A model generated the notes under the pieces. The model saw only the letters and a program-made list of their open reading frames with translations. It was not told the DNA's origin and made no database searches. A program made the position numbers and the translations under genes. Shown here one piece after another: positions 1-64,000 of a stretch of 64,000 bases of DNA; positions within the stretch are counted from its first letter, which is position 1; each line of letters starts with the position of its first letter. Source of the DNA: Leeuwenhoekiella aestuarii (GTDB taxonomy: Bacteria; Bacteroidota; Bacteroidia; Flavobacteriales; Flavobacteriaceae); assembly GCF_004104055.1 (NCBI RefSeq), contig NZ_QOVJ01000001.1, positions 1,116,001 to 1,180,000 on the forward strand. Reading direction: 5' to 3'.

Positions 1-601
1 GTCCGGTACCTATCATCTCAGCCTTTAATCCCGCATGACGAAAACCGTGCACAATGATCCACGCGGTGGTGCGTTTCCCTATAGCCGAATCGGTACCTAA
101 TACCGCCAATTTTAAGCAGTCAACCTGCTCGATGTCCCCTGTAAAAAAATGCAGTTTATCGCGATCGGGTGTTTTGCGTATATCGCGGATTTGCGAACCG
201 TTCTCAGCTGCAAGTTCGACCAGGTTTTTATCATGGGTTAGAAAATCATGAAGTCCGCTGTCTACATACCAGCCTCGCTTCAATGCTTTTTGGATAGTTT
301 CTTTAGCGATGGCTGGAAGTCTTCCGCCGTCAGGCGCAAGGCCTATCACCAGAGATTTGGGTAAGTTGTTTTGAGATTCCAGGGCACTGATCGCTGCATC
401 AAAGTTTTCAAAAACAGGAATGCCGTTTGGTTTTTGGTCTAAAACTTCACCGGCATCTTTACCTGCGTATCTGTGATCGATCACGCCTACTACATCGTAG
501 CGTTCGGTAAACCGTACGAGACCGTGTGCTGTTTTTCCGTTAGGGGTGTTGAAGGCGCCGTCACAATATACCAGGGCTTTGCCATCTATAGTTTGTTTCA
601 T
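1..601 (-). CDS. DUF1611 (DgcN-like) protein, C-terminus outside window
   Basis: An open frame runs from an ATG at 601 down to the window edge without a stop (200 codons). The visible part starts MKQTIDGKALVYCDGAF and shows an N-terminal Rossmann-like half (GVIDHRYAGKDAGEV, SLVIGLAPDGGRLP). It then enters the P-loop-like second half at LAVLGTDSAIGKRTTA. This order is that of the DUF1611 family, whose member DgcN takes part in D-glutamate catabolism (N-acetylation, with DgcA as epimerase). It starts 4 bp after the stop of the PLP-enzyme gene, so the two are translationally coupled. A dipeptide epimerase gene would be the expected next neighbour beyond the window. Family assignment is firm; substrate is inferred. 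Confidence 0.85.
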   Translation of the reverse strand, partial: MKQTIDGKALVYCDGAFNTPNGKTAHGLVRFTERYDVVGVIDHRYAGKDAGEVLDQKPNGIPVFENFDAAISALESQNNLPKSLVIGLAPDGGRLPAIAKETIQKALKRGWYVDSGLHDFLTHDKNLVELAAENGSQIRDIRKTPDRDKLHFFTGDIEQVDCLKLAVLGTDSAIGKRTTAWIIVHGFRHAGLKAEMIGTG

Positions 602-605
602 AAGA

Positions 606-1667
606 TCAATATTTTGCAGTTAGTACCGCTACAAAGCGGTCTGGTTCTAAATTTAGTTTTTCGTCCAGTTCGAGTAAGCCAATAAGCCCGGCAGTAGATG
701 CCGGCAATACGCGCATACTTTCTTTTTGAAGCAAAAGTGAGGTCATTTTTTTCAGTTTTGCATCGCTTATATTGAAAGCTTCCCCACCAGATTCTCGTAA
801 GGCATAGAGGGCTTCTTCACCGTCAAAGCTGTGCCAGTTGATAAGCGGTTCGTTGTATTTGGTTTCTTTAATCGCCTCGGGTTTGAGGTCTTTGCATGCC
901 TCAAGACCCAGTTTAAAAGACTGAATGATCGGATTTTTATGCGTGGAAGAAGCTGCGATCATTTTAGGGATTCGTGAGGTTTTCCCTCGTTTATAAAGAC
1001 TCACAAAACCACGGTAAATACCGGCGAAAAGAGTTCCATTAGAAACCGGTGCCGCGCAATATTTGGGTGCATCGCCCAATTCTTCTACAATCTCATTTGC
1101 AATCTGCGCATAAGCTGTAATTTGTAACGGCGTATTGGATCCGCCGGGATTGGCGTCGTACCAGTCGTTTTGCTGTGCCAGCAGGCTGCTGGCTTTTACG
1201 ACGTCTTCATAGCTGCCCGGAAGTCGTACGATATGGGCATTGAGCTTTTGCATTTCGGTAATGCGCTCAGTATGATACGTTTCCGGTATGTAGATCTGGC
1301 ACTGTATTCCTGCCAGGTTAGCGGCCAGGGCCACTGCTACTCCATAATTACCACAGGTAGCCAGGGAGACCATTTCGTATTCCCGCCGCAGCGCATCGTA
1401 AACCTGAGCAAATGCAATGCGGTCTTTTTGTGTACCCGTGGGATTGTCACCTTCATATTTGATGTACAATTGTCTGATATCAAACTCACGCTCTAATGAT
1501 TTTGCACGATTGAGTCCGGTATCACCCACTTCAAGATTTATAATGTCTTCAAAACTTTCCAGGCGGTCCACCAACGATTTGCTCTTATCTTTGACAAAAT
1601 CACTGAGTTTTTGCGTTTCTGAAGATACTTTTAAAGCTGCAGATTTTACACCATCACGTAGTAGCAC
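606..1667 (-). CDS. Threonine-synthase-like PLP-dependent enzyme (fold type II)
   Basis: A 353-aa protein of the tryptophan-synthase-beta/threonine-synthase fold. The PLP-lysine motif is GDNPTGTQKDR (around residue 80) and the phosphate/substrate loop is ATCGNYGVA, a variant of the family ATSGNTG. A glycine-rich VSNGTLFAGIYRGF segment follows. It is shorter than canonical threonine synthase and lacks the N-terminal threonine-synthase domain, so it is a TrpB-like relative whose reaction (lyase, deaminase or synthase) cannot be fixed from sequence. It is the first gene of an operon with the DUF1611 gene (4 bp gap). That partner suggests amino-acid or D-amino-acid metabolism. A palindrome lies 32 bp upstream of the ATG. 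Confidence 0.85.
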   Translation of the reverse strand: MLLRDGVKSAALKVSSETQKLSDFVKDKSKSLVDRLESFEDIINLEVGDTGLNRAKSLEREFDIRQLYIKYEGDNPTGTQKDRIAFAQVYDALRREYEMVSLATCGNYGVAVALAANLAGIQCQIYIPETYHTERITEMQKLNAHIVRLPGSYEDVVKASSLLAQQNDWYDANPGGSNTPLQITAYAQIANEIVEELGDAPKYCAAPVSNGTLFAGIYRGFVSLYKRGKTSRIPKMIAASSTHKNPIIQSFKLGLEACKDLKPEAIKETKYNEPLINWHSFDGEEALYALRESGGEAFNISDAKLKKMTSLLLQKESMRVLPASTAGLIGLLELDEKLNLEPDRFVAVLTAKY

Positions 1668-2835
1668 AGGTTATTTTAAATTTAAGGTAACGACTAGTTA
1701 GTTCTATAATATAAGAACTAATGTAATATAATTTTGCAGTTGAGCTCGAAAGTATTTTGCTAAGGTTTTGTTAGCTTTTAGGAGGTAAATACATTATTTA
1801 CAGAGTGGTTTCCGTGTCTAAGATAAATTGCCAGAAGTGTGAAATTACGCAGCAAGTAAGATTAAGAATTGATTTTACGATAACTACTTTTTCTATGAGT
1901 GCAATGGTTAGTGAAGCAGCACTTGTGTAAATTTCATTTTTCTATGGCGATGGCAAGAATAAAATCACCCCTATATATAAAGATGTATTTAGGACCTTAT
2001 GAGACTATAGTGGTTGAAAGATCAAGCGCTCCCGGTAACGGAAAAAGTACAAGAGGTACTAATGGGTTACCCAATGGGTACCGCCTCAGTGACCCACTCG
2101 AGGGCAACCCGTGATATAGCATTCAAAAACATTATATGCAGGTTCTGGTATAACTTCAGGAACCTCTATGAGCTGTAAGATGGCAAACAGCAGTGGACCG
2201 GCAATTTAGAAAATACGCTTATCGATTTTCATAACTTCTAAGTAAATAAAATGCTAAGTTGGAAAAGCTATTTTGAACTACATACAGGAAGTTCAAAAAT
2301 AAATCCTTCAGTCATGGTCCACCTCAGTAGGCAATATTTTGGGCGAATCAGATGAATTAAGCTGATTAAAGACACCGGAAAGTCTTAGGATAGTATCTGA
2401 ATAACGGGAAACTTTTTTCAAAAGCAGAGGTATTCGGTAAATACTTTTTGACTCTAAAAATAGGGGAGCTTTTCCAGAGGTATACGTAAACTTAAAAGGG
2501 TCTAAGTCGTCCCTATACCCGAACAAATTCTTTACAGTTACTTTAATTAATTATTAAGGATAGCTAATCTGTGTTAACTAAGATCATAAAAAAAAACCTT
2601 GCCTAATATGCAGCAGATTGATTTTACTTGAATTGCAAAACGTTATAATACAGATGCTATACTGCTGCAAAAGCAAGTTGAAGCAGTATAAAGAGATTTA
2701 GCGTCTAAAACAATCCTGAACCCGCTTATTTAACCCACGCGTAACCTTTAAGTAAAACCTTTTATTGAGAAATTCAATTATTTAGCACTGCGAAAAGAAA
2801 TGCATAAAACCACTAAAATATGTAGCACAAATCCA
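1668..2835. other. Long intergenic region with no convincing gene
   Basis: About 1.2 kb separates the minus-strand operon from the plus-strand susC. Two short frames (around 1899-2114 and 2308-2526) have no recognisable family, no good start context and atypical composition. They look like chance frames or decayed gene debris. The left end holds the promoter region and palindrome of the PLP-enzyme operon. The right end leads into the susC leader. Nothing else could be supported. Confidence 0.6.
1699..1720. promoter_or_regulatory. Palindromic operator candidate
   Basis: A perfect inverted repeat TAGTTCT-N8-AGAACTA with an AT-only centre lies 32 bp upstream of the ATG at 1667. Its position and dyad symmetry fit a dimeric repressor or activator site for the PLP-enzyme/DUF1611 operon. 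The cognate regulator is not in the window. Confidence 0.45.
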
Positions 2836-2866
2836 CAAAAAAACGCAGTTGCTACCAACAACTGCG
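2836..2866 (-). terminator. Minus-strand intrinsic terminator in the susC leader
   Basis: A perfect 8-bp stem CGCAGTTG/CAACTGCG (2844-2851 and 2859-2866) has a 7-nt loop. It is preceded on the plus strand by seven A residues (2837-2843), so it reads as stem plus U-tract only on the minus strand. No minus-strand gene lies to its right. The natural explanation is the end of a short antisense transcript started near the susC start codon, 42 bp away. Confidence 0.5.
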
Positions 2867-2907
2867 CCATCCATTATTAAGCATTGTGTCCAATCAATTA
2901 CTTAAAC

Positions 2908-5900
2908 ATGAATTTTAAAAATAATACTATTACATGTAAGAATATAGTTGCCCTCGCCTCAATTGTATTTTTTTCTACCCAAACCCAGGCGAAAACACCG
3001 CTTGTAGAATTTAAAACGTCAGCAGTTTTAAATATTGAAGAGCTAGCTGTTCAACAAACCATAACCGGAACAGTAACCGATAACGATGGGGTTTTATTAC
3101 CAGGAGCATCGGTTAAGGTCAAAGGAACTTCAAACGGAACCATTACAGATTTTGATGGTAATTTTAGTATTGTTGCCAATCCTGGTGATGTACTTGAAGT
3201 CTCTTATGTAGGCTTTGAAACCACTACAATTACCGTTTCTCAACAGACCAATTATACTATTAACCTTTCGGCAAACACTTCAGAACTTGATGAAGTTCTG
3301 GTGGTAGGCTATGGGACTCAAAAAAAATCTGATTTAACCGGAGCTGTAAGCTCTGTGGTTGCCGATGAGTTCAATAAAGGGGTAGTCAATAACCCGGGTA
3401 ACTTGTTACAAGGTAAAGTCTCTGGTCTTAATGTTACCAATACCAGTGGTGAACCGGGAGCCGGTCAGGATATCATCATTCGTGGTGTAGGAACCTTGCG
3501 TTCAGGAACCTCTCCCCTTTATGTGGTTGATGGCTTTGTTTTAGATAACTCCGGAAACGGTTTGGCAACAAACCCGCTAAACTTCATCAATACCCAGGAT
3601 ATTGAGTCCATCAACGTATTGAAAGATGCTTCGGCAGCTGCGATCTACGGTTCGCGTGCAGCAAACGGGGTGGTGGTCATCACAACTAAAAAAGGAAAAG
3701 CAGGAAGAACCCAAATGAACTTTTCGGCTTCAACTGCAATTTCTAGTATCGCCAATAAGATCGATGTGTTTTCTGCAGAAGAGTTTAGAACGGTCATTCC
3801 TCAAATAGGCGGGAGCTTAAGCGATAACGGTGCTAATACCGACTGGCAGGACGAGCTTACTCGTACGGCAATTACCAATAACATCAACTTCTCGATGAGT
3901 GGTGGTACAGCAAGTACATCATATTTTGCTTCGATAGGCGTTGATGATCAAGAAGGAATCATCAATAATAGTGATCTCAAACGCTATTCTGCACGTGCTA
4001 ACGTCACTCAAAAGGGATGGGATGATCGTCTCAAGGTTGATCTGAACCTAACTGCTACCCGTACCGAGAATACCCGACCCAATACCAGTTCTATAGTGAG
4101 TAATATGCTGAGTTTAAATCCTACTACTCCGGCCTATACAAATGGGGAACCTACGGTTTTTGGTACAGGATTGAATCCATTGATCCTTGAGGATATTTAT
4201 GGAGATTTTTCAAACAACAACCGAATGATCGCTAAAATCTCACCTTCTTTAGAGGTTATAGATGGGTTAACCTATAAGCTGAATCTGGGGGTGGATTATT
4301 CTACAACAGACCGGGATATTCAATATATGCCGTATTCAGCAGATCCTGATTATGCTGAAGGTTCGGTGAGTTCAGCGTATACCACAAATAGAAATACACT
4401 CGTTGAAAACACCCTGACGTATGTTACCGATTTTGGCGATCACGGACTTACGGTTCTGGCAGGACATTCCTACCAGAAATTCTTTATCCATGCCAAGAAT
4501 TTTTATTTTGAAAATTTCCCCGATAACGGAATCGAACCGCGTTACCAATTGGGGCAAGCGCGGGGTGATAATTACAGTCAGTCTTCTAGCGCAACCAGCA
4601 ATGAATTGCAGTCGTTCTTTGGTCGTGTAAACTACGATTACAAAGACAAATATTTGGTGACGGCTACCTTACGTTCTGACGGTTCGACCAAATTTGGTGA
4701 AAACAACCGCTATGCTACTTTCCCTTCTTTGGCTTTAGGATGGAATATTTTCAAAGAAGATTTTATGGCAGATTCAGGGATCAACAATTTAAAGTTGAGA
4801 GCGAGCTGGGGGAAATCAGGAAATCAGGAAATCCCTTCTAAACAAACACGTTTAAGCTATGGCGAAAGTTTTGCAGATGATGATATTTATCCCTTAAATG
4901 ATGCTATCACTACCCGGGAAGGTTATGATTACGGTTTGGTTTTCGCCCGTACGGCAAATCCTGATTTGCAATGGGAAGAAACGACACAAACCAATATCGG
5001 TTTAGATTTTGGTTTTTTGGATTATAAACTAAGCGGATCGGTAGATTACTTTTTGAAGGAAACCAATGATGTATTGCTGTATTTCTCAACGCAAGATCCT
5101 ATTGATGAGGTAGGCTATAAGTGGCAAAACATACCGGGGATGAAGATCAAGAACAGCGGTATCGAGTTGGCTTTAGATTACCAGAGCGATCGCAGTCGGG
5201 ATTTTTCTTATAATATAGGAGGTAACATCTCATACATTAAAAATGAGATAACAGATTCTCCTTTTACCATTGTAACTACCGGTACTGCCAGCGGTGCAGG
5301 ACAAACCGGAGCGACCATCAACGGGTATATGAATGATCAACCTATAGGTAATTTCTTCCTTAGAGAATTCAATGGGATTGGAGCTGATGGTCTCAGCCAG
5401 TTTACCGATGTTAACGGCGACGGTCAAATAGATGATAGTGATCGTATTTCAGCAGGAAGTGCGGTGCCCGATATTCTGTATGCATTCTACCTTAAATTCA
5501 AGTATAAGAACTTTGATCTGGGATTGAACTTTAACGGGGTTAGCGGCAATAAAATTTACAACCACACCCGTATGAGTTTGTTCAATAAAACACAGATTGC
5601 CAATTCGCTGAACACTACAGATCAGGCTATTGAGTATGCTAATGAAGATCCCAGTAACTCCAATACGGTTTCTACGCGTTATCTGGAGAACGGTGCTTTC
5701 TTGCGCTTGAATAATGCCACTTTAGCTTACAGCTTAGACCCTAAGGTAATCGGGTTGGAACAATGGTTGACGAATGTGCGTTTATCAGTAACCGGACAAA
5801 ACCTGTTTACCATCACCGATTACACCGGTTTTGATCCAGAATTAAACACGGGTAGCTCCAGCGATTCAAAATCGTATGGTATTGACTACTTCACGTACCC

Positions 5901-5943
5901 AAAAGCACGTACCGTTGTGTTCGGGTTAAATGTATCCTTCTAA
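2908..5943 (+). CDS. SusC/RagA-type TonB-dependent outer-membrane transporter
   Basis: This is the outer-membrane barrel of a SusCD nutrient importer. A signal peptide (residues 1-28, ending TQA) is followed by a carboxypeptidase-regulatory-like domain (about 51-122, with GASVKVKGTSNGT and DFDGNFSI). Next comes the conserved ELDEVLVVGYGTQKKSDLTG segment, a plug with DASAAAIYGSRAANGVV, and a barrel ending in the aromatic VVFGLNVSF. There is no STN domain, so no sigma-relay role is expected. A TTG at 2884 would add eight residues; the ATG at 2908 is preferred because it begins directly at the signal peptide. The length of 1011 aa is normal. It is followed by susD after 20 bp. The downstream phosphatases suggest that the cargo is an organophosphate. 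Confidence 0.95.
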   Translation: MNFKNNTITCKNIVALASIVFFSTQTQAKTPLVEFKTSAVLNIEELAVQQTITGTVTDNDGVLLPGASVKVKGTSNGTITDFDGNFSIVANPGDVLEVSYVGFETTTITVSQQTNYTINLSANTSELDEVLVVGYGTQKKSDLTGAVSSVVADEFNKGVVNNPGNLLQGKVSGLNVTNTSGEPGAGQDIIIRGVGTLRSGTSPLYVVDGFVLDNSGNGLATNPLNFINTQDIESINVLKDASAAAIYGSRAANGVVVITTKKGKAGRTQMNFSASTAISSIANKIDVFSAEEFRTVIPQIGGSLSDNGANTDWQDELTRTAITNNINFSMSGGTASTSYFASIGVDDQEGIINNSDLKRYSARANVTQKGWDDRLKVDLNLTATRTENTRPNTSSIVSNMLSLNPTTPAYTNGEPTVFGTGLNPLILEDIYGDFSNNNRMIAKISPSLEVIDGLTYKLNLGVDYSTTDRDIQYMPYSADPDYAEGSVSSAYTTNRNTLVENTLTYVTDFGDHGLTVLAGHSYQKFFIHAKNFYFENFPDNGIEPRYQLGQARGDNYSQSSSATSNELQSFFGRVNYDYKDKYLVTATLRSDGSTKFGENNRYATFPSLALGWNIFKEDFMADSGINNLKLRASWGKSGNQEIPSKQTRLSYGESFADDDIYPLNDAITTREGYDYGLVFARTANPDLQWEETTQTNIGLDFGFLDYKLSGSVDYFLKETNDVLLYFSTQDPIDEVGYKWQNIPGMKIKNSGIELALDYQSDRSRDFSYNIGGNISYIKNEITDSPFTIVTTGTASGAGQTGATINGYMNDQPIGNFFLREFNGIGADGLSQFTDVNGDGQIDDSDRISAGSAVPDILYAFYLKFKYKNFDLGLNFNGVSGNKIYNHTRMSLFNKTQIANSLNTTDQAIEYANEDPSNSNTVSTRYLENGAFLRLNNATLAYSLDPKVIGLEQWLTNVRLSVTGQNLFTITDYTGFDPELNTGSSSDSKSYGIDYFTYPKARTVVFGLNVSF

Positions 5944-5963
5944 AAAATTAAAAACTGCTTAAA

Positions 5964-7772
5964 ATGAATTATAGAATTCTCACGCTGGTTGTAGGGCTTA
6001 GTGCCTTACTGTTCTGGAATTGTACAGACCTCGAAGAAGAAATATTAGACGAATCGCTAACCGGAACTGACGGTTTAGCAGAGCCTGTCTCCGGATCGAT
6101 CTCTGCGGCTTACGGTATTTTACCGCAAACGTTTAGACATACCCGCTATTTTGGGCTGCAGGAAATTCCTTCAGACGAAGCGATCTTACCCCCGCGTACC
6201 GGGCTGGGTGGAACGCAATGGGCAGATAATGATACCTATACCACCGCACACAGACACCTGATGTCTTCAAGCAACAGTTTGGTTACCGAATCATGGAGTT
6301 ATCTCACTACCGCATTGTTTAGAACCGTAGCGGCAATAGATGTATTAACACCGCTTGCCGAAGCAGGCGATGCCGAAGCCATTCAGGGATTGGCAGAAAT
6401 GCGGGCCTTACGCGCTTATGAAAATATGCTGTTTTTAGACAGCTGGGGACTTACTTTTAAAAAGGAAGCTACTTCAGAAACTTCAGAAGTATTACGAGGT
6501 GCAGAAGCGGTAAGCTATATCGAAGAAGAGTTTCTGGCGGTGGTAGATGCTATCAGCCCTGGTAACGGTTCGGGGCGTATAACACCCCATGCAGTTTATG
6601 GATTTTTGGCTAAGTTGTATCTCAATGCAGGCGTGTATAGAGATCCTTACGGTACTCCCGTGTTCACAGATGAAGATATGACTCAAGTGATAAATTATAC
6701 TAACCGAATCATCAATGACGGAAGTTATGCACTTTCTTCAGAATATTTTGACCTGTTCAATGATGAGAATCACGACAATGCAGAGTTGATTTTTGCTTTA
6801 GATTTACGAGGAGTATTGAATAATGATCACAATCGTTGGGCCTACTGGTCGATGTCGGGTTCTTTATTTCCAAGACCGGGAGATTTTTATCTAAGTATGG
6901 ATGGTACAGACGGTCCTGCCGCAACACCTGATTTCTATCAGTATTGGGTTGATGCTTATGGAAGTGTAGATCCTGCCGATGCCGATGCCCGTTTCTATAA
7001 GAAAAATGCACAAGTCCCTGATGACTTGGAAGATATTTCAGGATTAACGCCATATAAACGGGATACGTTAGGGTTCAAAACAGATAAAGACCATTACTTT
7101 GTCGCAGGTTCTGATTTTGAAATCGATCGTGGAATCATTCGCGGTACGATGTGGGCACCTAGAAAAGAAAACTACCGATCAGGAAATTTTATGACCGGTA
7201 CCGATGCTAATGGCAACAGCGGCTATAGAATTTATCCGCTTGCTGAAGCACGTGAAAATGGTTCAGATCCTGAAGACATTACCTATTATGTAGACCATAC
7301 ACTAGCTATTAGTCTGGATGGAAGCGCAGGTTATGCAAGCGGTTACCGTTTTGCGAAGTGGCAATTCAGTAAAACCTCAGATGATGGTAACAATTACAGC
7401 AGTGTAGATCTTATTCTATTGCGTCTGGCTGACGTGTATTTAATGCGCGCTGAAGCAAAACTTAGAATGGGCGATAACGCCGGAGCACTAACAGATGTTA
7501 ATACCCTTAGAGCTTCCCGTAATGCAAGACCAGATCAAACCCCTCCTGCTTTAACCAGCATTACCTTAGAAACCTTATTGCGTGAGCGCGGTTTTGAATT
7601 CTACTGGGAAATGTCACGTCGTAGCGACCAGATTCGTTTCGGTACATACGAAGATTCATGGACTTCAAAAACCGATAGTGATCCAAACCATCGATTATTC
7701 CCGATTCCTCAGGAAGCGATTGACGGGGCTTCTAATACTCCCGGTTATCTGGAGCAAAATGCTGGATATTAA
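5964..7772 (+). CDS. SusD/RagB-type surface lipoprotein
   Basis: This 602-aa partner of the upstream SusC is the surface lid that binds cargo. The signal peptide ends in a lipobox (LLFWNC, Cys near residue 20) followed by acidic residues, as in surface-exported Bacteroidetes lipoproteins. The TPR-like helices include LAEMRALRAYENMLFLDSWG near residue 145. The C-terminal part has the family signature LRLADVYLMRAEAKLR and LLRERGFEFYWEMSRRSDQIRFG. It ends with the usual LFPIPQEAIDG. The ATG lies 20 bp after susC, so the two are co-transcribed. A strong hairpin follows directly downstream. Confidence 0.95.
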   Translation: MNYRILTLVVGLSALLFWNCTDLEEEILDESLTGTDGLAEPVSGSISAAYGILPQTFRHTRYFGLQEIPSDEAILPPRTGLGGTQWADNDTYTTAHRHLMSSSNSLVTESWSYLTTALFRTVAAIDVLTPLAEAGDAEAIQGLAEMRALRAYENMLFLDSWGLTFKKEATSETSEVLRGAEAVSYIEEEFLAVVDAISPGNGSGRITPHAVYGFLAKLYLNAGVYRDPYGTPVFTDEDMTQVINYTNRIINDGSYALSSEYFDLFNDENHDNAELIFALDLRGVLNNDHNRWAYWSMSGSLFPRPGDFYLSMDGTDGPAATPDFYQYWVDAYGSVDPADADARFYKKNAQVPDDLEDISGLTPYKRDTLGFKTDKDHYFVAGSDFEIDRGIIRGTMWAPRKENYRSGNFMTGTDANGNSGYRIYPLAEARENGSDPEDITYYVDHTLAISLDGSAGYASGYRFAKWQFSKTSDDGNNYSSVDLILLRLADVYLMRAEAKLRMGDNAGALTDVNTLRASRNARPDQTPPALTSITLETLLRERGFEFYWEMSRRSDQIRFGTYEDSWTSKTDSDPNHRLFPIPQEAIDGASNTPGYLEQNAGY

Positions 7773-7790
7773 TATGTAGTACATTATTTT

Positions 7791-7831
7791 TGAAACGGCG
7801 GAACGCAAGTTCTGCCGTTTCAAATTTTTAA
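7791..7831 (+). terminator. Hairpin after susD (terminator or attenuator)
   Basis: The 13-bp stem TGAAACGGCGGAA/TTCTGCCGTTTCA (7791-7803 and 7810-7822, one G-T pair) has a 6-nt loop and is followed by an AT-rich AATTTTTA. The phosphatase gene begins only 10 nt later. It may act as a partial terminator or as an mRNA-stability hairpin that raises susCD over phosphatase expression. Confidence 0.7.
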
Positions 7832-7840
7832 AATTACCGA

Positions 7841-8962
7841 ATGATGAATGTAACGAAGAAAAGTCTTGTTGTGCTTGGCGCGCTGCTTGTAAATGCTTGT
7901 TTATTAGAACTTAATGCTCAGGAAACTCAAACCGAAGAATCCCTGAATGTGATCCTGATGATTGGAGATGGGATGGGTATTCCGCAGATTTCGAGTGCGT
8001 TTTATTTTGGAGAAAGTAGACCCAATTTTGAACGCTTTGAAGAAATAGGCCTGCACAAATCTTATTCTACCAGTCATAAAATTACTGATTCGGCAGCCGG
8101 GGCAACTGCTTTTTCCACCGGGCAAAAAACCTATAAGCGTGCGATAGGAGTCTCAAAAGACACGATTCCACAGGAAACGATTTTAGAGAAATTAAAAAAG
8201 GAAGGCTATCAAACCGGCCTCATCTCGCTCACCTCAATCACCCATGCCACGCCGGCTTCTTTTTATGCACACGTTAAAGACCGGGATATGCATGAAGAAA
8301 TTGCTGCGCAGCTCGTTACCGCCGATGTAGATTTTTTAGCGGGCGGTGGTCGTAAATTCTTGAGCAACCGGAGTGACGGAAAGAATCTGTTTAGTACGTT
8401 ACTGGAACATAATTACAATCTGGACACCCTTAAGCTGAGCAGTTCAAAAGCCGGGATGCGCAATGCATTTATTGTTGAAGACGAAGGGCTTCCGTCAAAA
8501 ATAGATGGGCGTGGTGACTTCTTGAAGGAAGCTAGTTTAGAGGCGCTTGAATATTTTGGAAAAGCCGAAAAACCTTTTTTCCTGATGATTGAAGGATCGT
8601 ATATAGACTGGGGCGGACACGATATGAACCCAGAAATGATGATTGAAGAAGTAGCTGATTTTGATACAACCATCGGTGCTGTTTTAGACTATGTAGAAAC
8701 ACACCCCAACACGCTTTTGGTCATTACTGCAGATCACGAGACAGGAGGGGCAAGCATTGGAAAATACTATGAGGTAGACGAAGAAACCGGTGAGAAAACT
8801 GAAGTTCCGGAGAAGGTTGCGGTTTATTTTATCACAGATCAGCACAGCGGGGAGTTAATCCCTGTTTTTGCGGCAGGAAAAGGTGCTGAAAATTTTAAAG
8901 GAATTTACCAGAATAGCGCCATTTATCATAAAATTTTAAAAGCCATAAATGCCAAAAATTAA
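7841..8962 (+). CDS. PhoA-type alkaline phosphatase
   Basis: An exported phosphomonoesterase of 373 aa with signal peptide. All E. coli PhoA active-site elements are visible: metal Asp in MIGDGMG (D43), nucleophile in ITDSAAGATA (S84) and THATPASFYAHV with the following Arg. The metal residues of IEGSYIDWGGHDMN, VITADHETGG and the late QHSGELIPVFAAG His are also present. Two adjacent ATGs (7841, 7844) are possible starts. It sits behind susCD and 4 bp before the next phosphatase gene. The likely role is release of phosphate from phosphomonoesters at the cell surface or in the periplasm. Phosphate regulation is plausible, but no Pho-type site was recognised. Confidence 0.93.
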   Translation: MMNVTKKSLVVLGALLVNACLLELNAQETQTEESLNVILMIGDGMGIPQISSAFYFGESRPNFERFEEIGLHKSYSTSHKITDSAAGATAFSTGQKTYKRAIGVSKDTIPQETILEKLKKEGYQTGLISLTSITHATPASFYAHVKDRDMHEEIAAQLVTADVDFLAGGGRKFLSNRSDGKNLFSTLLEHNYNLDTLKLSSSKAGMRNAFIVEDEGLPSKIDGRGDFLKEASLEALEYFGKAEKPFFLMIEGSYIDWGGHDMNPEMMIEEVADFDTTIGAVLDYVETHPNTLLVITADHETGGASIGKYYEVDEETGEKTEVPEKVAVYFITDQHSGELIPVFAAGKGAENFKGIYQNSAIYHKILKAINAKN

Positions 8963-8966
8963 CAGC

Positions 8967-10727
8967 ATGAAAAATAGAGTTCTAATCTTTTTGTTATGTG
9001 TCAGCATCCAAAGCTTTGCACAACAAAAAGCATCATATAATGTGCATTCACATAACGATTATGCACAAGAATTTCCTTTTTGGGAGGCTTATATAGGTGG
9101 GGCGAGCAGTATTGAAGCCGACGTATTTTTAAAAAACGACACCCTTTTTGTTACACACACTGAAGATGAGATCTCTACAGAGAACACGCTAGATCAGTTG
9201 TACTTACAACCGCTAAAAAAGTTGAGTGAAGAAGGTAAACTCAGAAGCCTTCAGGTGCTTATCGATATTAAATCTGATGCTGAAACTACTTTAGAAGCAG
9301 TAATAAAAGCAATTCAAAGCCAGGAATTGGCCCATACAGATCAACTTACGTTTGTGATTTCGGGCAACAGACCGGCAGCAGAAACCTATAAGAATTATCC
9401 TGATTTCATTCAGTTTGATTATCAGGATTTAGAGGATTTAGATCAGGTTGACCTTAGTAAAGTAGCGTTGATCAGTGTGAATTATAAAGATTATTCGGTA
9501 TGGAATGGTTTTGGGAATATGGTCGCTCCTGAACTCAAAAAGGTAAAAGCAGCAATAGCAAAAGCGCACGCGGTGAATAAGAAGTTTCGCTTTTGGGGCA
9601 GTCCGGATACTAAGATTGCGTGGACGCGTTTTGCAGATCTTGGAGTAGATTTTATCAATACTGATACTCCGGGAGAAGCGGTTACTTACCTTAAAACTCT
9701 GGATCAAAACACTTATGTGAATACGCAGAAAATCGAAGTCTATCAGCCGGAATTTCAATTCGATTATGAGACTACTCCGGTCAATGTGATTTTGATGATT
9801 GGTGACGGTACTGGTTTGGCGCAGATCACTTCGGGTCAAATAGCAAATGGAGGCGTATTGACGGTTACCCAATTGAAAGATATCGGCTTTTCTAAAACTG
9901 CCTCGACAGACGATCTGGTTACCGATTCTGCTGCGGGAGCTACGGCGATGGCTACCGGTACCAAAACACATAATCGGGCGATAGGCGTAGGACCTGATGA
10001 TCAACCGCTGCAAAACATCACTGAAATTCTGGGAGCTAAAGGCTTCGCTACTGGTTTGGTCACTACAGATGCAATAGATGGGGCTACTCCGGCATCCTTT
10101 TATGCACACCGTAAAGAGCGTGATGATGCTCAGGGAATTCTTGCTGATTTAAAAGGAAGTGAGATTGATTTCTTTATTGCCGGTGGAAAGTCTAAAGCGG
10201 CATTGCTACCCGATTCGTATCTCATAAAGGACTTAACCGACTTCAATACGATAAACGAAAAAACAGCGGTTTATGTGGGTGATGGAAAAGTACCTTCAAT
10301 TGCTGATGGACGCGGAGCACTCTTGCCCAATAGTGTAAAACAATCACTCCAAATTTTAGAGAACACTAAAAAACCCTTTTTTATGATGATTGAAGCAGCT
10401 CAGATAGACAGCAACGGACACGCGAACAATACAAGCGGAATCGTACAGGAAATGCTTGATTTTGATCAAACCATCGCTGAAGTTTTAAAGTTTGCAGATA
10501 AAACAAAAAACACATTGGTAGTCATAACAGCAGACCACGAAACTTCGGGGTTTGGTATTATAAGTGGAGATCTGAAAACGGGTAAATTGCATGGCGAATT
10601 TTTAACGACAAATCATACGGGAATTATGGTGCCGGTTTTTGCTTATGGACCGCAAGCGCAAAACTTTAGAGGTGCTTATGAGAATACTGAGATTTTTGAT
10701 AAAATTTTAAAAGCCCTTCACCCATAA
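8967..10727 (+). CDS. GDPD-like phosphodiesterase fused to alkaline phosphatase
   Basis: A two-domain exported enzyme of 586 aa. Residues 1-19 are a signal peptide. Residues about 22-250 resemble the PI-PLC/GDPD superfamily, with catalytic-type His in NVHSHNDY (H27), acidic pair IEADVF (E50, D52) and second His in FVTHTEDE (H64). Residues about 270-586 are a complete PhoA domain with MIGDGTG (D280), VTDSAAGATA (S321), DGATPASFYAHR, IEAAQIDSNGHANN, VITADHETSG and NHTGIMVPVFAYG. The fusion would cleave a glycerophosphodiester-like substrate and then dephosphorylate the product. The ATG at 8967 is preferred over 8949, which overlaps the previous gene and precedes the signal peptide by six residues. 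Confidence 0.9.
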   Translation: MKNRVLIFLLCVSIQSFAQQKASYNVHSHNDYAQEFPFWEAYIGGASSIEADVFLKNDTLFVTHTEDEISTENTLDQLYLQPLKKLSEEGKLRSLQVLIDIKSDAETTLEAVIKAIQSQELAHTDQLTFVISGNRPAAETYKNYPDFIQFDYQDLEDLDQVDLSKVALISVNYKDYSVWNGFGNMVAPELKKVKAAIAKAHAVNKKFRFWGSPDTKIAWTRFADLGVDFINTDTPGEAVTYLKTLDQNTYVNTQKIEVYQPEFQFDYETTPVNVILMIGDGTGLAQITSGQIANGGVLTVTQLKDIGFSKTASTDDLVTDSAAGATAMATGTKTHNRAIGVGPDDQPLQNITEILGAKGFATGLVTTDAIDGATPASFYAHRKERDDAQGILADLKGSEIDFFIAGGKSKAALLPDSYLIKDLTDFNTINEKTAVYVGDGKVPSIADGRGALLPNSVKQSLQILENTKKPFFMMIEAAQIDSNGHANNTSGIVQEMLDFDQTIAEVLKFADKTKNTLVVITADHETSGFGIISGDLKTGKLHGEFLTTNHTGIMVPVFAYGPQAQNFRGAYENTEIFDKILKALHP

Positions 10728-10750
10728 TACACTTGTTTTTTACAAAATGA

Positions 10751-10787
10751 AAGCCTCTTCTAAAATACAGGAAGAGGCTTTTTTTTA
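10751..10787 (+). terminator. Intrinsic terminator of the phosphatase locus
   Basis: A perfect 10-bp stem AAGCCTCTTC/GAAGAGGCTT (10751-10760 and 10771-10780) is followed by a T-tract to 10786. It closes the SusCD-phosphatase unit. Confidence 0.9.
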
Positions 10788-10919
10788 TAGAGAATTGACG
10801 TTTTAATACGTGTTTATTTAGTTTTATTAAAAATAATTTTTCGTTTATAATTCACGTAAAAGGTTTTAATACCTGAATATATAGGGCTTGCGAAGGAGTT
10901 CTATTGTTCTTTATTTTTA

Positions 10920-10950
10920 TTTGTACTTAATCTAAATAAGTATAAATTTG
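10920..10950 (+). promoter_or_regulatory. Bacteroidetes housekeeping promoter
   Basis: TTTG (10920-10923), a 19-bp spacer and TAAATTTG (10943-10950) match the Bacteroidetes -33/-7 consensus TTTG/TAnnTTTG. Transcription would start near 10956, giving a very short leader before the ATG at 10969 of the TonB receptor gene. Confidence 0.6.
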
Positions 10951-10968
10951 CTGGCAACAAACCTATAG

Positions 10969-13377
10969 ATGAAACAAAAAATACTCCTTCTTTTCTTTAT
11001 AATTCCATTTGCTGTTGCGGCTCAATATGATTTGAGCGGTTTTATTCAAGATGCGAATGGCTATGTCGTTTTAGGTACTCAAATCAAACTAAGCGGCGGG
11101 AGTCTCTCCCGTACAAAAACCGTTAATGGGTCGGGTAAGTATGAGTTTAAGGATTTGCCTTCAGGTACATTCAATCTTGAAATTACCAGCGGCAATTATA
11201 TAGAATTTGATCAGGTTGTTATTACCAATGCTGATGTGCGTCACGATATTCAAATTAAAAATGACAAGGATTATGAATTGAGCGAAGTAGCAATACGCGG
11301 CGAATCTGCTAAAACTAAAATGGAAAAAAAGGGTTTTGCTCTCAATGTAATAAAAACCGATGAAGCTGCTCAGCGCAACATTCAAACAAATGAATTATTA
11401 AATACTAGTGTAGGTGTAAAAATTCGTCAAAACGGAGGTCTGGGCTCTAATGTGCAGTATTCTTTAAACGGTTTATCTGGTAGTGCGGTGCGTATTTTTA
11501 TAGATGGTATTCCCATTTCTACTTTTGGATCTTCTTACAATTTAAACAGTATTCCGCCTTCAATGATAGAGCGTATTGAGGTGTATAAAGGTGTAGTTCC
11601 CGGATATTTATCTGATGATGCTTTAGGTGGAGCAATAAATATTGTACTCAATCAAGCGACTAATACAAACTTTAATGCTTCGGTTTCCTACGGTTCTTTC
11701 AACACCTTGCAAGCTAGTGTAAGTGGTTTATACCGTTTTGAAGATTCGGGCTTCACTATAAAAGCTTCCGGTTTTCATAACTATTCTGATAATGATTATA
11801 AAGTTTCAGGAAGAAGCGTTGTAATAACAGGTTTGGGAGGTGTGCAAACGCCTATCACGGCCAGAAGATTTAATGATGCTTACAGGTCTACAGGTGGTAT
11901 GGTTCAGGTCGGGTTTACGGATGTAAAATGGGCAGATCAGTTTTTTTTGGGCTTCACCGGTTCAGATGATTACAAAGAAGTACAACATGGGGCATTTATG
12001 ACCATTACGCCTTATAAAGGTCGGTTTTTTGAGTCAGATGCCAGTCTAGCCAACTTGACCTATAAAAAAGAAGATCTTTTTACAAAAGGCTTAGCTTTAA
12101 ATGTAAATGGCTATTACGGGAAGCGTAACCGTCAGCTGAATGATACAGTTGCTGCGGCTTATAGTTGGAATGGAGAGCGCGCTATCGATTTTAGAGGAAA
12201 TGAATTTGATTACACTTGGGGTTCTCAACAGGAAGGCGGACCAACACTTGCTAAAATAAACAGAAATGTAGCTTCTGTGCGTACTGGACTATCGTATGCT
12301 TTTAACGGCAATCATAAGATTTTGGCGAATCATGTTTACAGCAGTATAGACAGGAAAGACAGCGATGCGCTTCGCTCGGTGTTAGAAAACACCTTTGTGG
12401 GGACGCGTGATTTACTCAAAAATATAATCTCACTTACCTATGAATTAAACGCACTTGAAGACCGTTTACAAGCGAGCTTTTTTGGGAAGTATTACCAGCA
12501 GAAAAGCATTAGTAAGGACCCTGCGGTTGAAACAGATGCAGCCGGAAACAGCCAGATTGTTGATGAGGTTGTAAGCAGTACTAAAAAATATGACGGGTAT
12601 GGTTTTGCGCTTTCGTACGCGGTAGTTCCTCACGTCACCCTGTTAGCTTCTGCAGAGAAAGCAGTGCGTTTACCTAATGAGACAGAAATTTTTGGGAATG
12701 ACGGGGATAACGTGGTTGCCAACTCTAGCATCAATCCGGAGCAGAGTAAAAACTACAATCTGGGATTTAGACTGGGGACTTTCAATCTGAAGAAAAATCA
12801 ATTTACGGTTTCAGCCAATTTCTTTACCCGTAATATAAAAGACAGAATAGGCTTACCTATCGAGACTTCCCTTAATGTAGATGATGAGCTGATCTTATAT
12901 GTGAATCAAGGTAGCGGTACTTCAAAAGGTTTTGATACGCAATTCAATTATACCTATAATACCAATTTTAGATTCAATTTTAATGCTTCAAAATTTGATT
13001 TAAAGATAGAAAACAGAGGGACGGAAATTGATGTGCCCAACACACCATTTTTTACCTTGAACGGAAGCTTGCGTTATTCCTTTAAAAATTTAATTCAAGA
13101 TAATTCAAGCTTAAATCTCTTTTACACGCTCTATTATACAGATGAATTTTCCTATCTGGTACCGCAAGGCTCTAATACAGTAGGAGACGATTTCTTTAAA
13201 GTCCCAGAACAACTCGTTCAGGATCTAGGCTTGAGCTACACCTTTCCTAACAACAATTTTGTGGTGAGTTTTGATGTCAAAAATATCTTTGATAAGCCCG
13301 TTTACGACAATTTATCAGTACAAAAACCCGGGCGAGCATTCTATTTAAAACTTAATTATTCAATCAATAAATTTTAA
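10969..13377 (+). CDS. TonB-dependent receptor with carboxypeptidase-regulatory domain
   Basis: An 802-aa outer-membrane receptor. The signal peptide ends VAAQ (residue 19) and is followed by a carboxypeptidase-regulatory-like domain (about 21-95). The plug has IFIDGIPISTFGSS and MIERIEVYKGVVPGYLSDDALGGAINIV. The barrel ends in FYLKLNYSINKF. Its size and domain order match siderophore or chelate receptors rather than SusC (no SusC hallmark segment). A DUF4374 lipoprotein gene follows after 19 bp, a combination often seen in iron-uptake loci; the ligand is inferred only. Expression probably comes from the promoter just upstream. Confidence 0.92.
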   Translation: MKQKILLLFFIIPFAVAAQYDLSGFIQDANGYVVLGTQIKLSGGSLSRTKTVNGSGKYEFKDLPSGTFNLEITSGNYIEFDQVVITNADVRHDIQIKNDKDYELSEVAIRGESAKTKMEKKGFALNVIKTDEAAQRNIQTNELLNTSVGVKIRQNGGLGSNVQYSLNGLSGSAVRIFIDGIPISTFGSSYNLNSIPPSMIERIEVYKGVVPGYLSDDALGGAINIVLNQATNTNFNASVSYGSFNTLQASVSGLYRFEDSGFTIKASGFHNYSDNDYKVSGRSVVITGLGGVQTPITARRFNDAYRSTGGMVQVGFTDVKWADQFFLGFTGSDDYKEVQHGAFMTITPYKGRFFESDASLANLTYKKEDLFTKGLALNVNGYYGKRNRQLNDTVAAAYSWNGERAIDFRGNEFDYTWGSQQEGGPTLAKINRNVASVRTGLSYAFNGNHKILANHVYSSIDRKDSDALRSVLENTFVGTRDLLKNIISLTYELNALEDRLQASFFGKYYQQKSISKDPAVETDAAGNSQIVDEVVSSTKKYDGYGFALSYAVVPHVTLLASAEKAVRLPNETEIFGNDGDNVVANSSINPEQSKNYNLGFRLGTFNLKKNQFTVSANFFTRNIKDRIGLPIETSLNVDDELILYVNQGSGTSKGFDTQFNYTYNTNFRFNFNASKFDLKIENRGTEIDVPNTPFFTLNGSLRYSFKNLIQDNSSLNLFYTLYYTDEFSYLVPQGSNTVGDDFFKVPEQLVQDLGLSYTFPNNNFVVSFDVKNIFDKPVYDNLSVQKPGRAFYLKLNYSINKF

Positions 13378-13396
13378 CTGAATAACATACTAAACA

Positions 13397-14758
13397 ATGA
13401 AACACGTATATCTAAATTTTAAGGCTTTTACAGTACTCACACTTGCTTTAGGGCTTACAACAGCCTGTAGCACTGATGAAACCGTAACAGAAACCGAAAC
13501 CGGAGAAGAAGCAGATTCTAGGTGGATTACTGTTGCTGCTGCAGCAATGGGAGAAAATCCTGGAGACGGTAATGGAGGAACCTTGATCTATGCTGTAACT
13601 AGCGAAGAAGCAAAAGATCCTACGGTATCTATTGAACCTTTTGAAAGCGGATTTATCGTGCCTTCTAACCGTACCGCAAGATTGCAAGCATCAGAAGATG
13701 GTACAACCATATTCAATATCAGCTATGCGGGAGATACGGGCGGAAATTACACTAAATATAACGTTGAAGGCGGACAGGATTTTGTACAAACCGGTTCTGC
13801 GATAAGCATTGCGCCCTATGTAGGCTCGGCTCCCAGATGGATCAAGTTGTTTGACGGAGATCAAACCGGTGCAGCTGTATATGTATCTACCGAAAATGAA
13901 ATTAGTGATAACGGTACTCCAGACGATGCAACTGATGATTTTTATGTGCGTACCGAAGCAACTATGGGAATCGTGACTTTAGATCTCGAAAATTCGTTAA
14001 TTAGAGAATTTCAAGAGCATAGCGTGCCGCTTTCTGCTGAAGAAGAAGCGCAAGGGTATTATATCTCAAGAATTGATATGCCAACCTTAAATGCTACCGG
14101 TGATAAATTATACATAGGAGCGCGTTTAAGCAAAGTAAACCCTGAGACGGGAGAGAGTGACCGTAATGGTGAAATTCTAGCATCAAAATCTATTGTGTTA
14201 GATTACCCATCTTTGATGAACCCTAAAGTGATCACATCAGGTGTAGGTATGGGGAATACAAACGGTTACCGAAGTATTAACGCTTTTGAATATAACGGTG
14301 CAGTGTATCAAGCCAATCAAGGAGACCCACAGGGATCTCACATTTTGAGAATAGGTTCTGACAATGAGTATGATGATTCATACCAATTCAATCTTGACGA
14401 TGCATTAGGAGTTGAAGCTGCTTACATACTAGCGTGGAGACCGGCAGCAAACGGAAAAGCAATCGTTGCTTACCGACACGCAGGTTCTGCAGAAGGACTA
14501 GCAGGCGCTCAAGGATTTTTTGCCTTAGTTGATCTAAATGCTAAAACAGCAGAAAAAATTGATGCGATTCCTTACGATCCTGACTTTTACCTATTCCAGT
14601 ATCAAGGTTTTGCTGTAGATGGCGATGATATCTATGTTACACAGGCTCCGGTAGGAAAAAATGGTAATATCTATGTTATAGATACCGAAACAGGTGATGT
14701 AACTAAAGGTGCCGAACTGGTAAATAAAGAAGGAAGCCATTTTATTGGAGTATTCTAA
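13397..14758 (+). CDS. DUF4374-type lipoprotein
   Basis: A 453-aa lipoprotein with lipobox TTACS (Cys about residue 24) and an acidic linker. A beta-propeller-like body follows, with repeating segments such as GGTLIYAVTSEE, GNYTKYNVEGGQDFV and YVTQAPVGKNGNIYVIDTETG. This is the DUF4374 family, usually encoded next to a TonB-dependent receptor. A role in ligand binding or release at the outer membrane is plausible but not shown by sequence. It forms a two-gene operon with the receptor and ends 25 bp before a bidirectional terminator. Confidence 0.8.
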   Translation: MKHVYLNFKAFTVLTLALGLTTACSTDETVTETETGEEADSRWITVAAAAMGENPGDGNGGTLIYAVTSEEAKDPTVSIEPFESGFIVPSNRTARLQASEDGTTIFNISYAGDTGGNYTKYNVEGGQDFVQTGSAISIAPYVGSAPRWIKLFDGDQTGAAVYVSTENEISDNGTPDDATDDFYVRTEATMGIVTLDLENSLIREFQEHSVPLSAEEEAQGYYISRIDMPTLNATGDKLYIGARLSKVNPETGESDRNGEILASKSIVLDYPSLMNPKVITSGVGMGNTNGYRSINAFEYNGAVYQANQGDPQGSHILRIGSDNEYDDSYQFNLDDALGVEAAYILAWRPAANGKAIVAYRHAGSAEGLAGAQGFFALVDLNAKTAEKIDAIPYDPDFYLFQYQGFAVDGDDIYVTQAPVGKNGNIYVIDTETGDVTKGAELVNKEGSHFIGVF

Positions 14759-14783
14759 AAACTGAAAAAACAATATCCCCTAT

Positions 14784-14813
14784 AAAAAACCCTCGATTTA
14801 TCGAGGGTTTTTT
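14784..14813. terminator. Bidirectional intrinsic terminator
   Basis: The 13-bp stem AAAAAACCCTCGA/TCGAGGGTTTTTT has a 4-nt loop (14784-14796 and 14801-14813). U-tracts exist on both strands, so it serves the DUF4374 gene (+) and the convergent sensor-kinase gene (-). Confidence 0.92.
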
Positions 14814-14832
14814 GATTGATATAAATTGATTA

Positions 14833-16176
14833 TTAAAACTGCAGTGTAAAGTCGGTCCCATTCTCGGCATCACTCTGCAGCTGAATTTTACCTTTATGTA
14901 GGGTCATAATCTGCTTGCTGAGGCTAAGACCAATGCCACTCCCGGTCTTTTTTGTGCTGAAAAAGGGAATAAAAATACTTTCCCTGATTTCTTCAGGAAT
15001 ACCGCTACCATTATCTCTAACCTTGATTTGCACTTTGCCTTTGCTGTTTTGAGAAGCCGTGACGACGATTTTGGCATTTTTAACCTGTTGGGTTGCGTCA
15101 ATCGCATTTAGGATCAGGTTGATCAAAACCTGTTCAATAAGGTAACTGTCAATCTCAAAAAGCATTTCAGGATTTTCAGTCTTAAAATGCAGCGTAACAT
15201 TTTTGTCTGCGAGTGAGGGCTGCATCAAATCGCTGATGCTTTTAAAGAGTTCACCTACCTTAACTGTCTCGAGGTTGAGGTGCGTGACTTTACTGAGGCT
15301 TCGGTAAGTCTTGGCAAATTTCATCAGGCCTTCGCTGCGTTTTTTTATGCTGCTGATACCCGCATTGAGATCGTCCAATTCCAGCGGATGTAATGCTGCA
15401 TTTTGCTGGTTGTTTTGAATGTGGTTTTGTAGAGTTTCGGCCAGCGACGAAATGGGTGCAATGCTGTTCATAATCTCATGGGTCATCACACTCAGGAGTT
15501 TTTTCCAGGCATCCGATTCGGTTTGGTTGAGCGTATTTTCAATATTCTGAAGCACCACAAGTTTAAACGCATCTTCTTCCACCTGAAAAACCGTTTCTGA
15601 AATAAGGACTTTTAAGTTCTCGTGGCGCAGGGTGATTTCTGTTGAAACCGCTTCGTTGCGGTAGGTGTCAAAAAGTTCGTCATACAGCTGAGGTCTGCGT
15701 TTTTCTACAAAACCGATGTTTTTAAAGTTGGGCAAATCGAGGGTATTGAGCAGCGACTCGTTTGCCCATAGCACCTGGCCGCTATCCAGATTGTAAGCGA
15801 TAATGCCCACATCTACCATTTCCAAAATTTTCTGCAAGTACACGAACTGTGCCTGCCGCTCGTTGTTGATGTTCTTGATCGTCTTATTGACATTGTTAAA
15901 GCCTTTATGCAACCGGCGAATGTCCTGCGGACCGTGTTTTTCAGAAAACCAGCGTGAAAAATCGCGGTATTTTACCGCTTCAAAAAAATCATCCATGGCA
16001 ACAAAACGCCTGGTCAGATACCGGTAGAGGTTAAACAGTACAAATAAGGTAAAGCCCCCTCCTCCCAAAATAAAATAGATATTGGCATTTACAATACCCC
16101 AGGCCAGTCCCGTAAGTCCCGCCAGTAAAAGCAATACCCACAGCAATAAGGCAGCGATGTAGCTTTTATAGATCAT
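14833..16176 (-). CDS. Sensor histidine kinase (NtrB-like, PAS)
   Basis: Two N-terminal membrane helices (about residues 5-25 and 31-50) are followed by a HAMP/linker region and a PAS-like domain (about 120-215, with VDVGIIAYNLDSGQVLWAN). The DHp helix has the H box MTHEIMNSIAPI (His233). The ATPase domain has NLILNAIDA, RDNGSGIP and GSGIGLSLSKQI. The ATG at 16176 gives 447 aa and an 11-bp overlap with the regulator gene. A longer frame from 16260 would overlap by 95 bp and only adds a basic tail. It is the kinase for the NtrC-type regulator encoded upstream and is divergent from the efflux operon, which is probably its target. Confidence 0.92.
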   Translation of the reverse strand: MIYKSYIAALLLWVLLLLAGLTGLAWGIVNANIYFILGGGGFTLFVLFNLYRYLTRRFVAMDDFFEAVKYRDFSRWFSEKHGPQDIRRLHKGFNNVNKTIKNINNERQAQFVYLQKILEMVDVGIIAYNLDSGQVLWANESLLNTLDLPNFKNIGFVEKRRPQLYDELFDTYRNEAVSTEITLRHENLKVLISETVFQVEEDAFKLVVLQNIENTLNQTESDAWKKLLSVMTHEIMNSIAPISSLAETLQNHIQNNQQNAALHPLELDDLNAGISSIKKRSEGLMKFAKTYRSLSKVTHLNLETVKVGELFKSISDLMQPSLADKNVTLHFKTENPEMLFEIDSYLIEQVLINLILNAIDATQQVKNAKIVVTASQNSKGKVQIKVRDNGSGIPEEIRESIFIPFFSTKKTGSGIGLSLSKQIMTLHKGKIQLQSDAENGTDFTLQF

Positions 16177-17512
16177 ACTTGTTGAGTCTGCGGTAAAGCG
16201 CGGTACGCGTGATACCCAGTTCTTTGGCCGATTTAGAAATGTTACCCTTATTTTTCTCAATCACGTTGAGGATGGTGTTTTTTTCCACAGCATCCAGATT
16301 GGTGGTTTTGAGTTTGAGTTCGGTTTCCGGTTGTTGCTCTATGGGCGAAAAGGCTAAATCTTCGGCACTTAAGACAGAACCTTCAGCCATAATCACAGCG
16401 CGTTCCAAAGCGTATTGCAGTTCGCGAACGTTGCCGGGAAAAGCATGTTCTTTTAGTTTTTTTATAAAACCGGAATCAAGACTGAAGTTTGCTTTGCCAT
16501 ACTTTTCGGCATAGCTTTTTACAAAATATTGAGCCAACAGACTCAGGTCCGTGCCGCGATCACGCAGGGGCGGAATCATAAGGTCTACGGTGTTGATGCG
16601 GTAGATCAAATCCTTGCGAAACTTACTTTCGTCAGCCAGATCGGTAAGGCTAATATTGGTTGCACAAATGAGCCTGATGTCAATGTGTACCGGCTCGTTT
16701 GACCCCAACGGAGTTACCTGCCTGTTTTGTAAAACCGTGAGCAGTCTGGCTTGTTGCCGCAGGCTGATGTTTCCAATTTCATCCAGAAAAAGGGTGCCGC
16801 CATGTGCGGCTTCAAAACGACCTTTGCGGTCTTCACGTGCATCGGTAAAAGCCCCTTTTTTGTATCCAAACAATTCGCTCTCAAAGAGACTTTCGGTAAG
16901 GGCTCCTACATCCACTTTTACAAAAGGCTGGTTTTTACGCAGTGAATTTTCATGAACGGAGCGGGCTATTAGATCTTTTCCGGTCCCGTTTTCGCCTAAA
17001 ATCAACACATTAGCATCGGTAGGCGCCACTTTTTTAAGCTTTACAAACACCTCTTGCATAGGTTCGCTATCCCCTATGATTTGAGTATCAGACTCCAGTT
17101 TGATTCGTTGACTACCGGGTTTTTTCTTTTTGGCCAGGATTTCGGCCATGGACTCAAGCAGTTTTTCGTTCTTCCAGGGCTTTACCAAAAAGTCAGAAGC
17201 ACCTTCTTTAAGCGAGCGAATAGCAAGGTCTATATCGCCATAAGCCGTAATGAGCATCACGTCTGTGGCCGGTTTCCAGCCTTTGATTTTGTTGAGCCAA
17301 AAAATACCCTCGTTGCCGGTGTTAACGAGTCCGTTGTAATTCATATCGAGAATCACCAGGTCAAAATCCTGTTTGCTCAGAATTGCCTGCAGGGCATTTG
17401 GATTTTTTTCGACCACAACCTGTTTGACCTGTGGTTTGAGTAAAAGCCGCAGGGCAGTAAGAACGTCTTCATCATCGTCAATAACCAGGATATGAGCGTC
17501 TTTGAGTTGCAT
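16166..17512 (-). CDS. NtrC-family sigma-54-dependent response regulator
   Basis: A 448-aa regulator with three domains. The receiver has VIDDDED and phospho-Asp D56 in VILDMNYNG. The AAA+ activator domain has Walker A GENGTGKD (173-180) and the sigma-54 contact loop GAFTDA (220-225). The C-terminus is a Fis-type HTH (GNISKSAKELGITRTALYRR). It needs RpoN promoters. The divergent gap in front of the adaptor gene holds both a sigma-54-like element and repeated half-sites. This arrangement (kinase, regulator, divergent adaptor/ABC efflux genes) is common in Flavobacteriia. Confidence 0.95.
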   Translation of the reverse strand: MQLKDAHILVIDDDEDVLTALRLLLKPQVKQVVVEKNPNALQAILSKQDFDLVILDMNYNGLVNTGNEGIFWLNKIKGWKPATDVMLITAYGDIDLAIRSLKEGASDFLVKPWKNEKLLESMAEILAKKKKPGSQRIKLESDTQIIGDSEPMQEVFVKLKKVAPTDANVLILGENGTGKDLIARSVHENSLRKNQPFVKVDVGALTESLFESELFGYKKGAFTDAREDRKGRFEAAHGGTLFLDEIGNISLRQQARLLTVLQNRQVTPLGSNEPVHIDIRLICATNISLTDLADESKFRKDLIYRINTVDLMIPPLRDRGTDLSLLAQYFVKSYAEKYGKANFSLDSGFIKKLKEHAFPGNVRELQYALERAVIMAEGSVLSAEDLAFSPIEQQPETELKLKTTNLDAVEKNTILNVIEKNKGNISKSAKELGITRTALYRRLNKYDL

Positions 17513-17578
17513 ACGTACAATATTACGATTTTCGACTTTTGAGTAACCCGTAGAACCGGGCTAATTTTTAGCTGTACC

Positions 17579-17627
17579 AAAAGTGTATCGGCAGCGTACA
17601 TGAAGTGTATCAAAACCGAACACTTTT
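17579..17627. promoter_or_regulatory. Enhancer-like repeat cluster
   Basis: Two direct copies of AAGTGTATC (17581-17589 and 17603-17611) lie exactly 22 bp apart, two helical turns. An inverted copy ACACTTTT (17620-17627) pairs with AAAAGTGT (17579-17586). The cluster sits 50-100 bp upstream of the sigma-54-like element, where an NtrC-type activator would bind. Confidence 0.5.
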
Positions 17628-17674
17628 AAATTTAATTAAATAATTATGGTTCTGAAAATCAGTTATTTATAGTT

Positions 17675-17691
17675 TTGGCACAGTATTGCTT
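17675..17691 (+). promoter_or_regulatory. Sigma-54-like promoter, spacing one base short
   Basis: TTGGCACAGTATTGCTT resembles the RpoN consensus TGGCAC-N5-TTGC. The invariant GG and GC are separated by 9 rather than 10 bases. It lies 27 bp upstream of the adaptor ATG, between that gene and the divergent sigma-54 activator gene. Position supports function; the spacing counts against full activity. Confidence 0.45.
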
Positions 17692-17717
17692 AATAAACAG
17701 GTGCAAACAACTATTTT

Positions 17718-18971
17718 ATGGACATCCCTTTAGAAAAGAAACGCTTTACCACTCAAAAAATACTGATGATCGCAGGCGGTATTGCCCTGGCTGCACTTAT
17801 TGTTTTTGTGATCCTTTCGACTACAGGCAATTCAAAACTCAACGTTCAAAAAGAGCGCCTGAGCATTGCAACGGTTAAGCAAGATGTTTTTCAGGAAAAC
17901 ATTCCGGTAAACGGGGTGGTGATGCCTATTACCACCATTTACCTGGATGCGCTCGAGGGCGGCCGCGTAGAAGAAAAGTTTGTAGAAGATGGCGCGGTGA
18001 TGAAAAAAGGCGAGCCCATTTTACGCCTGTCAAACACCGATCTGGAATTAAGCCTTGTGAATCAGGAAACTCAGGTGTACAACCTGCTCACCCAAATGCA
18101 GATTTCGCAAAATGCCGCGCGTCAAAATACCATTGTAAAACTCAATCAATATACCGATGTGGAGAATAGCCTGATCGAGGCTAAACGGGTATATGATCTC
18201 AATCAAAAGCTTTACGATAAAGACGCGATAGCAAGACAGGATTTGATTAAATCAAAAAATGACTACAACTACCAGAAAGAACGTATGCAGCTGGCAGAGC
18301 AAATTTTGGCTCAGGATTCTATAGCTGTGAAGCAGGAAAAAAATCAGGTTTCAAGCTCCTATGCGCGAACTCAGAATGCTTTAGAATTGATGCGTCGTAA
18401 GGTAGCCGATTTGGTAGTTCGGGCACCGGTTGACGGGCAACTCACTTCACTTGATGCTGAGATTGGCCAGTCTAAAAATAAAGGGGAGCGTTTGGGACAG
18501 ATCGATGTGTTGAGCGGGTATAAAGTGCGTGTTGATATAGACGAACATTACATTTCCAGAATTTATACGGGTCAAAAAGGCTCCTTTGATTTTGACGGAA
18601 AAAACTACACGCTGGTAATTAAAAAAGTTTTTACGCAGGTGACAAACGGAAGGTTTCAGGTTGATATGGAATTTGAATCTGAAGTTCCGGAAGGCATACG
18701 CCGCGGGCAAACGCTACAGATTCGTGTTGCACTGAGTCAGGAAAAGCAGGCTTTACTCATTCCAAAAGGCGGATTCTTTCAGGAAACCGGTGGTAACTGG
18801 ATTTTTAAAGTAAGTGAAGACGGAAATGCCGCCTATAAAGCAGACATTTCATTGGGTAGCCAAAACACCGAGTATTATGAAGTCTTAAGCGGACTGGAAC
18901 CTGGCGACCGGGTGATCACCAGCAGTTATGATAACTACGAAGAAGTACAGGAATTGGTACTTCAGGATTAA
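17718..18971 (+). CDS. Periplasmic adaptor (HlyD/MacA-like) of ABC efflux system
   Basis: A 417-aa membrane-fusion protein. One N-terminal membrane helix (about residues 16-34) anchors it in the inner membrane. A lipoyl-like half (LDALEGGRVEEKFVEDGAVMKKGEPIL), a coiled-coil hairpin (about 105-215), the second lipoyl half (VRAPVDGQLTSLDAEIGQ) and a beta-barrel/MP domain follow. The C-terminal GLEPGDRVITSSY is typical. It bridges MacB-type permeases and a TolC channel, both encoded downstream. It is the first gene of the efflux operon, with the ATPase gene 57 bp downstream. Confidence 0.93.
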   Translation: MDIPLEKKRFTTQKILMIAGGIALAALIVFVILSTTGNSKLNVQKERLSIATVKQDVFQENIPVNGVVMPITTIYLDALEGGRVEEKFVEDGAVMKKGEPILRLSNTDLELSLVNQETQVYNLLTQMQISQNAARQNTIVKLNQYTDVENSLIEAKRVYDLNQKLYDKDAIARQDLIKSKNDYNYQKERMQLAEQILAQDSIAVKQEKNQVSSSYARTQNALELMRRKVADLVVRAPVDGQLTSLDAEIGQSKNKGERLGQIDVLSGYKVRVDIDEHYISRIYTGQKGSFDFDGKNYTLVIKKVFTQVTNGRFQVDMEFESEVPEGIRRGQTLQIRVALSQEKQALLIPKGGFFQETGGNWIFKVSEDGNAAYKADISLGSQNTEYYEVLSGLEPGDRVITSSYDNYEEVQELVLQD

Positions 18972-19028
18972 AACTAAAAAACGATGATAACACTAATCTT
19001 AGCATTTATAAACCTAATTCTTTCTTAG

Positions 19029-19733
19029 ATGATTAAAATAACAGACTTAGAAAAGTATTATGCCACCGAAGAGGTGCGCACCATTGCCCTCAATAAACTG
19101 TCTTTTCAGGTGCAGGAAGGCGAATTTGTTGCCGTGATGGGCCCTTCAGGTTGTGGTAAATCAACCTTGCTTAACATCCTGGGACTTCTGGATGACCCGG
19201 ACGGCGGCAGTTTTATTTTTAACGGTATTGAAGTAGCCGGTTTTAATGAGCGTAAACGTGCCGATCTGCGCAAGCACAACATCGGTTTTGTCTTTCAAAG
19301 CTTTAACCTGATCGACGAACTCACCGTTTTTGAAAACGTAGAGCTTCCGTTGATTTATACCGGTGTGAAACCTGCAGAGCGTAAAAAACGCGTAGATGAA
19401 GTGCTAGAAAAAATGCAAATCATGCACCGTCGTAAACACTTTCCGCAGCAATTATCAGGAGGACAGCAACAGCGTGTAGCCGTAGCCCGAGCCGTGGTGA
19501 ATAACCCAAAATTAATTCTTGCCGATGAACCTACGGGTAACCTGGACAGCAGCAACGGGAACGAGGTGATGGATTTGCTTACCGAACTCAACGAGGCCGG
19601 TACCACGATCATTATGGTGACACACAGTGAGCACGATGCTAAATACAGCCACCGCATCATCCGGATGCTCGACGGTCAAAAGGTTACTGAAAATGTACTC
19701 TCAGAGTATAAAAGCAAAACCTTGGAAGTTTAA
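19029..19733 (+). CDS. ABC transporter ATPase, LolD/MacB type (first copy)
   Basis: A 234-aa nucleotide-binding subunit with Walker A GPSGCGKST (38-46), Q-loop FVFQSFNL, signature LSGGQQQRVAVARA (from 142), Walker B LILADEP (162-168), D-loop GNLDSSNG and H-loop VTHSEHD. This is the class that powers FtsX/MacB-fold permeases by mechanotransmission rather than substrate passage through the membrane. It precedes the seven permease genes. A second ATPase gene closes the array, so two ATPases may share or divide the permeases. Confidence 0.95.
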   Translation: MIKITDLEKYYATEEVRTIALNKLSFQVQEGEFVAVMGPSGCGKSTLLNILGLLDDPDGGSFIFNGIEVAGFNERKRADLRKHNIGFVFQSFNLIDELTVFENVELPLIYTGVKPAERKKRVDEVLEKMQIMHRRKHFPQQLSGGQQQRVAVARAVVNNPKLILADEPTGNLDSSNGNEVMDLLTELNEAGTTIIMVTHSEHDAKYSHRIIRMLDGQKVTENVLSEYKSKTLEV

Positions 19734-19761
19734 GATTTCCTAACGGGGATTCATTCATCAA

Positions 19762-19777
19762 CCCGATGCCTATCGGG
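19762..19777. repeat. Short palindrome CCCGAT-N4-ATCGGG
   Basis: A 16-bp palindrome in the gap between the first ATPase gene and the first permease gene. It is related to the one at 50299-50313 (CCCGATAGCTATCGG). Such CCCGAT...ATCGGG palindromes are recurrent intergenic elements in Bacteroidota; function unknown. Confidence 0.5.
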
Positions 19778-19826
19778 ACCAATCAATCAAAACCGGGACT
19801 TAATCACTCCCACTATTTTATCAGTT

Positions 19827-22184
19827 ATGCTCAAAAATTATTTCAAAATCGCGTTTAGAAACCTTTGGAAAAACAAGGGTTACAGTGCACTGAATATCTT
19901 TGGACTGGCCATTGGGATCACCTGTGCCAGTTTGATCCTACTTTGGGTAGAAGATGAAATGAGCTTTGACACCATTGTCGCAGATCAGGAACTGGTTTAC
20001 AGCGTACCTACCAATCAGGTCTATGAAGGACAGAAACGCACCTTTTTTCAGGCAACTCCGGGACCTTTAGCCGCAGCTTTAAAAACTGAAATTCCGGAAA
20101 TTACTAAAGCTGCAAGATTGCGAAATAGAGATTTCCTGTTTACCGTAAACTCTTCTTCAATAAGTAGTTCCGGTTCTTATGCAGATCAAGATATATTTGA
20201 TCTGTTTAATTTAAAATTTATAGAGGGCAATGCTACTGATGCTTTCAAGATGAAAGAGAGTATTGTAATTACAAAAGAGGTAGCGCAAATTCTTTTTGAA
20301 AATCCAACCAATATTTTAGGAAAAGTAATCCGGGTTAATCAGCAGGACAATTTTAAAATAACTGGTGTGGTTGAAACCCTGCCGGTAAATACGACCTATA
20401 GTTTTAACTGGTTGGTTCCATTTGAGAATTTTACATACGACAAACCCTGGACGCAGGAATATGGCAGCAATTTTACTGAGACCTTTGTAAAGTTAGCACA
20501 GGATGCTGACTTCAATAGCGTTAATGAAAAAGTCAAACACATCTTACCAGCCAAAACCGGCGATAAAGACACCCAGGCAATTTTACATAAAGCAAAAAAC
20601 TGGCATTTACGATCAGATTTTAAAGATGGTGAAGTGGTAGGTGGTCGCGTAGAATATGTGCGGTTGTTCAGTTTTATAGCGCTTATTATTTTAGTTATTG
20701 CCTGCATCAATTTTATGAATTTAGCAACTGCCCGTAGCGAGAAGCGGGCAAATGAGGTCGGCGTGCGTAAAACCTTAGGTTCAAACAAGCAGCAATTAAT
20801 TTTTCAGTTTATAACGGAAGCCTTGATGATTGCAATATTCGCAGCTTTATTAAGTGTTTTAGTTTTGATCCTCATTATTCCGGCATTCAACGCGTTAATA
20901 GACAAACAACTTGCTTTGGATTTAACTATACCATCGCATCTGCTTTCGCTTTCAGCTATAACCCTAATCTGTGGGATATTTGCCGGTTTATACCCTGCGT
21001 TCTACCTCTCTTCTTTTAAACCTATTGACGTGCTTAAAGGAACCCGAATCCAGGCTAAAGGTGCCGGGTTTATTCGTAAAGCTCTGGTCATTACCCAATT
21101 TGTGATTTCTATAGTGTTTATCATTAGTACGTTACTGGTTTACCAGCAGGTGCAACATGTAAAAAATCGTGATTTAGGACTTAATAAGGACAACCTGATC
21201 GAGATACCAGCAAATGGTGATTTGATCAAAAACCGAAAGGCTATAGCAGAAGGTTTGAAAAATACAGGGATGATTACTGGTTTAGGATTGTCAAATTCTA
21301 ATATACTTTCTGCTGGGAATAACGGCTCTGGTTTAAGATGGCAGGGAGGGAGCAATACTGAAGATGTACTTGTTTCTTATAGATACATAAATGATGAGTA
21401 TTTTAAAACAACGGGAATCGAATTGATTGAGGGACGTGGTTTTAGTCCTGTAGTTGCTCATGACAGTTTGCACGTTATCATTACCGAATCTTTTGCACAA
21501 TTGATGGGCACCGGTAGTGCACTGGGCAAGACTATAGACCGATACGGGGATATGTATACCGTGATAGGCGTGACTAATGACTATTTATACGGCGACATGT
21601 ATGGTACCAGTGATCCGGTTATGTTTTACAATTATCCCCCTGAAGCACAGTACATGTATTTAAAAACGAACCCAAAATACGCTACAACCGAGGTTTTGAA
21701 AAGCGTTGAGTCAACATTAAATGAGTATAATCCCGGGTATCCTTTTGAATTCCGTTTTGTGGATGATGCTTTTGATGCACGTTTTAAAAGCGAACAATTG
21801 ATAGGGAATCTCTCCCGCATTTTTGCCCTGCTTGCAGTCTTAATTTCGTGTTTAGGCCTCTTTGGGCTTTCGGCTTATACCGCAGAGCAGCGTCGTAAAG
21901 AAATAGGAGTGCGTAAAGTTTTAGGATCTAGTGTTGCCGGTATAGTAGGCTTATTATCCAGAGATTTTATAGTTCTGGTATTGGTCGCGTTACTTATTGC
22001 CGTTCCGCTGGCGTGGTACTTAATGTACTCGTGGTTACAGGGATTTGCCTATCGTATTTCAATCAATGTCTGGGTATTTGCAGTTGCGGGTATTGCTGCT
22101 CTAGGAATTGCGCTTTTGACGGTAAGCTTTCAGGCCATTAAAGCAGCGATCGCTAACCCTATAAAGTCCTTAAGAACGGAATAA
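19827..22184 (+). CDS. MacB/FtsX-type ABC permease, paralog 1
   Basis: A 785-aa permease with duplicated FtsX/MacB architecture: N-terminal helix, periplasmic MacB core, three-helix FtsX block, then a second core and block. The two ATPase-coupling motifs are RANEVGVRKTLGS (about residue 309) and RRKEIGVRKVLGS (about 691). The C-terminus is IKSLRTE. Its first codons (LKNYFKIAFRNLW) are the most diverged of the array together with paralog 5, and its lead-in spacer is different. It is the shortest paralog and lies nearest the ATPase and adaptor genes. Confidence 0.93.
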   Translation: MLKNYFKIAFRNLWKNKGYSALNIFGLAIGITCASLILLWVEDEMSFDTIVADQELVYSVPTNQVYEGQKRTFFQATPGPLAAALKTEIPEITKAARLRNRDFLFTVNSSSISSSGSYADQDIFDLFNLKFIEGNATDAFKMKESIVITKEVAQILFENPTNILGKVIRVNQQDNFKITGVVETLPVNTTYSFNWLVPFENFTYDKPWTQEYGSNFTETFVKLAQDADFNSVNEKVKHILPAKTGDKDTQAILHKAKNWHLRSDFKDGEVVGGRVEYVRLFSFIALIILVIACINFMNLATARSEKRANEVGVRKTLGSNKQQLIFQFITEALMIAIFAALLSVLVLILIIPAFNALIDKQLALDLTIPSHLLSLSAITLICGIFAGLYPAFYLSSFKPIDVLKGTRIQAKGAGFIRKALVITQFVISIVFIISTLLVYQQVQHVKNRDLGLNKDNLIEIPANGDLIKNRKAIAEGLKNTGMITGLGLSNSNILSAGNNGSGLRWQGGSNTEDVLVSYRYINDEYFKTTGIELIEGRGFSPVVAHDSLHVIITESFAQLMGTGSALGKTIDRYGDMYTVIGVTNDYLYGDMYGTSDPVMFYNYPPEAQYMYLKTNPKYATTEVLKSVESTLNEYNPGYPFEFRFVDDAFDARFKSEQLIGNLSRIFALLAVLISCLGLFGLSAYTAEQRRKEIGVRKVLGSSVAGIVGLLSRDFIVLVLVALLIAVPLAWYLMYSWLQGFAYRISINVWVFAVAGIAALGIALLTVSFQAIKAAIANPIKSLRTE

Positions 22185-22208
22185 TTCATCAATCAAAATC
22201 AAGCAGCC

Positions 22209-24680
22209 ATGATTAAAAATTATATCAAAATCGCCTGGCGGAATATTTTAAGATACAAGACCAATAGTGTACTTAATATTTTGGGGTTAAGCATTGGTTT
22301 GGTATCGGTGATGCTCATTGCATTATACATCCAGAATGAACTGGCTTATGATACCCAGTTTGATCAGGCTGCGCAAGTCTACCGGGTGAATATGAAAGGC
22401 AAAATGGGAGATAACGCATTTTATGCGGGGTACACACCACCACCTGCCGGGCAGGCCTTAGTAGATCAGTTTCCGGAAATTGAAAGCGCAACGCGCATCT
22501 ATCAATCCGACAATACCAAATTAGCATATACAAACGCGACGCGTTCAAAAGTCTTTAATGAATCTGAAATTCTTGCCGTTGATCCCAATTTCTTAGAAGT
22601 CCTAAGCTATCCCTTGCAAAAAGGGGATGCCGCTACCTGTTTGCAGGAGCCCAACAGTATTGTGATTACCCCACAAATCGCAAAGAAATATTTTGGCGAT
22701 GCAGATCCTATGGGTAAAACATTAGCATACGGGGACTCCGGGAAACCCTTACAAGTGACCGGTGTGTTTGAAGATCTCAGCAACTATCCGGCTTCGTTAA
22801 AATTTGACATCCTGATGCCGGTAGCCAATTTTAATGAGGTCACCTATTTCAATTGGAGTTGGGTATGGCTCAATATGGCGACCTATGTAAAACTCACGCC
22901 ACAGGCAAGTGCGAATCCAGCGACCCTGGCGAATCTGGAATCCCGATTTCCAGAGATGCTCAAGGTACAGGCAGCACCCGCGTTTGAGCGTATAGGGCAA
23001 CCCTTTGAGGAGTTTATTGAGAAGGGAAATTACTGGGAGTTGCACTTACAGGCTTTGTCAGATATTCATTTGTATTCTGATGGAATTACGTCTTCCATAA
23101 CCGAGCAGCACGATGTTAAAAGCCTCTATATTTTAGGCATCATCGCCTTTTTTATCATCATTCTGGCCTGTGTGAATTTTATGAATCTTTCTACCGTTCA
23201 GGCTGTAAAACGCAGTAAGGAAATAGGGATTCGTAAAGTCTTAGGATCGCAACGGAAACAACTCGTTAAGCAGTTTATGACCGAAGTTTTCTGTTATACT
23301 TTTTGTGCTACACTACTGGCTTTTATCACAGTGCTCTTGATTTTACCGATGTTTAACGGGTTGACCGGAAAAGAGCTTGATATTCAGGCATTTTTTAATA
23401 GAAATCTAATCTTGCTAATACTCGCTGTTGTAGTCCTTACCACCCTGTTGGCGGGCATTTATCCTGCATTTTTCCTCACGTCATTCAATCCTATACGAGC
23501 CTTAAAAGGAAAAGTGGGTAAAACAACCCAATCCAGTTTTATCCGTAACGGGTTGGTTGTTTTTCAATTTTCTATTGCGATCACCCTGATCATTTGCACC
23601 CTGGTGGTGTTTAGTCAGTTGCGTTATGCACAACAAAAGGATTTGGGTTTTGAGAAAGATCATGTTCTGGTTATTAACAATGCCGAAACTCTGGGGAACA
23701 GTTTGGCTAGTTTCAAAAAAGAACTTACAGCATTAACCGGTGTAGAAGCGGCAAGCAGTTCGAGTGGAATGCTCACTCGCGGAAATTTCGGGGATTTCTA
23801 CACCCCAAAACCCACAGCTGACGAACCCAATATTGCAACTGATATTTCCCTGAGTTCGTATCTGATAGATGACGCATTTATACCAACGCTGGATCTGGAA
23901 ATCGTTGAAGGGCGAGGCTTTGACAAGCAGTTTAAAGATTCGCTATCGGTTATTCTTAATGAAACAGCTGCCGCTCAAATAGGTTGGGAAAATCCTATTG
24001 GACAGCAAATACGCTATCCCGGCGGTAATATGGAGTATTACACGGTAGTAGGTATTTTAAAAGATTTTAATCTCGAATCCCTGCATACGCCCATTGAGCC
24101 ATTTGCCCTTTTTGCTGAAGAATCAAAGAGTTATGATACCCGCACCACCTTTATCAGCCTTAAAATATCCGGGGAGCATACCAGACAGGTAATCGGTCAG
24201 GTGCAGGATTTGTGGGAAAGTTATTTGGAGAGTACTCCGTTTGAATATTCGTTTTTAGATGAAGATCTGGCCTATGCTTATCAGGAAGATCAACGCTTAG
24301 CTTCCTTATTTATGGGCTTTAGCATACTTGCCATTTTTGTTGCCTGCCTGGGATTATTCGGTCTTATCGCTTTTACAGCCCAGCAACGCACGAAAGAAAT
24401 AGGTGTGCGCAAAGTATTAGGAGCCAGCGTAGGCAGTATCGTAAAACTTTTGGCTATTAACTTTTTGAAGTTGGTTATGCTAGCGTTAATCCTGGCGGTA
24501 CCGGTAGCCTGGTTGGCGATGGATAGTTGGCTGCAGGATTTTGCCTATCGAATAGATATACCCATCTGGGCATTTATAGCAGCAGGTGTCTTAGCACTGG
24601 CTATAGCATTAATAACCGTGAGTGTTCAGGCCATTAAAGCGGCAATTGCCAACCCTGTAAAGGCATTGAGAACGGAATAA
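22209..24680 (+). CDS. MacB/FtsX-type ABC permease, paralog 2
   Basis: The longest paralog at 823 aa. It begins MIKNYIKIAWRNILRYK; coupling motifs are RSKEIGIRKVLGS and RTKEIGVRKVLGA, and the tail is VKALRTE. The periplasmic core following TM1 contains YTPPPAGQALVDQFPEIESA. It starts 24 nt after paralog 1, behind an AT-rich spacer that recurs before paralogs 3 and 5. Hydrophobic blocks near residues 285-435 and 690-800 are the two three-helix FtsX regions. Confidence 0.93.
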   Translation: MIKNYIKIAWRNILRYKTNSVLNILGLSIGLVSVMLIALYIQNELAYDTQFDQAAQVYRVNMKGKMGDNAFYAGYTPPPAGQALVDQFPEIESATRIYQSDNTKLAYTNATRSKVFNESEILAVDPNFLEVLSYPLQKGDAATCLQEPNSIVITPQIAKKYFGDADPMGKTLAYGDSGKPLQVTGVFEDLSNYPASLKFDILMPVANFNEVTYFNWSWVWLNMATYVKLTPQASANPATLANLESRFPEMLKVQAAPAFERIGQPFEEFIEKGNYWELHLQALSDIHLYSDGITSSITEQHDVKSLYILGIIAFFIIILACVNFMNLSTVQAVKRSKEIGIRKVLGSQRKQLVKQFMTEVFCYTFCATLLAFITVLLILPMFNGLTGKELDIQAFFNRNLILLILAVVVLTTLLAGIYPAFFLTSFNPIRALKGKVGKTTQSSFIRNGLVVFQFSIAITLIICTLVVFSQLRYAQQKDLGFEKDHVLVINNAETLGNSLASFKKELTALTGVEAASSSSGMLTRGNFGDFYTPKPTADEPNIATDISLSSYLIDDAFIPTLDLEIVEGRGFDKQFKDSLSVILNETAAAQIGWENPIGQQIRYPGGNMEYYTVVGILKDFNLESLHTPIEPFALFAEESKSYDTRTTFISLKISGEHTRQVIGQVQDLWESYLESTPFEYSFLDEDLAYAYQEDQRLASLFMGFSILAIFVACLGLFGLIAFTAQQRTKEIGVRKVLGASVGSIVKLLAINFLKLVMLALILAVPVAWLAMDSWLQDFAYRIDIPIWAFIAAGVLALAIALITVSVQAIKAAIANPVKALRTE

Positions 24681-24704
24681 ATCATTAATCAAAATCAATC
24701 AGCT

Positions 24705-27101
24705 ATGCTTAGAACTTATATCAAAATCGCCTGGCGGAATATCTTAAAACATAAAGGTTATTCAGCGATCAACATCTTTGGTCTGGCGTTGGGTATGGCG
24801 GTAACGCTTATGATTGGGCTTTGGGTCGCAGACGAACTCAATTACAACGATCTTTATAATAACAAGAATCAAATTGCGCAGGTTTATCAAAACACAAATT
24901 ACAATGGTGAAATAGATACCGATAATGCAATTCCGCGTCCACTTGAATTTGCCTTAAGAGAAGAATTTAAAGACAAGTTCAAAAATATAAGCATGGCTTC
25001 CTGGAAAGGAGAGCGAATTATGAAAGTAGACGACAATATTCTCGTGATGCGCGGATATTCGGTACAACCGGAATTTGGGAATATTATTGATTTACAATTT
25101 ATCAGCGGACAATCTGAAGCATTGAGTGATAGTAATTCGTTGTTGCTTTCTCAAACCGCAGCAACCACCTTATTTGGCAATGAAGATCCAATAGGTAAAA
25201 CGGTTACCGTTGACAATCAAAATAAAATGATGGTTGCCGGTGTTTTTAAAGACATTCCGACGGGAAATGATTTTGCAGGTTTAGATTATTTAATGCCTTG
25301 GTCCCTTTACGCAAACCGGGAGTGGGTAAAGAATGCTGCAGATCAGTGGGGAAACGATTCTTTTCAGCTATTTGTAGAAGTTGCCGATGGGGTAAAGCTT
25401 AGCGAAGTTTCAAAATTAATCGCACCTGTAAAGAAGAATAGAGACCTTGAACAGGTAAAATACAATCCAGAGTTTTTCTTATGGCCTATGGACCGCTGGC
25501 ATTTGTATACGCATTTTGAAAATGGTCAACAAAGCGGAGGACCTATAGAAAATGTGTGGCTGTTCAGTATTATTGGCATTTTTGTTTTGGTACTGGCCTG
25601 TATTAATTTTATGAACCTCAGTACAGCACGTTCCGAAAAGCGAGCAATGGAAGTAGGCATTCGCAAAGCTATAGGCTCCACAAAAAATCAACTCGTCAAG
25701 CAATTTTTAGCCGAATCTTTTTTGGTAGTGATTCTGGCTTTTGTACTTGCTGCGGGGCTGGTGGTACTCTTTTTAAATGCCTTTAATGAGCTATCCCACA
25801 AAAGCATTGATTTCCCTTGGGATAGCTTGCTTTTTTGGGCTTCAATACTCGTATTTATAAGTGTTACAGCCCTGATTTCAGGCAGTTATCCAGCCCTGTA
25901 TTTATCTTCATTTAAACCTGTAAAAGTTATAAAAGGAACCTTTAAAGGGGGTAAAATGGCTGCGTTACCTCGAAAAATTCTGGTAATCATACAGTTTAGT
26001 GTTTCCATAGCCTTGATTATCGGCACTTTGATTGTGATGTCACAAATTGAATTCAGCAAAAATAGACCTATAGGTTATGATACCAGTGGGCTGATACAGA
26101 TACCATTGAGGAGTGCTGAGTTTTGGGGCAAAAGCGATATGATGCGCAATGCTTTTATAGCCTCTGGGGCGGTAACCGAAATGGCTTCTTCAAGCAGTCC
26201 TTCTACAGAGGTGTGGTCAACACGGTCTGGCTTTAGCTGGGCAGGCAAACCTCAAGATTTTCAAGCAGATTTTAGCTACTCGATGGTTTCTTACGAGTAT
26301 GCAGAAACCTTAGGCCTTGAGGTGATTGCAGGAAGGGGGTTCTCCAGAGCGTTTCCCTCAGACTCCAGTGCTGTACTCATTAACGAGTCTGCCGCCCGAT
26401 ATATGAATATGCAAAATCCTCTAGGTAAAGTTTTAGCTGCAGGTGAAAAGGGTGTTGACTATACCGAATATAAAATTGTAGGAGTTGTAAAGGATGTAAT
26501 TGCACAGTCACCCTATAATTCTGTAAAGCAGGCTGTCTATACCTTTGATAAGTATCAAAGTGCGAGTTACTGGAATTTAAGACTCAATCAAAACCAAAGT
26601 ATGAGTACAAACCTGGCTACCGTAGAAGCAGTTTACAAAAATTATTTTCCCGATGCTCCATTTTCCTATGATTTTGTAGATAAAGAGTATGCTAAAAAGT
26701 TTGCTGAGGAAGAGCGTATTGCGAGCCTGGCCAAAGTGTTTACGCTTCTTGCGATGCTTATTAGCTGCTTAGGCTTGTTTGGGTTAGCCTCATTTGTAGC
26801 CGAACAACGCACCAAAGAAATAGGAGTGCGTAAGGTGCTAGGTGCATCAGTACCTAATCTATGGCTCTTACTGTCTAAAGATTTTGTGTTGCTGGTAATT
26901 ATCGCATTGCTCATCGCATCTCCTATTGCTTTTTACCTGATGCAACAATGGATTCAAAAATTTGTGTATAGAACCGATATTTCAATATGGATTTTTGTAG
27001 CTGCAGGCATAGGAGCCTTAGTGGTTACCCTATGTACCGTGAGTTTTCAGGCTATCAAAGCCGCATTACAAAATCCGGTAAAATCCTTAAGAACCGAATA
27101 G
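24705..27101 (+). CDS. MacB/FtsX-type ABC permease, paralog 3
   Basis: A 798-aa paralog starting MLRTYIKIAWRNILKHK. Coupling motifs are RAMEVGIRKAIGS and RTKEIGVRKVLGA; the C-terminus is VKSLRTE. Within the first FtsX block it resembles paralog 1 (NFMNLSTARSEKRA), suggesting that 1 and 3 are close relatives. Its stop codon is followed directly by a palindromic hairpin spacer, the first of three in the array. Confidence 0.93.
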   Translation: MLRTYIKIAWRNILKHKGYSAINIFGLALGMAVTLMIGLWVADELNYNDLYNNKNQIAQVYQNTNYNGEIDTDNAIPRPLEFALREEFKDKFKNISMASWKGERIMKVDDNILVMRGYSVQPEFGNIIDLQFISGQSEALSDSNSLLLSQTAATTLFGNEDPIGKTVTVDNQNKMMVAGVFKDIPTGNDFAGLDYLMPWSLYANREWVKNAADQWGNDSFQLFVEVADGVKLSEVSKLIAPVKKNRDLEQVKYNPEFFLWPMDRWHLYTHFENGQQSGGPIENVWLFSIIGIFVLVLACINFMNLSTARSEKRAMEVGIRKAIGSTKNQLVKQFLAESFLVVILAFVLAAGLVVLFLNAFNELSHKSIDFPWDSLLFWASILVFISVTALISGSYPALYLSSFKPVKVIKGTFKGGKMAALPRKILVIIQFSVSIALIIGTLIVMSQIEFSKNRPIGYDTSGLIQIPLRSAEFWGKSDMMRNAFIASGAVTEMASSSSPSTEVWSTRSGFSWAGKPQDFQADFSYSMVSYEYAETLGLEVIAGRGFSRAFPSDSSAVLINESAARYMNMQNPLGKVLAAGEKGVDYTEYKIVGVVKDVIAQSPYNSVKQAVYTFDKYQSASYWNLRLNQNQSMSTNLATVEAVYKNYFPDAPFSYDFVDKEYAKKFAEEERIASLAKVFTLLAMLISCLGLFGLASFVAEQRTKEIGVRKVLGASVPNLWLLLSKDFVLLVIIALLIASPIAFYLMQQWIQKFVYRTDISIWIFVAAGIGALVVTLCTVSFQAIKAALQNPVKSLRTE

Positions 27102-27102
27102 T

Positions 27103-27141
27103 CCTCTCAGCCCTTTGGGAGTCTCTCCCCAAGGGAGAGAA
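27103..27141. repeat. Inter-permease hairpin repeat, copy 1
   Basis: An imperfect inverted repeat (CTCTC..CCCTTTGGG paired with CCCCAAGGGAGAG) lies between the stop of paralog 3 and the ATG of paralog 4. The same module recurs at 32002-32041 and 34510-34572. No T-tract follows, so it is more likely an mRNA-processing or stability hairpin than a terminator. Confidence 0.75.
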
Positions 27142-27165
27142 GTAGATTATAAAAAAATAAAAATT

Positions 27166-29565
27166 ATGCTTAGAAACTATATCAAAATCGCCTGGCGGAA
27201 TTTAAAAGCAAACCGCTTGTTTACGGTGTTAAACATCATAGGACTGGTAGTGGGCTTATGCGTGTGTATTGTGCTTTTTTCGTTTGTAAATAGCGAACTC
27301 AGCTTTGATAAAATGTATTCGCACGCTCCGGATATTTACCGGGTAAATATGGAGACTTCTGAAGAATACAACTTTGAGACCTGGGCCGAACTACCCAACG
27401 CAGTAGGACCGGCGATGGTAAAAGATATTCCACAAGTCAAAAAGATGACCCGCCTTATCAAAGATGATTTTGGGGTGACGGCATCTTTAAAAATAGGGGA
27501 CAAGAATTTTACTGAAGACAGACTTTACCTCGCCGATTCAGCCGTCTTTGAAATGTTTGACTTTAAGTTTATAGAAGGTGAGGCTGAAAATGCTTTTACA
27601 AACCCAAATTCTATTGTGATTTCTGAAGCTTCGAAGGAACGGTTTTTTGGAAAAAAATCAGCTTTGGGAGCATTCATAACGGTAAACAACCGGGATACAC
27701 TTCAGGTTTCAGGAGTGTATAAAGACCTGCCCGAAAATAGTGTGATAGACTGTGATATGATCTATCATATTTTGGATTCCTGGATGGGTACTGATGTATA
27801 TTGGAGCAATGCCAGTTATGAAACCTACGTACAGCTGCAGCCACAGGCTCAGGTTGCTCAGGTTGAAACTCAGGCTACCCAATTAATCGATACCTATGTG
27901 CCTAAAGAAGGACAGTATTTTACGCAGTTTTACCTGCAACCCCTTACAAAAATACACCTGTATTCGGCAGGTATACGCGATGGCTACGCAACCCGGTTGG
28001 GAAGCATCACGACTATAAGAAGTCTGATATTCCTGTCTGTTTTGGTCCTATTAATTGCCTGCATCAATTATATGAATCTGGCTACTGCAAATTCGAGAAA
28101 GCGTAGAAAGAGCATTGGGGTAAATAAAGTTTTGGGCGCTACTCAAAAGCATATGCTTGTGCTGTTTTATGTAGAGACAGCGATCCTGGCTTGTATAGCA
28201 GTGGTGTTGGCCTATGCACTTTCATTCCTGATATTACCATGGTTTCAAAGTTTTACCGGGAACGCTATGAATTTCGGGGATTTGTTGGCTCCGCCCATTT
28301 TAATTGGACTGGCTTTAATCTGGCTGGTCGTCACACTCTTTGCGGGCAGTTATCCTGCGCTATCGATGACCGGTATTTCGCCGCTTTCTCTGGTAAATAA
28401 ATCCAGGAAAAAGCATACCGTTTCTGAATTTGTGCGAAAAGGACTTGTGGTTTTTCAGTTTGCGGCTTCTATCGTTCTCATTATTGCGGTTACGGTAATC
28501 ATTCAGCAAATGGATTTTATAAAGAATAAAAATCTGGGTTACAATCCTGATGGAGTGGTGGCAGTTTCTGTAAAATCTGCCGAAAGTAAGCAGCAGATCA
28601 GAAATTTAGAACATGCTTTAAACCGAAAAACCTATGTTGAAGGTATTGCTGCTGTGCAATCCATACCCGGAGCTGATGAGAGCGGGAGGTCTGTACGCCG
28701 GTTAAGTACTGACCAAACTGGAATGCCCATTGCCAGTTGCCGCACCGAAGGTAACGTGGTTGAAACCTTAAAGTTGAAGCTTCTTGCAGGCGCTGAACTA
28801 CCTCAAAACATTCCCGAGGGCGATTCGCTTGTTTATACTCTGATCAATGAAAAAATACTCAGCTATCTCAATTATAAATCTCCTGAAGATGCAATAGGAA
28901 AACCGGTAAATACAGAGTTGGGTGGGGAAGCGATCATCACCGGGGTCGTTGCGAATTTCAACTTCAACTCACTCAAAGAAGACAGCGGCGGATATATGTA
29001 TTATAAAGCCAATGACGCTCCGGAAGGGATACGCACCTTGTTGATACGATACAATACTCCGAATTTGCAGCAATTGATCAAAGGTCTGGAACAAACCTTT
29101 AATGAAAATCTACCCAACACGGCTTTTGATTATGCCTTTGTAGACAAGCATGTGGCGCAGTTGTATGCTTCAGAAGAGCGTACGGCTCGTACCGCGACAC
29201 TATTCTCGGTTTTGGCCATCTTCATTGCCTGTTTGGGGTTATTTGGCTTGGCGGCATTTATGGCAGAGCAACGCACCAAAGAGATCGGTGTACGTAAAGT
29301 ATTAGGCGCGAGTGTTGCCGGGGTCACTGCACTGCTTTCCAAAGACTTTTTAAAACTGGTAGGTATTGCCTTTGTGCTGGCATCCCCTTTTGCATATTGG
29401 ATTATGAGTGAATGGTTGCAGAATTTTAATTACCGCACCTCTATACATTTTTGGATTTTTGGACTTGCAGGGCTGGCAGCTGTACTCATAGCCTTTGTTA
29501 CCGTAAGCTTTCAGGCGATCAAAGCCGCATTACAAAACCCTGTGAAATCCTTACGCACCGAATAA
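27166..29565 (+). CDS. MacB/FtsX-type ABC permease, paralog 4
   Basis: A 799-aa paralog counted from the ATG at 27166 (MLRNYIKIAWRNLKANR). A frame from a TTG at 27115 would translate the hairpin repeat and is rejected. The first coupling motif is unusual, RKSIGVNKVLGA, with Asn where the other paralogs keep Arg. The second is normal (RTKEIGVRKVLGA). The tail is VKSLRTE. The altered first coupling helix could weaken or change its ATPase contact. Confidence 0.92.
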   Translation: MLRNYIKIAWRNLKANRLFTVLNIIGLVVGLCVCIVLFSFVNSELSFDKMYSHAPDIYRVNMETSEEYNFETWAELPNAVGPAMVKDIPQVKKMTRLIKDDFGVTASLKIGDKNFTEDRLYLADSAVFEMFDFKFIEGEAENAFTNPNSIVISEASKERFFGKKSALGAFITVNNRDTLQVSGVYKDLPENSVIDCDMIYHILDSWMGTDVYWSNASYETYVQLQPQAQVAQVETQATQLIDTYVPKEGQYFTQFYLQPLTKIHLYSAGIRDGYATRLGSITTIRSLIFLSVLVLLIACINYMNLATANSRKRRKSIGVNKVLGATQKHMLVLFYVETAILACIAVVLAYALSFLILPWFQSFTGNAMNFGDLLAPPILIGLALIWLVVTLFAGSYPALSMTGISPLSLVNKSRKKHTVSEFVRKGLVVFQFAASIVLIIAVTVIIQQMDFIKNKNLGYNPDGVVAVSVKSAESKQQIRNLEHALNRKTYVEGIAAVQSIPGADESGRSVRRLSTDQTGMPIASCRTEGNVVETLKLKLLAGAELPQNIPEGDSLVYTLINEKILSYLNYKSPEDAIGKPVNTELGGEAIITGVVANFNFNSLKEDSGGYMYYKANDAPEGIRTLLIRYNTPNLQQLIKGLEQTFNENLPNTAFDYAFVDKHVAQLYASEERTARTATLFSVLAIFIACLGLFGLAAFMAEQRTKEIGVRKVLGASVAGVTALLSKDFLKLVGIAFVLASPFAYWIMSEWLQNFNYRTSIHFWIFGLAGLAAVLIAFVTVSFQAIKAALQNPVKSLRTE

Positions 29566-29589
29566 CTCATCAATCAAAATCAATCAGCT

Positions 29590-32001
29590 ATGCTCAGAAA
29601 CTATATCAAAATCGCTTTAAGAAATTTGTGGAAAGACAAAAGCTTTACCCTGCTGAATGTTTTAGGGCTAAGCATTGCCTTTACGGCTTCGCTATTGCTG
29701 GGGATGTATGCCTTTTTTGATCTGTCTTACGATCAGTTTCACAAAAATAAAGAAGACCTTTTTCAGGTTTACTATGCAGAGCAGAAACCGGGAGGGCAGG
29801 AAGTGGCTACCTCGATGCCGGTGCCTTTTGCCCCTGCACTTCAGCAGGAATTACCTAACATTAAGCACATCTCGCGTTACATAAGCGATCACGCACTGAA
29901 TTTGGAAGCAGGCAAAGAACTGGACCTGAATCTGATTTTTGTGGATCCAGACTTTTTCCAGATGTTTAGTTTTGAAACTGTTTTAGGGACAAAAGAAGTC
30001 CTGAAAGACAATGCCCAAATCAGCATTACCGAAGAAACGGCTCAAAAGCTATTTGGAAAAACAGAAGCACTTGGTGAAACACTCGATTTGCTTATCAATG
30101 GCCGCAGGGAGGTATTTACGGTAGGGAGTATTCTTAAAGATCCTCCGGTAACGAGTGGGCTTCGGTTTGATGTAGCAGTCAATTTTAGCCATTCCCCCAA
30201 CTATACCGAAAATTTAGATCGCTGGGACTCGCGTAATCACAGTGTTTTTATCCAGTTGAACAAAGATGCTACCGCTTCCGATATCACCCAAAGCGCCGTA
30301 TCGTTTACCGATCTGCATTATAAAGGAAACATCGAAGACCTCAAACGCGATGGGGCACAGCCCAACGCCAACGGAAATTATTTAGAACTTCATTTACTGC
30401 CCTTTAAAGACATTCATTTCGCAGATTTTAAGGGCCATTCTTTAAAAGTAAGTAGGGCGTATCCCTATATGATTTTGGGTATTGGTCTGCTCATTTTGTG
30501 TATTGCGGGGATCAATTTTGTCAACATGAGCATTGCCCGAAGTGCCCAGCGCCTTAGGGAAATCGGGATGCGCAAAACTTTGGGAGCTGCAAAGAAGCAA
30601 TTGTTTTTTCAGTTTTGGAGCGAAAGCGTCTGGGTTTTTATGATCGCACTCCTGCTGGGGATTGGGATTAGTATGGCATTAGAGTCCTCTTTTCGCCAGC
30701 TCTTCAATACCCCGGCTACCCTAAGTCACTTAAGTTCGCCGGTTTTAATAGGCGTACTTGTCGGGTCGTTTGTAGTTATTACGTTTATCGCCGGGGGCTA
30801 TCCGGCCCTGGTTCTGAGCAAATTGGGTACTCTAAAAGCTTTAAAAGGTAAACTCGATTTAGCGGGTAAAAACCGGGTGCGCAACACCTTGATGGTAGTG
30901 CAGTTTAGTATCGCAATCGTCCTGATTTCAGGGACCTTGGTTTTAGGGAAGCAGCTTGATTTTATGCGGAATAAGGACCTGGGATTCAATAAAAGTCAGG
31001 TGGTGGCCGTGCCTTTAAACGGAAAGCACGCAAACCGTCAGGATGTGGCTTTACTGCGCAACGAACTTGCCGGAAAACCGGGTATTCATTCAGTTACCGC
31101 TTCAGATAACAATCTGGGTCTGGGCAAAGACGGCAGCACCTACTTCAGCCGAATGGGTTTTGACTATAAAGGCCGTGGAGTCCATACCAATATGCTGGTT
31201 GTTGATTACGACTATCCCGAAACTTTAGGGCTTCATTTAAAAGAGGGGCGCACATTTAGCCGAAGTTATTCTGGCGATAGCCTGTCTATCGTAATCAATG
31301 AAGCGATGGCTCGCGAACTTCAGGAAAAAGACCCAGTAAACAAGCAGATTATTTTAGACGACTCCATCAAATACACGATTGTAGGCGTGCTGAAGGATTA
31401 CAATTTTCAATCGCTGAACAAAAAAATTGAGCCCATAAGTCTGTTTATGAAAAGCGACTGGGACCTGTATTATGCCTTCGTTAAGGTAGCTCCCCAAAAT
31501 ATGGCACAGACTTTTGAAAGCATCGAGGATGCCTGGAAGCGTATTGAACCCAACGCCGAATTTCTGGGGTCTTTTTTAGATGAAAATATCGACCGCACCT
31601 TTAAACGCGAACGCACGATGACTACGATCATAACCAGCGGATCCCTTATTGCGATCATCCTGAGCTGCATCGGACTTTTTGCAATCTCGATGCTGGTGGT
31701 GACGCAACGTACTAAGGAAATTGGCGTGCGTAAAGTAGTAGGCGCCAGTGTCGCGCAAATCACAGTTTTGCTGACCAAAGACTTTGTAAAACTCGTAGGC
31801 ATCGCCTTTGTGATTGCCGCACCGGTAGCCTGGTGGCTGTTGTCGCAGTGGCTGCAGGACTACGAGTATCGTATAGAATTGCAGCTTTGGATTTTTCTGG
31901 CTGCCGGCCTGCTGGCGGTTTTTATAGCTCTGGTAACCATAAGTTTCAGAACCATACGGGCAGCCCTGAAGAATCCGGTAGAATCATTACGAACTGAATA
32001 G
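29590..32001 (+). CDS. MacB/FtsX-type ABC permease, paralog 5
   Basis: An 803-aa paralog starting MLRNYIKIALRNLWKDK. Coupling motifs are RLREIGMRKTLGA and RTKEIGVRKVVGA; the tail is VESLRTE, shared with paralog 6. It follows paralog 4 after the 24-nt AT-rich spacer and is itself followed by hairpin repeat copy 2. Base use is slightly more GC-rich than in its neighbours. Its start lacks the shared CCTGGCGG block present in five siblings. Confidence 0.93.
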   Translation: MLRNYIKIALRNLWKDKSFTLLNVLGLSIAFTASLLLGMYAFFDLSYDQFHKNKEDLFQVYYAEQKPGGQEVATSMPVPFAPALQQELPNIKHISRYISDHALNLEAGKELDLNLIFVDPDFFQMFSFETVLGTKEVLKDNAQISITEETAQKLFGKTEALGETLDLLINGRREVFTVGSILKDPPVTSGLRFDVAVNFSHSPNYTENLDRWDSRNHSVFIQLNKDATASDITQSAVSFTDLHYKGNIEDLKRDGAQPNANGNYLELHLLPFKDIHFADFKGHSLKVSRAYPYMILGIGLLILCIAGINFVNMSIARSAQRLREIGMRKTLGAAKKQLFFQFWSESVWVFMIALLLGIGISMALESSFRQLFNTPATLSHLSSPVLIGVLVGSFVVITFIAGGYPALVLSKLGTLKALKGKLDLAGKNRVRNTLMVVQFSIAIVLISGTLVLGKQLDFMRNKDLGFNKSQVVAVPLNGKHANRQDVALLRNELAGKPGIHSVTASDNNLGLGKDGSTYFSRMGFDYKGRGVHTNMLVVDYDYPETLGLHLKEGRTFSRSYSGDSLSIVINEAMARELQEKDPVNKQIILDDSIKYTIVGVLKDYNFQSLNKKIEPISLFMKSDWDLYYAFVKVAPQNMAQTFESIEDAWKRIEPNAEFLGSFLDENIDRTFKRERTMTTIITSGSLIAIILSCIGLFAISMLVVTQRTKEIGVRKVVGASVAQITVLLTKDFVKLVGIAFVIAAPVAWWLLSQWLQDYEYRIELQLWIFLAAGLLAVFIALVTISFRTIRAALKNPVESLRTE

Positions 32002-32041
32002 CCCTCTCTGCCCTTTGGGCATCTCTCCCAGAGGGAGAGAA
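32002..32041. repeat. Inter-permease hairpin repeat, copy 2
   Basis: An inverted repeat built from CTCTCTGCCCTTTGGG and CCCAGAGGGAGAG immediately follows the TAG of paralog 5. It is the same module as at 27103-27141, followed by an A-rich lead into the next ATG. Confidence 0.75.
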
Positions 32042-32064
32042 GTTGCAAACTAAAAACTAAAATT

Positions 32065-34509
32065 ATGCTTAGAAACTATATCAAAATCGCCTGGCGGAAT
32101 ATCTGGAACAACAAGCTTTTTTCAGCCATAAATATCATCAGTCTTGCTATTGGTTTAAGCGCTGCTTTTGTGATAGGGCTTATGGTGTATTATGAGTTTA
32201 CGTTTGATACCTTTCACCAGGATGGGGATCGTATGTATCGCGTTGTGACCGATTTTGAAACCCCTCAGGGTAATATGAAAAACGGAGGAGTAACGCCACC
32301 TATGCGGCTTGCAGTACGTGAAGAATTAACCGGAATTGAGCAATCGGCTTATTTTTTTAATTGGTGGATCAGTGAAAGTAAGGCTGCCTCCAGCAAACAG
32401 ATTTTTAAAGATCCTGAGAAAATCATACTCACTCAGGCGAGTTATTTTGATCTTTTTCAATACAAGTGGATTGCCGGTTCTAAAGAAACTGCACTACAGA
32501 AACCCAATCAGGTGGTGCTTACCCGTAAACGTGCTTTAGAATACTTTCCCAACCTACCCTTAACAGCAGTAATGGGCCAGTCTATTGAGTATAATGCTGA
32601 TATTCAGGCTGTCGTTTCCGGTATAGTTGAAGATTTTGACAAGCGCTCAGATTTCTTCTTTGATGAGTTTGTCTCTTTAGCAACCGCAAAGCAAACGGGA
32701 AGTAAAGATCAGATTCTAAGCGATAGCTGGGGGATGACCAATAATGCCTCGCAACTCTATATCAAGATTTCTGAGCATAGTACAGCAGCACAAATAAAGA
32801 GTCAGTTAGTAGCATTAAGTGAGCAGCACGTAGATGCTGATATGATAAAATATAATAATAAGCGCACATTTAATCTTCAGCCACTTGCAGATTTGCATTT
32901 TGATCAGGAGTATGGTGTTTACAATTATTCGCGGCCTGAAGCCAATAAGAATATATTGATCAGCCTTATTTTTATAGCAATCTTTTTGCTCCTTTTAGGA
33001 AGTATCAATTTCATCAATCTCAATACAGCCCAAGCGACGCAGCGTGCAAAAGAAATAGGTATTCGTAAAACTCTGGGAAGTTCAAAAAGACAGTTGATTA
33101 TTCAGTTTCTGGGAGAAACCTTTTTGCTAACCTTGCTTGCAGCGCTGTCTTCGGTTATTTTATCAATCTTCGCTTTAAAGGTATTTGATGATTTCATCCC
33201 TAAAGGGGTTGATGCTACGCTTATGGCAAGTCCGTGGTTTGCCGGTCTGGTGCTTGGCCTTATTACGGTCCTCACGTTCTTATCCGGTTTTTATCCGGGG
33301 CTTGTTTTGTCTCGATTTAAACCATCTCGGGCACTTAAGGGTGAGCTTATAAGATCTGAAAATAAAGGTTCTTTACGCAAGGTATTAACCGTTTCGCAAT
33401 TTGTAATTGCTCAGGTTTTTGTGATCGCCACCCTGCTGGTGAGCAAACAAATATACTTTATGATGCACAGCGATCTGGGTTTTAGAACAGATGCTGTTGC
33501 ATACCTTCAAACCCCGTGGGAAGATCAGAAGGTCGATAAACGCCTCGTTTTAGAACAGGAAATCAGGGATTTACCAGGGGTTTCCAGGATTAGTTTAGGG
33601 GGAATGCCTCCGGCATCTCACAATATGGCTACCCGAATGGGAATTTACAAAACCAAAAATCAGGAAGTCATTCAGGAACTTCAGGTTCTCAACGGCGATG
33701 GCGATTATTTGGATGTTTACAGCATCGATATTTTGGCGGGAAGAAAACCGCTCAACGACACCATAGAAGAATATATCATCAATGAAACCGGAATGCAGGC
33801 TTTTGGTTTTCACAATCCCGAAGATATCGTAGGAAAGTATATTGAGCTGAACAGCAATAAACGACTGATTGTGGGAGTAATGAAGGATTTTAAGCAACGC
33901 TCACTCAAAACCGGAATAGTACCCTTAGTCCTTACGGGAGATACCGGTAGAGAACGCCGTACAAATTTCAGAACTGTGCATTTGGTATTGGGTGATAAAG
34001 CCTCCGGCTGGAGCGGAACACTCGCTCAGATTGAGCAGATTTACAAAAAAATATATCCGGGTGAAGATTTTAAAATGACTTTTTTAGATCAGACGATTGC
34101 CAACTTTTATGAGCAGGAGCAACGCATTGCAAGTTTGCTCAACTGGGCTACCGGATTATCGGTGTTGATTAGTTGTCTGGGGCTTCTGGGATTGGTTATT
34201 CATACTACAGAGCGACGTAATAAAGAAATAGGCGTTCGCAAGGTTTTGGGAGCATCTCTGGTACAACTCAACCTGTTGTTGTGTAGAGACTTTTTCAAGT
34301 TGGTGCTTTTAGGCTATCTCATTGCCATGCCTTTAGCCTGGTGGGGATTACACAATTGGCTTCAGGATTATGCCTACAAAACCGAAATGAGCTGGTGGGT
34401 TTTTGCCCTAAGCGGAATAGGAATGGTCGTGCTCGCTCTGGCAATAATGAGTTTTAAAACCTTAAGAACAGTCTTAAGAAACCCGGTAGAATCGTTACGA
34501 ACTGAATAG
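32065..34509 (+). CDS. MacB/FtsX-type ABC permease, paralog 6
   Basis: An 814-aa paralog starting MLRNYIKIAWRNIWNNK. Coupling motifs are RAKEIGIRKTLGS and RNKEIGVRKVLGA; the C-terminus is VESLRTE. Compared with siblings, the last FtsX block has GLLGLVIHTTERRNKE in place of GLFGL.AF.AEQRTKE. It is followed by the largest, composite hairpin repeat. Confidence 0.93.
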   Translation: MLRNYIKIAWRNIWNNKLFSAINIISLAIGLSAAFVIGLMVYYEFTFDTFHQDGDRMYRVVTDFETPQGNMKNGGVTPPMRLAVREELTGIEQSAYFFNWWISESKAASSKQIFKDPEKIILTQASYFDLFQYKWIAGSKETALQKPNQVVLTRKRALEYFPNLPLTAVMGQSIEYNADIQAVVSGIVEDFDKRSDFFFDEFVSLATAKQTGSKDQILSDSWGMTNNASQLYIKISEHSTAAQIKSQLVALSEQHVDADMIKYNNKRTFNLQPLADLHFDQEYGVYNYSRPEANKNILISLIFIAIFLLLLGSINFINLNTAQATQRAKEIGIRKTLGSSKRQLIIQFLGETFLLTLLAALSSVILSIFALKVFDDFIPKGVDATLMASPWFAGLVLGLITVLTFLSGFYPGLVLSRFKPSRALKGELIRSENKGSLRKVLTVSQFVIAQVFVIATLLVSKQIYFMMHSDLGFRTDAVAYLQTPWEDQKVDKRLVLEQEIRDLPGVSRISLGGMPPASHNMATRMGIYKTKNQEVIQELQVLNGDGDYLDVYSIDILAGRKPLNDTIEEYIINETGMQAFGFHNPEDIVGKYIELNSNKRLIVGVMKDFKQRSLKTGIVPLVLTGDTGRERRTNFRTVHLVLGDKASGWSGTLAQIEQIYKKIYPGEDFKMTFLDQTIANFYEQEQRIASLLNWATGLSVLISCLGLLGLVIHTTERRNKEIGVRKVLGASLVQLNLLLCRDFFKLVLLGYLIAMPLAWWGLHNWLQDYAYKTEMSWWVFALSGIGMVVLALAIMSFKTLRTVLRNPVESLRTE

Positions 34510-34572
34510 CCCTCTCTACCCTTTGGGGCATCCCTGCCTTTGCCGGCAGGCAGGTCTCCCAAAGGGAGAGAA
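34510..34572. repeat. Inter-permease hairpin repeat, copy 3, with nested palindrome
   Basis: The same outer module (CTCTCTACCCTTTGGGG ... TCTCCCAAAGGGAGAG). Its loop is replaced by a second palindrome at 34533-34554 (CCTGCC TTTGCC GGCAGG CAGG). This looks like one small palindromic repeat inserted into another. It separates paralogs 6 and 7. Confidence 0.75.
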
Positions 34573-34596
34573 ATAGGAAACTAAAAAACTAAAATT

Positions 34597-36993
34597 GTGA
34601 TTAAAAATTATATCAAAATCGCCTGGCGGAATCTGCTTAAGAATAAGCTCTCCGGTATTATTACCACTGGTGGCCTGGCAATTGGGCTTACTGCGTGCAC
34701 GCTTATTCTGTTTTATGTGGCACACGAGCGTAGCTATGATCGTTTTCACGCAGATTCTGATCGTATGTATACCGTAGAAGCTCAGGTAAACATGGGCGGC
34801 GATACGATCTATATGAATGCGATGAATGCAACCGTTGGGGCACTCACCGAAAATGCGAGTCCGGCGGTTGCCTCCAGCCTGCGTTTAAAGGATGAGTATA
34901 AGCCGGTAATCCTGACCAATACACAACAACCAGGCGTCCGGTTTTCTGAAAAGGATTTCAGCTATGCTGATGCTAATTTTTTTAATTTCTTTTCTTTTAA
35001 ACTGCTTAAAGGCAGCAAAACAGAAGCTTTAGCCAAGCCTTATTCTCTGGTGCTAAGTCAGGATATGGCCAAAAAATATTTCGGAAATCAAAACCCGATA
35101 GGGGAGTCGATATCGGTACGGAAGGATAGTACCTATCTGTTTACGGTAACTGGAGTTATGGAGAATACACCCAGCAATTCCAGTATTCACCCCGACTTTG
35201 TGGCATCGCTAAGCAGTATGCCTACCATGAATGACTATAAGCGTGATTTTGATTCCGAAGTCTTTAGATTAGGTGCGTTTCCAACCTACTTAAAACTGAA
35301 CAACGCATCCGATGTGAAGATGGTGGAAAAAACCATGCAGGAATTAAGTACTCAAGGCAATGCAGATGCTACAGATGTGTATAGTCTGAATTTACTAACT
35401 GATAAGCATTTAAACGGAAGAGACGCTTCAAATACCCGATACATTAGTATTTTTCCGTTAATAGCGGTGCTCATTTTAATACTGGCGTTAGTCAATTATC
35501 TGAGTTTATCAACTGCACGAGCTAGCTTGCGATCCAAGGAAATCGGCGTGCGTAAAGTAAATGGTGCGAGCAGGAAAAGTGTTGCTTTTCAATTTTATAT
35601 AGAATCCACGCTTTATGTATTGCTTGCGTTTGTGGTTTCGGTAGCGCTTAGTGTGGTTCTAAAACCCTGGTTTTTTGGTATTCTGGGCATTGAGATTGAT
35701 GCTGCCTTTTTTCTCAATCCCACCTTTTTAGGCATACTCGCCGGTTTGCTGGTCTTCACCATTCTGGTAACCGGTTTTTATCCTGCATTGGTGATGTCAG
35801 CATTTAATCCGGTTGAAAACCTCAGAAGCAGTCGTGTCTCAAAAATGGGAGGGGTGCGTTTGCGTAAGGTATGTACCACCGTGCAGTTTGTGATCGCGAT
35901 AGCCCTTTTAGTGAGTGGGATTATCATTCATCAGCAGCTTGATTTTGTGCGGGGTGTTGATACCGGTCTAAATCGTTCTGACGTCGTGATGTTACCACTG
36001 CAGAAAACAATGGGCACCAATAGCACGCCTTTTAGAAACGAGATCGAAAAGCTTTCACAGATAACCAACACGGCAGTAACTCAATATCCTATTTACAAAG
36101 GCTACAATATGTTTTTTGTTTCTTCCGAACAAATGCCTGATGCTATAGGCCTGCCTATTTTTGCAGTAGATGACGACTTCTTTCAAACCCTGGATGTAAA
36201 CTGGGAACTAAAACCGGAAGACGAACATTATTATTCTAAAAGCGACCAGGTAGTCATTAACGAGGCGGCCATCAGCAAATTTAAACTGGGATCTAATCCT
36301 ATAGGAGAAAGCCTGCTTTTCGGAAACAGCAAAAGGGAAATTATAGGAGTAGTTAAAGATTTCCATTTTGAAAACCTGGACGCTCCTATAAATGCGTTGG
36401 CCTTGTTTGTGAATTCAAAAACCCAAGCAACCACAGACATTCTGGGTAAAAGCGGAGGCTGTCTGTTTGTACGCTTTCAGCCGGATAGCGATGTATCCCA
36501 ATTGCTGTCTCAAATGGAAGCCATTTATACCCAATACGATTCTGCTACTCCGTTTGAATATCAGTTTCTGGATGATGCCTTTGATGCGATGTTTCGCTCA
36601 GAAGAGCGGCTGTCACAGGTTTTTAATCTCTTTATCATCCTCGCCATGCTAATCGCGGGACTCGGACTTTTTGCCCTTGCAACCTTTAGCGCGCAGCAGC
36701 GAGTCAAAGAACTGGGGGTGCGTAAGGTTTTGGGAGCATCTGTGATACAGCTTACTACTTTGCTCTCTTTTGATTTTTTGAAATTGATATTTTTGGCTAT
36801 TCTCATCGCATCGCCGCTGGCATGGTATTTTATGCATCTGTGGCTTCAGGACTTTAATTATAAAACCACCATACACTGGTGGGTCTTTTTAGGCGCTGGT
36901 ACAGGGGCTATGGCTCTTGCGATTTTAACGGTCAGCTTTCAGGCGATTAAAGCCGCACTTGCAAACCCCGTAAAATCATTACGAACTGAATAG
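34597..36993 (+). CDS. MacB/FtsX-type ABC permease, paralog 7 (GTG start)
   Basis: A 798-aa paralog that begins with GTG; the encoded start MIKNYIKIAWRNLLKNK aligns exactly with the ATG-started siblings, so GTG is the real start. Coupling motifs are RSKEIGVRKVNGA (Asn in place of Leu) and RVKELGVRKVLGA; the tail is VKSLRTE. It is the most divergent copy in the first FtsX block (NYLSLSTARASLRS). It lies 45 bp before the second ATPase gene, its likely preferred partner. Confidence 0.92.
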   Translation: MIKNYIKIAWRNLLKNKLSGIITTGGLAIGLTACTLILFYVAHERSYDRFHADSDRMYTVEAQVNMGGDTIYMNAMNATVGALTENASPAVASSLRLKDEYKPVILTNTQQPGVRFSEKDFSYADANFFNFFSFKLLKGSKTEALAKPYSLVLSQDMAKKYFGNQNPIGESISVRKDSTYLFTVTGVMENTPSNSSIHPDFVASLSSMPTMNDYKRDFDSEVFRLGAFPTYLKLNNASDVKMVEKTMQELSTQGNADATDVYSLNLLTDKHLNGRDASNTRYISIFPLIAVLILILALVNYLSLSTARASLRSKEIGVRKVNGASRKSVAFQFYIESTLYVLLAFVVSVALSVVLKPWFFGILGIEIDAAFFLNPTFLGILAGLLVFTILVTGFYPALVMSAFNPVENLRSSRVSKMGGVRLRKVCTTVQFVIAIALLVSGIIIHQQLDFVRGVDTGLNRSDVVMLPLQKTMGTNSTPFRNEIEKLSQITNTAVTQYPIYKGYNMFFVSSEQMPDAIGLPIFAVDDDFFQTLDVNWELKPEDEHYYSKSDQVVINEAAISKFKLGSNPIGESLLFGNSKREIIGVVKDFHFENLDAPINALALFVNSKTQATTDILGKSGGCLFVRFQPDSDVSQLLSQMEAIYTQYDSATPFEYQFLDDAFDAMFRSEERLSQVFNLFIILAMLIAGLGLFALATFSAQQRVKELGVRKVLGASVIQLTTLLSFDFLKLIFLAILIASPLAWYFMHLWLQDFNYKTTIHWWVFLGAGTGAMALAILTVSFQAIKAALANPVKSLRTE

Positions 36994-37038
36994 AAATAGG
37001 AATTAAAATATCAATAGTAATAACAATAAAACTAAATC

Positions 37039-37716
37039 ATGCTTTTACAACTCAATCATATTTACAAATGGGTCAAACAAGGCGGGAAACGCGTCTTTTT
37101 ACTAAATGATATCAGCCTTGATGTGGAAGAAGGCGAGTTTATCTCCATAATGGGACCTTCGGGATCGGGTAAATCGACCTTGCTTAACGTCATCGGGATG
37201 CTAGACGAATTTCAGGAAGGCGAGTATATTTTTAATGAGGAGCCGGTACACAGTTTAAAAGAAAAGCAACGTGCAAAACTCTATAAAGAATACATCGGTT
37301 TTGTATTTCAGGCGTATCATTTGATCGATGAGTTAACCGTTTATGAAAACATCGAAACTCCACTTTTGTACAAGAATATCAAGTCTTCAGAACGAAAGGC
37401 GCTGGTCGCAGATATGCTGGACCGGTTCAACATCGTAGGCAAAAAAGATTTGTTTCCGGCGCAATTGAGTGGCGGGCAGCAACAACTGGTGGGCATCGCT
37501 CGGGCATTGATCGCTAAGCCTAAACTCATTCTGGCAGACGAACCTACCGGAAACCTCAATTCGAAACAAGGCGAAGAAATTATGGAGCTTTTTAAAGAAT
37601 TAAATCAGGAAGGGGTGACCATCATTCAGGCAACACACTCTGAGTCTAATGCGGCGTATGGCAATCGCATCATTCACCTGCTCGACGGAAGCAAACAGCA
37701 TCAGGCTTCTAACTAA
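37039..37716 (+). CDS. ABC transporter ATPase, LolD/MacB type (second copy)
   Basis: A 225-aa ATPase with Walker A GPSGSGKST, Q-loop FVFQAYHL, signature LSGGQQQLVGIARA, Walker B LILADEP and H-loop ATHSESN. The D-loop region has GNLNSKQG where the first copy has GNLDSSNG. It is diverged enough from the first ATPase to be an old duplicate. Placed after permease 7 and before the terminator hairpin, it ends the main transcription unit. Confidence 0.94.
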   Translation: MLLQLNHIYKWVKQGGKRVFLLNDISLDVEEGEFISIMGPSGSGKSTLLNVIGMLDEFQEGEYIFNEEPVHSLKEKQRAKLYKEYIGFVFQAYHLIDELTVYENIETPLLYKNIKSSERKALVADMLDRFNIVGKKDLFPAQLSGGQQQLVGIARALIAKPKLILADEPTGNLNSKQGEEIMELFKELNQEGVTIIQATHSESNAAYGNRIIHLLDGSKQHQASN

Positions 37717-37724
37717 AATCTAAT

Positions 37725-37766
37725 AAAGCGCCCACAAAGAGGAATCATCAACCTGGGCGCTTTTAA
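37725..37766 (+). terminator. Hairpin terminator before the TolC-like gene
   Basis: The 10-bp stem AAAGCGCCCA/TGGGCGCTTT (37725-37734 and 37754-37763) has a 19-nt loop and ends in four Ts. It would end or attenuate transcription between the ATPase and outer-membrane channel genes. Confidence 0.7.
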
Positions 37767-37799
37767 TATTCAATTTATTTATCATCAATCAAAAGCATT

Positions 37800-39224
37800 A
37801 TGAAAATTCCGTTTATAGGTCTGCTAACGGCCTGCTTAATTCATATCTGTAGTATACAGGCACAAGAAACACAAGCCACACTCACACTAGAAGATTGTAT
37901 CGAGATCGCTTTAGAGCAAAACTTCAGCGTAAAACGTGCGGAGCTCAATGCGCAGGGCGAAAACATTCAGTATAAACAAAGCCGAAACGCGCTTTTACCG
38001 CGGGTTAATGCCGATTACAATTATGGGGTAAGCAACGGCCGAAGCATTGACCCGTTTACCAATGCCTATGTAACTGAACAGCTCAATTTTTCAAATGCCG
38101 GACTTAGCCTTAGTGCTACAGTTTTTAACGGGTTTAGACTGCTTAACAGCTTGAAGCAAAGCAATCTGAATAAAGCTGCTGCCGGGATGGAAGTGGAAGA
38201 AGCCCGCCAAAACCGGATGCTTGATGTTACGCTGAGTTTTTTGCAGGTTTTAAATGCCCGCGAACTCGTAAAACTGGCGGAAACGCGTTTGCTAACGACT
38301 CAGGAACAGCTTAAACGTCTTGAGAAACTCAACGAAGAAGAGACCGGCAATCCTTCTGATTTTTACGATTTGCAGGGACAACTGACCACAGATCAAAATG
38401 CCATAACCGATGCCACTAACAGTTTGAACAACGCCCTTGAAGACCTGAAGTTTTTGCTGAATACCGATGCGGAAATTGAAGCAGAAAATCTGGTTCTGAT
38501 AACTGAATTTGAAAACCAGCAACTGTCTGCTGATGGCATCTACGAGCAGGCCCTGCAAAGTCTTGCAGCTATAAAGGCTCGTGAACTAAGGCTTGAGGCT
38601 ACGGCCAAAGGAGTTGCGGTTGCACGCTCGCAATACATCCCCGAGATCAGCCTGTTTGCCAACCTGAATACCAACTACTCCAGCGCCGCCCGTTTGTTTG
38701 AAGAAACGGGAAATCAACTTATTGAGACGGCCGATTTTGTGAGCATTTCGGGAACCGATTATAGTGTGTTTACAGAAGAAACGCAGTTTGAATCTCGCGG
38801 CATCTCGTATACCGATCAGTTAAATAACAACCTCAATTCTACAGTAGGAGTATCGGTGAGCATCCCGTTGTTTAACGGGTTTCGGGCAAAGAACAATGTA
38901 CAACTACAAAAGGTTGAGCAGAGTCGGGCTGAGGTTGCTCTGGCTGAAACCAAACGTGCGCTGAAGCAAAACATCGCACAGGCTTATAACGATTGGGATG
39001 CTGCGGCGACCAACTATGAGTTGCTCCAGGAGCAGGTCGAGGCTTATGAAAAGTCATTTGCCATCAATGAGGCGCGCTTCAACCTGGGTGTGGCTACCAG
39101 TGTGGAATACATTACTAGCAAAAACCGACTGGACAACGCCCGTATCAATTTAACCAATACCCACTACACCTATCTTTTGCGCGATAAAGTGCTGGAGTTT
39201 TATCAGGGGAATGCAATTCGGTAA
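37800..39224 (+). CDS. TolC-family outer-membrane efflux channel
   Basis: A 474-aa outer-membrane factor. After a signal peptide ending IQAQ (residue 22) come two OEP repeats of long helices with LTLEDCIEIALEQNFSVKRAEL at the start of the first. SLSATVFNGFR and VSVSIPLFNGFRAKNN are strand segments shared by the family. It provides the exit duct for the adaptor and permeases encoded upstream. The gap holds a hairpin, so it may be expressed at a different level from the permeases. Confidence 0.93.
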   Translation: MKIPFIGLLTACLIHICSIQAQETQATLTLEDCIEIALEQNFSVKRAELNAQGENIQYKQSRNALLPRVNADYNYGVSNGRSIDPFTNAYVTEQLNFSNAGLSLSATVFNGFRLLNSLKQSNLNKAAAGMEVEEARQNRMLDVTLSFLQVLNARELVKLAETRLLTTQEQLKRLEKLNEEETGNPSDFYDLQGQLTTDQNAITDATNSLNNALEDLKFLLNTDAEIEAENLVLITEFENQQLSADGIYEQALQSLAAIKARELRLEATAKGVAVARSQYIPEISLFANLNTNYSSAARLFEETGNQLIETADFVSISGTDYSVFTEETQFESRGISYTDQLNNNLNSTVGVSVSIPLFNGFRAKNNVQLQKVEQSRAEVALAETKRALKQNIAQAYNDWDAAATNYELLQEQVEAYEKSFAINEARFNLGVATSVEYITSKNRLDNARINLTNTHYTYLLRDKVLEFYQGNAIR

Positions 39225-39336
39225 GGAGTTTTCTTGCTTCAGTTTTTGCGGAATACCGTAAATGGCCTCTGTGTTAATGAGATATATTTACGCAAAAAAG
39301 AGCATAAAATATAGTTAGTTAATACTTTAAGTAAGA

Positions 39337-39693
39337 ATGGGAATATTACTTATACCTTTGATATTTATTCTTTTTTTGATCCATTCTAAAGTCAAATTTC
39401 TGAAGCTAAGAGAAGGTAGTAAAAAGCTACTTGCGACAGTAGTTGAATACAGGAAAGAAAGAGGACCTATGAGAAATGATTATACGCTGTTAAATTACCC
39501 TTATGTGCGAATTTCTACAGAAGATTTGTATTATGTGAAGCAAAAACTCAAGTATGCCAACAACTGGGATAGGCCATTTGAAATAGGGCAGGAAGTTGAG
39601 GTGTTTTGGTGCGGCTCTGATTTACTGTATTGGAATGCCTACGAAACAACGTTCTTCAAATATTTGCCGAGCAAGTGGAGTTTTTGGAGGTAG
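39337..39693 (+). CDS. Small membrane-anchored protein, DUF3592-like
   Basis: 118 aa with one N-terminal membrane helix (about residues 2-17) and a small soluble domain. The pattern ATVVEYRKERG, YPYVRIST and a late GQEVEVFWCG resembles the DUF3592 layout of short beta-rich domains. No function can be assigned. It stands alone after the TolC-like gene. Confidence 0.6.
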   Translation: MGILLIPLIFILFLIHSKVKFLKLREGSKKLLATVVEYRKERGPMRNDYTLLNYPYVRISTEDLYYVKQKLKYANNWDRPFEIGQEVEVFWCGSDLLYWNAYETTFFKYLPSKWSFWR

Positions 39694-39949
39694 TTACTAG
39701 ATTGGTCAAATACATAATGCGTTATGCAAGTGTACTTAATGATATTCCCAAACATGTTCTACACGAGTATCATTTTGGAAAAAGTAGCTAGGTAATAATG
39801 TGAATTGAATTTTAAAAGTCTGATAGTTCAAAAATGGAGAGGAAGTTTTGAATTTGGACAAAAAGGAACAAGTGTAATACTGTAACAGAAGAACAAAGAG
39901 ATTATATTAAATGCTTGCGGAATTGTCTATAATGTTTAAAAAGACTCCC

Positions 39950-40290
39950 ATCTGGTCTTACTTAAGTAAAATCTTTCATCAGGTTGAGATATTTTCTTAA
40001 CCAGTGCTTAGAATTAGTTGTTTTTGCATAATTATTTCACGGTTATATCAGCATTGAGTCGGATATCAGATTATCAAACAGGGCATTCCTAACTATTTTA
40101 AGGCTGGTCCATTCAAATTTAATTTTGAGCAGATAATACAGTTTATGAGCACCCGAACTTGGAATTTGTTAGCACAATTTTTAAAATCAGTGGCTTGATC
40201 CCAGTAAGTTTGCAGGCCCTTGTCTTTGCTCGCTTTTCTGCTTGATAGCCACCCTGTATACGTATGCCAGAAATCTGTAACAACGCGATA
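39950..40290 (-). pseudogene. IS3-family OrfB transposase remnant
   Basis: In one minus-strand frame, FEWTSLKIVRNALFDNL (about 40066-40119) is followed, after two stops, by NYAKTTNSKHWLRKYLNLM (about 39975-40030). Both match the N-terminal region of IS3-type OrfB (pattern K-IGRDALF-L then YTKTTNSKHWLRKYPNL). The DDE domain that should follow is absent. Confidence 0.7.
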
Positions 40291-40293
40291 GGC

Positions 40294-40665
40294 TTAGTTG
40301 GTGTTCTTGCCGGATTCGTTTGAATGAATAGAAATGCTGTATTGCTGATCTGGGATATCGATCATCGTATTGAGAATTTTATTCTTGAGCATCTCATCTG
40401 ATAACTTTTTTTCTAACCTCTTGATTTTTTGAGCCTGTGTTTCTTTCATTTTGTTGCAGATAAGCCTCGACTTGTGTTCATTCCATTCTAAGGTACCGTG
40501 TTTTCGTAACCAGATCAAAACAGTACTCCTTTCTGATTACCATAAGCTTTTTAGGTTTGCTTGTAAGTCATATTGCCCTTTCCCACTTGAGATACTAGAG
40601 CTAATTTAAAGCCTAAATCGTAATCTCGTTGAGTACTATTCTTATTAGGTTTTTCTGAATATTTC
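40294..40665 (-). pseudogene. IS3-family OrfA remnant
   Basis: The N-terminal HTH part reads FKLALVSQVGKGNMTYKQT (40551-40620) and then hits a stop. After a frameshift the C-terminal coiled-coil part is intact (40294-40518): WLRKHGTLEWNE, KIKRLEKKLSDEMLKNK and ILNTMIDIPDQQ. This matches the IS3 OrfA layout; the gene is broken. Confidence 0.75.
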
Positions 40666-40898
40666 ACGAATAACTCGAATTTTTGTCAACTTATTTCAAG
40701 AGACGGGACACTATTTTAAAAGAGTACTAAATAGTTGTCTTTTTATAAAGTACATTATGTTATTTATGGTAATGCAACAGTTAATGGTTTTAAAAGTCAT
40801 TTTAAAACTACTTAGAAGTAAAAAGCTCAGCGTTATTATGCCTGTTCTCAAAACCTTAATAAGTAGTTAGATTTTACTAACGCATTAAACCAAAAGAT

Positions 40899-42251
40899 AT
40901 GTTGAAAAGATATACGATCCTTCTAATTATTTTCATTGCTCATTATTCATTTAGTCAAGAAACTTTAGTCATTAAAGTCATAGATCAAGATTCTGAAAAT
41001 CCAATATACGGAGCTTCCTTAAAAATCAATAATACCTTTGTGAATTTCTCTAATAAAAATGGGGAAATCAAGATTGATACCAAGGATATTATTCAAAGAA
41101 ATGATACTCAATATTGTTTTTCACATATGTCATATGATACAGAATGCTTAACCTATAAAGAGTTAAAGGTATTAAATACAGTAAGTCTTAAATATCAATT
41201 AAATGAATTGGATGAAGTTTTATTGACTTATAATTCTGCAACTCCTTCAAATAAAGAAATTATAAAAAGGGCTAAGAATTTTTTTAAAGAGTCATTGGAT
41301 AGAGGTTCGTATTGGTCTAAAATTAATCTAAAGGAAGTTTGGATGATGTATGATGTACCCCAGAGTTATCTTGAAATAGATGGTACTATTTTTATGAATT
41401 ACGATTACTCTCCAAAAGCTATGTTTTGGGCTGATTTTATAATACCTAATAAAGTTAGAAGGATCGAAGAATCAACTACATTAAAAAGAAACGACTTAGA
41501 TTCTAAAAGAAAAAAAGGAATTATTCAAAAAAGTGTTCATTTTGTAGGGAAAGATTTACTTTTTGCTTACCGAACCTATTTGAAATTACATCCTTTGGGA
41601 AAAAAATCAAATAGATTTTTTATTAATTTTTTAGATGAAGAGGAAATTAGAGGGAATAAATATTATGTCATAGAATATAGCAGAAATGAAAATCTAAATA
41701 TAAAGGGTAGAGGTTTCTCTAAGAATTATGGTAAAATATGGATAAGTAAAAAAGATTATTCAATTTTTAAAGAGCAAATAAGTTTTCATTTTGAGACTTT
41801 AAAAAGCTTTACGATGAATATAGATCATACTACTTATGAGAATAAGTCTTACCCAACTAAAATTGAATCTATAAGTCATAGCTCAAAACTAGAAAAAGCT
41901 GTTTCTACAAAATCGATCTTGATGTTTGAAGAAATAGCTCCCAGTCATCGAGATTTTTTAGAAAATGACGGGACCGGTATTTCATTTCTTTATAAAAACT
42001 ATCCTTACACAAAGGATTACTGGAATGCTAAACCTGCAAATATAAATCCATTTCAAAGTGAAATTGAAACCTTAGTAAGGACTGAAAATAGTGATGATAT
42101 TTTTACAAATGGAAATTTATCTCCAATATATGATAATGAAAATAAAGTCACAAAATATTGGTATTCAATAAATAAAGACAAGTGGGACATTGTTAACAGG
42201 TTGTATGAGAAAGACTTCAAAAACGCAATGAACACTATAAAAATAAACTGA
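40899..42251 (+). CDS. Exported protein with carboxypeptidase-regulatory-like N-domain
   Basis: 450 aa with signal peptide (about residues 1-19, HYSFSQ). An N-terminal CarboxypepD-regulatory-like domain (LVIKVIDQDSENPIYGASLKIN, about 23-95) is joined by NELDEVLLTY to a long beta-rich C-terminal part. The NELDEVLL junction resembles that seen in TonB-linked proteins, but there is no plug or barrel. Such proteins are common in Flavobacteriia as uncharacterised exported proteins. The gene is strikingly AT-rich compared with the efflux operon, suggesting acquisition. It has no operon partner. Confidence 0.7.
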   Translation: MLKRYTILLIIFIAHYSFSQETLVIKVIDQDSENPIYGASLKINNTFVNFSNKNGEIKIDTKDIIQRNDTQYCFSHMSYDTECLTYKELKVLNTVSLKYQLNELDEVLLTYNSATPSNKEIIKRAKNFFKESLDRGSYWSKINLKEVWMMYDVPQSYLEIDGTIFMNYDYSPKAMFWADFIIPNKVRRIEESTTLKRNDLDSKRKKGIIQKSVHFVGKDLLFAYRTYLKLHPLGKKSNRFFINFLDEEEIRGNKYYVIEYSRNENLNIKGRGFSKNYGKIWISKKDYSIFKEQISFHFETLKSFTMNIDHTTYENKSYPTKIESISHSSKLEKAVSTKSILMFEEIAPSHRDFLENDGTGISFLYKNYPYTKDYWNAKPANINPFQSEIETLVRTENSDDIFTNGNLSPIYDNENKVTKYWYSINKDKWDIVNRLYEKDFKNAMNTIKIN

Positions 42252-43121
42252 AACTCCTAAAATACATTTATTAATAAAGCCTTGTAAATTAAATGTTTAA
42301 TAATCAGAATAGATACAAGCTTGAGAGAATCTTTTTGGCTGTAATATTAAATAACCTGATTAAAAACTATAAGGTTATTTAAGGCAATTAACTAATCTTA
42401 AATGAGCTTTTTAAAAGCAAAAAAACTCTCAATTTCTAGAAGAACATTTTACGGGATGGACTAGCCTTTTTACATGTTAAAACCGCTATGAAGTAAGTTG
42501 TGATTTCAGAAATCTGATTGTTCCATTTGAATAGGGAATTTTTAATCTGGAATATCAGAAAACTGAAACTCGCGAACAGAACTAAGTCCTCTTTAAGCTC
42601 ACCAATAATTTGGTGGAAAGCAAATAGAGTAATCTATAATCTCTATATGCTGGTTGTTGGGTTTCTAAGTTTCTTTTCCAACTGTTTTGATTTCTTAAAA
42701 TCGAAGGGGATTTCTGCTCCACATTTTACAGTTTATAGACTGAATTTTAAGTTATTTAAAAAAACGATTTCTTATTGATTGGATTTTTTTTAGTCTAGAT
42801 GCTGCTAAAAATAGATTAGTAATGGAGTTGAAATCTACTTTATAGGTTTTGAATTTTTACGAAAATGTTTTTCTTCGAGATTTGAGGCTTTTTAGTCTAC
42901 GCTTATATAGTTATCACGTAAGATAAGTCAATCTAAATATTATCAATTAGATAATATTCACTATCGAAATATGTGAAAACTAAATTTATAAATTAAATAA
43001 TTTATTTTTTATCAAAAGTTTAATTTTTGAAAAGACATTTAGGTTAAATTTCTGAAATACAGCTTTTTAAGCTTTAAATTAGGTGTGTGTTTTTTTGTCC
43101 TAAACCTCAAATCTTACTGAT
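42252..43121. other. AT-rich intergenic region, possible gene debris
   Basis: About 870 bp without a convincing gene. A frame at 42518-42778 starts with TTG and contains IIWWKANRVIYNLYMLVVGF. That vaguely resembles a membrane-protein fragment, but start and context are poor. Near-repeats of a T-tract followed by GTCTAGA or GTCTA occur at 42785-42800 and 42888-42900, with a relative (GTCCTA) at 43091-43103. Confidence 0.4.
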
Positions 43122-43520
43122 ATGTACTTGCACTATTTTGGGAAACAAAGTTTTACGAATCGAGCTGTAAATAAAGCTAATCGTATACTCATTAGTTCGT
43201 TTTATCAAAACGAAATTGAAAAACGATTGGATTTTATAGATGCGGCCTGTTTTTTACAAGAATTAAAATCCAATGAACCTCAACCTATCGAGGTGTTTAG
43301 TACCTGGGCTCCTTTTCGAACAAAAAAGGAAACAGTTCCCATTCAGGCCGATGCAATTCATATAAATCGCAGTCAAATTAGAAATTCCAGAAGGTTATTG
43401 ATCGTTAAATTATTACAAGATTATACGTGTATACGATTAGGCTTGTTGGATTCCAGCCAAAATGAAGATCGGGCACGTGTGAATAGTATCATAGAAAAGC
43501 TTGCTAAATCCTATCTTTAG
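43122..43520 (+). CDS. Uncharacterised 132-aa protein, zincin-like without active site
   Basis: Not recognised with confidence. The order TWAPFRTKKETVPI, AIHINRSQI, then a helix VKLLQDYTCIRLGLLDSS and a final VNSIIEKLAKSYL resembles small Bacteroidetes putative metallopeptidases. In those, the helix carries HExxH and is followed by D/E-rich and VN segments. Here the motif position reads LQDYT, so it would be catalytically dead. No signal peptide is seen. This relationship is an inference from pattern only. Confidence 0.5.
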   Translation: MYLHYFGKQSFTNRAVNKANRILISSFYQNEIEKRLDFIDAACFLQELKSNEPQPIEVFSTWAPFRTKKETVPIQADAIHINRSQIRNSRRLLIVKLLQDYTCIRLGLLDSSQNEDRARVNSIIEKLAKSYL

Positions 43521-43857
43521 GATATTCATAATGTGAACATCAACAAGCTGATACTTTTTTGAAAAAGCGTGGTCGGTTATTCCAAATTATAAAATACAAT
43601 TAATTCATTTGTAAGCATCTCTAAAGTTAGTTGCGGTTGTTAATTTGAACTTATTGGTTTTAATTTAGTCTTTCAGTGATTCCTCATCTATTGGGTTTTT
43701 TGGTCTAGATTCAGCTTAAAAGAGTTTAGCAGTAGCATAAATATCTACTTCTCAACACATTTCTATCCTATTCTTTTTTTACGTAAATTTCTTATTTACA
43801 ATAGGTTCGGGTCTTCTTTTGATTGATCTGAATTTATAGGATTAAAATGGTAGAACT
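43521..43857. other. Intergenic region with leader of the next gene
   Basis: 337 bp, AT-rich. It contains another T-tract plus GTCTAGA copy (about 43695-43710), with flanking similarity to the stretch at 42775-42840. No gene or terminator is recognisable. Confidence 0.4.
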
Positions 43858-45096
43858 ATGCATAAGAATTTTTCAGTCCTCTTTCTGCTTTTTATGGGTT
43901 TAAATAGTTTCGCGGCCGTTTTCAGTAATTCCGATTTGAATTCGGAAGATGTTAAGCGAAAAAGTGTATTGGCCCTTATGGTAGATAAGGTTGCACAAAC
44001 GTATTTTGAGGCCACAGAGGCCCTTGGGGATGATATTCCAGATTTTGATTCCAGCAGAGTAAAGTTGTTGCTTGAAGGAATGCATCAGGCTACCGAACAG
44101 ATGGTTACCCTTACCGCAGATGAAGAACGGCAAGAACGTTTTTTTAAGGAGAATTCAACATTTCAGGAAATCAGACAGCTTACATTACTCAATTTAAACA
44201 GGGCAAAGCACAATTTAATAAATGTTAAAACTAAAACACCAACTGCCCACTTTGCGAAATTTATCACAGTCCTGGATGCTGCACGAAGTTTTTGCGATCA
44301 ATTAGTAATTATAGAAGGAAATGCAGAACGGGTAGCGTCATTAAGAAAATGGACGGTTTCTGTAGGAAAAAGTACTGCCGAAAAATTCGAGGAAAGTATG
44401 GGAGCCGACAATCTTACAATTTCGCAATGGCTTGGGGTTATGAAATGGGGAGGTGGTAAAACCGCTACCGAAGATTTGAGGGAGTTGGGTAGGAAAAATC
44501 AGGCTGTTTTAATAGAACTTAAAAAGAAAGAACGTGCATTCGTTAAAACCGGAGCTGTTGAAGAGGTCAAAGTATATGCAGATACCGTTGATGGAGTTCG
44601 GTATAGCTATGCTGATTTTCCGCCCGAAAGATGGTCGTTTTTATATTCACCTGATGCTGAATTGACAAAAGAGCTGATACGTTGGTTAGTGTATATTAAC
44701 TCTGGAAATTCAAGTAGACTAAGCGATATGCTGAGCATAGGGATAGGTTCTGATAATTTTGATCATAATGTTTCTGAAATGCTCAAAACGGGTGCGAATA
44801 TAAGAATACTAAAAGACGCTTATGATAATCAGGTGGTGCTTGAACTGAATAGTGAAATCATAACCGCCTCAAACTTTGGAGCGGTGTATTTGAGTACGGT
44901 AGGTATTAAAAACGATCAGATTGTCTATTACGGCAGTTCTAAGGATGAAAGAGACGTTAAGCAGGAGCTTCAGCCCATTCTGGTGCTAAAAAACATACAG
45001 GGGGATTTGCTAACTAAAATAAAGAAAGCTGTTGAAGACTTACGTTTGTCTCTAGGTAAGTATACATTACCTGACCTTGGTTTAAACCGGTATTGA
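43858..45096 (+). CDS. Exported protein of unknown function
   Basis: 412 aa with signal peptide (residues 1-19, NSFAAV). The first 180 residues are mostly helical (VLALMVDKVAQTYFEATEAL, LLLEGMHQATEQMVTL). The second half is mixed alpha/beta (YSYADFPPERWSFLYSPDAE, VVLELNSEIITASNF). No known domain or catalytic motif was recognised. It is codirectional with the preceding small gene, from which it is separated by 337 bp. Confidence 0.6.
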   Translation: MHKNFSVLFLLFMGLNSFAAVFSNSDLNSEDVKRKSVLALMVDKVAQTYFEATEALGDDIPDFDSSRVKLLLEGMHQATEQMVTLTADEERQERFFKENSTFQEIRQLTLLNLNRAKHNLINVKTKTPTAHFAKFITVLDAARSFCDQLVIIEGNAERVASLRKWTVSVGKSTAEKFEESMGADNLTISQWLGVMKWGGGKTATEDLRELGRKNQAVLIELKKKERAFVKTGAVEEVKVYADTVDGVRYSYADFPPERWSFLYSPDAELTKELIRWLVYINSGNSSRLSDMLSIGIGSDNFDHNVSEMLKTGANIRILKDAYDNQVVLELNSEIITASNFGAVYLSTVGIKNDQIVYYGSSKDERDVKQELQPILVLKNIQGDLLTKIKKAVEDLRLSLGKYTLPDLGLNRY

Positions 45097-45119
45097 GAGT
45101 GTTTTGAAATTTTAAATGT

Positions 45120-45162
45120 GGGATTCGAGCTAATCTGGGCTTACCTGTTTTTTCAGGGTTTT
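45120..45162. repeat. Diverged copy A of a T-arm-like repeat
   Basis: 43 bp matching 50530-50572 at 35 of 43 positions in the same orientation (shared blocks TCGA, ATCTGGG, TTTTCAGGG). It lies just left of the trkA stop, so the two copies bracket the potassium island. Confidence 0.6.
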
Positions 45163-45289
45163 AAGTATAAACATCAAAACCTATGTAATTATTTTCTTTC
45201 ATTAATAAATATCAGATTGATTTTAGAGATAAAAGTTACGCACTAGTAAATCTGAGATCTCTGAGGCATTCTGGTTCGTATGGAGTTGT

Positions 45290-45967
45290 CTATTTAGCTA
45301 GAATAGCTGCTCCAAACACCTTTGATATCGAAGAGATTTGATTTTTGCGTGATAAAACCACTACTATATCATTCACAAAAATGCGGGTATCCCCTTCCGG
45401 AATAATAATTTGATTGTTTCTTTTAATTAAGTTAATCAGGGTATCTGCCGGTAAGATTTTCTCTTTATTGAGGTCTTTTATTAATTTGTTTGCTATGGAA
45501 GACTGATGCTCAACGATAATTTCCAAGAGTTCAAAACCATCTCCTAAATCCAGAAATTCTTTTACATTAGGTCCTTGTACCGCTCTGTACAAATACCTTC
45601 CATTTAAACGATGCGGACTCTCAACGGTGTCAATACCAAGCTGTTCAAAAACCGGCAAAAGATCGTCATTGTTAACAGAGCTCACCAGGCGTTTAATCCC
45701 CATATCTTTTGCAAGAAGTATAACCAGTGCATTTACGGCATCATCGTGAGTCGTTACAATAATCGCATCTGCTTGTTCAGCCTTTGCTTCTTTTAGTATT
45801 TCGCAACGTGTGGCATCTCCGTGAATAACCACACAGTCAAAATTAGTAGCTACCCAGTTGGCGGCTTCTTTATCTTTCTCAATTACATAAACATTCTGAC
45901 GGTCATTTAGGGCGGCTTCAATAATGTGTTTTCCGGTTCTTCCAGAACCTACGATGATAATATGCAT
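45290..45967 (-). CDS. trkA: TrkA potassium-uptake regulatory subunit
   Basis: 225 aa: one RCK_N Rossmann domain with [10 protein letters not shown] (GxGxxG at 7-12) and [14 protein letters not shown], and one RCK_C domain (about 140-220). It is the cytosolic NAD(H)/ATP-gated regulator of TrkH. This is half the length of E. coli TrkA (two tandem units) and equals the single-unit form common in other phyla. It starts 23 bp after the trkH stop; last gene of the island. Confidence 0.92.
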
Positions 45968-45990
45968 AACTGTATTTTTTAAAATTAAGA

Positions 45991-47553
45991 TTATAGTTTT
46001 CGTGCTTTGGTCCCGTAAAAGAATAAGCGTACCAGTACCAGCACCGGTATAATTTCAATTCGGCCGGCCCACATTTGCAGGATGTATACCGTTTCTAAAA
46101 CCGGTGACATCGAAGGATCTGATATCCCGGAAGAAAGACCTACCGTTCCCTGTGCAGATGCCGCTTCAAACAGGGCATCAGCCAATGTAAAATCATCACT
46201 CATGTAGTACACGGTAAGCATGGTTGAAGCAAAAACGAACAGCAAATAGATTAACGTAAATATTCCGGCCCGGGCTAATTCTTCATTCATTTCCGCAGGC
46301 ATCATATAGCGGTTGTTGAACTTGACGCTCTTAATGGTATTTTCAGAAAGAAAAATCTTATTGATGTGCCAGCGCAGTCCTTTTTGCAACAACAAAGCCC
46401 GTATGATTTTAATACCTCCCACAGTTCCTCCCGCAGAACCTCCTATAAGCATTGCCGCAGCAACGATAAAGAGGATTGAAAGATCACTCCAATCACCTAT
46501 TGCTGAAGTTTGCCATCCGGTTGTAGAAAGTGCACTAATGAATTGAAAAATACCTTCTCTAAAAGGTTCCAGTACGGTGCCAGACTGCATCAGTAACAGC
46601 GACAATACAATACCGCCAACTACTGACGCGATTAGTACCGCCCGTGTTTGAATATCGCTCCAGACTTCACTGAATTTTTTCAGAATAATAAAGCGGTATA
46701 GAAAAGGAATAGAGAGTCCGCCCAGTAACATCGGAAGTAAAAAGAGCGTTTCCATTTGCTGAGAATGATAACCCGCTATACTGTCATCAAGCGTACTGAA
46801 CCCTCCGGTAGATTGCCCGGCCATAGCATGGTTGATGGCATCAAAAAGATTTTCAGCTAACGGATAATCGGGCAAAATAAAATAGGTCCCAATGGCAATA
46901 TAAAAAAACATGAGTATCGTAATGATGAAATAGACCTTCCATATAGAGCGTGCCGTCTCGATTACGTTTGTTTTTAGCTTGGTTCCGCTGGCTTCAGACC
47001 CATAGAGCAAAATAGCAGACTGTCCGGGAATGTGTTTAAACACAGCCAAAGCCATTACAATAAAACCGGCACCGCCCACCCATTGTGAAAAGCAGCGGTA
47101 AAAAAGGATGGCTTTACCTACCGAAGGCTCGTGATATGCCATTGTTAATCCGGTAGTGGTAAAAGCGCTGGTACTTTCAAAAATACAGTGCAGGATGTTT
47201 TTAAAATTGAGAATACTCGACTCGGTATACGAAGCTCCTACAGGTATGAATTCATTAATAACTTTAAGAGGGGTGATGTGTGCAATCACAAAATAGGGTA
47301 TCGCACCCATAATGATAATGCTAAGCCAACCCAGCGCCGCGATAATAAGAGACTGCTGGTATTTAGGTTCTTGCGCCTCACTCAGGAGCTTATACACAAC
47401 ATATCCCAGACCGGAAGTTAAAATTCCCGAAGTGGCAAACCCTAATAAGGAGTACCATTCTTTGTAAAGGATAGCTACCAGACATGGGACAAGCATAACA
47501 CCTCCAAGAATAATCAGAAGGCTTGAGATTTGTTTGATAATTGTCTTATACAT
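45991..47553 (-). CDS. trkH: TrkH potassium transporter membrane subunit
   Basis: 520 aa, polytopic. The four P-loop filter segments are visible: [30 protein letters not shown] and [10 protein letters not shown]. It takes up K+ together with TrkA. The start codon overlaps the end of the preceding small gene by 8 bp, so the two are translationally coupled. Confidence 0.93.
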
Positions 47554-47842
47554 GTGGATTCAGGTTAGTGCCAAATTGTTGTAGAAGCATTTGAAGTTGA
47601 AGAAGTAGGGTGTTCAGTTCTTCAAAAACCTTCAGGTTTTGCCGGGTAGTCGTCACATACTTTTGAAGGGGAACAAGTTTACCCGAAAAATCAAGTTCTT
47701 CCTCGCTTGAAAGGACTTCTCCCATCAACCTGTTCAATTCTGAATCAACTCCTTGAATGGTGAGTGTGGAGTTGGTTAGATTGCTCACCTTTCGCATTTG
47801 AAATAAAATAGCGACAAGCATCTTTGCCTTTGATTGTTCCAT
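47546..47842 (-). CDS. Small helical protein upstream of trkH
   Basis: 98 aa, no signal peptide and no membrane helix. It is largely helical, with LNTLLLQLQMLLQQFG at the C-terminus suggesting coiled-coil or oligomer contacts. Not recognised. It overlaps trkH by 8 bp and is the first gene of the trk operon; a role in Trk assembly or regulation is a guess from context. Confidence 0.6.
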   Translation of the reverse strand: MEQSKAKMLVAILFQMRKVSNLTNSTLTIQGVDSELNRLMGEVLSSEEELDFSGKLVPLQKYVTTTRQNLKVFEELNTLLLQLQMLLQQFGTNLNPHV

Positions 47843-48026
47843 CCTACTGAATTTTTAAAAAAGGGTTGAAACTGTGTGTTCTACCCTTAATTAAGAAGTC
47901 GGGTTTGAGGAGTAAACTGTAATGATCATCTATACAGTCTTCAACTCCCTTAAAAACCTTAGCTTCTTAGACAATACAAAGTTGAGGCGAAAAGAATATG
48001 TATAAAATCAAAGAAATGGCAACCGG

Positions 48027-48043
48027 TATAAAGATTTTATAAA
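48027..48043. promoter_or_regulatory. 17-bp KdpE-like site upstream of the trk operon
   Basis: TATAAAGATTTTATAAA is a direct repeat of TATAAA spaced 11 bp. An identical 17-mer lies before the sensor-kinase gene at 49824-49840. OmpR/PhoB-type regulators bind such 10-11 bp tandem half-sites. It is 2 bp beyond the regulator stop and about 185 bp upstream of the first trk-operon gene. Confidence 0.6.
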
Positions 48044-48045
48044 GA

Positions 48046-48723
48046 CTATTGAAAACGGTAGCCTACGCCACTCTCGGTAATGAGGTGTTGGGGATTGTTT
48101 GGGTTTTCTTCTATTTTCTTCCGAAGTGACCCCACAAATACTCTTAGGTATTGCGTTTCGGTCTGGTAGCCATAGCCCCAAACTTCTTTTAAGATGTATT
48201 GATGGGTAAGTACCTTACTTTCATTTTTAGCAAAAAGAGCCAGTAAGTTATATTCGGTAGCCGTGAGTTTTACAATCTCGTTATTGCGTTTTACAATACG
48301 CGCTACCAGATCAATTTCCAGTTCGTTGGCAGTAACTACAGATGCGTTAACTGTGGTCTGGCTTCTGCGTATTGCAGCTCTGATTCGGGCGAGGAGTTCG
48401 CCTGTTCTAAAAGGTTTGGTCAAATAATCTGTAGCACCGGTATCTAGGGCAGATACGATGTCTTTTTCATTATCCAATACAGAAAGAATGATTACAGGCT
48501 TGGCGTACCAGTGCCGGAGTTCGCTTAAAACCTGGTGCCCGCTCTTATCGGGTAGCCCTATATCTAGAATAATGAGATCTGGAGGATGATTAGCCGCCAT
48601 TAAAATCCCTTCTTTAGCAGTACGCGCCTGCACTACTTTATAGTCATTGCTTTCCAGATTGATCTGAAGCAATTTCTGTATTTGGGGCTCATCATCAATA
48701 ATGAGAATCTCGGCTTTATTCAT
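48046..48723 (-). CDS. OmpR-family response regulator, KdpE-like
   Basis: 225 aa: receiver with acidic pair near residues 10-11 (IIDDEP), phospho-Asp D54 in ILDIGLPDKSG, and Lys in TKPF. The C-terminal winged helix ends HLITESGVGYRFQ, close to KdpE (TYVGVGYRF type). The ATG at 48723 overlaps the kinase stop by 8 bp; a TTG at 48729 is less likely. Its likely targets are the two 17-bp sites flanking this pair. Confidence 0.9.
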   Translation of the reverse strand: MNKAEILIIDDEPQIQKLLQINLESNDYKVVQARTAKEGILMAANHPPDLIILDIGLPDKSGHQVLSELRHWYAKPVIILSVLDNEKDIVSALDTGATDYLTKPFRTGELLARIRAAIRRSQTTVNASVVTANELEIDLVARIVKRNNEIVKLTATEYNLLALFAKNESKVLTHQYILKEVWGYGYQTETQYLRVFVGSLRKKIEENPNNPQHLITESGVGYRFQ

Positions 48724-49789
48724 GTTCAAAATCTTTTAAAGCAAGTGTTTTAGATGGAATACATACATTGAAAAGAGCGCCACCTGTTTTCTTATTTTCT
48801 AAGGATATGGTTCCCGCCAAAGCCTCGGTAAACCCTTTAGCAATTGAAAGACCTAATCCCGTACCACCGGTAGCCTGATTATTGAGCTTGTAAAATTTAT
48901 CAAAAGCAACAGGAATACTCGCTTTAGGAAAACCATTCCCATTGTCGGAAACACTAATTTTTAAAGATTGATCTTTAAGACGTGCTTCGATTAATATGGT
49001 GGTTTGCTTCGGAGTATGTTGCAACGCATTGTAAACAAGATTTTGAAGAATGGTTTCCAGAAACCCACCATCTGTCCAGACCAGATCCAGATTTTTCTGC
49101 GGCGTAAAGACTAATTGATGATTTGCGACGTGTTCCTGGTTTTGTTTCAGCACATTAAAAATTAGCTCATTGACATCAAACCAGTCAAAAGAGGGCTTTA
49201 AGATCCCAGCTTCGAGTCGACTCATATTCAACAGGTTTTCTACCTGCCTGTTTAACCGCGAACCTGCAATTGAAATCTCATCGTACAATTCCTGTTTATG
49301 CGTTTCAGAAAGTTTGGCTTTTTGATCCTGTATGGTATCTATAGAACCGATTATGGTTGCAATAGGAGTTCGTAACTCATGAGAAAGTGAATTTAAGAGA
49401 ATGTTATACAGGTTTATGGTCTTGGTCTTTTCCTCTTCGTCCCTTTTCTTACTGTTGTAATCTCTAATTTTATAGGTCAGTACTGCATTGACCAAAGCCA
49501 AAATCAAGTACATAAAAAACATCAGTACATCTTCGGTACTTACTATTTTAAAGGTGTAAAGTGGTGTAATAAAACAGAAATTGAGCAGTACGGCACTGCT
49601 TAAAGCTGTAATTAAAACCGGCCAAATATCAAAAAGCATGGCGCTTATCGAAACTACAAGCAAATAAATCAAAGCTACTCCCTGATATCCAATATGGTGA
49701 ATTGATAATTGAGAAATAAGCGTTGCTGCGACAATGAGTAAGCCGCTTATCAAATACGGATTCGATCTTTTATAGATTGTTAAAGGCAT
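48716..49789 (-). CDS. Short KdpD-like sensor histidine kinase
   Basis: 357 aa: DUF4118-type four-helix membrane region (about residues 12-105), DHp with LSHELRTPIATIIG (H137), and ATPase domain with NLVYNALQH, DNGNGFP and GGTGLGLSIAKG. It lacks the long N-terminal KdpD/Usp sensor region of E. coli KdpD, as in many Bacteroidota. ATG 49789 is chosen over a TTG one codon earlier. It forms an operon with the KdpE-like gene and sits next to trk rather than a kdpFABC cluster. Confidence 0.9.
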   Translation of the reverse strand: MPLTIYKRSNPYLISGLLIVAATLISQLSIHHIGYQGVALIYLLVVSISAMLFDIWPVLITALSSAVLLNFCFITPLYTFKIVSTEDVLMFFMYLILALVNAVLTYKIRDYNSKKRDEEEKTKTINLYNILLNSLSHELRTPIATIIGSIDTIQDQKAKLSETHKQELYDEISIAGSRLNRQVENLLNMSRLEAGILKPSFDWFDVNELIFNVLKQNQEHVANHQLVFTPQKNLDLVWTDGGFLETILQNLVYNALQHTPKQTTILIEARLKDQSLKISVSDNGNGFPKASIPVAFDKFYKLNNQATGGTGLGLSIAKGFTEALAGTISLENKKTGGALFNVCIPSKTLALKDFEHE

Positions 49790-49823
49790 CAAATTCCTGT
49801 TTCTACGAAGTTACTTTAGATTC

Positions 49824-49840
49824 TATAAAGATTTTATAAA
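49824..49840. promoter_or_regulatory. 17-bp KdpE-like site before the kinase gene
   Basis: A second, identical TATAAAGATTTTATAAA lies 35 bp upstream of the kinase start. It suggests autoregulation of the two-component operon. Confidence 0.6.
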
Positions 49841-49937
49841 AAATAAGCAGTTTGCATAGTCAGACATTCAAGTCACTCTTTTTATAAAAGCTATCCTCAA
49901 TTCTAAATTTTAAATACCGGCAACCGAAAAGAAAACA

Positions 49938-50130
49938 CATATCGGGAGAAAGATCGCCCGCACCCGTGAGCTGCTCGGGATGAAATAAGAAACTCTTACT
50001 CAAGAGCTGGCGATCAGTAATCAAAGTGTTTCGCATGTCGAGCAGGGTGAAGCCTTAAAGGTCACTTTTTGAAGAACACGCTCTGATCAAATATTTAGCG
50101 GATGAAAATGAAGGTTCTCATTGGAATAAA
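49938..50130 (+). pseudogene. XRE-type HTH regulator, broken
   Basis: The frame reads HIGRKIARTRELLGMK, then a TAA (49986-49988) at a position normally Gln. It continues ETLTQELAISNQSVSHVEQ, a clear XRE helix-turn-helix. A frameshift after VEQGEALKVTF is followed by EEHALIKYLADENEG in another frame. This is a decayed regulator with no ATG-started open frame left. Confidence 0.75.
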
Positions 50131-50291
50131 AGGAGAAGGTTATAATGGAGAAGTTGTATTTCCTCAAAAAGAAACTAAAAGTTGGATTGAATTAAGGTGC
50201 AAAATAATGAAACAAATAAATTAAAAAATACGTTTGGTAACACCGATAACCGTTGCACAAGCCCCTAATTCTTATAAAATCTCATTTATTT

Positions 50292-50327
50292 AAACCGTCC
50301 CGATAGCTATCGGAATGAGCGGTTTTC
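50292..50327. repeat. Palindrome CCCGATAGCTATCGG inside a larger hairpin
   Basis: Outer arms AAACCG (50292-50297) and CGGTTT (from 50321) enclose CCCGATAGCTATCGG (50299-50313). The inner palindrome belongs to the same class as the one at 19762-19777. With TTTTCT following, the outer hairpin could act as a weak plus-strand terminator. Confidence 0.5.
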
Positions 50328-50529
50328 TAGTTTTAGGCCTTTTGTGAATTAGCAACATGAAGTCCCTTTAAAATAGACTTATACTCCTGATTTAACGTCA
50401 TTGCAAACTTTAAAAACAAACCGAGCATTCCTGCCCACTTTTCATTCGGTTTTGCGTGAATTTCATTCTAGATACTAATCTTACTTTATACGTTATCATG
50501 GACTAGGAATAGGCTTTTGCGGTCTGGAC

Positions 50530-50572
50530 GGGACTCGAACTGATCTGGGAGTACCAGTGTTTTCAGGGCTTT
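50530..50572. repeat. Copy B of the T-arm-like repeat (tRNA 3' remnant)
   Basis: On the minus strand this reads GTTCGAGTCCC followed by GTCCAGACCGCA (down to 50518). That is a T-arm and acceptor-3' half like that of a tRNA-Asp; the rest of a tRNA is missing. Its pairing with 45120-45162 suggests attachment-site halves left by an integrative element. Confidence 0.55.
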
Positions 50573-50679
50573 AGAAAATGCTATTTTCAATGACTCACCG
50601 AATCGTACACCTACATTTAAACTTTAACATTTTTAACATTTCGTTTAAATTCCTTTTGTCCTACTTGAAAGTAGCTGAT

Positions 50680-51465
50680 TTAATCACGAATAAATGATGA
50701 AGATTTATTCTGATGAATAGGGACATATTTTTCAATGATATATTCGGTCACAGCTTTTAAGGTTTTCCCGTTTACCGGATGAACTCCTGGAGCAGTATAG
50801 TATTCAATTTCTCCATTTTCATTCTTATAATACCAGACCAATGGCTTTTGATTCTGTTCAGAAAAAAATGAGGTCGTGATATCTACATCGATACGTCTAA
50901 AGTTCTCAAACCGTTTTTGATCATACGGTTCAATTGCAGTTCCATATTCAGAATAGGAACCTGCAGAGCAGGATATTTCTTCGTATACAGTTCCGTTCCA
51001 GGTCATGCATTTTACAGGCGCGCCTGGTTCGGATGCTTTATTCTCAGCGATAAAATAAAACGCAATAATTAGCGTAAGGGCAAACGTCCCAAAAATAGAG
51101 ATCGAACGCCAATTTTTTTGATTCGTTACAGTTGCTGTGCCTACGGATGAATCTTCATTTTCGTCTTTCTGGCTTATATCAGGTGGATCATTTACGCGTT
51201 CCTTTGCTTTGTTTTTCTCAACGAACTCAGCATAATCCTTATAATCCAAATATTTACAAAACTCTTCAACTGTATTTGCAGTAGGCATATTGCCTTTAGC
51301 TCTTCTTCTTATGTATTTGTCGTAAGCCCTTTCAACGGTTCGGTAGCTCAAATCGGTTGCCGCCTCAACTTCTTTAGCCAAAGCATATTTTTTATGTGAA
51401 GCGGATCTGTTTCTGGCTTTCTCAAATACTTCTTCAGTGATTTTCTCTATATAGAATTCATCCAT
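50680..51465 (-). CDS. Membrane-anchored HTH-type regulator
   Basis: 261 aa from the ATG at 51465; a longer frame adds 14 residues of poor quality. The N-terminal cytosolic part has an HTH-like segment (KYALAKEVEAATDLSYRTVE then YDKYIRRRAKG) and an EFCKYLDYKDYAEFVEKN helix pair. A membrane helix lies near residues 121-139 (ISIFGTFALTLIIAFYFIA). The C-terminal extracytoplasmic domain has WYYKNENGEIEYYTAPGVHP and KTLKAVTEYIIEKY. This topology is typical of one-component membrane regulators. It is divergent from the lipoprotein/TPR-kinase genes, with an operator-like array between. Confidence 0.75.
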   Translation of the reverse strand: MDEFYIEKITEEVFEKARNRSASHKKYALAKEVEAATDLSYRTVERAYDKYIRRRAKGNMPTANTVEEFCKYLDYKDYAEFVEKNKAKERVNDPPDISQKDENEDSSVGTATVTNQKNWRSISIFGTFALTLIIAFYFIAENKASEPGAPVKCMTWNGTVYEEISCSAGSYSEYGTAIEPYDQKRFENFRRIDVDITTSFFSEQNQKPLVWYYKNENGEIEYYTAPGVHPVNGKTLKAVTEYIIEKYVPIHQNKSSSFIRD

Positions 51466-51489
51466 TATCCTAAAAATACAAATTATATA

Positions 51490-51575
51490 TAGACATCTAC
51501 TAGACACATACCTCTGTAAAGTCCTGTATTTATTGATGTCTAAAAGTTGTCTAAAACAAGTCTAGCACTTGTCTG
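51490..51575. promoter_or_regulatory. Phased GTCTA/TAGAC operator array
   Basis: TAGAC occurs at 51490-51494 and 51501-51505. Its complement occurs as GTCTA at 51538-51542, 51549-51553 and 51560-51564, and as GTCTG at 51571-51575. Every step inside each group is exactly 11 bp. The array sits in the promoter region of the HTH membrane protein and upstream of the divergent lipoprotein gene. Confidence 0.6.
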
Positions 51576-51623
51576 CAACTACACGTTTAGCTTCCCTTTA
51601 CTTTGTCCCAGAGAATGATTGCT

Positions 51624-51650
51624 GCTATGTGTTGCTAACATAGCTTTTCT
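51624..51650 (+). terminator. Small hairpin with T-tract in the leader
   Basis: GCTATGT/ACATAGC (51624-51630, 51638-51644) with a 7-nt loop is followed by TTTTCT. It could end a short transcript starting near the GTCTA array or be an attenuator. Weak. Confidence 0.35.
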
Positions 51651-51697
51651 AGAACAAGCATTCTTACGGAAATCTATAATGCAGTGGTTAAGGCCAA

Positions 51698-51744
51698 TTT
51701 GGAAAGTAGCTAAAGGCTGCTGCATAAGATTTCCACTTTCCAAA
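51698..51744. other. Long-loop inverted repeat in the leader
   Basis: A perfect 10-bp inverted repeat TTTGGAAAGT/ACTTTCCAAA is separated by 27 nt. No T-tract follows, so it is not a terminator. It adds to a structured, relatively GC-rich leader of 51600-51848. Confidence 0.45.
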
Positions 51745-51772
51745 AAAAACAAGAGGAGTACTCCAAAACTCA

Positions 51773-51829
51773 ATGGTGGCTGTAAAGCAAAAAGCTGGGA
51801 AAACCCCGGACGGCCACCCCTTTGTTTAA
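51773..51829 (+). CDS. Possible 18-residue leader peptide
   Basis: The ATG-started frame MVAVKQKAGKTPDGHPFV ends in TAA 19 nt before the lipoprotein ATG. Basic composition and position suggest a leader peptide, but there is no comparative support from one sequence. Confidence 0.25.
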   Translation: MVAVKQKAGKTPDGHPFV

Positions 51830-51848
51830 TCACAAAATTTATAAAAGG

Positions 51849-52022
51849 ATGAAAAAAATAATACTGGCCATATTCATTGTGGCATTAAACGGGGTGATCA
51901 CCTCGTGCAGCGCAGACGCTTATGAAGAAAATTTGATTCACGGCACTCAGGCCACTGAAGGGGATGATGGGAATGTAACTCCACCCCCTCCACCACCCCC
52001 TCCACTTGAAGAGGTTAACTAA
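51849..52022 (+). CDS. Octaproline mini-lipoprotein
   Basis: 57 aa: membrane-targeting helix with lipobox ITSC (Cys about residue 20). It is followed by a short acidic linker (EGDDGNVT), eight consecutive prolines and LEEVN. ATG 51849 follows AAAAGG and places the signal correctly; a TTG at 51822 is rejected. It is followed 13 nt later by a strong terminator and then the TPR kinase gene. Polyproline runs stall ribosomes without EF-P, so its translation could be a regulatory signal; otherwise it may be a surface or peptidoglycan-spanning tether. Function unknown. Confidence 0.7.
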   Translation: MKKIILAIFIVALNGVITSCSADAYEENLIHGTQATEGDDGNVTPPPPPPPPLEEVN

Positions 52023-52035
52023 GAAGTCTAAAAAG

Positions 52036-52068
52036 AAAAGGTTTATGCCAACTGCATAAACCTTTTTT
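52036..52068 (+). terminator. Intrinsic terminator between lipoprotein and kinase genes
   Basis: A perfect 13-bp stem AAAAGGTTTATGC/GCATAAACCTTTT (52036-52048, 52054-52066) has a 5-nt loop and a T6 tract. Only 24 nt remain to the kinase start codon, so kinase expression must depend on readthrough or on a promoter overlapping the hairpin. Confidence 0.88.
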
Positions 52069-52092
52069 AGTAGTTTTAGATTAAAAACTAAT

Positions 52093-54036
52093 TTGTATCG
52101 CCAACTATACCTACTACTTTTTGCTTTCATATGCTTCTCTTGTGAAGAGCATTTAAAATTTGGCAGACAAGGTTCTGAATTTGAAAACGACAGTATTTAC
52201 GTTTATTATCAAAACGCACAGGACAAAGAATACACGTTAGCTGAACGGCTTGATTATACTAATAAGGCACTTCAAGCCATTTCCGATTCTAAATCGGATT
52301 CTCTATACCCACCTATACTTTATCAAAAAAGTTGGCTGCATTTTTCAATGGGACAATACGATAGTCTGGTAAGAAGTGATCAACTTCTCTATACTGTAGC
52401 AGCTACTAGTAATACGGTTAAAATTTTGGGAATGCAAAACTATCTTATGGGGTATTATTTTGAAAGAGTTTCTCAAAAACCCGATAGTGCGTTTGTGCGC
52501 TATAACAGATCCAGATACTACTTTCAAAAGGTCAAAGACAATAACTGGCAGGGAATAAATTTGTTGAATATGGGAACTATTCAAAAAGATCAAAATGATT
52601 TTTTTGGTAGTAAGGAAACCCTTACTGAAGCGATTCAATATTTATCGGATAGTCAAGACTATAAATCCATCGCTTCGGCTTATAATACCTTAGGCACAGA
52701 TCATCGAAAGCTTTATAATTATGATGATGCATTAAATTATTATTTCAAAGCAATTCAAACCTCAGAATCTAAAGAAGATGTTTTGATATACAAAAATAAT
52801 TTGGCTACAGTTTATATGGATCTAAAAGACTTTGAGAAGGCCGTATCCCTATTAAATTCTATTGCTCAGGATTCGATAACTGACACAGGTGAATATGCTC
52901 GGGTTTTAGATAATTTAGGCTATGCCAAGTGGTTGTCAGGTCAATCTGTAGAATCGAATGCATTTTTGATGCCTCTTGAATTGCGTAAAGGGGAGGGGGA
53001 TAAACGGGGTCTGCTTTCCAGTTATACGCATTTAGGCGCGTATTATAGTTATCCGGAACCGGAACGTGCGGCACTGTATTTAGATACGGTTATCCGACTT
53101 TCTAAAGAGCTTAAAGCTCCGCGCGCTGAGCAGGATGCTCTTAAGTATAAGATGGAACTTTTTCCTAATCGTATTGCCTTACGAGATCGATATATTTTTT
53201 TACAAGACAGCCTTTATAAACATGAACTCAAGGTCAAAACCCAGTTTGCTAAATACAAGTATGATGACCGCATCAAGCAGGAATCGATACTACGGCTTGA
53301 AAAGGAGAATGCCGAAGCCGAACTTGAGGCGGAAAAAGAACGTAATATAAGGTATTGGTTTCTTGGAGGTACCGTTTTGTTGGTCATTGTATTGGGGATT
53401 GGATATTATTCAAATAGACAACGCGTTAAACGTTTAAAAGCTCAAAATCGTGCAGATCGGGTTGAGGCTTCTTTTGCTACCGAAGCAGCTCTGTCACAAC
53501 GTTTACACGATGATTTTGGGGCCGGTTTACACCATTTGATGCTTATGGTGCAAAGTAAAGCTGATCCAGAAAAAATACTCGACGAACTTGATAAGCTCTA
53601 TCAACAAAGTCGGGATTTTTCCCGAGAGATCAATGCCGTAGATACCGGTGTAAATTTTAAGGAGGCTCTTTACTCCATGCTTGACTCACATAAACCAGAA
53701 GAAACACGCCTGCTTATTGTGGGTGGTAAAGATATATCCTGGCAATCCCTGAACAATGTGACCAAAATAACGCTTTATAAAGTAATACGGGAGCTGTTTA
53801 TCAATATGAGCAAACATAGCCAAGCCAGCCTTGTCACTTTAAATCTTATGCACCACGCAAAAGAACTTGAAATTCGGTATTCAGACAATGGTGTAGGGAT
53901 TGATACTTCTAAAGGATTTGAGAAAAACGGACTTTTCATTACAGAAAAGCGTATGGAAGCCATCGGAGGAACCATTACTTTTGATTCGGATCAAGACAAA
54001 GGATTTAAGTCTGTGATCAGAATACCCAATTATTAA
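52093..54036 (+). CDS. TPR-containing sensor histidine kinase (HisKA_3 type, TTG start)
   Basis: 647 aa. The N-terminal signal ends in a lipobox-like ICFSC (Cys17), which fixes the TTG at 52093 as start since no later Met precedes it. TPR repeats span about residues 45-330 (SAYNTLGTDHRKLYNYDDAL, IYKNNLATVYMDLKDFEKAV). A coiled coil, one membrane helix (about 421-440) and a HisKA_3 dimerisation segment LSQRLHDDFGAGLHHLM (His about 472) follow. The HATPase domain has YSDNGVGIDTSKGFEKNGL. An extracytoplasmic TPR sensor with NarL-type kinase core is common in Flavobacteriia. The response regulator gene follows after 11 bp. Confidence 0.9.
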   Translation: MYRQLYLLLFAFICFSCEEHLKFGRQGSEFENDSIYVYYQNAQDKEYTLAERLDYTNKALQAISDSKSDSLYPPILYQKSWLHFSMGQYDSLVRSDQLLYTVAATSNTVKILGMQNYLMGYYFERVSQKPDSAFVRYNRSRYYFQKVKDNNWQGINLLNMGTIQKDQNDFFGSKETLTEAIQYLSDSQDYKSIASAYNTLGTDHRKLYNYDDALNYYFKAIQTSESKEDVLIYKNNLATVYMDLKDFEKAVSLLNSIAQDSITDTGEYARVLDNLGYAKWLSGQSVESNAFLMPLELRKGEGDKRGLLSSYTHLGAYYSYPEPERAALYLDTVIRLSKELKAPRAEQDALKYKMELFPNRIALRDRYIFLQDSLYKHELKVKTQFAKYKYDDRIKQESILRLEKENAEAELEAEKERNIRYWFLGGTVLLVIVLGIGYYSNRQRVKRLKAQNRADRVEASFATEAALSQRLHDDFGAGLHHLMLMVQSKADPEKILDELDKLYQQSRDFSREINAVDTGVNFKEALYSMLDSHKPEETRLLIVGGKDISWQSLNNVTKITLYKVIRELFINMSKHSQASLVTLNLMHHAKELEIRYSDNGVGIDTSKGFEKNGLFITEKRMEAIGGTITFDSDQDKGFKSVIRIPNY

Positions 54037-54047
54037 AGAGTCTTTTT

Positions 54048-54713
54048 ATGTTTCAAAAAGTTTTGATCGCAGAAGATTTTCAGGGAGACAACAAGAGTAT
54101 TGTTGATACCTTAAAATCAGAATTAAATATCGCAGAAATTCAGGAAGAGTATTATTGTGATAAGGCATTTAACCGCCTTAAAGCAGCTCTCAATAATCAA
54201 GAGGCCTATGACCTGCTTATAACCGATCTTTCTTTTAAAGAAAACCACATCCCTCAAAAGTTAACCTCTGGCGTCGCATTGATCGATGCTGCCAGAAAGG
54301 TACAACCCGACTTAGGGATCATCGTAAATTCTATGGAGGAGAATCCGGTTAAAATCAAATCCCTTTTTGATACGTATCATATTAATGCTTACGTGTGTAA
54401 AGGCAGGCAAAGTCTTGATGAATTAGTTAAAGCAATGCACGAAATAGGAAATGGAAACACATATCTATCTCCTCAAATTGATCTCAATACAGCTAAGAAT
54501 GTATTTGAACTGGATGAGCTGGACTTGTTCATTTTAAAAAATCTAGCTGAAGGTTTCAGCAAAAAAGAGATTCGTTTTAAACTCAAGCAGAAAGATTTAA
54601 AGCCCAATAGTGAAAGCACCATTGATAAGCGGGTAAGCAACCTCTTTACAGAATTTGGAGCCAAAAATTCAACAGAGCTCGTGGCAAAGCTCATTCGGGA
54701 TGGTCTGATTTAA
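54048..54713 (+). CDS. LuxR/NarL-type response regulator
   Basis: 221 aa: receiver with IAEDF (D10), phospho-Asp D60 in LLITDLSF, and a C-terminal HTH (LDLFILKNLAEGFSKKEIRFKL ... ESTIDKRVSNLFTEFGAKNS). The insertion KQKDLKPNSES within the HTH is longer than usual for LuxR folds. It is the cognate regulator of the TPR kinase. Its end overlaps the convergent nuclease gene by 4 bp. Confidence 0.9.
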   Translation: MFQKVLIAEDFQGDNKSIVDTLKSELNIAEIQEEYYCDKAFNRLKAALNNQEAYDLLITDLSFKENHIPQKLTSGVALIDAARKVQPDLGIIVNSMEENPVKIKSLFDTYHINAYVCKGRQSLDELVKAMHEIGNGNTYLSPQIDLNTAKNVFELDELDLFILKNLAEGFSKKEIRFKLKQKDLKPNSESTIDKRVSNLFTEFGAKNSTELVAKLIRDGLI

Positions 54714-55522
54714 TTCAGGCTAAATTTCGCAAAAACCGGTAAGTGGTCTGAAAGATTACGAGCCTGATCCAATTGATCACAAGTCAATACAAAGTCCAAC
54801 ACTCCGCTTTCCAGAAAAATTATTTCTTTCGAATAAAATATATTGTCAATCGCATAATTCAGGTAATTTAATCCAATACACTCTCTCTTGAGTGTGGTCT
54901 TTTGGTCGACTAGAACGGGAGTAAACCCCTTACTTTTTAATACATCAAATACGGGGTCCTGCTCCATAACGTTAAAGTCTCCTGCTAAAAGTACAGGGCC
55001 TTTTATAGCGTTGACAATATGGTGCGAAATGGCACTTATTTCGGTCTCTGGATTTTTATTATGAGGTCTTGAATGAAAATTTATGACCTTTAAGACCTTT
55101 TGATCTAAATAGAAATTTATAGTAAAGGGTTCGCGCTCTACTTCAGAATCCAACGCTGCGATTAACGTGCCTCTGTTTTTGATTTTTATGTTCGTCGTTC
55201 TCCAAATAAAGGCATAACGCTCGGTGACATATTTAGAACTGTTTGTTGGATTACTGATTACGTAATCCCATTTTGAGCCTTTTCGATTTAGAATATCTGT
55301 GAGTCTTGCTACGGCCTGTGCTCCACCGTAACCCGCTACTACTTCTTGAATAGCAACAATGTCTGCCTCCCTTACGATTTCGGCAATTTGCTCAAGTTCT
55401 TTACTGTTTTTGGTTTTTCCAAAGTCTCTAATGTTCCAGGACACTAGGGTGAGTTCTTGCTGTTGAGCAAAGGACGCTAAAGAATATAGAAGGAGTAGGA
55501 GTAACTGAAAATATGCTTTCAT
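54710..55522 (-). CDS. Secreted endonuclease/exonuclease/phosphatase-family protein
   Basis: 270 aa with signal peptide (residues 1-19, ASFAQ). DNase-I-like catalytic elements: WNIRDF (N30), AIQEVV (E60), NFHSRPHN, LLAGDFNVM, and the final LSDHLPVFAKF. It is probably an extracellular nuclease supplying nucleotides and phosphate; a phosphodiesterase of other substrates is possible. It is convergent with the response regulator, sharing 4 bp, with no terminator between them. Confidence 0.9.
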   Translation of the reverse strand: MKAYFQLLLLLLYSLASFAQQQELTLVSWNIRDFGKTKNSKELEQIAEIVREADIVAIQEVVAGYGGAQAVARLTDILNRKGSKWDYVISNPTNSSKYVTERYAFIWRTTNIKIKNRGTLIAALDSEVEREPFTINFYLDQKVLKVINFHSRPHNKNPETEISAISHHIVNAIKGPVLLAGDFNVMEQDPVFDVLKSKGFTPVLVDQKTTLKRECIGLNYLNYAIDNIFYSKEIIFLESGVLDFVLTCDQLDQARNLSDHLPVFAKFSLN

Positions 55523-55766
55523 AAAAAATTGTGTAATCCTTTTCTATTCAAAATAAAGATAGTTTTAGTAGTATGGTTTACAGAATTCTGAATGATTTAA
55601 ATTTTATAAATATTTTTTGTGTTAAAATAGACACCAATAAATCGAAAGGAAAGAGATAATATTAAAAGTAATATAGACAAAAAGTTCTTGAAATGAGGTG
55701 CTATTCGGATATGGAGAAGGCTTCAACTAAATCTACAAGTCAATTTTGAATCTAAAGTGATAATCT

Positions 55767-56345
55767 TTAAGTGACTTGCTTAAATAAATTACTGTTGAAT
55801 AATAGCCACAGAATTATTTTATCATTTTTAAAGGTCTCTCTAATTTTCTGGAAAGCAATACGCATTTGGGACTCAACTGTTTTAACTGAGATGTCTAATT
55901 TTTCCGCAATTTCTTGATATTTGAGTCCATCAACTTTATTTAATAATAAGATAGTTTTACATTTTTCAGGAAGCAGATCAATGGCTTTTCTTAACTCCAA
56001 TATTTTGTCGTGAAGAATTTCCTCATTATTTATCTCATCAATTATCGCATTGTGTTGTAGTTCTTGAATATAATTTCTTTGATTTTTAAGTTTTTTCTGA
56101 GAGTCAAGAAATAAATTATAACCAATCGTAAAAAGGTAACTCTTTGTAGATTTTGAGATATCAATTTTCGCTCTATTTGTCCAAAGTTTAATAAATGCTT
56201 GTTGAGTAAGATCTTCTGCCTCGTCTTTGTCAAAGGTTAGTGAGATAATATATGAAAACAGAGATGCATAATTGGTTTTAAAAAAAAATCTGAAGGCTTC
56301 CTCATCACCATGTATTATTCGTTGAAGCACGATTTGTTCTTGCAT
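55767..56345 (-). CDS. ECF RNA polymerase sigma factor (Bacteroidetes FecI-like)
   Basis: 192 aa with region 2 (DKDEAEDLTQQAFIKLWTNR) and region 4 (LLPEKCKTILLLNKVDGLKY, then EIAEKLDISVKTVESQMRIA). It belongs to the Bacteroidetes expansion group that works with FecR anti-sigma factors and STN-type receptors. It is divergent from fecR by 107 bp; in most such loci the two genes run in the same direction. Confidence 0.93.
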   Translation of the reverse strand: MQEQIVLQRIIHGDEEAFRFFFKTNYASLFSYIISLTFDKDEAEDLTQQAFIKLWTNRAKIDISKSTKSYLFTIGYNLFLDSQKKLKNQRNYIQELQHNAIIDEINNEEILHDKILELRKAIDLLPEKCKTILLLNKVDGLKYQEIAEKLDISVKTVESQMRIAFQKIRETFKNDKIILWLLFNSNLFKQVT

Positions 56346-56452
56346 TAGGAAAACGTTTAGAAGTTGGTATTAAAAATAATAAATAATAAAAAAATGAATA
56401 TTATTTAAGGGTTTTTGCTAAATGGCCGTATTATAATAAACAAATAGCTCAA

Positions 56453-57607
56453 TTGGATAATTTAATCGTAAAATATTTATCAAACTCTTTAACCGAAGAA
56501 GAAGCAGGAATCCTTCTTGAGTGGTTACAATATGATGAAAATAAAGAAAAATTTAAGAAATATGTTCGATTAAATCATAACATTAATTTAACACTTCAAG
56601 ATGTTGATGCAGAAAAGGCTCTAATAGAAATTTTTTCAAAAATTGATAAATCACAAGCGCCTCGTAAATTTAAAAGGTTCAAAAAGCGTAGAATTTATAA
56701 TTCTCTATATGCAGCTGCAGCCATAATTATATTATTAATAGGAGTCTGGTCAATAAGCAATTTAATTCAATCAGGATACAATGGTGAAAAAATAACTCCT
56801 TTAGCAGAGATGCCAATTACAATCAGTTTAGAGAATGGGGAAATGATTGCAATCAATACAAAAGACAGCTTAGTTAAAGATGGTAAACGAGTTATAGCTA
56901 GTCAAAACGCTTATAAGCGACAACTGAATTTTCATCAGATTTCCTCGACTTCTCTTAGTAGTGGTGTGAGATATTTGAAAATTCCTAATGGAAAGAAGTA
57001 TACTGTAATTCTTGAAGATAGTACAGTTGTTTATCTCAATAGCGGAGCTACATTAAGATTTCCGGGGTCATTTAAAGAACAAAGTAAAAGAGAAGTCAAT
57101 TTGACTGGGGAAGCCTTTTTTAAGGTCGCTAAAGATGAAGAACATCCTTTTGTGGTAAATACTCTTGGAGTATCAGTTGAAGTATTAGGGACAAGTTTTA
57201 ATGTTTCGTCTTATAAAAATTCTGAACTGTCTGAAGTAGTTCTGGTTGAAGGAAAAGTTAACATGATTGTTAATAGTGATAAGGCAGGTACTATTTTGAA
57301 GCCTGGGTATAAGGGGGCATATTCTAAAGCTAATGATATTATAGAAACGGCAAAAGTAGATACTGAATTATATACTTCTTGGATATACGGGAAACTGATC
57401 TTTAGAAATAAAACGTTGAATGAAATTTTAAGTACGTTAGAGCGCAACTTTAATGTTGAAATTGAAAACAAAAACGTCTCTCTAAAAAGTGAGAAATTAA
57501 ACGCTACCTTCAATGAAAAGGAAAGCTTGCAGCGTATTTTGTATTATCTCAAAGAAGCTTACAATATAAAATATACCGTACAAGGTAAAAAGATTATAAT
57601 CAATTAA
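56453..57607 (+). CDS. FecR-type anti-sigma regulator
   Basis: 384 aa. Cytosolic N-terminus with NSLTEEEAGILLEWL (sigma-binding type), membrane helix about residues 84-103, periplasmic FecR domain (YLKIPNGKKYTVILEDSTVV, VYLNSGATLRFPGSF, GEAFFKVAKDEEHPFVV, VLGTSFNVSSY). A C-terminal DUF4974 segment (FRNKTLNEILSTLERNFNVE) binds the STN domain of the receptor. The start is a TTG at 56453; the next in-frame Met is deep in the periplasmic domain. Confidence 0.9.
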   Translation: MDNLIVKYLSNSLTEEEAGILLEWLQYDENKEKFKKYVRLNHNINLTLQDVDAEKALIEIFSKIDKSQAPRKFKRFKKRRIYNSLYAAAAIIILLIGVWSISNLIQSGYNGEKITPLAEMPITISLENGEMIAINTKDSLVKDGKRVIASQNAYKRQLNFHQISSTSLSSGVRYLKIPNGKKYTVILEDSTVVYLNSGATLRFPGSFKEQSKREVNLTGEAFFKVAKDEEHPFVVNTLGVSVEVLGTSFNVSSYKNSELSEVVLVEGKVNMIVNSDKAGTILKPGYKGAYSKANDIIETAKVDTELYTSWIYGKLIFRNKTLNEILSTLERNFNVEIENKNVSLKSEKLNATFNEKESLQRILYYLKEAYNIKYTVQGKKIIIN

Positions 57608-57656
57608 AGACTCAATGCGTATGATGTAAAAACAAACAAAATCCAACGTATTCTTT

Positions 57657-57697
57657 AAAAACAAAAAACCGAAGAATGCTCCAACATGCTTCGGTTT
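57657..57697 (-). terminator. Minus-strand terminator in the second susC leader
   Basis: The 9-bp stem AAACCGAAG/CTTCGGTTT (57666-57674, 57689-57697) has an inner ATG/CAT extension. On the minus strand it is followed by TTTTTTGTTTTT. On the plus strand there is no T-tract, so it is directional. No minus-strand protein gene lies to its right. Confidence 0.7.
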
Positions 57698-57735
57698 ATA
57701 TAGAATGCGATTAACTTAATTAATCACACAAAAAA
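57659..57735 (-). ncRNA. Predicted cis-antisense RNA opposite the susC leader
   Basis: A minus-strand promoter (57741-57768) and a minus-strand intrinsic terminator (57657-57697) delimit a transcript of about 75 nt antisense to the leader of the following susC. Known parallel: Bacteroides loci encode antisense RNAs of this size opposite susC leaders (DonS type) that repress the locus. Existence here is inferred from signals only. Confidence 0.5.
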
Positions 57736-57740
57736 CTATT

Positions 57741-57768
57741 CAAAATTATGAAAAAATTTCTTTTTCAA
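57741..57768 (-). promoter_or_regulatory. Minus-strand promoter for the antisense RNA
   Basis: Reading the minus strand, TTG (57768-57766), 17 bp, then TAATTTTG (57748-57741) matches the flavobacterial TTG/TAnnTTTG consensus. It overlaps the susC start codon. Sense and antisense transcription would interfere. Confidence 0.5.
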
Positions 57769-60700
57769 GAAAGATATTTTCATCTTCCTAAATTTGACCT
57801 TAAGATGAAATTGAGTGTTGTCTTCCTATTATGTACTCTATTTTCAATGAATGCAAGTCATACGTATTCTCAAGGTGACGCAATATCTCTAGATATTAAA
57901 AATCAAAAGCTTTCAAAGGTACTCGAAGATATTGAGCAGCATTCAGACTACAACTTTGTCTATAAATTAAATGATATCAATACGGATCGACCTATTTCTT
58001 TACAAGTCAATAAACAGAAAATTGAGCGTGTTTTAAAAATGCTGTTTGATGATTCTGATGTGAATTACCGAATCATTGATACACAAGTTTTTTTAAAAAG
58101 AAAGTCTTCAATCATCTCAGAACCACTAACGAATACGACTGAAAATAAAAATTTTCAAACGCTAATAAAAGGTTTTATTAAGGATGAATCAGGTACTCCA
58201 TTACCCGGAATTACGGTCATGGAAAAAGGAACGGCAAATGGGACATCAACTGATTTTGATGGAAATTATGAGATCACTGTTCCAGAAAATGCAGTCTTGG
58301 TTTTTTCTGGCGTAGGTTTTAAGACTCAAGAAGTTCCTGTTAACAGCAAAACTTCGATCGATATTCAAATGATGAATGATGTTGAAGAGCTTGAAAGTGT
58401 TGTTGTTACAGCATTAGGCATAAAGAAAGAGGAACGTGCATTAACCTATGCAGTAAGCGAGGTTGATGGAGAAAGTTTTACCCAGGCTAAAGAGGTTAAT
58501 CTAGCTGATGCACTTTCTGGTAAAATAGCCGGTGTAAGTGTTTCTAATTTATCTACAGGTGCTGGAGGTTCAAGTAGGGTGACAATAAGGGGGAACACCT
58601 CTTTATCTGGGGACAACCAGCCCTTATATGTAATTAATGGTATGCCCATGGATAATACCACCTTAGGAGGAAGCGCTTCAACAAGTGGTGGTGGGTTTAA
58701 TATTGACCATGGTGATGGAACAGGAGGTATCAACCCGGATGATATAGAAACTATTAGTGTTCTAAAGGGGGCTACGGCTGCAGCTTTATACGGATCTCGT
58801 GCCTCAAATGGAGCAATAATTATCACAACAAAAAAAGGAACTCTAAATAGTGGGATCGGTATAGAGTTTAATTCAAGTTTTACCATTGATTCACCAATGG
58901 ATCTTACTGACTGGCAATATGAGTACGGAATGGGGAATGGTGGAGAGAAACCTATTAATCAGTCTGAAGCGGTTACTTGGGGGCGTAGAAATTGGGGGGC
59001 ACCCATTGATGGGTCAACATTTATTGCTTTTGACGGGCTAGAGCATCCATATACTGCCAAAAAAGATAATATCAAGAACTTTTATAATACAGGTTCAACT
59101 TTTATAAACACAATTGCGCTAAGCGGAGGTGGAGAAACTACGAGTTACAGATTTTCTGTGTCAGACACTGATAATAAAGGTGTTATACCCAATAACACCT
59201 TTAATCGTAGGATTTTCAGTTTAAATATGAGTTCAAAAATTGGTGAAAAACTTGATCTTGAAGGCTTGGCGCAATTTAATACATCAAAAGCATATAACAA
59301 AGCGAGTGCGGGGGATGCAACCGGAAATCCTAACTGGGTGAATATGTTAGCCAATACAGTAGATGTGCGTTGGCTAGATCCTGGGTATGACGAACAGGGG
59401 AATGAAATTCAATGGAATGAAACCCCATATGCCTCAAACCCTTATTTTGTAGTCAACAGGTTTCAAAACAAAGAAGATAAAGAACGCTATTTAGGACAGT
59501 TTGCTTTAACCTATCATTTGTTAGAAAATCTATCAGTCAAGGGTTCCGTAAGTAAGGACTTTACAGATTTTAGTTTCACTGCAATTTTACCTACAGGAAC
59601 ACAATATACTAATAATGCGGCAGGTGAATATCACGGATTTGATGTTACTGTTAGTGAACTCAATAGTATGCTTACTGCTAATTATAATGCAGACCTAACT
59701 GATAACATCAATTTAGGTGCCGTGGCTGGTGGCAATATTAGAAAGTATGAAAATAAGCAAACCTCCTATGATGGGACGCAGTTCATCATACCTTTTTTCT
59801 ACAGTTTTACCAACTTAGAAACGAGTACGGCAATTCCTAATACGCGTCGACTAACTACAAATTCACTTTTTGCTTCTTTAGATTTAAGTTATAAAAACTT
59901 TCTTTACTTGAATGCTACAGCTAGAGAGGATTGGTTTTCTACTTTGACAGCTTCAGACGGTAGCGATAGTGATAACAATATTTTTTATCCTTCAGTTGGT
60001 GCAGGATTAATATTTACCGAAGTTTTAAATCTCCCTCAATGGTTTAGCTACGGAAAATTGAGAGGTTCCTGGGCTCAAGTAGGAGGAGGGCTACCAGATC
60101 CATATACCCTGAATGAGAGTTATACCATGATACCTAGCAGTGGTCAGCCTCTTCAACAAGTAACTCAAGTTTCAGGACAACGCTTATTAGCTAATTCAAA
60201 CTTACGCCCTTATACGTCTACGACTTTCGAGTTGGGATTAGAGACCAAAATGTTTCAAAATAGATTGGGACTTGATGTAGCTGTTTACAAGAAGACCACA
60301 ACAGATGATATTGTTAATGCTCAAATACCGGTAACTACAGGTTATGAATATACTTATTTCAATGTTGGAAAGGTTGAAAATAAAGGAATCGAATTATTAC
60401 TAAGTGGAAAACCTATTAAGAATGAAAATTTTGTTTGGGAGGCTTCTTATAATATGGCCTATAACAAAAATGAAGTCATTCAACTTGCTGAAGGGATTAA
60501 TACTATCTCTGTAGCAAACTCTGTTGGGAATTGGGCTGAAATTCATCATGAAGTAGGAGAACCTTTTGGAATTATAAAAGGGTATTCAATTCTTAGAGAT
60601 GAAAATGGAGAAATAGTTTTTGATACGTCTTCAGGCCTACCTATGAAAAGCGAATTAAAAAAGATAGGCAATTCTGTTGCACCTTGGTCAATGGGTTTCA

Positions 60701-61200
60701 ATAATACATTTAGATATAAAAACCTATCTCTTAATATTTTAGTAGATGGGAAATTTGGAAACGATATTTTTTCTGTACTTAATGTTTATGCAACTCGATT
60801 TGGTTTGTCAAAAAGAACACTTGAAGGAAGAGTAGATGGGTTAAGTTTAAGTGGAGTCGATATGCAGGGTAATCCGTATAGCAATTATATCCCTTCAACA
60901 GATATACGTAACTATTATCAAAATTCAAAAAATTACTCAGACCAGTTTATTTACGATGGCAGCTTTGTAAAGCTTAGACAGGTGATTTTAAGCTATAATA
61001 TACCTGTTGAAAAGATAAAGCTTTTCAAAGTTCAAGCTGCCTCTCTTTCCTTCGTAGCCAGAAATCTACTTACCCTTTACAGTAAGACAGATAATTTCGA
61101 TCCCGAGTCTTCTTATACCAATAGCAATGCACAAGGATTTGAGTCTTTTTCTCAGCCAAGAACTAGAAGTTATGGGCTTAACCTTAAGTTTAATTTTTAA
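57748..61200 (+). CDS. SusC/RagA-type receptor with STN signalling domain
   Basis: 1150 aa. Signal peptide to about residue 42, STN domain (about 46-118, ISLDIKNQKLSKVLEDIEQ), carboxypeptidase-regulatory-like domain (about 140-212), and the SusC hallmark ELESVVVTALGIKKEERAL. The plug has GATAAALYGSRASNGAII, and the barrel ends SYGLNLKFNF. The STN domain talks to FecR, so cargo binding releases the ECF sigma factor. It is the import channel of this locus and is followed by susD after 11 bp. Confidence 0.95.
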   Translation: MKKFLFQERYFHLPKFDLKMKLSVVFLLCTLFSMNASHTYSQGDAISLDIKNQKLSKVLEDIEQHSDYNFVYKLNDINTDRPISLQVNKQKIERVLKMLFDDSDVNYRIIDTQVFLKRKSSIISEPLTNTTENKNFQTLIKGFIKDESGTPLPGITVMEKGTANGTSTDFDGNYEITVPENAVLVFSGVGFKTQEVPVNSKTSIDIQMMNDVEELESVVVTALGIKKEERALTYAVSEVDGESFTQAKEVNLADALSGKIAGVSVSNLSTGAGGSSRVTIRGNTSLSGDNQPLYVINGMPMDNTTLGGSASTSGGGFNIDHGDGTGGINPDDIETISVLKGATAAALYGSRASNGAIIITTKKGTLNSGIGIEFNSSFTIDSPMDLTDWQYEYGMGNGGEKPINQSEAVTWGRRNWGAPIDGSTFIAFDGLEHPYTAKKDNIKNFYNTGSTFINTIALSGGGETTSYRFSVSDTDNKGVIPNNTFNRRIFSLNMSSKIGEKLDLEGLAQFNTSKAYNKASAGDATGNPNWVNMLANTVDVRWLDPGYDEQGNEIQWNETPYASNPYFVVNRFQNKEDKERYLGQFALTYHLLENLSVKGSVSKDFTDFSFTAILPTGTQYTNNAAGEYHGFDVTVSELNSMLTANYNADLTDNINLGAVAGGNIRKYENKQTSYDGTQFIIPFFYSFTNLETSTAIPNTRRLTTNSLFASLDLSYKNFLYLNATAREDWFSTLTASDGSDSDNNIFYPSVGAGLIFTEVLNLPQWFSYGKLRGSWAQVGGGLPDPYTLNESYTMIPSSGQPLQQVTQVSGQRLLANSNLRPYTSTTFELGLETKMFQNRLGLDVAVYKKTTTDDIVNAQIPVTTGYEYTYFNVGKVENKGIELLLSGKPIKNENFVWEASYNMAYNKNEVIQLAEGINTISVANSVGNWAEIHHEVGEPFGIIKGYSILRDENGEIVFDTSSGLPMKSELKKIGNSVAPWSMGFNNTFRYKNLSLNILVDGKFGNDIFSVLNVYATRFGLSKRTLEGRVDGLSLSGVDMQGNPYSNYIPSTDIRNYYQNSKNYSDQFIYDGSFVKLRQVILSYNIPVEKIKLFKVQAASLSFVARNLLTLYSKTDNFDPESSYTNSNAQGFESFSQPRTRSYGLNLKFNF

Positions 61201-61211
61201 TACAATATTCA

Positions 61212-62744
61212 ATGAAAAATTTATATATAAAATATATTTCGCTGATCATGGTACTTTGTATTGTAAGCTCTTGTGATGAGGGTTTTGATGAAGTTAATAC
61301 AAATCCAGATGCTTCAACGAGTATTGAAGCAGAGTATATGTTTACCAAAGCCATGTATGATGCACTAAATAATAGTACAGGTACGGTATACGAATTTTCA
61401 GCAGGTGGGTTTGTTCAGCACTTTGCTACCTATTTAGAAGTGCCGGGTCTTGGAGATAAATATGTCTATACTTCAGGCGCTTATCCGTATGCGTATTTTA
61501 ATGGCGCTTATGTAGATGGGGTAAATGAAATTAGTAAAGTTTTAAATGCCGTTGAAGATGATCCTGATGAAGTTAATAAATATGCAATAGCGTTAATTTG
61601 GCAGGCTTATATTTTTCATCGAATTACTGATCTGTATGGTATGATTCCTTATAGCGAAGCCACTACAGCATATGCATCTTCAAACTTCGCTCCGGTTTAC
61701 GATACGCAGCAAACTATTTACTTGAGTATGCTGTCAAATCTGGAATCGGCAATTTCAAGTTTTGACGCTAGTAAAGAGTCCTTTAATGAGGGGGATTTAT
61801 TATATGCTGGAGATACTTCCAAATGGGAGAAATTTGCAAATTCTCTAATGCTTAGGTTGGCCATGAGGCTCACTAAAGTTGATCCAACTACTGCTCAGCA
61901 ATGGGCTCAAAAAGCTATTGCGGGTGGTGTTATAGAGGATGAAACTGATGATGCAATAATTGACTATGTCGGTGGACAAGTGATCAATAGTAATCCTATT
62001 TCTTTTCAATTAAGAAATAATAATTATAGTGCATCAAATCAAGGAACTAGCAATACGGAAGGAGGAAAGTACTCAGATACATTTATAGGCTATTTGAAGG
62101 ATAGTGATGATCCTAGATTAAATTCTATTGCTGCCGTATGGGTAGATGGAGTTCAGGTTACGGACACCGATTTGCAACAAGGTATGCCTAATGGTTTGAA
62201 TAACAGACCTGATAATTTTGCGTCACTTTCTGAACCCAATTTATCTACCATTCTAAGCCTATCCTCTTCCCTGATGGTCATAGGTAGTTCTGAAATGAAC
62301 TTATTATTAGCAGAAGCATCTATTAGGGGATGGGAATCTGGTGATGCAAAATCCTATTATGATAAAGCCATTCACAGCTCAATGAATACTATGGGGCGTC
62401 TATATGGCACAGAAGCATCAATCTCTGAAGAAGCAATTGAACAATATATTGCTACGAAACCATTTCCAACCGGTTTTGATGCGCAAATGGAGCACATACA
62501 TACTCAATTCTGGGTATCGGTTTTTCCAGATGAAATAGAAGTTTATTCCAATTGGAGAAGAACCAATTATCCTGTATTGACACCTGTAAACGTTACTGGT
62601 AATTTAACCGGAGGTACAATCCCAAGACGACTTACTTATCCACCGGGTGAAATAAGTGTAAACTCAGAAAATTATAACCAAGCAATCTCTGCACAAGGAG
62701 TCGATAACTTCACGACCAGAATATGGTGGGATGTTGCTGAATAA
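61212..62744 (+). CDS. SusD-like surface lipoprotein (SusD-like_2 type)
   Basis: 510 aa with lipobox VSSCDEGFDEV (Cys about 20) and the family start DEVNTNPDASTS. Helical segments include LIWQAYIFHRITDLYGMIPYS and a late LLLAEASIRGW. It belongs to the shorter SusD-like_2 group usually paired with STN-less or STN-type SusC for peptide or small-molecule cargo rather than classic starch SusD. It is followed by the exported RidA gene after 12 bp. Confidence 0.9.
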   Translation: MKNLYIKYISLIMVLCIVSSCDEGFDEVNTNPDASTSIEAEYMFTKAMYDALNNSTGTVYEFSAGGFVQHFATYLEVPGLGDKYVYTSGAYPYAYFNGAYVDGVNEISKVLNAVEDDPDEVNKYAIALIWQAYIFHRITDLYGMIPYSEATTAYASSNFAPVYDTQQTIYLSMLSNLESAISSFDASKESFNEGDLLYAGDTSKWEKFANSLMLRLAMRLTKVDPTTAQQWAQKAIAGGVIEDETDDAIIDYVGGQVINSNPISFQLRNNNYSASNQGTSNTEGGKYSDTFIGYLKDSDDPRLNSIAAVWVDGVQVTDTDLQQGMPNGLNNRPDNFASLSEPNLSTILSLSSSLMVIGSSEMNLLLAEASIRGWESGDAKSYYDKAIHSSMNTMGRLYGTEASISEEAIEQYIATKPFPTGFDAQMEHIHTQFWVSVFPDEIEVYSNWRRTNYPVLTPVNVTGNLTGGTIPRRLTYPPGEISVNSENYNQAISAQGVDNFTTRIWWDVAE

Positions 62745-62756
62745 AAATAGAATAAA

Positions 62757-63236
62757 ATGAAAGTAGAAAATAAAAGAAGAAACGTGTTGAAAAAAGTAGC
62801 TGCATCAATCTTTGGATTTGCAGGTGCAGCTGCATTTGGCAATAACTTGACACCGGTTATCAATAAGGATCTTTCTATATCTCATAACACAGATGATGTG
62901 GAAAATCAAGAGATACCATTGTTTTCAAGTTCTGTAGTTCATAATGGGTTAGTTTATATAGCAGGAAAAGGAGCTCATTTTGAAGGTGATATCAAGGATC
63001 ACACAGAATTTGTTCTTGATGAATTGAAAAAGGAGCTTGAGAAAGCCGGTTCTTCGATGGAAAAAGTTCTAAAAGTGAATGTCTACTTAGCTGATCTCAA
63101 TGATTATAAAGCTATGAATGAAGTATATCGAGGCAAGTTTGGAAAGAAACCCCCGGTAAGGACGACAGTCGCTGTTTATGGCGGCGTACCTGGAGATTCA
63201 CTCGTCGAAATTGACTGTATAGCCGCTCTAAAATAA
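62757..63236 (+). CDS. RidA/YjgF-family protein with Tat signal
   Basis: 159 aa. The N-terminus KRRNVLKKVAASIFGFAGAA is a twin-arginine-type signal, unusual for this normally cytosolic family. The RidA domain follows (about 52-159), with VYIAGKGAH, LKVNVYLADLNDYKAMNEVY and PPVRTTVAVYGG. The deaminase arginine (R135) and glutamate (E151 in VEIDCIA) are present, so it should hydrolyse enamines or imines. Export as a folded trimer is consistent with Tat. It is 4 bp upstream of the SelA-like gene. Confidence 0.9.
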   Translation: MKVENKRRNVLKKVAASIFGFAGAAAFGNNLTPVINKDLSISHNTDDVENQEIPLFSSSVVHNGLVYIAGKGAHFEGDIKDHTEFVLDELKKELEKAGSSMEKVLKVNVYLADLNDYKAMNEVYRGKFGKKPPVRTTVAVYGGVPGDSLVEIDCIAALK

Positions 63237-63240
63237 ACCC

Positions 63241-64000
63241 ATGATACATAGAAGAAAAGTTTTAAAGCAACTGGCAGTTTTGCCGGTTGCAGGGAGTCTT
63301 GTGCCCATTGATATGTTCTCGCCTCTTGTTCATGATTCTGATAAAGAGTCTGTTAACCCGTTAAAGAGAGATTATTTTAAAGAATTGGGGGTGAGAACTT
63401 TTATTAACGCAGCGGGAACGTATACGTTTATGACGGGCTCATTGATGAGACCTGAGGTTGTGGAAGCTATAGCAAATACCTCTGATGATTTTGTTAACCT
63501 TAATGAGTTACAGGACAAAGTTGGTGCACGCATTGCAGAATTACTCGACTGTGAGGCTGCTACAGTTACTTCTGGAGCAGCATCTGCAATTTCTCTAGGA
63601 ACTGCGGGCTGCATATCTGGAACCGATCCTAAAAATGCAGCACTTTTACCACATATAGACACTACCAAACTCAAAAGTGAGGTAATTATGCAACGTAAGC
63701 ATTCAATTGAATATGCACATGCTATTGAAGTGAGCGGGGCTAAGGTGATATATGTAGACACTAAGGAAGAGTTAGAAGCGGCGATTAATGAGAAAACTGC
63801 TATGTATTACTTTGTTAATTTCTTGAATTACGAAGGTCAAATACAATGGCAAGAGGTACTAGATATATGCCAAAAGCATAATGTACCCACGATGATTGAC
63901 TGTGCAGCAGATGTACCCCCTGTAGAAAATTTGTTCAAGTTTCAAAAAATGGGGTTTGACATGGTATGTTTTTCAGGAGGCAAGGGATTGAGGGGGCCTC
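63241..64000 (+). CDS. SelA/aminotransferase-V-like PLP enzyme with Tat signal, partial
   Basis: At least 253 aa; runs off the window. The start MIHRRKVLKQLAVLPVAG carries a twin-arginine motif. The body matches the selenocysteine-synthase/D-glucosaminate-6-phosphate ammonia-lyase group of fold-type I enzymes: FINAAGTYTFMTGSLM, CEAATVTSGAASAISL, and PTMIDCAADVPP. The PLP lysine region FSGGKGLRGP lies at the very edge. An exported PLP enzyme fits Tat transport because the cofactor is added in the cytosol. With RidA directly upstream, a lyase or dehydratase that releases enamines is the best guess. Confidence 0.88.
   Translation, partial: MIHRRKVLKQLAVLPVAGSLVPIDMFSPLVHDSDKESVNPLKRDYFKELGVRTFINAAGTYTFMTGSLMRPEVVEAIANTSDDFVNLNELQDKVGARIAELLDCEAATVTSGAASAISLGTAGCISGTDPKNAALLPHIDTTKLKSEVIMQRKHSIEYAHAIEVSGAKVIYVDTKEELEAAINEKTAMYYFVNFLNYEGQIQWQEVLDICQKHNVPTMIDCAADVPPVENLFKFQKMGFDMVCFSGGKGLRGP

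Follow-up and report, generated by a model that had tools for sequence, protein, structure and literature searches.

The question raised by this locus is whether the short gap between a fecR gene and the susC gene behind it holds a gene of its own, read from the opposite strand. The window, that is, the whole stretch of 64,000 nucleotides of Leeuwenhoekiella aestuarii that was analysed, has such a gap near its end. An initial annotation had placed there a minus-strand promoter (a TTG, a spacer of 17 nt and a -7 box) over the susC start codon, as well as a directional terminator ending the transcript after about 75 nt, and had likened the unit to the DonS-type antisense RNAs of Bacteroides. Judging from the sequence and its comparison across homologous loci, a short antisense RNA gene opposite the susC leader is very probably real and, by analogy with those RNAs, its product probably acts as a brake on susC.

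The FecR-susC gap and the predicted antisense RNA

Upstream of the gap, an ECF sigma factor (55767..56345, minus strand; TIGR02985, 130.7 bits) is divergent from a FecR-type anti-sigma factor (56453..57607, plus strand; FecR and FecR_C over the cut-off), whose start is a TTG as listed and whose reading frame is open from 56402. The fecR stop ends at 57607 and the susC ATG is at 57748, which leaves a gap of 140 bases. This susC, the gene opposed by the predicted RNA, has an N-terminal STN domain (57748..61200, plus strand; TIGR04056, 637 bits; STN, 32 bits) and is followed by a SusD-like lipoprotein (61212..62744, plus strand; SusD-like_2, 279 bits). After the SusCD pair, at 62757-63999, there is a RidA-like protein and then a class-V aminotransferase-like protein, the latter cut by the window end. 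Therefore, the transporter may take up an amino compound and not a glycan.

Regarding the promoter, the -7 box TAATTTTG (57741..57748, minus strand; consensus TAnnTTTG) overlaps the susC start codon in such a way that its first T, read from 57748 down to 57741, pairs with the A of the ATG (57748-57750). A -33-like TTG lies 17 nt from this box (57766..57768, minus strand), as the initial annotation had described. Nevertheless, this half of the promoter is not conserved: of 34 non-redundant loci of the family that carry CATANNTTTR on the start codon, 7 have a TTG at a spacer of 16-19 nt. The passages available from the work on Flavobacterium psychrophilum place the TAnnTTTG box at -12 to -5 (PMC9723704), and thus the RNA would start near 57736. 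With its end set by the U-tract, the predicted RNA would run from about 57736 to 57658 (57658..57736, minus strand), with a length of 79 nt, compared with about 75 nt in the initial annotation, and it would be complementary to positions -12 to -90 of the susC ATG.

The predicted RNA folds into two stem-loops with -23.7 kcal/mol (z -5.6), which none of 200 shuffles equalled. The 5' stem-loop (57705..57729, minus strand) is absent from the initial annotation, and it is supported by the fold of the predicted RNA and by minus-strand folding at the family loci. The terminator stem-loop (57666..57697, minus strand) consists of 9 bp, a 1x1 mismatch and 3 bp plus a U.G under a UUGGAG loop, and is followed by the U-tract UUUGUUUUU (57657..57665, minus strand), while the plus-strand tail of the same hairpin reads TTTATATAG. 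Therefore, the directional terminator of the initial annotation was recovered, closing a short predicted transcript. A simple scan for sigma-70 promoters and terminators listed neither the box nor the terminator of the window, and CATANNTTTG alone is no rarity, with 2 occurrences in the window versus 4.6 expected in shuffled sequence. Thus, the weight has to rest on the comparison across loci.

The sense strand has features of its own. At 57748-57783 the susC start codon is itself paired in the predicted fold of the sense mRNA. Directly after the fecR stop we found GCGTATGATGTAA (57617..57629, plus strand), a variant of a GC[CG]TATG element that was recovered by motif search. The element lies upstream of the hairpin in 18 of 123 homologous loci. 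The control counts were 0/123 for the other strand, 4/615 for random windows and 0/30 for SusC genes without FecR. It is often followed by an in-frame stop within one codon, and in some loci it is inside fecR. The extended pattern GCCTATGNNNTAA was not specific genome-wide (216 occurrences in the 31 genomes, 167 for the reversed control). The element may be part of a sense ECF promoter or leader, or else a two-codon upstream frame.

Recurrence of terminator and promoter box at FecR-SusC junctions

The first set of loci came from 105 FecR matches in the window genome and 30 relatives, FecR being found in 18 of these 31 genomes. We could parse 103 of the 105 loci and scanned the 77 in which 30-400 nt separate fecR from the gene behind it, the 26 others having gaps outside this range that were not scanned. 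With a threshold of E <= -10, a terminator was found on the minus strand of 67 gaps and on the plus strand of only 4, the mean being 2.3 in ten rounds of dinucleotide shuffles of the minus strand. In the window genome 8 of 9 FecR loci had a minus-strand terminator, and the ninth has a gap of 10 bases. Among the 30 SusC genes of the same genome without FecR upstream, such a terminator was present within 65 bases of the start in 2 cases and within 250 bases in 4; for this control, 35 of the 38 SusC genes over the cut-off were examined, the remaining three lying behind FecR and being included among the FecR loci.

A second set was taken from named Bacteroidota genomes by a FecR alignment search, as the best 80 of at least 586 confirmed relatives. 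One locus was unparsed, which left 79, and four gaps were outside 30-450 nt, which left 75 usable. Among these best-scoring relatives the terminator was on the minus strand in 61 gaps and on the plus strand in 3, and its carriers included Flavobacterium, Arenibacter, Euzebyella, Bacteroides, an Odoribacteraceae bacterium, Butyricimonas, Marinifilum, Pedobacter and Chitinophaga. The third set consisted of 30 loci, drawn from six genomes that have 236 FecR matches in all (two Bacteroides, Phocaeicola, Butyricimonas, Odoribacter and F. johnsoniae). Two of these loci (L249 and L241) repeat loci of the named set (L192 and L200), and 18 of the 30 had the terminator. The distance from terminator to ATG had a median of 50 nt (interquartile range 46-58, n=128).

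The presence of the box tracks that of the terminator. In the first set, CATANNTTTG was in register with the ATG at 30 of the 67 loci with a terminator, that is, exact in about half of them (45/67 in a relaxed form), versus none of the 36 others, which comprise 10 loci scanned without finding a terminator and the 26 unscanned ones. The corresponding figures were 35/61 with and 2/18 without a terminator in the named set, and 10/18 with and 2/12 without in the third set. After removing similar loci, the box was still on the ATG at 24 of 51 loci, compared with 1 of the 30 SusC genes without FecR. The enrichment was significant by Fisher's test both against the 36 FecR loci (p 2e-7) and against the 30 SusC genes (p 1.6e-5). 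If CATANNTTTG were a context kept only for translation, SusC genes in general should have it, which is not the case.

Thus, the box half of the proposed promoter holds across loci, and homologous FecR-SusC junctions share the box and the terminator with the same spacing and orientation. This is the conservation for which the initial annotation had asked as a test; it appears here across paralogs and homologs, with no close ortholog of the window susC singled out. The same annotation had presented the flavobacterial setting as a departure from Bacteroides. Nevertheless, loci in Flavobacterium, Bacteroides, Pedobacter, Chitinophaga and others show the layout as well, and therefore the case is not special to one flavobacterium. 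In Bacteroides, terminator and box were both present at the FecR-SusC junctions L192, L196, L232, L233 and L243, a combination that was missing at, among others, L193, L234 and L240.

Some genomes are rich in FecR, specifically those of the Butyricimonas locus L216 (G034, 126 matches) and of the Bacteroides MAG locus L192 (G031, 67 matches). We also observed a second minus-directed terminator hairpin in the window (2829-2876, loop TTGGTAG), 40 bases before the SusC ATG at 2911 and without FecR, which scored only 12.4 bits with the covariance model described below and has no CATANNTTTG on its SusC ATG.

Strand of the structured RNA, hairpin family and rival readings

In order to know which strand carries the structure, the hairpins were selected anew with a criterion blind to strand, namely Watson-Crick pairing alone. 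Mismatches turning into G.U pairs then favoured the minus strand by 78 to 8 in the first set (39 hairpins) and by 103 to 27 in the named set (58 hairpins), while the 16 to 12 of the third set (14 hairpins) was not significant; these counts supersede an earlier one of 157 to 18, which came from hairpins chosen for the minus strand. The U-tract was on the minus strand only in 21/39, 35/58 and 5/14 hairpins and on the plus strand only in 0/39, 0/58 and 1/14, and the fold was better on the minus strand in 35 versus 2, 49 versus 9 and 10 versus 4 cases. The stretch from start site to terminator, which was not chosen for folding, gave a mean z of -2.34 on the minus strand versus -0.41 on the plus strand in 92 distinct loci, and a fixed stretch from -50 to -10 gave -1.89 versus -0.23 in 111 loci (paired p 7e-16), its controls being near zero both at the 30 SusC genes without FecR and at 54 FecR loci without a found terminator. 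Thus, the G.U asymmetry, the one-sided U-tracts and the folding of the 5' stem-loop indicate that the structured RNA is kept on the minus strand, bearing in mind that family hairpins are mutually related and their counts are not independent events. Inside susC (+20 to +60, 92 loci) the bias is reversed, with a mean z of -1.03 on plus versus -0.58 on minus, so that the sense susC mRNA tends to fold just downstream of the start codon.

The hairpins share a recurring form, CGGGAAATG-loop-CATTTTCCG. Among 54 six-base loops of the family, 30 were TTNNNG and 7 CNNNAA, the latter being the TTNNNG form read from the other strand, compared with 0 and 1 of 44 control hairpins, which have a U-tract and come from the same DNA, were mechanically picked and in many cases are surely not terminators. 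We also observed that similar stems can carry this loop either way round, as CGCCAA or as TTGGCG (L121, L167, L170, L196 and L209 versus L067, L095 and L102), and the loop looks as if flipped by recombination between the stem arms. YUNR, the U-turn loop motif, was tried as a cause of the loop conservation and found no support: counting both strands, it was present in 45 of the 77 short hairpins of the family and in 37 of 74 controls, again picked mechanically and in many cases surely not terminators.

For the alignment and the covariance model, R1, 31 of 61 non-redundant hairpins were picked by eye, and therefore the covariation result leans towards structure. In these 31 sequences 90.9% of the cells pair, the covariation score was 0.82 versus 0.28 in shuffles, and pairs changed on both sides were 12 of 12, a value reached by 18 of 500 shuffles. 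Searching the best 150 candidates of each of the 31 genomes, R1 gave 28 matches of at least 35 bits, 26 of them antisense after FecR. The remaining two are also antisense, each lying before a SusC gene that has no FecR. At 33 bits, 28 of 33 matches were antisense after FecR; at 28.9 bits or more the 60 matches split into 34 antisense after FecR, 5 sense mirrors and 21 elsewhere, and thus the model loses specificity below 33 bits. Several matches are members of the model, so they speak for its specificity and not for discovery. In its own genome, the window hairpin is the best match (45.9 bits), its sequence being among the 31. In a sample of the phylum, where the best 32 candidates per genome were scored, 13 of 198 genomes had matches at E <= 1e-4; of 13 previously unseen matches, 9 were antisense before SusC and 4 had no recognised SusC. 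These sparse matches indicate that R1 covers only part of the family. Rfam 15 gave two matches for window positions 55500-58500 at E up to 5, both far below the gathering scores, and none for the 18 loci searched.

Could an AT-rich gap hold TAnnTTTG and a hairpin by chance, with AAATTATG as a mere translation-start context? The 4.6 copies of CATANNTTTG expected in the shuffled window would allow it for a single locus, yet the box at 1/30 SusC starts without FecR, and at 0/36 FecR loci without a found terminator versus 30/67 with one, refutes this reading at the family level, and we give it practically no credit. It is also very improbable that the hairpin belongs to the sense mRNA of susC or fecR, whether as an attenuator, a leader structure or a fecR terminator. 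The window hairpin does fold as plus-strand RNA (-13.3 kcal/mol, versus -14.2 on the minus strand) and R1 gives that strand 31 bits, but a plus-only U-tract was found in a single strand-blind hairpin of the third set, and both the G.U pairs (78 to 8 and 103 to 27) and the better folds favour the minus strand.

Other readings accept the minus strand and dispense with a working RNA. The terminator might be an insulator that just stops stray antisense transcription from susC entering fecR. Its strong directionality fits such a role, which we nevertheless regard as improbable because the terminator lies about 50 nt from a co-occurring promoter box, because 28 of the 30 SusC genes without FecR lack it within 65 bases of the start and 26 of them lack it within 250 bases, and because the stretch from box to terminator is itself folded on the minus strand. 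Somewhat less improbable, though still unlikely, is transcriptional interference, in which a promoter firing on the susC start would collide with or block the sense polymerase and the RNA would be inert. This would agree with a box kept on the start codon in fixed register at many loci. A collision, however, would not require the product to be structured, whereas on the minus strand both stem-loops are conserved, and TTNNNG loops are in 30 of 54 family hairpins and in none of 44 controls. We therefore hold it likely that the gap contains an RNA gene with a housekeeping-type promoter, whose product most likely pairs with the susC leader and represses it.

Proposed role and relation to known antisense RNAs

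As an antisense brake, the unit would work as follows. The minus-strand promoter of housekeeping type, with its -7 box on the susC start codon, would make the 79-nt RNA with its two stem-loops, ending at its own terminator inside the FecR-susC gap. A susC-susD mRNA, putatively driven by the ECF sigma factor from a start upstream of the hairpin, would pair through its leader with this RNA, which would block translation start and may also make the mRNA prone to decay. Open, A-rich leaders are probably important for translation, and a duplex reaching up to 12 bases before the ATG would close the leader. Flavobacteria start translation without Shine-Dalgarno sequences, according to the available passages of PMC9723704. 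The transporter would thus be held down until the output of the sigma factor outruns the RNA, a constitutive brake against an ECF-driven mRNA giving a threshold.

The closest known systems are DonS of Bacteroides fragilis and 32 PUL-associated cis-antisense RNAs of B. thetaiotaomicron (PMC10994844), the original source, Cao et al. 2016, being represented here by the papers that cite it. In the passages available, DonS-type RNAs are described as 78-128 nt long and divergent to susC homologs (PMC7366714). The window RNA, predicted at 79 nt with both ends placed from sequence signals, would fall within this range. Likewise, the predicted unit is divergent to a susC homolog (SusC 637 bits) whose 5' region it overlaps, so that the position and orientation claimed in the initial annotation, and the predicted size, agree with what these passages describe. 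In common with the DonS type as described there, the window unit, known by its sequence only, has its own housekeeping-type promoter (TAATTTTG) and a directional intrinsic terminator, and we found the same layout at the FecR-SusC junctions of Bacteroides loci. In contrast, the window DNA is not from Bacteroides, the substrate may not be a glycan, and the two-stem-loop anatomy and hairpin signature of the window family do not appear in the DonS descriptions compared. Layout and predicted size therefore support, by analogy with DonS as described in these papers, that the window unit would work like a DonS-type RNA.

As far as these partial sources go, repression was demonstrated for one Bacteroides PUL antisense RNA (PMC7366714, PMC10994844, PMC11697453), RNAs of this layout were seen on Northern blots of B. 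thetaiotaomicron and some of them anti-correlate with susC (PMC7366714), both correlation and anti-correlation are reported for the antisense/susC pairs of this species (PMC10994844), and the DonS-type mechanism is called unknown (PMC11697453). The FopS RNAs of B. thetaiotaomicron, as described in excerpts of PMC11697453, are alike in being small and in acting near the start codon to repress the translation of SusC, as proposed for the window unit. They differ in being a group of 14 paralogs, 9 of them intergenic, with a common seed, whereas the window RNA would be fully complementary to the leader it overlaps. In F. psychrophilum, the passages available from PMC9723704 deal with 287 antisense segments as a whole, presenting their list as a basis for further work. 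These are flavobacterial antisense transcripts too, with the sigma-A box TAnnTTTG, but the passages link none of them to the leader of a susC gene. A literature search over titles, abstract openings and passages, with the conservation claims of Cao et al. 2016 outside its scope, found no flavobacterial or phylum-wide account of such RNAs.

Regarding the use of these results, the conserved 5' stem-loop, the loop signature and the start-codon promoter point to targets for mutation, R1 is a covariance model for RNAs that match no Rfam family in the loci searched, and the two FecR-rich genomes, G034 and G031, are rich test beds for paralogous antisense RNAs. More tentatively, and with somewhat more doubt than confidence, FecR-linked SusC loci across much of Bacteroidota may carry one old family of two-stem-loop antisense RNAs, started from the SusC start codon and with the signature CGGGAAATG-UUGNNG-CATTTTCCG (the loop also flipped, CGCCAA), kept across paralogs because a common step reads the loop, which might be a kissing contact between sense and antisense RNA or a shared RNA-binding protein. 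If these loci are indeed one family, antisense control would be a regular component of nutrient uptake driven by sigma/anti-sigma pairs, and this well beyond Bacteroides.
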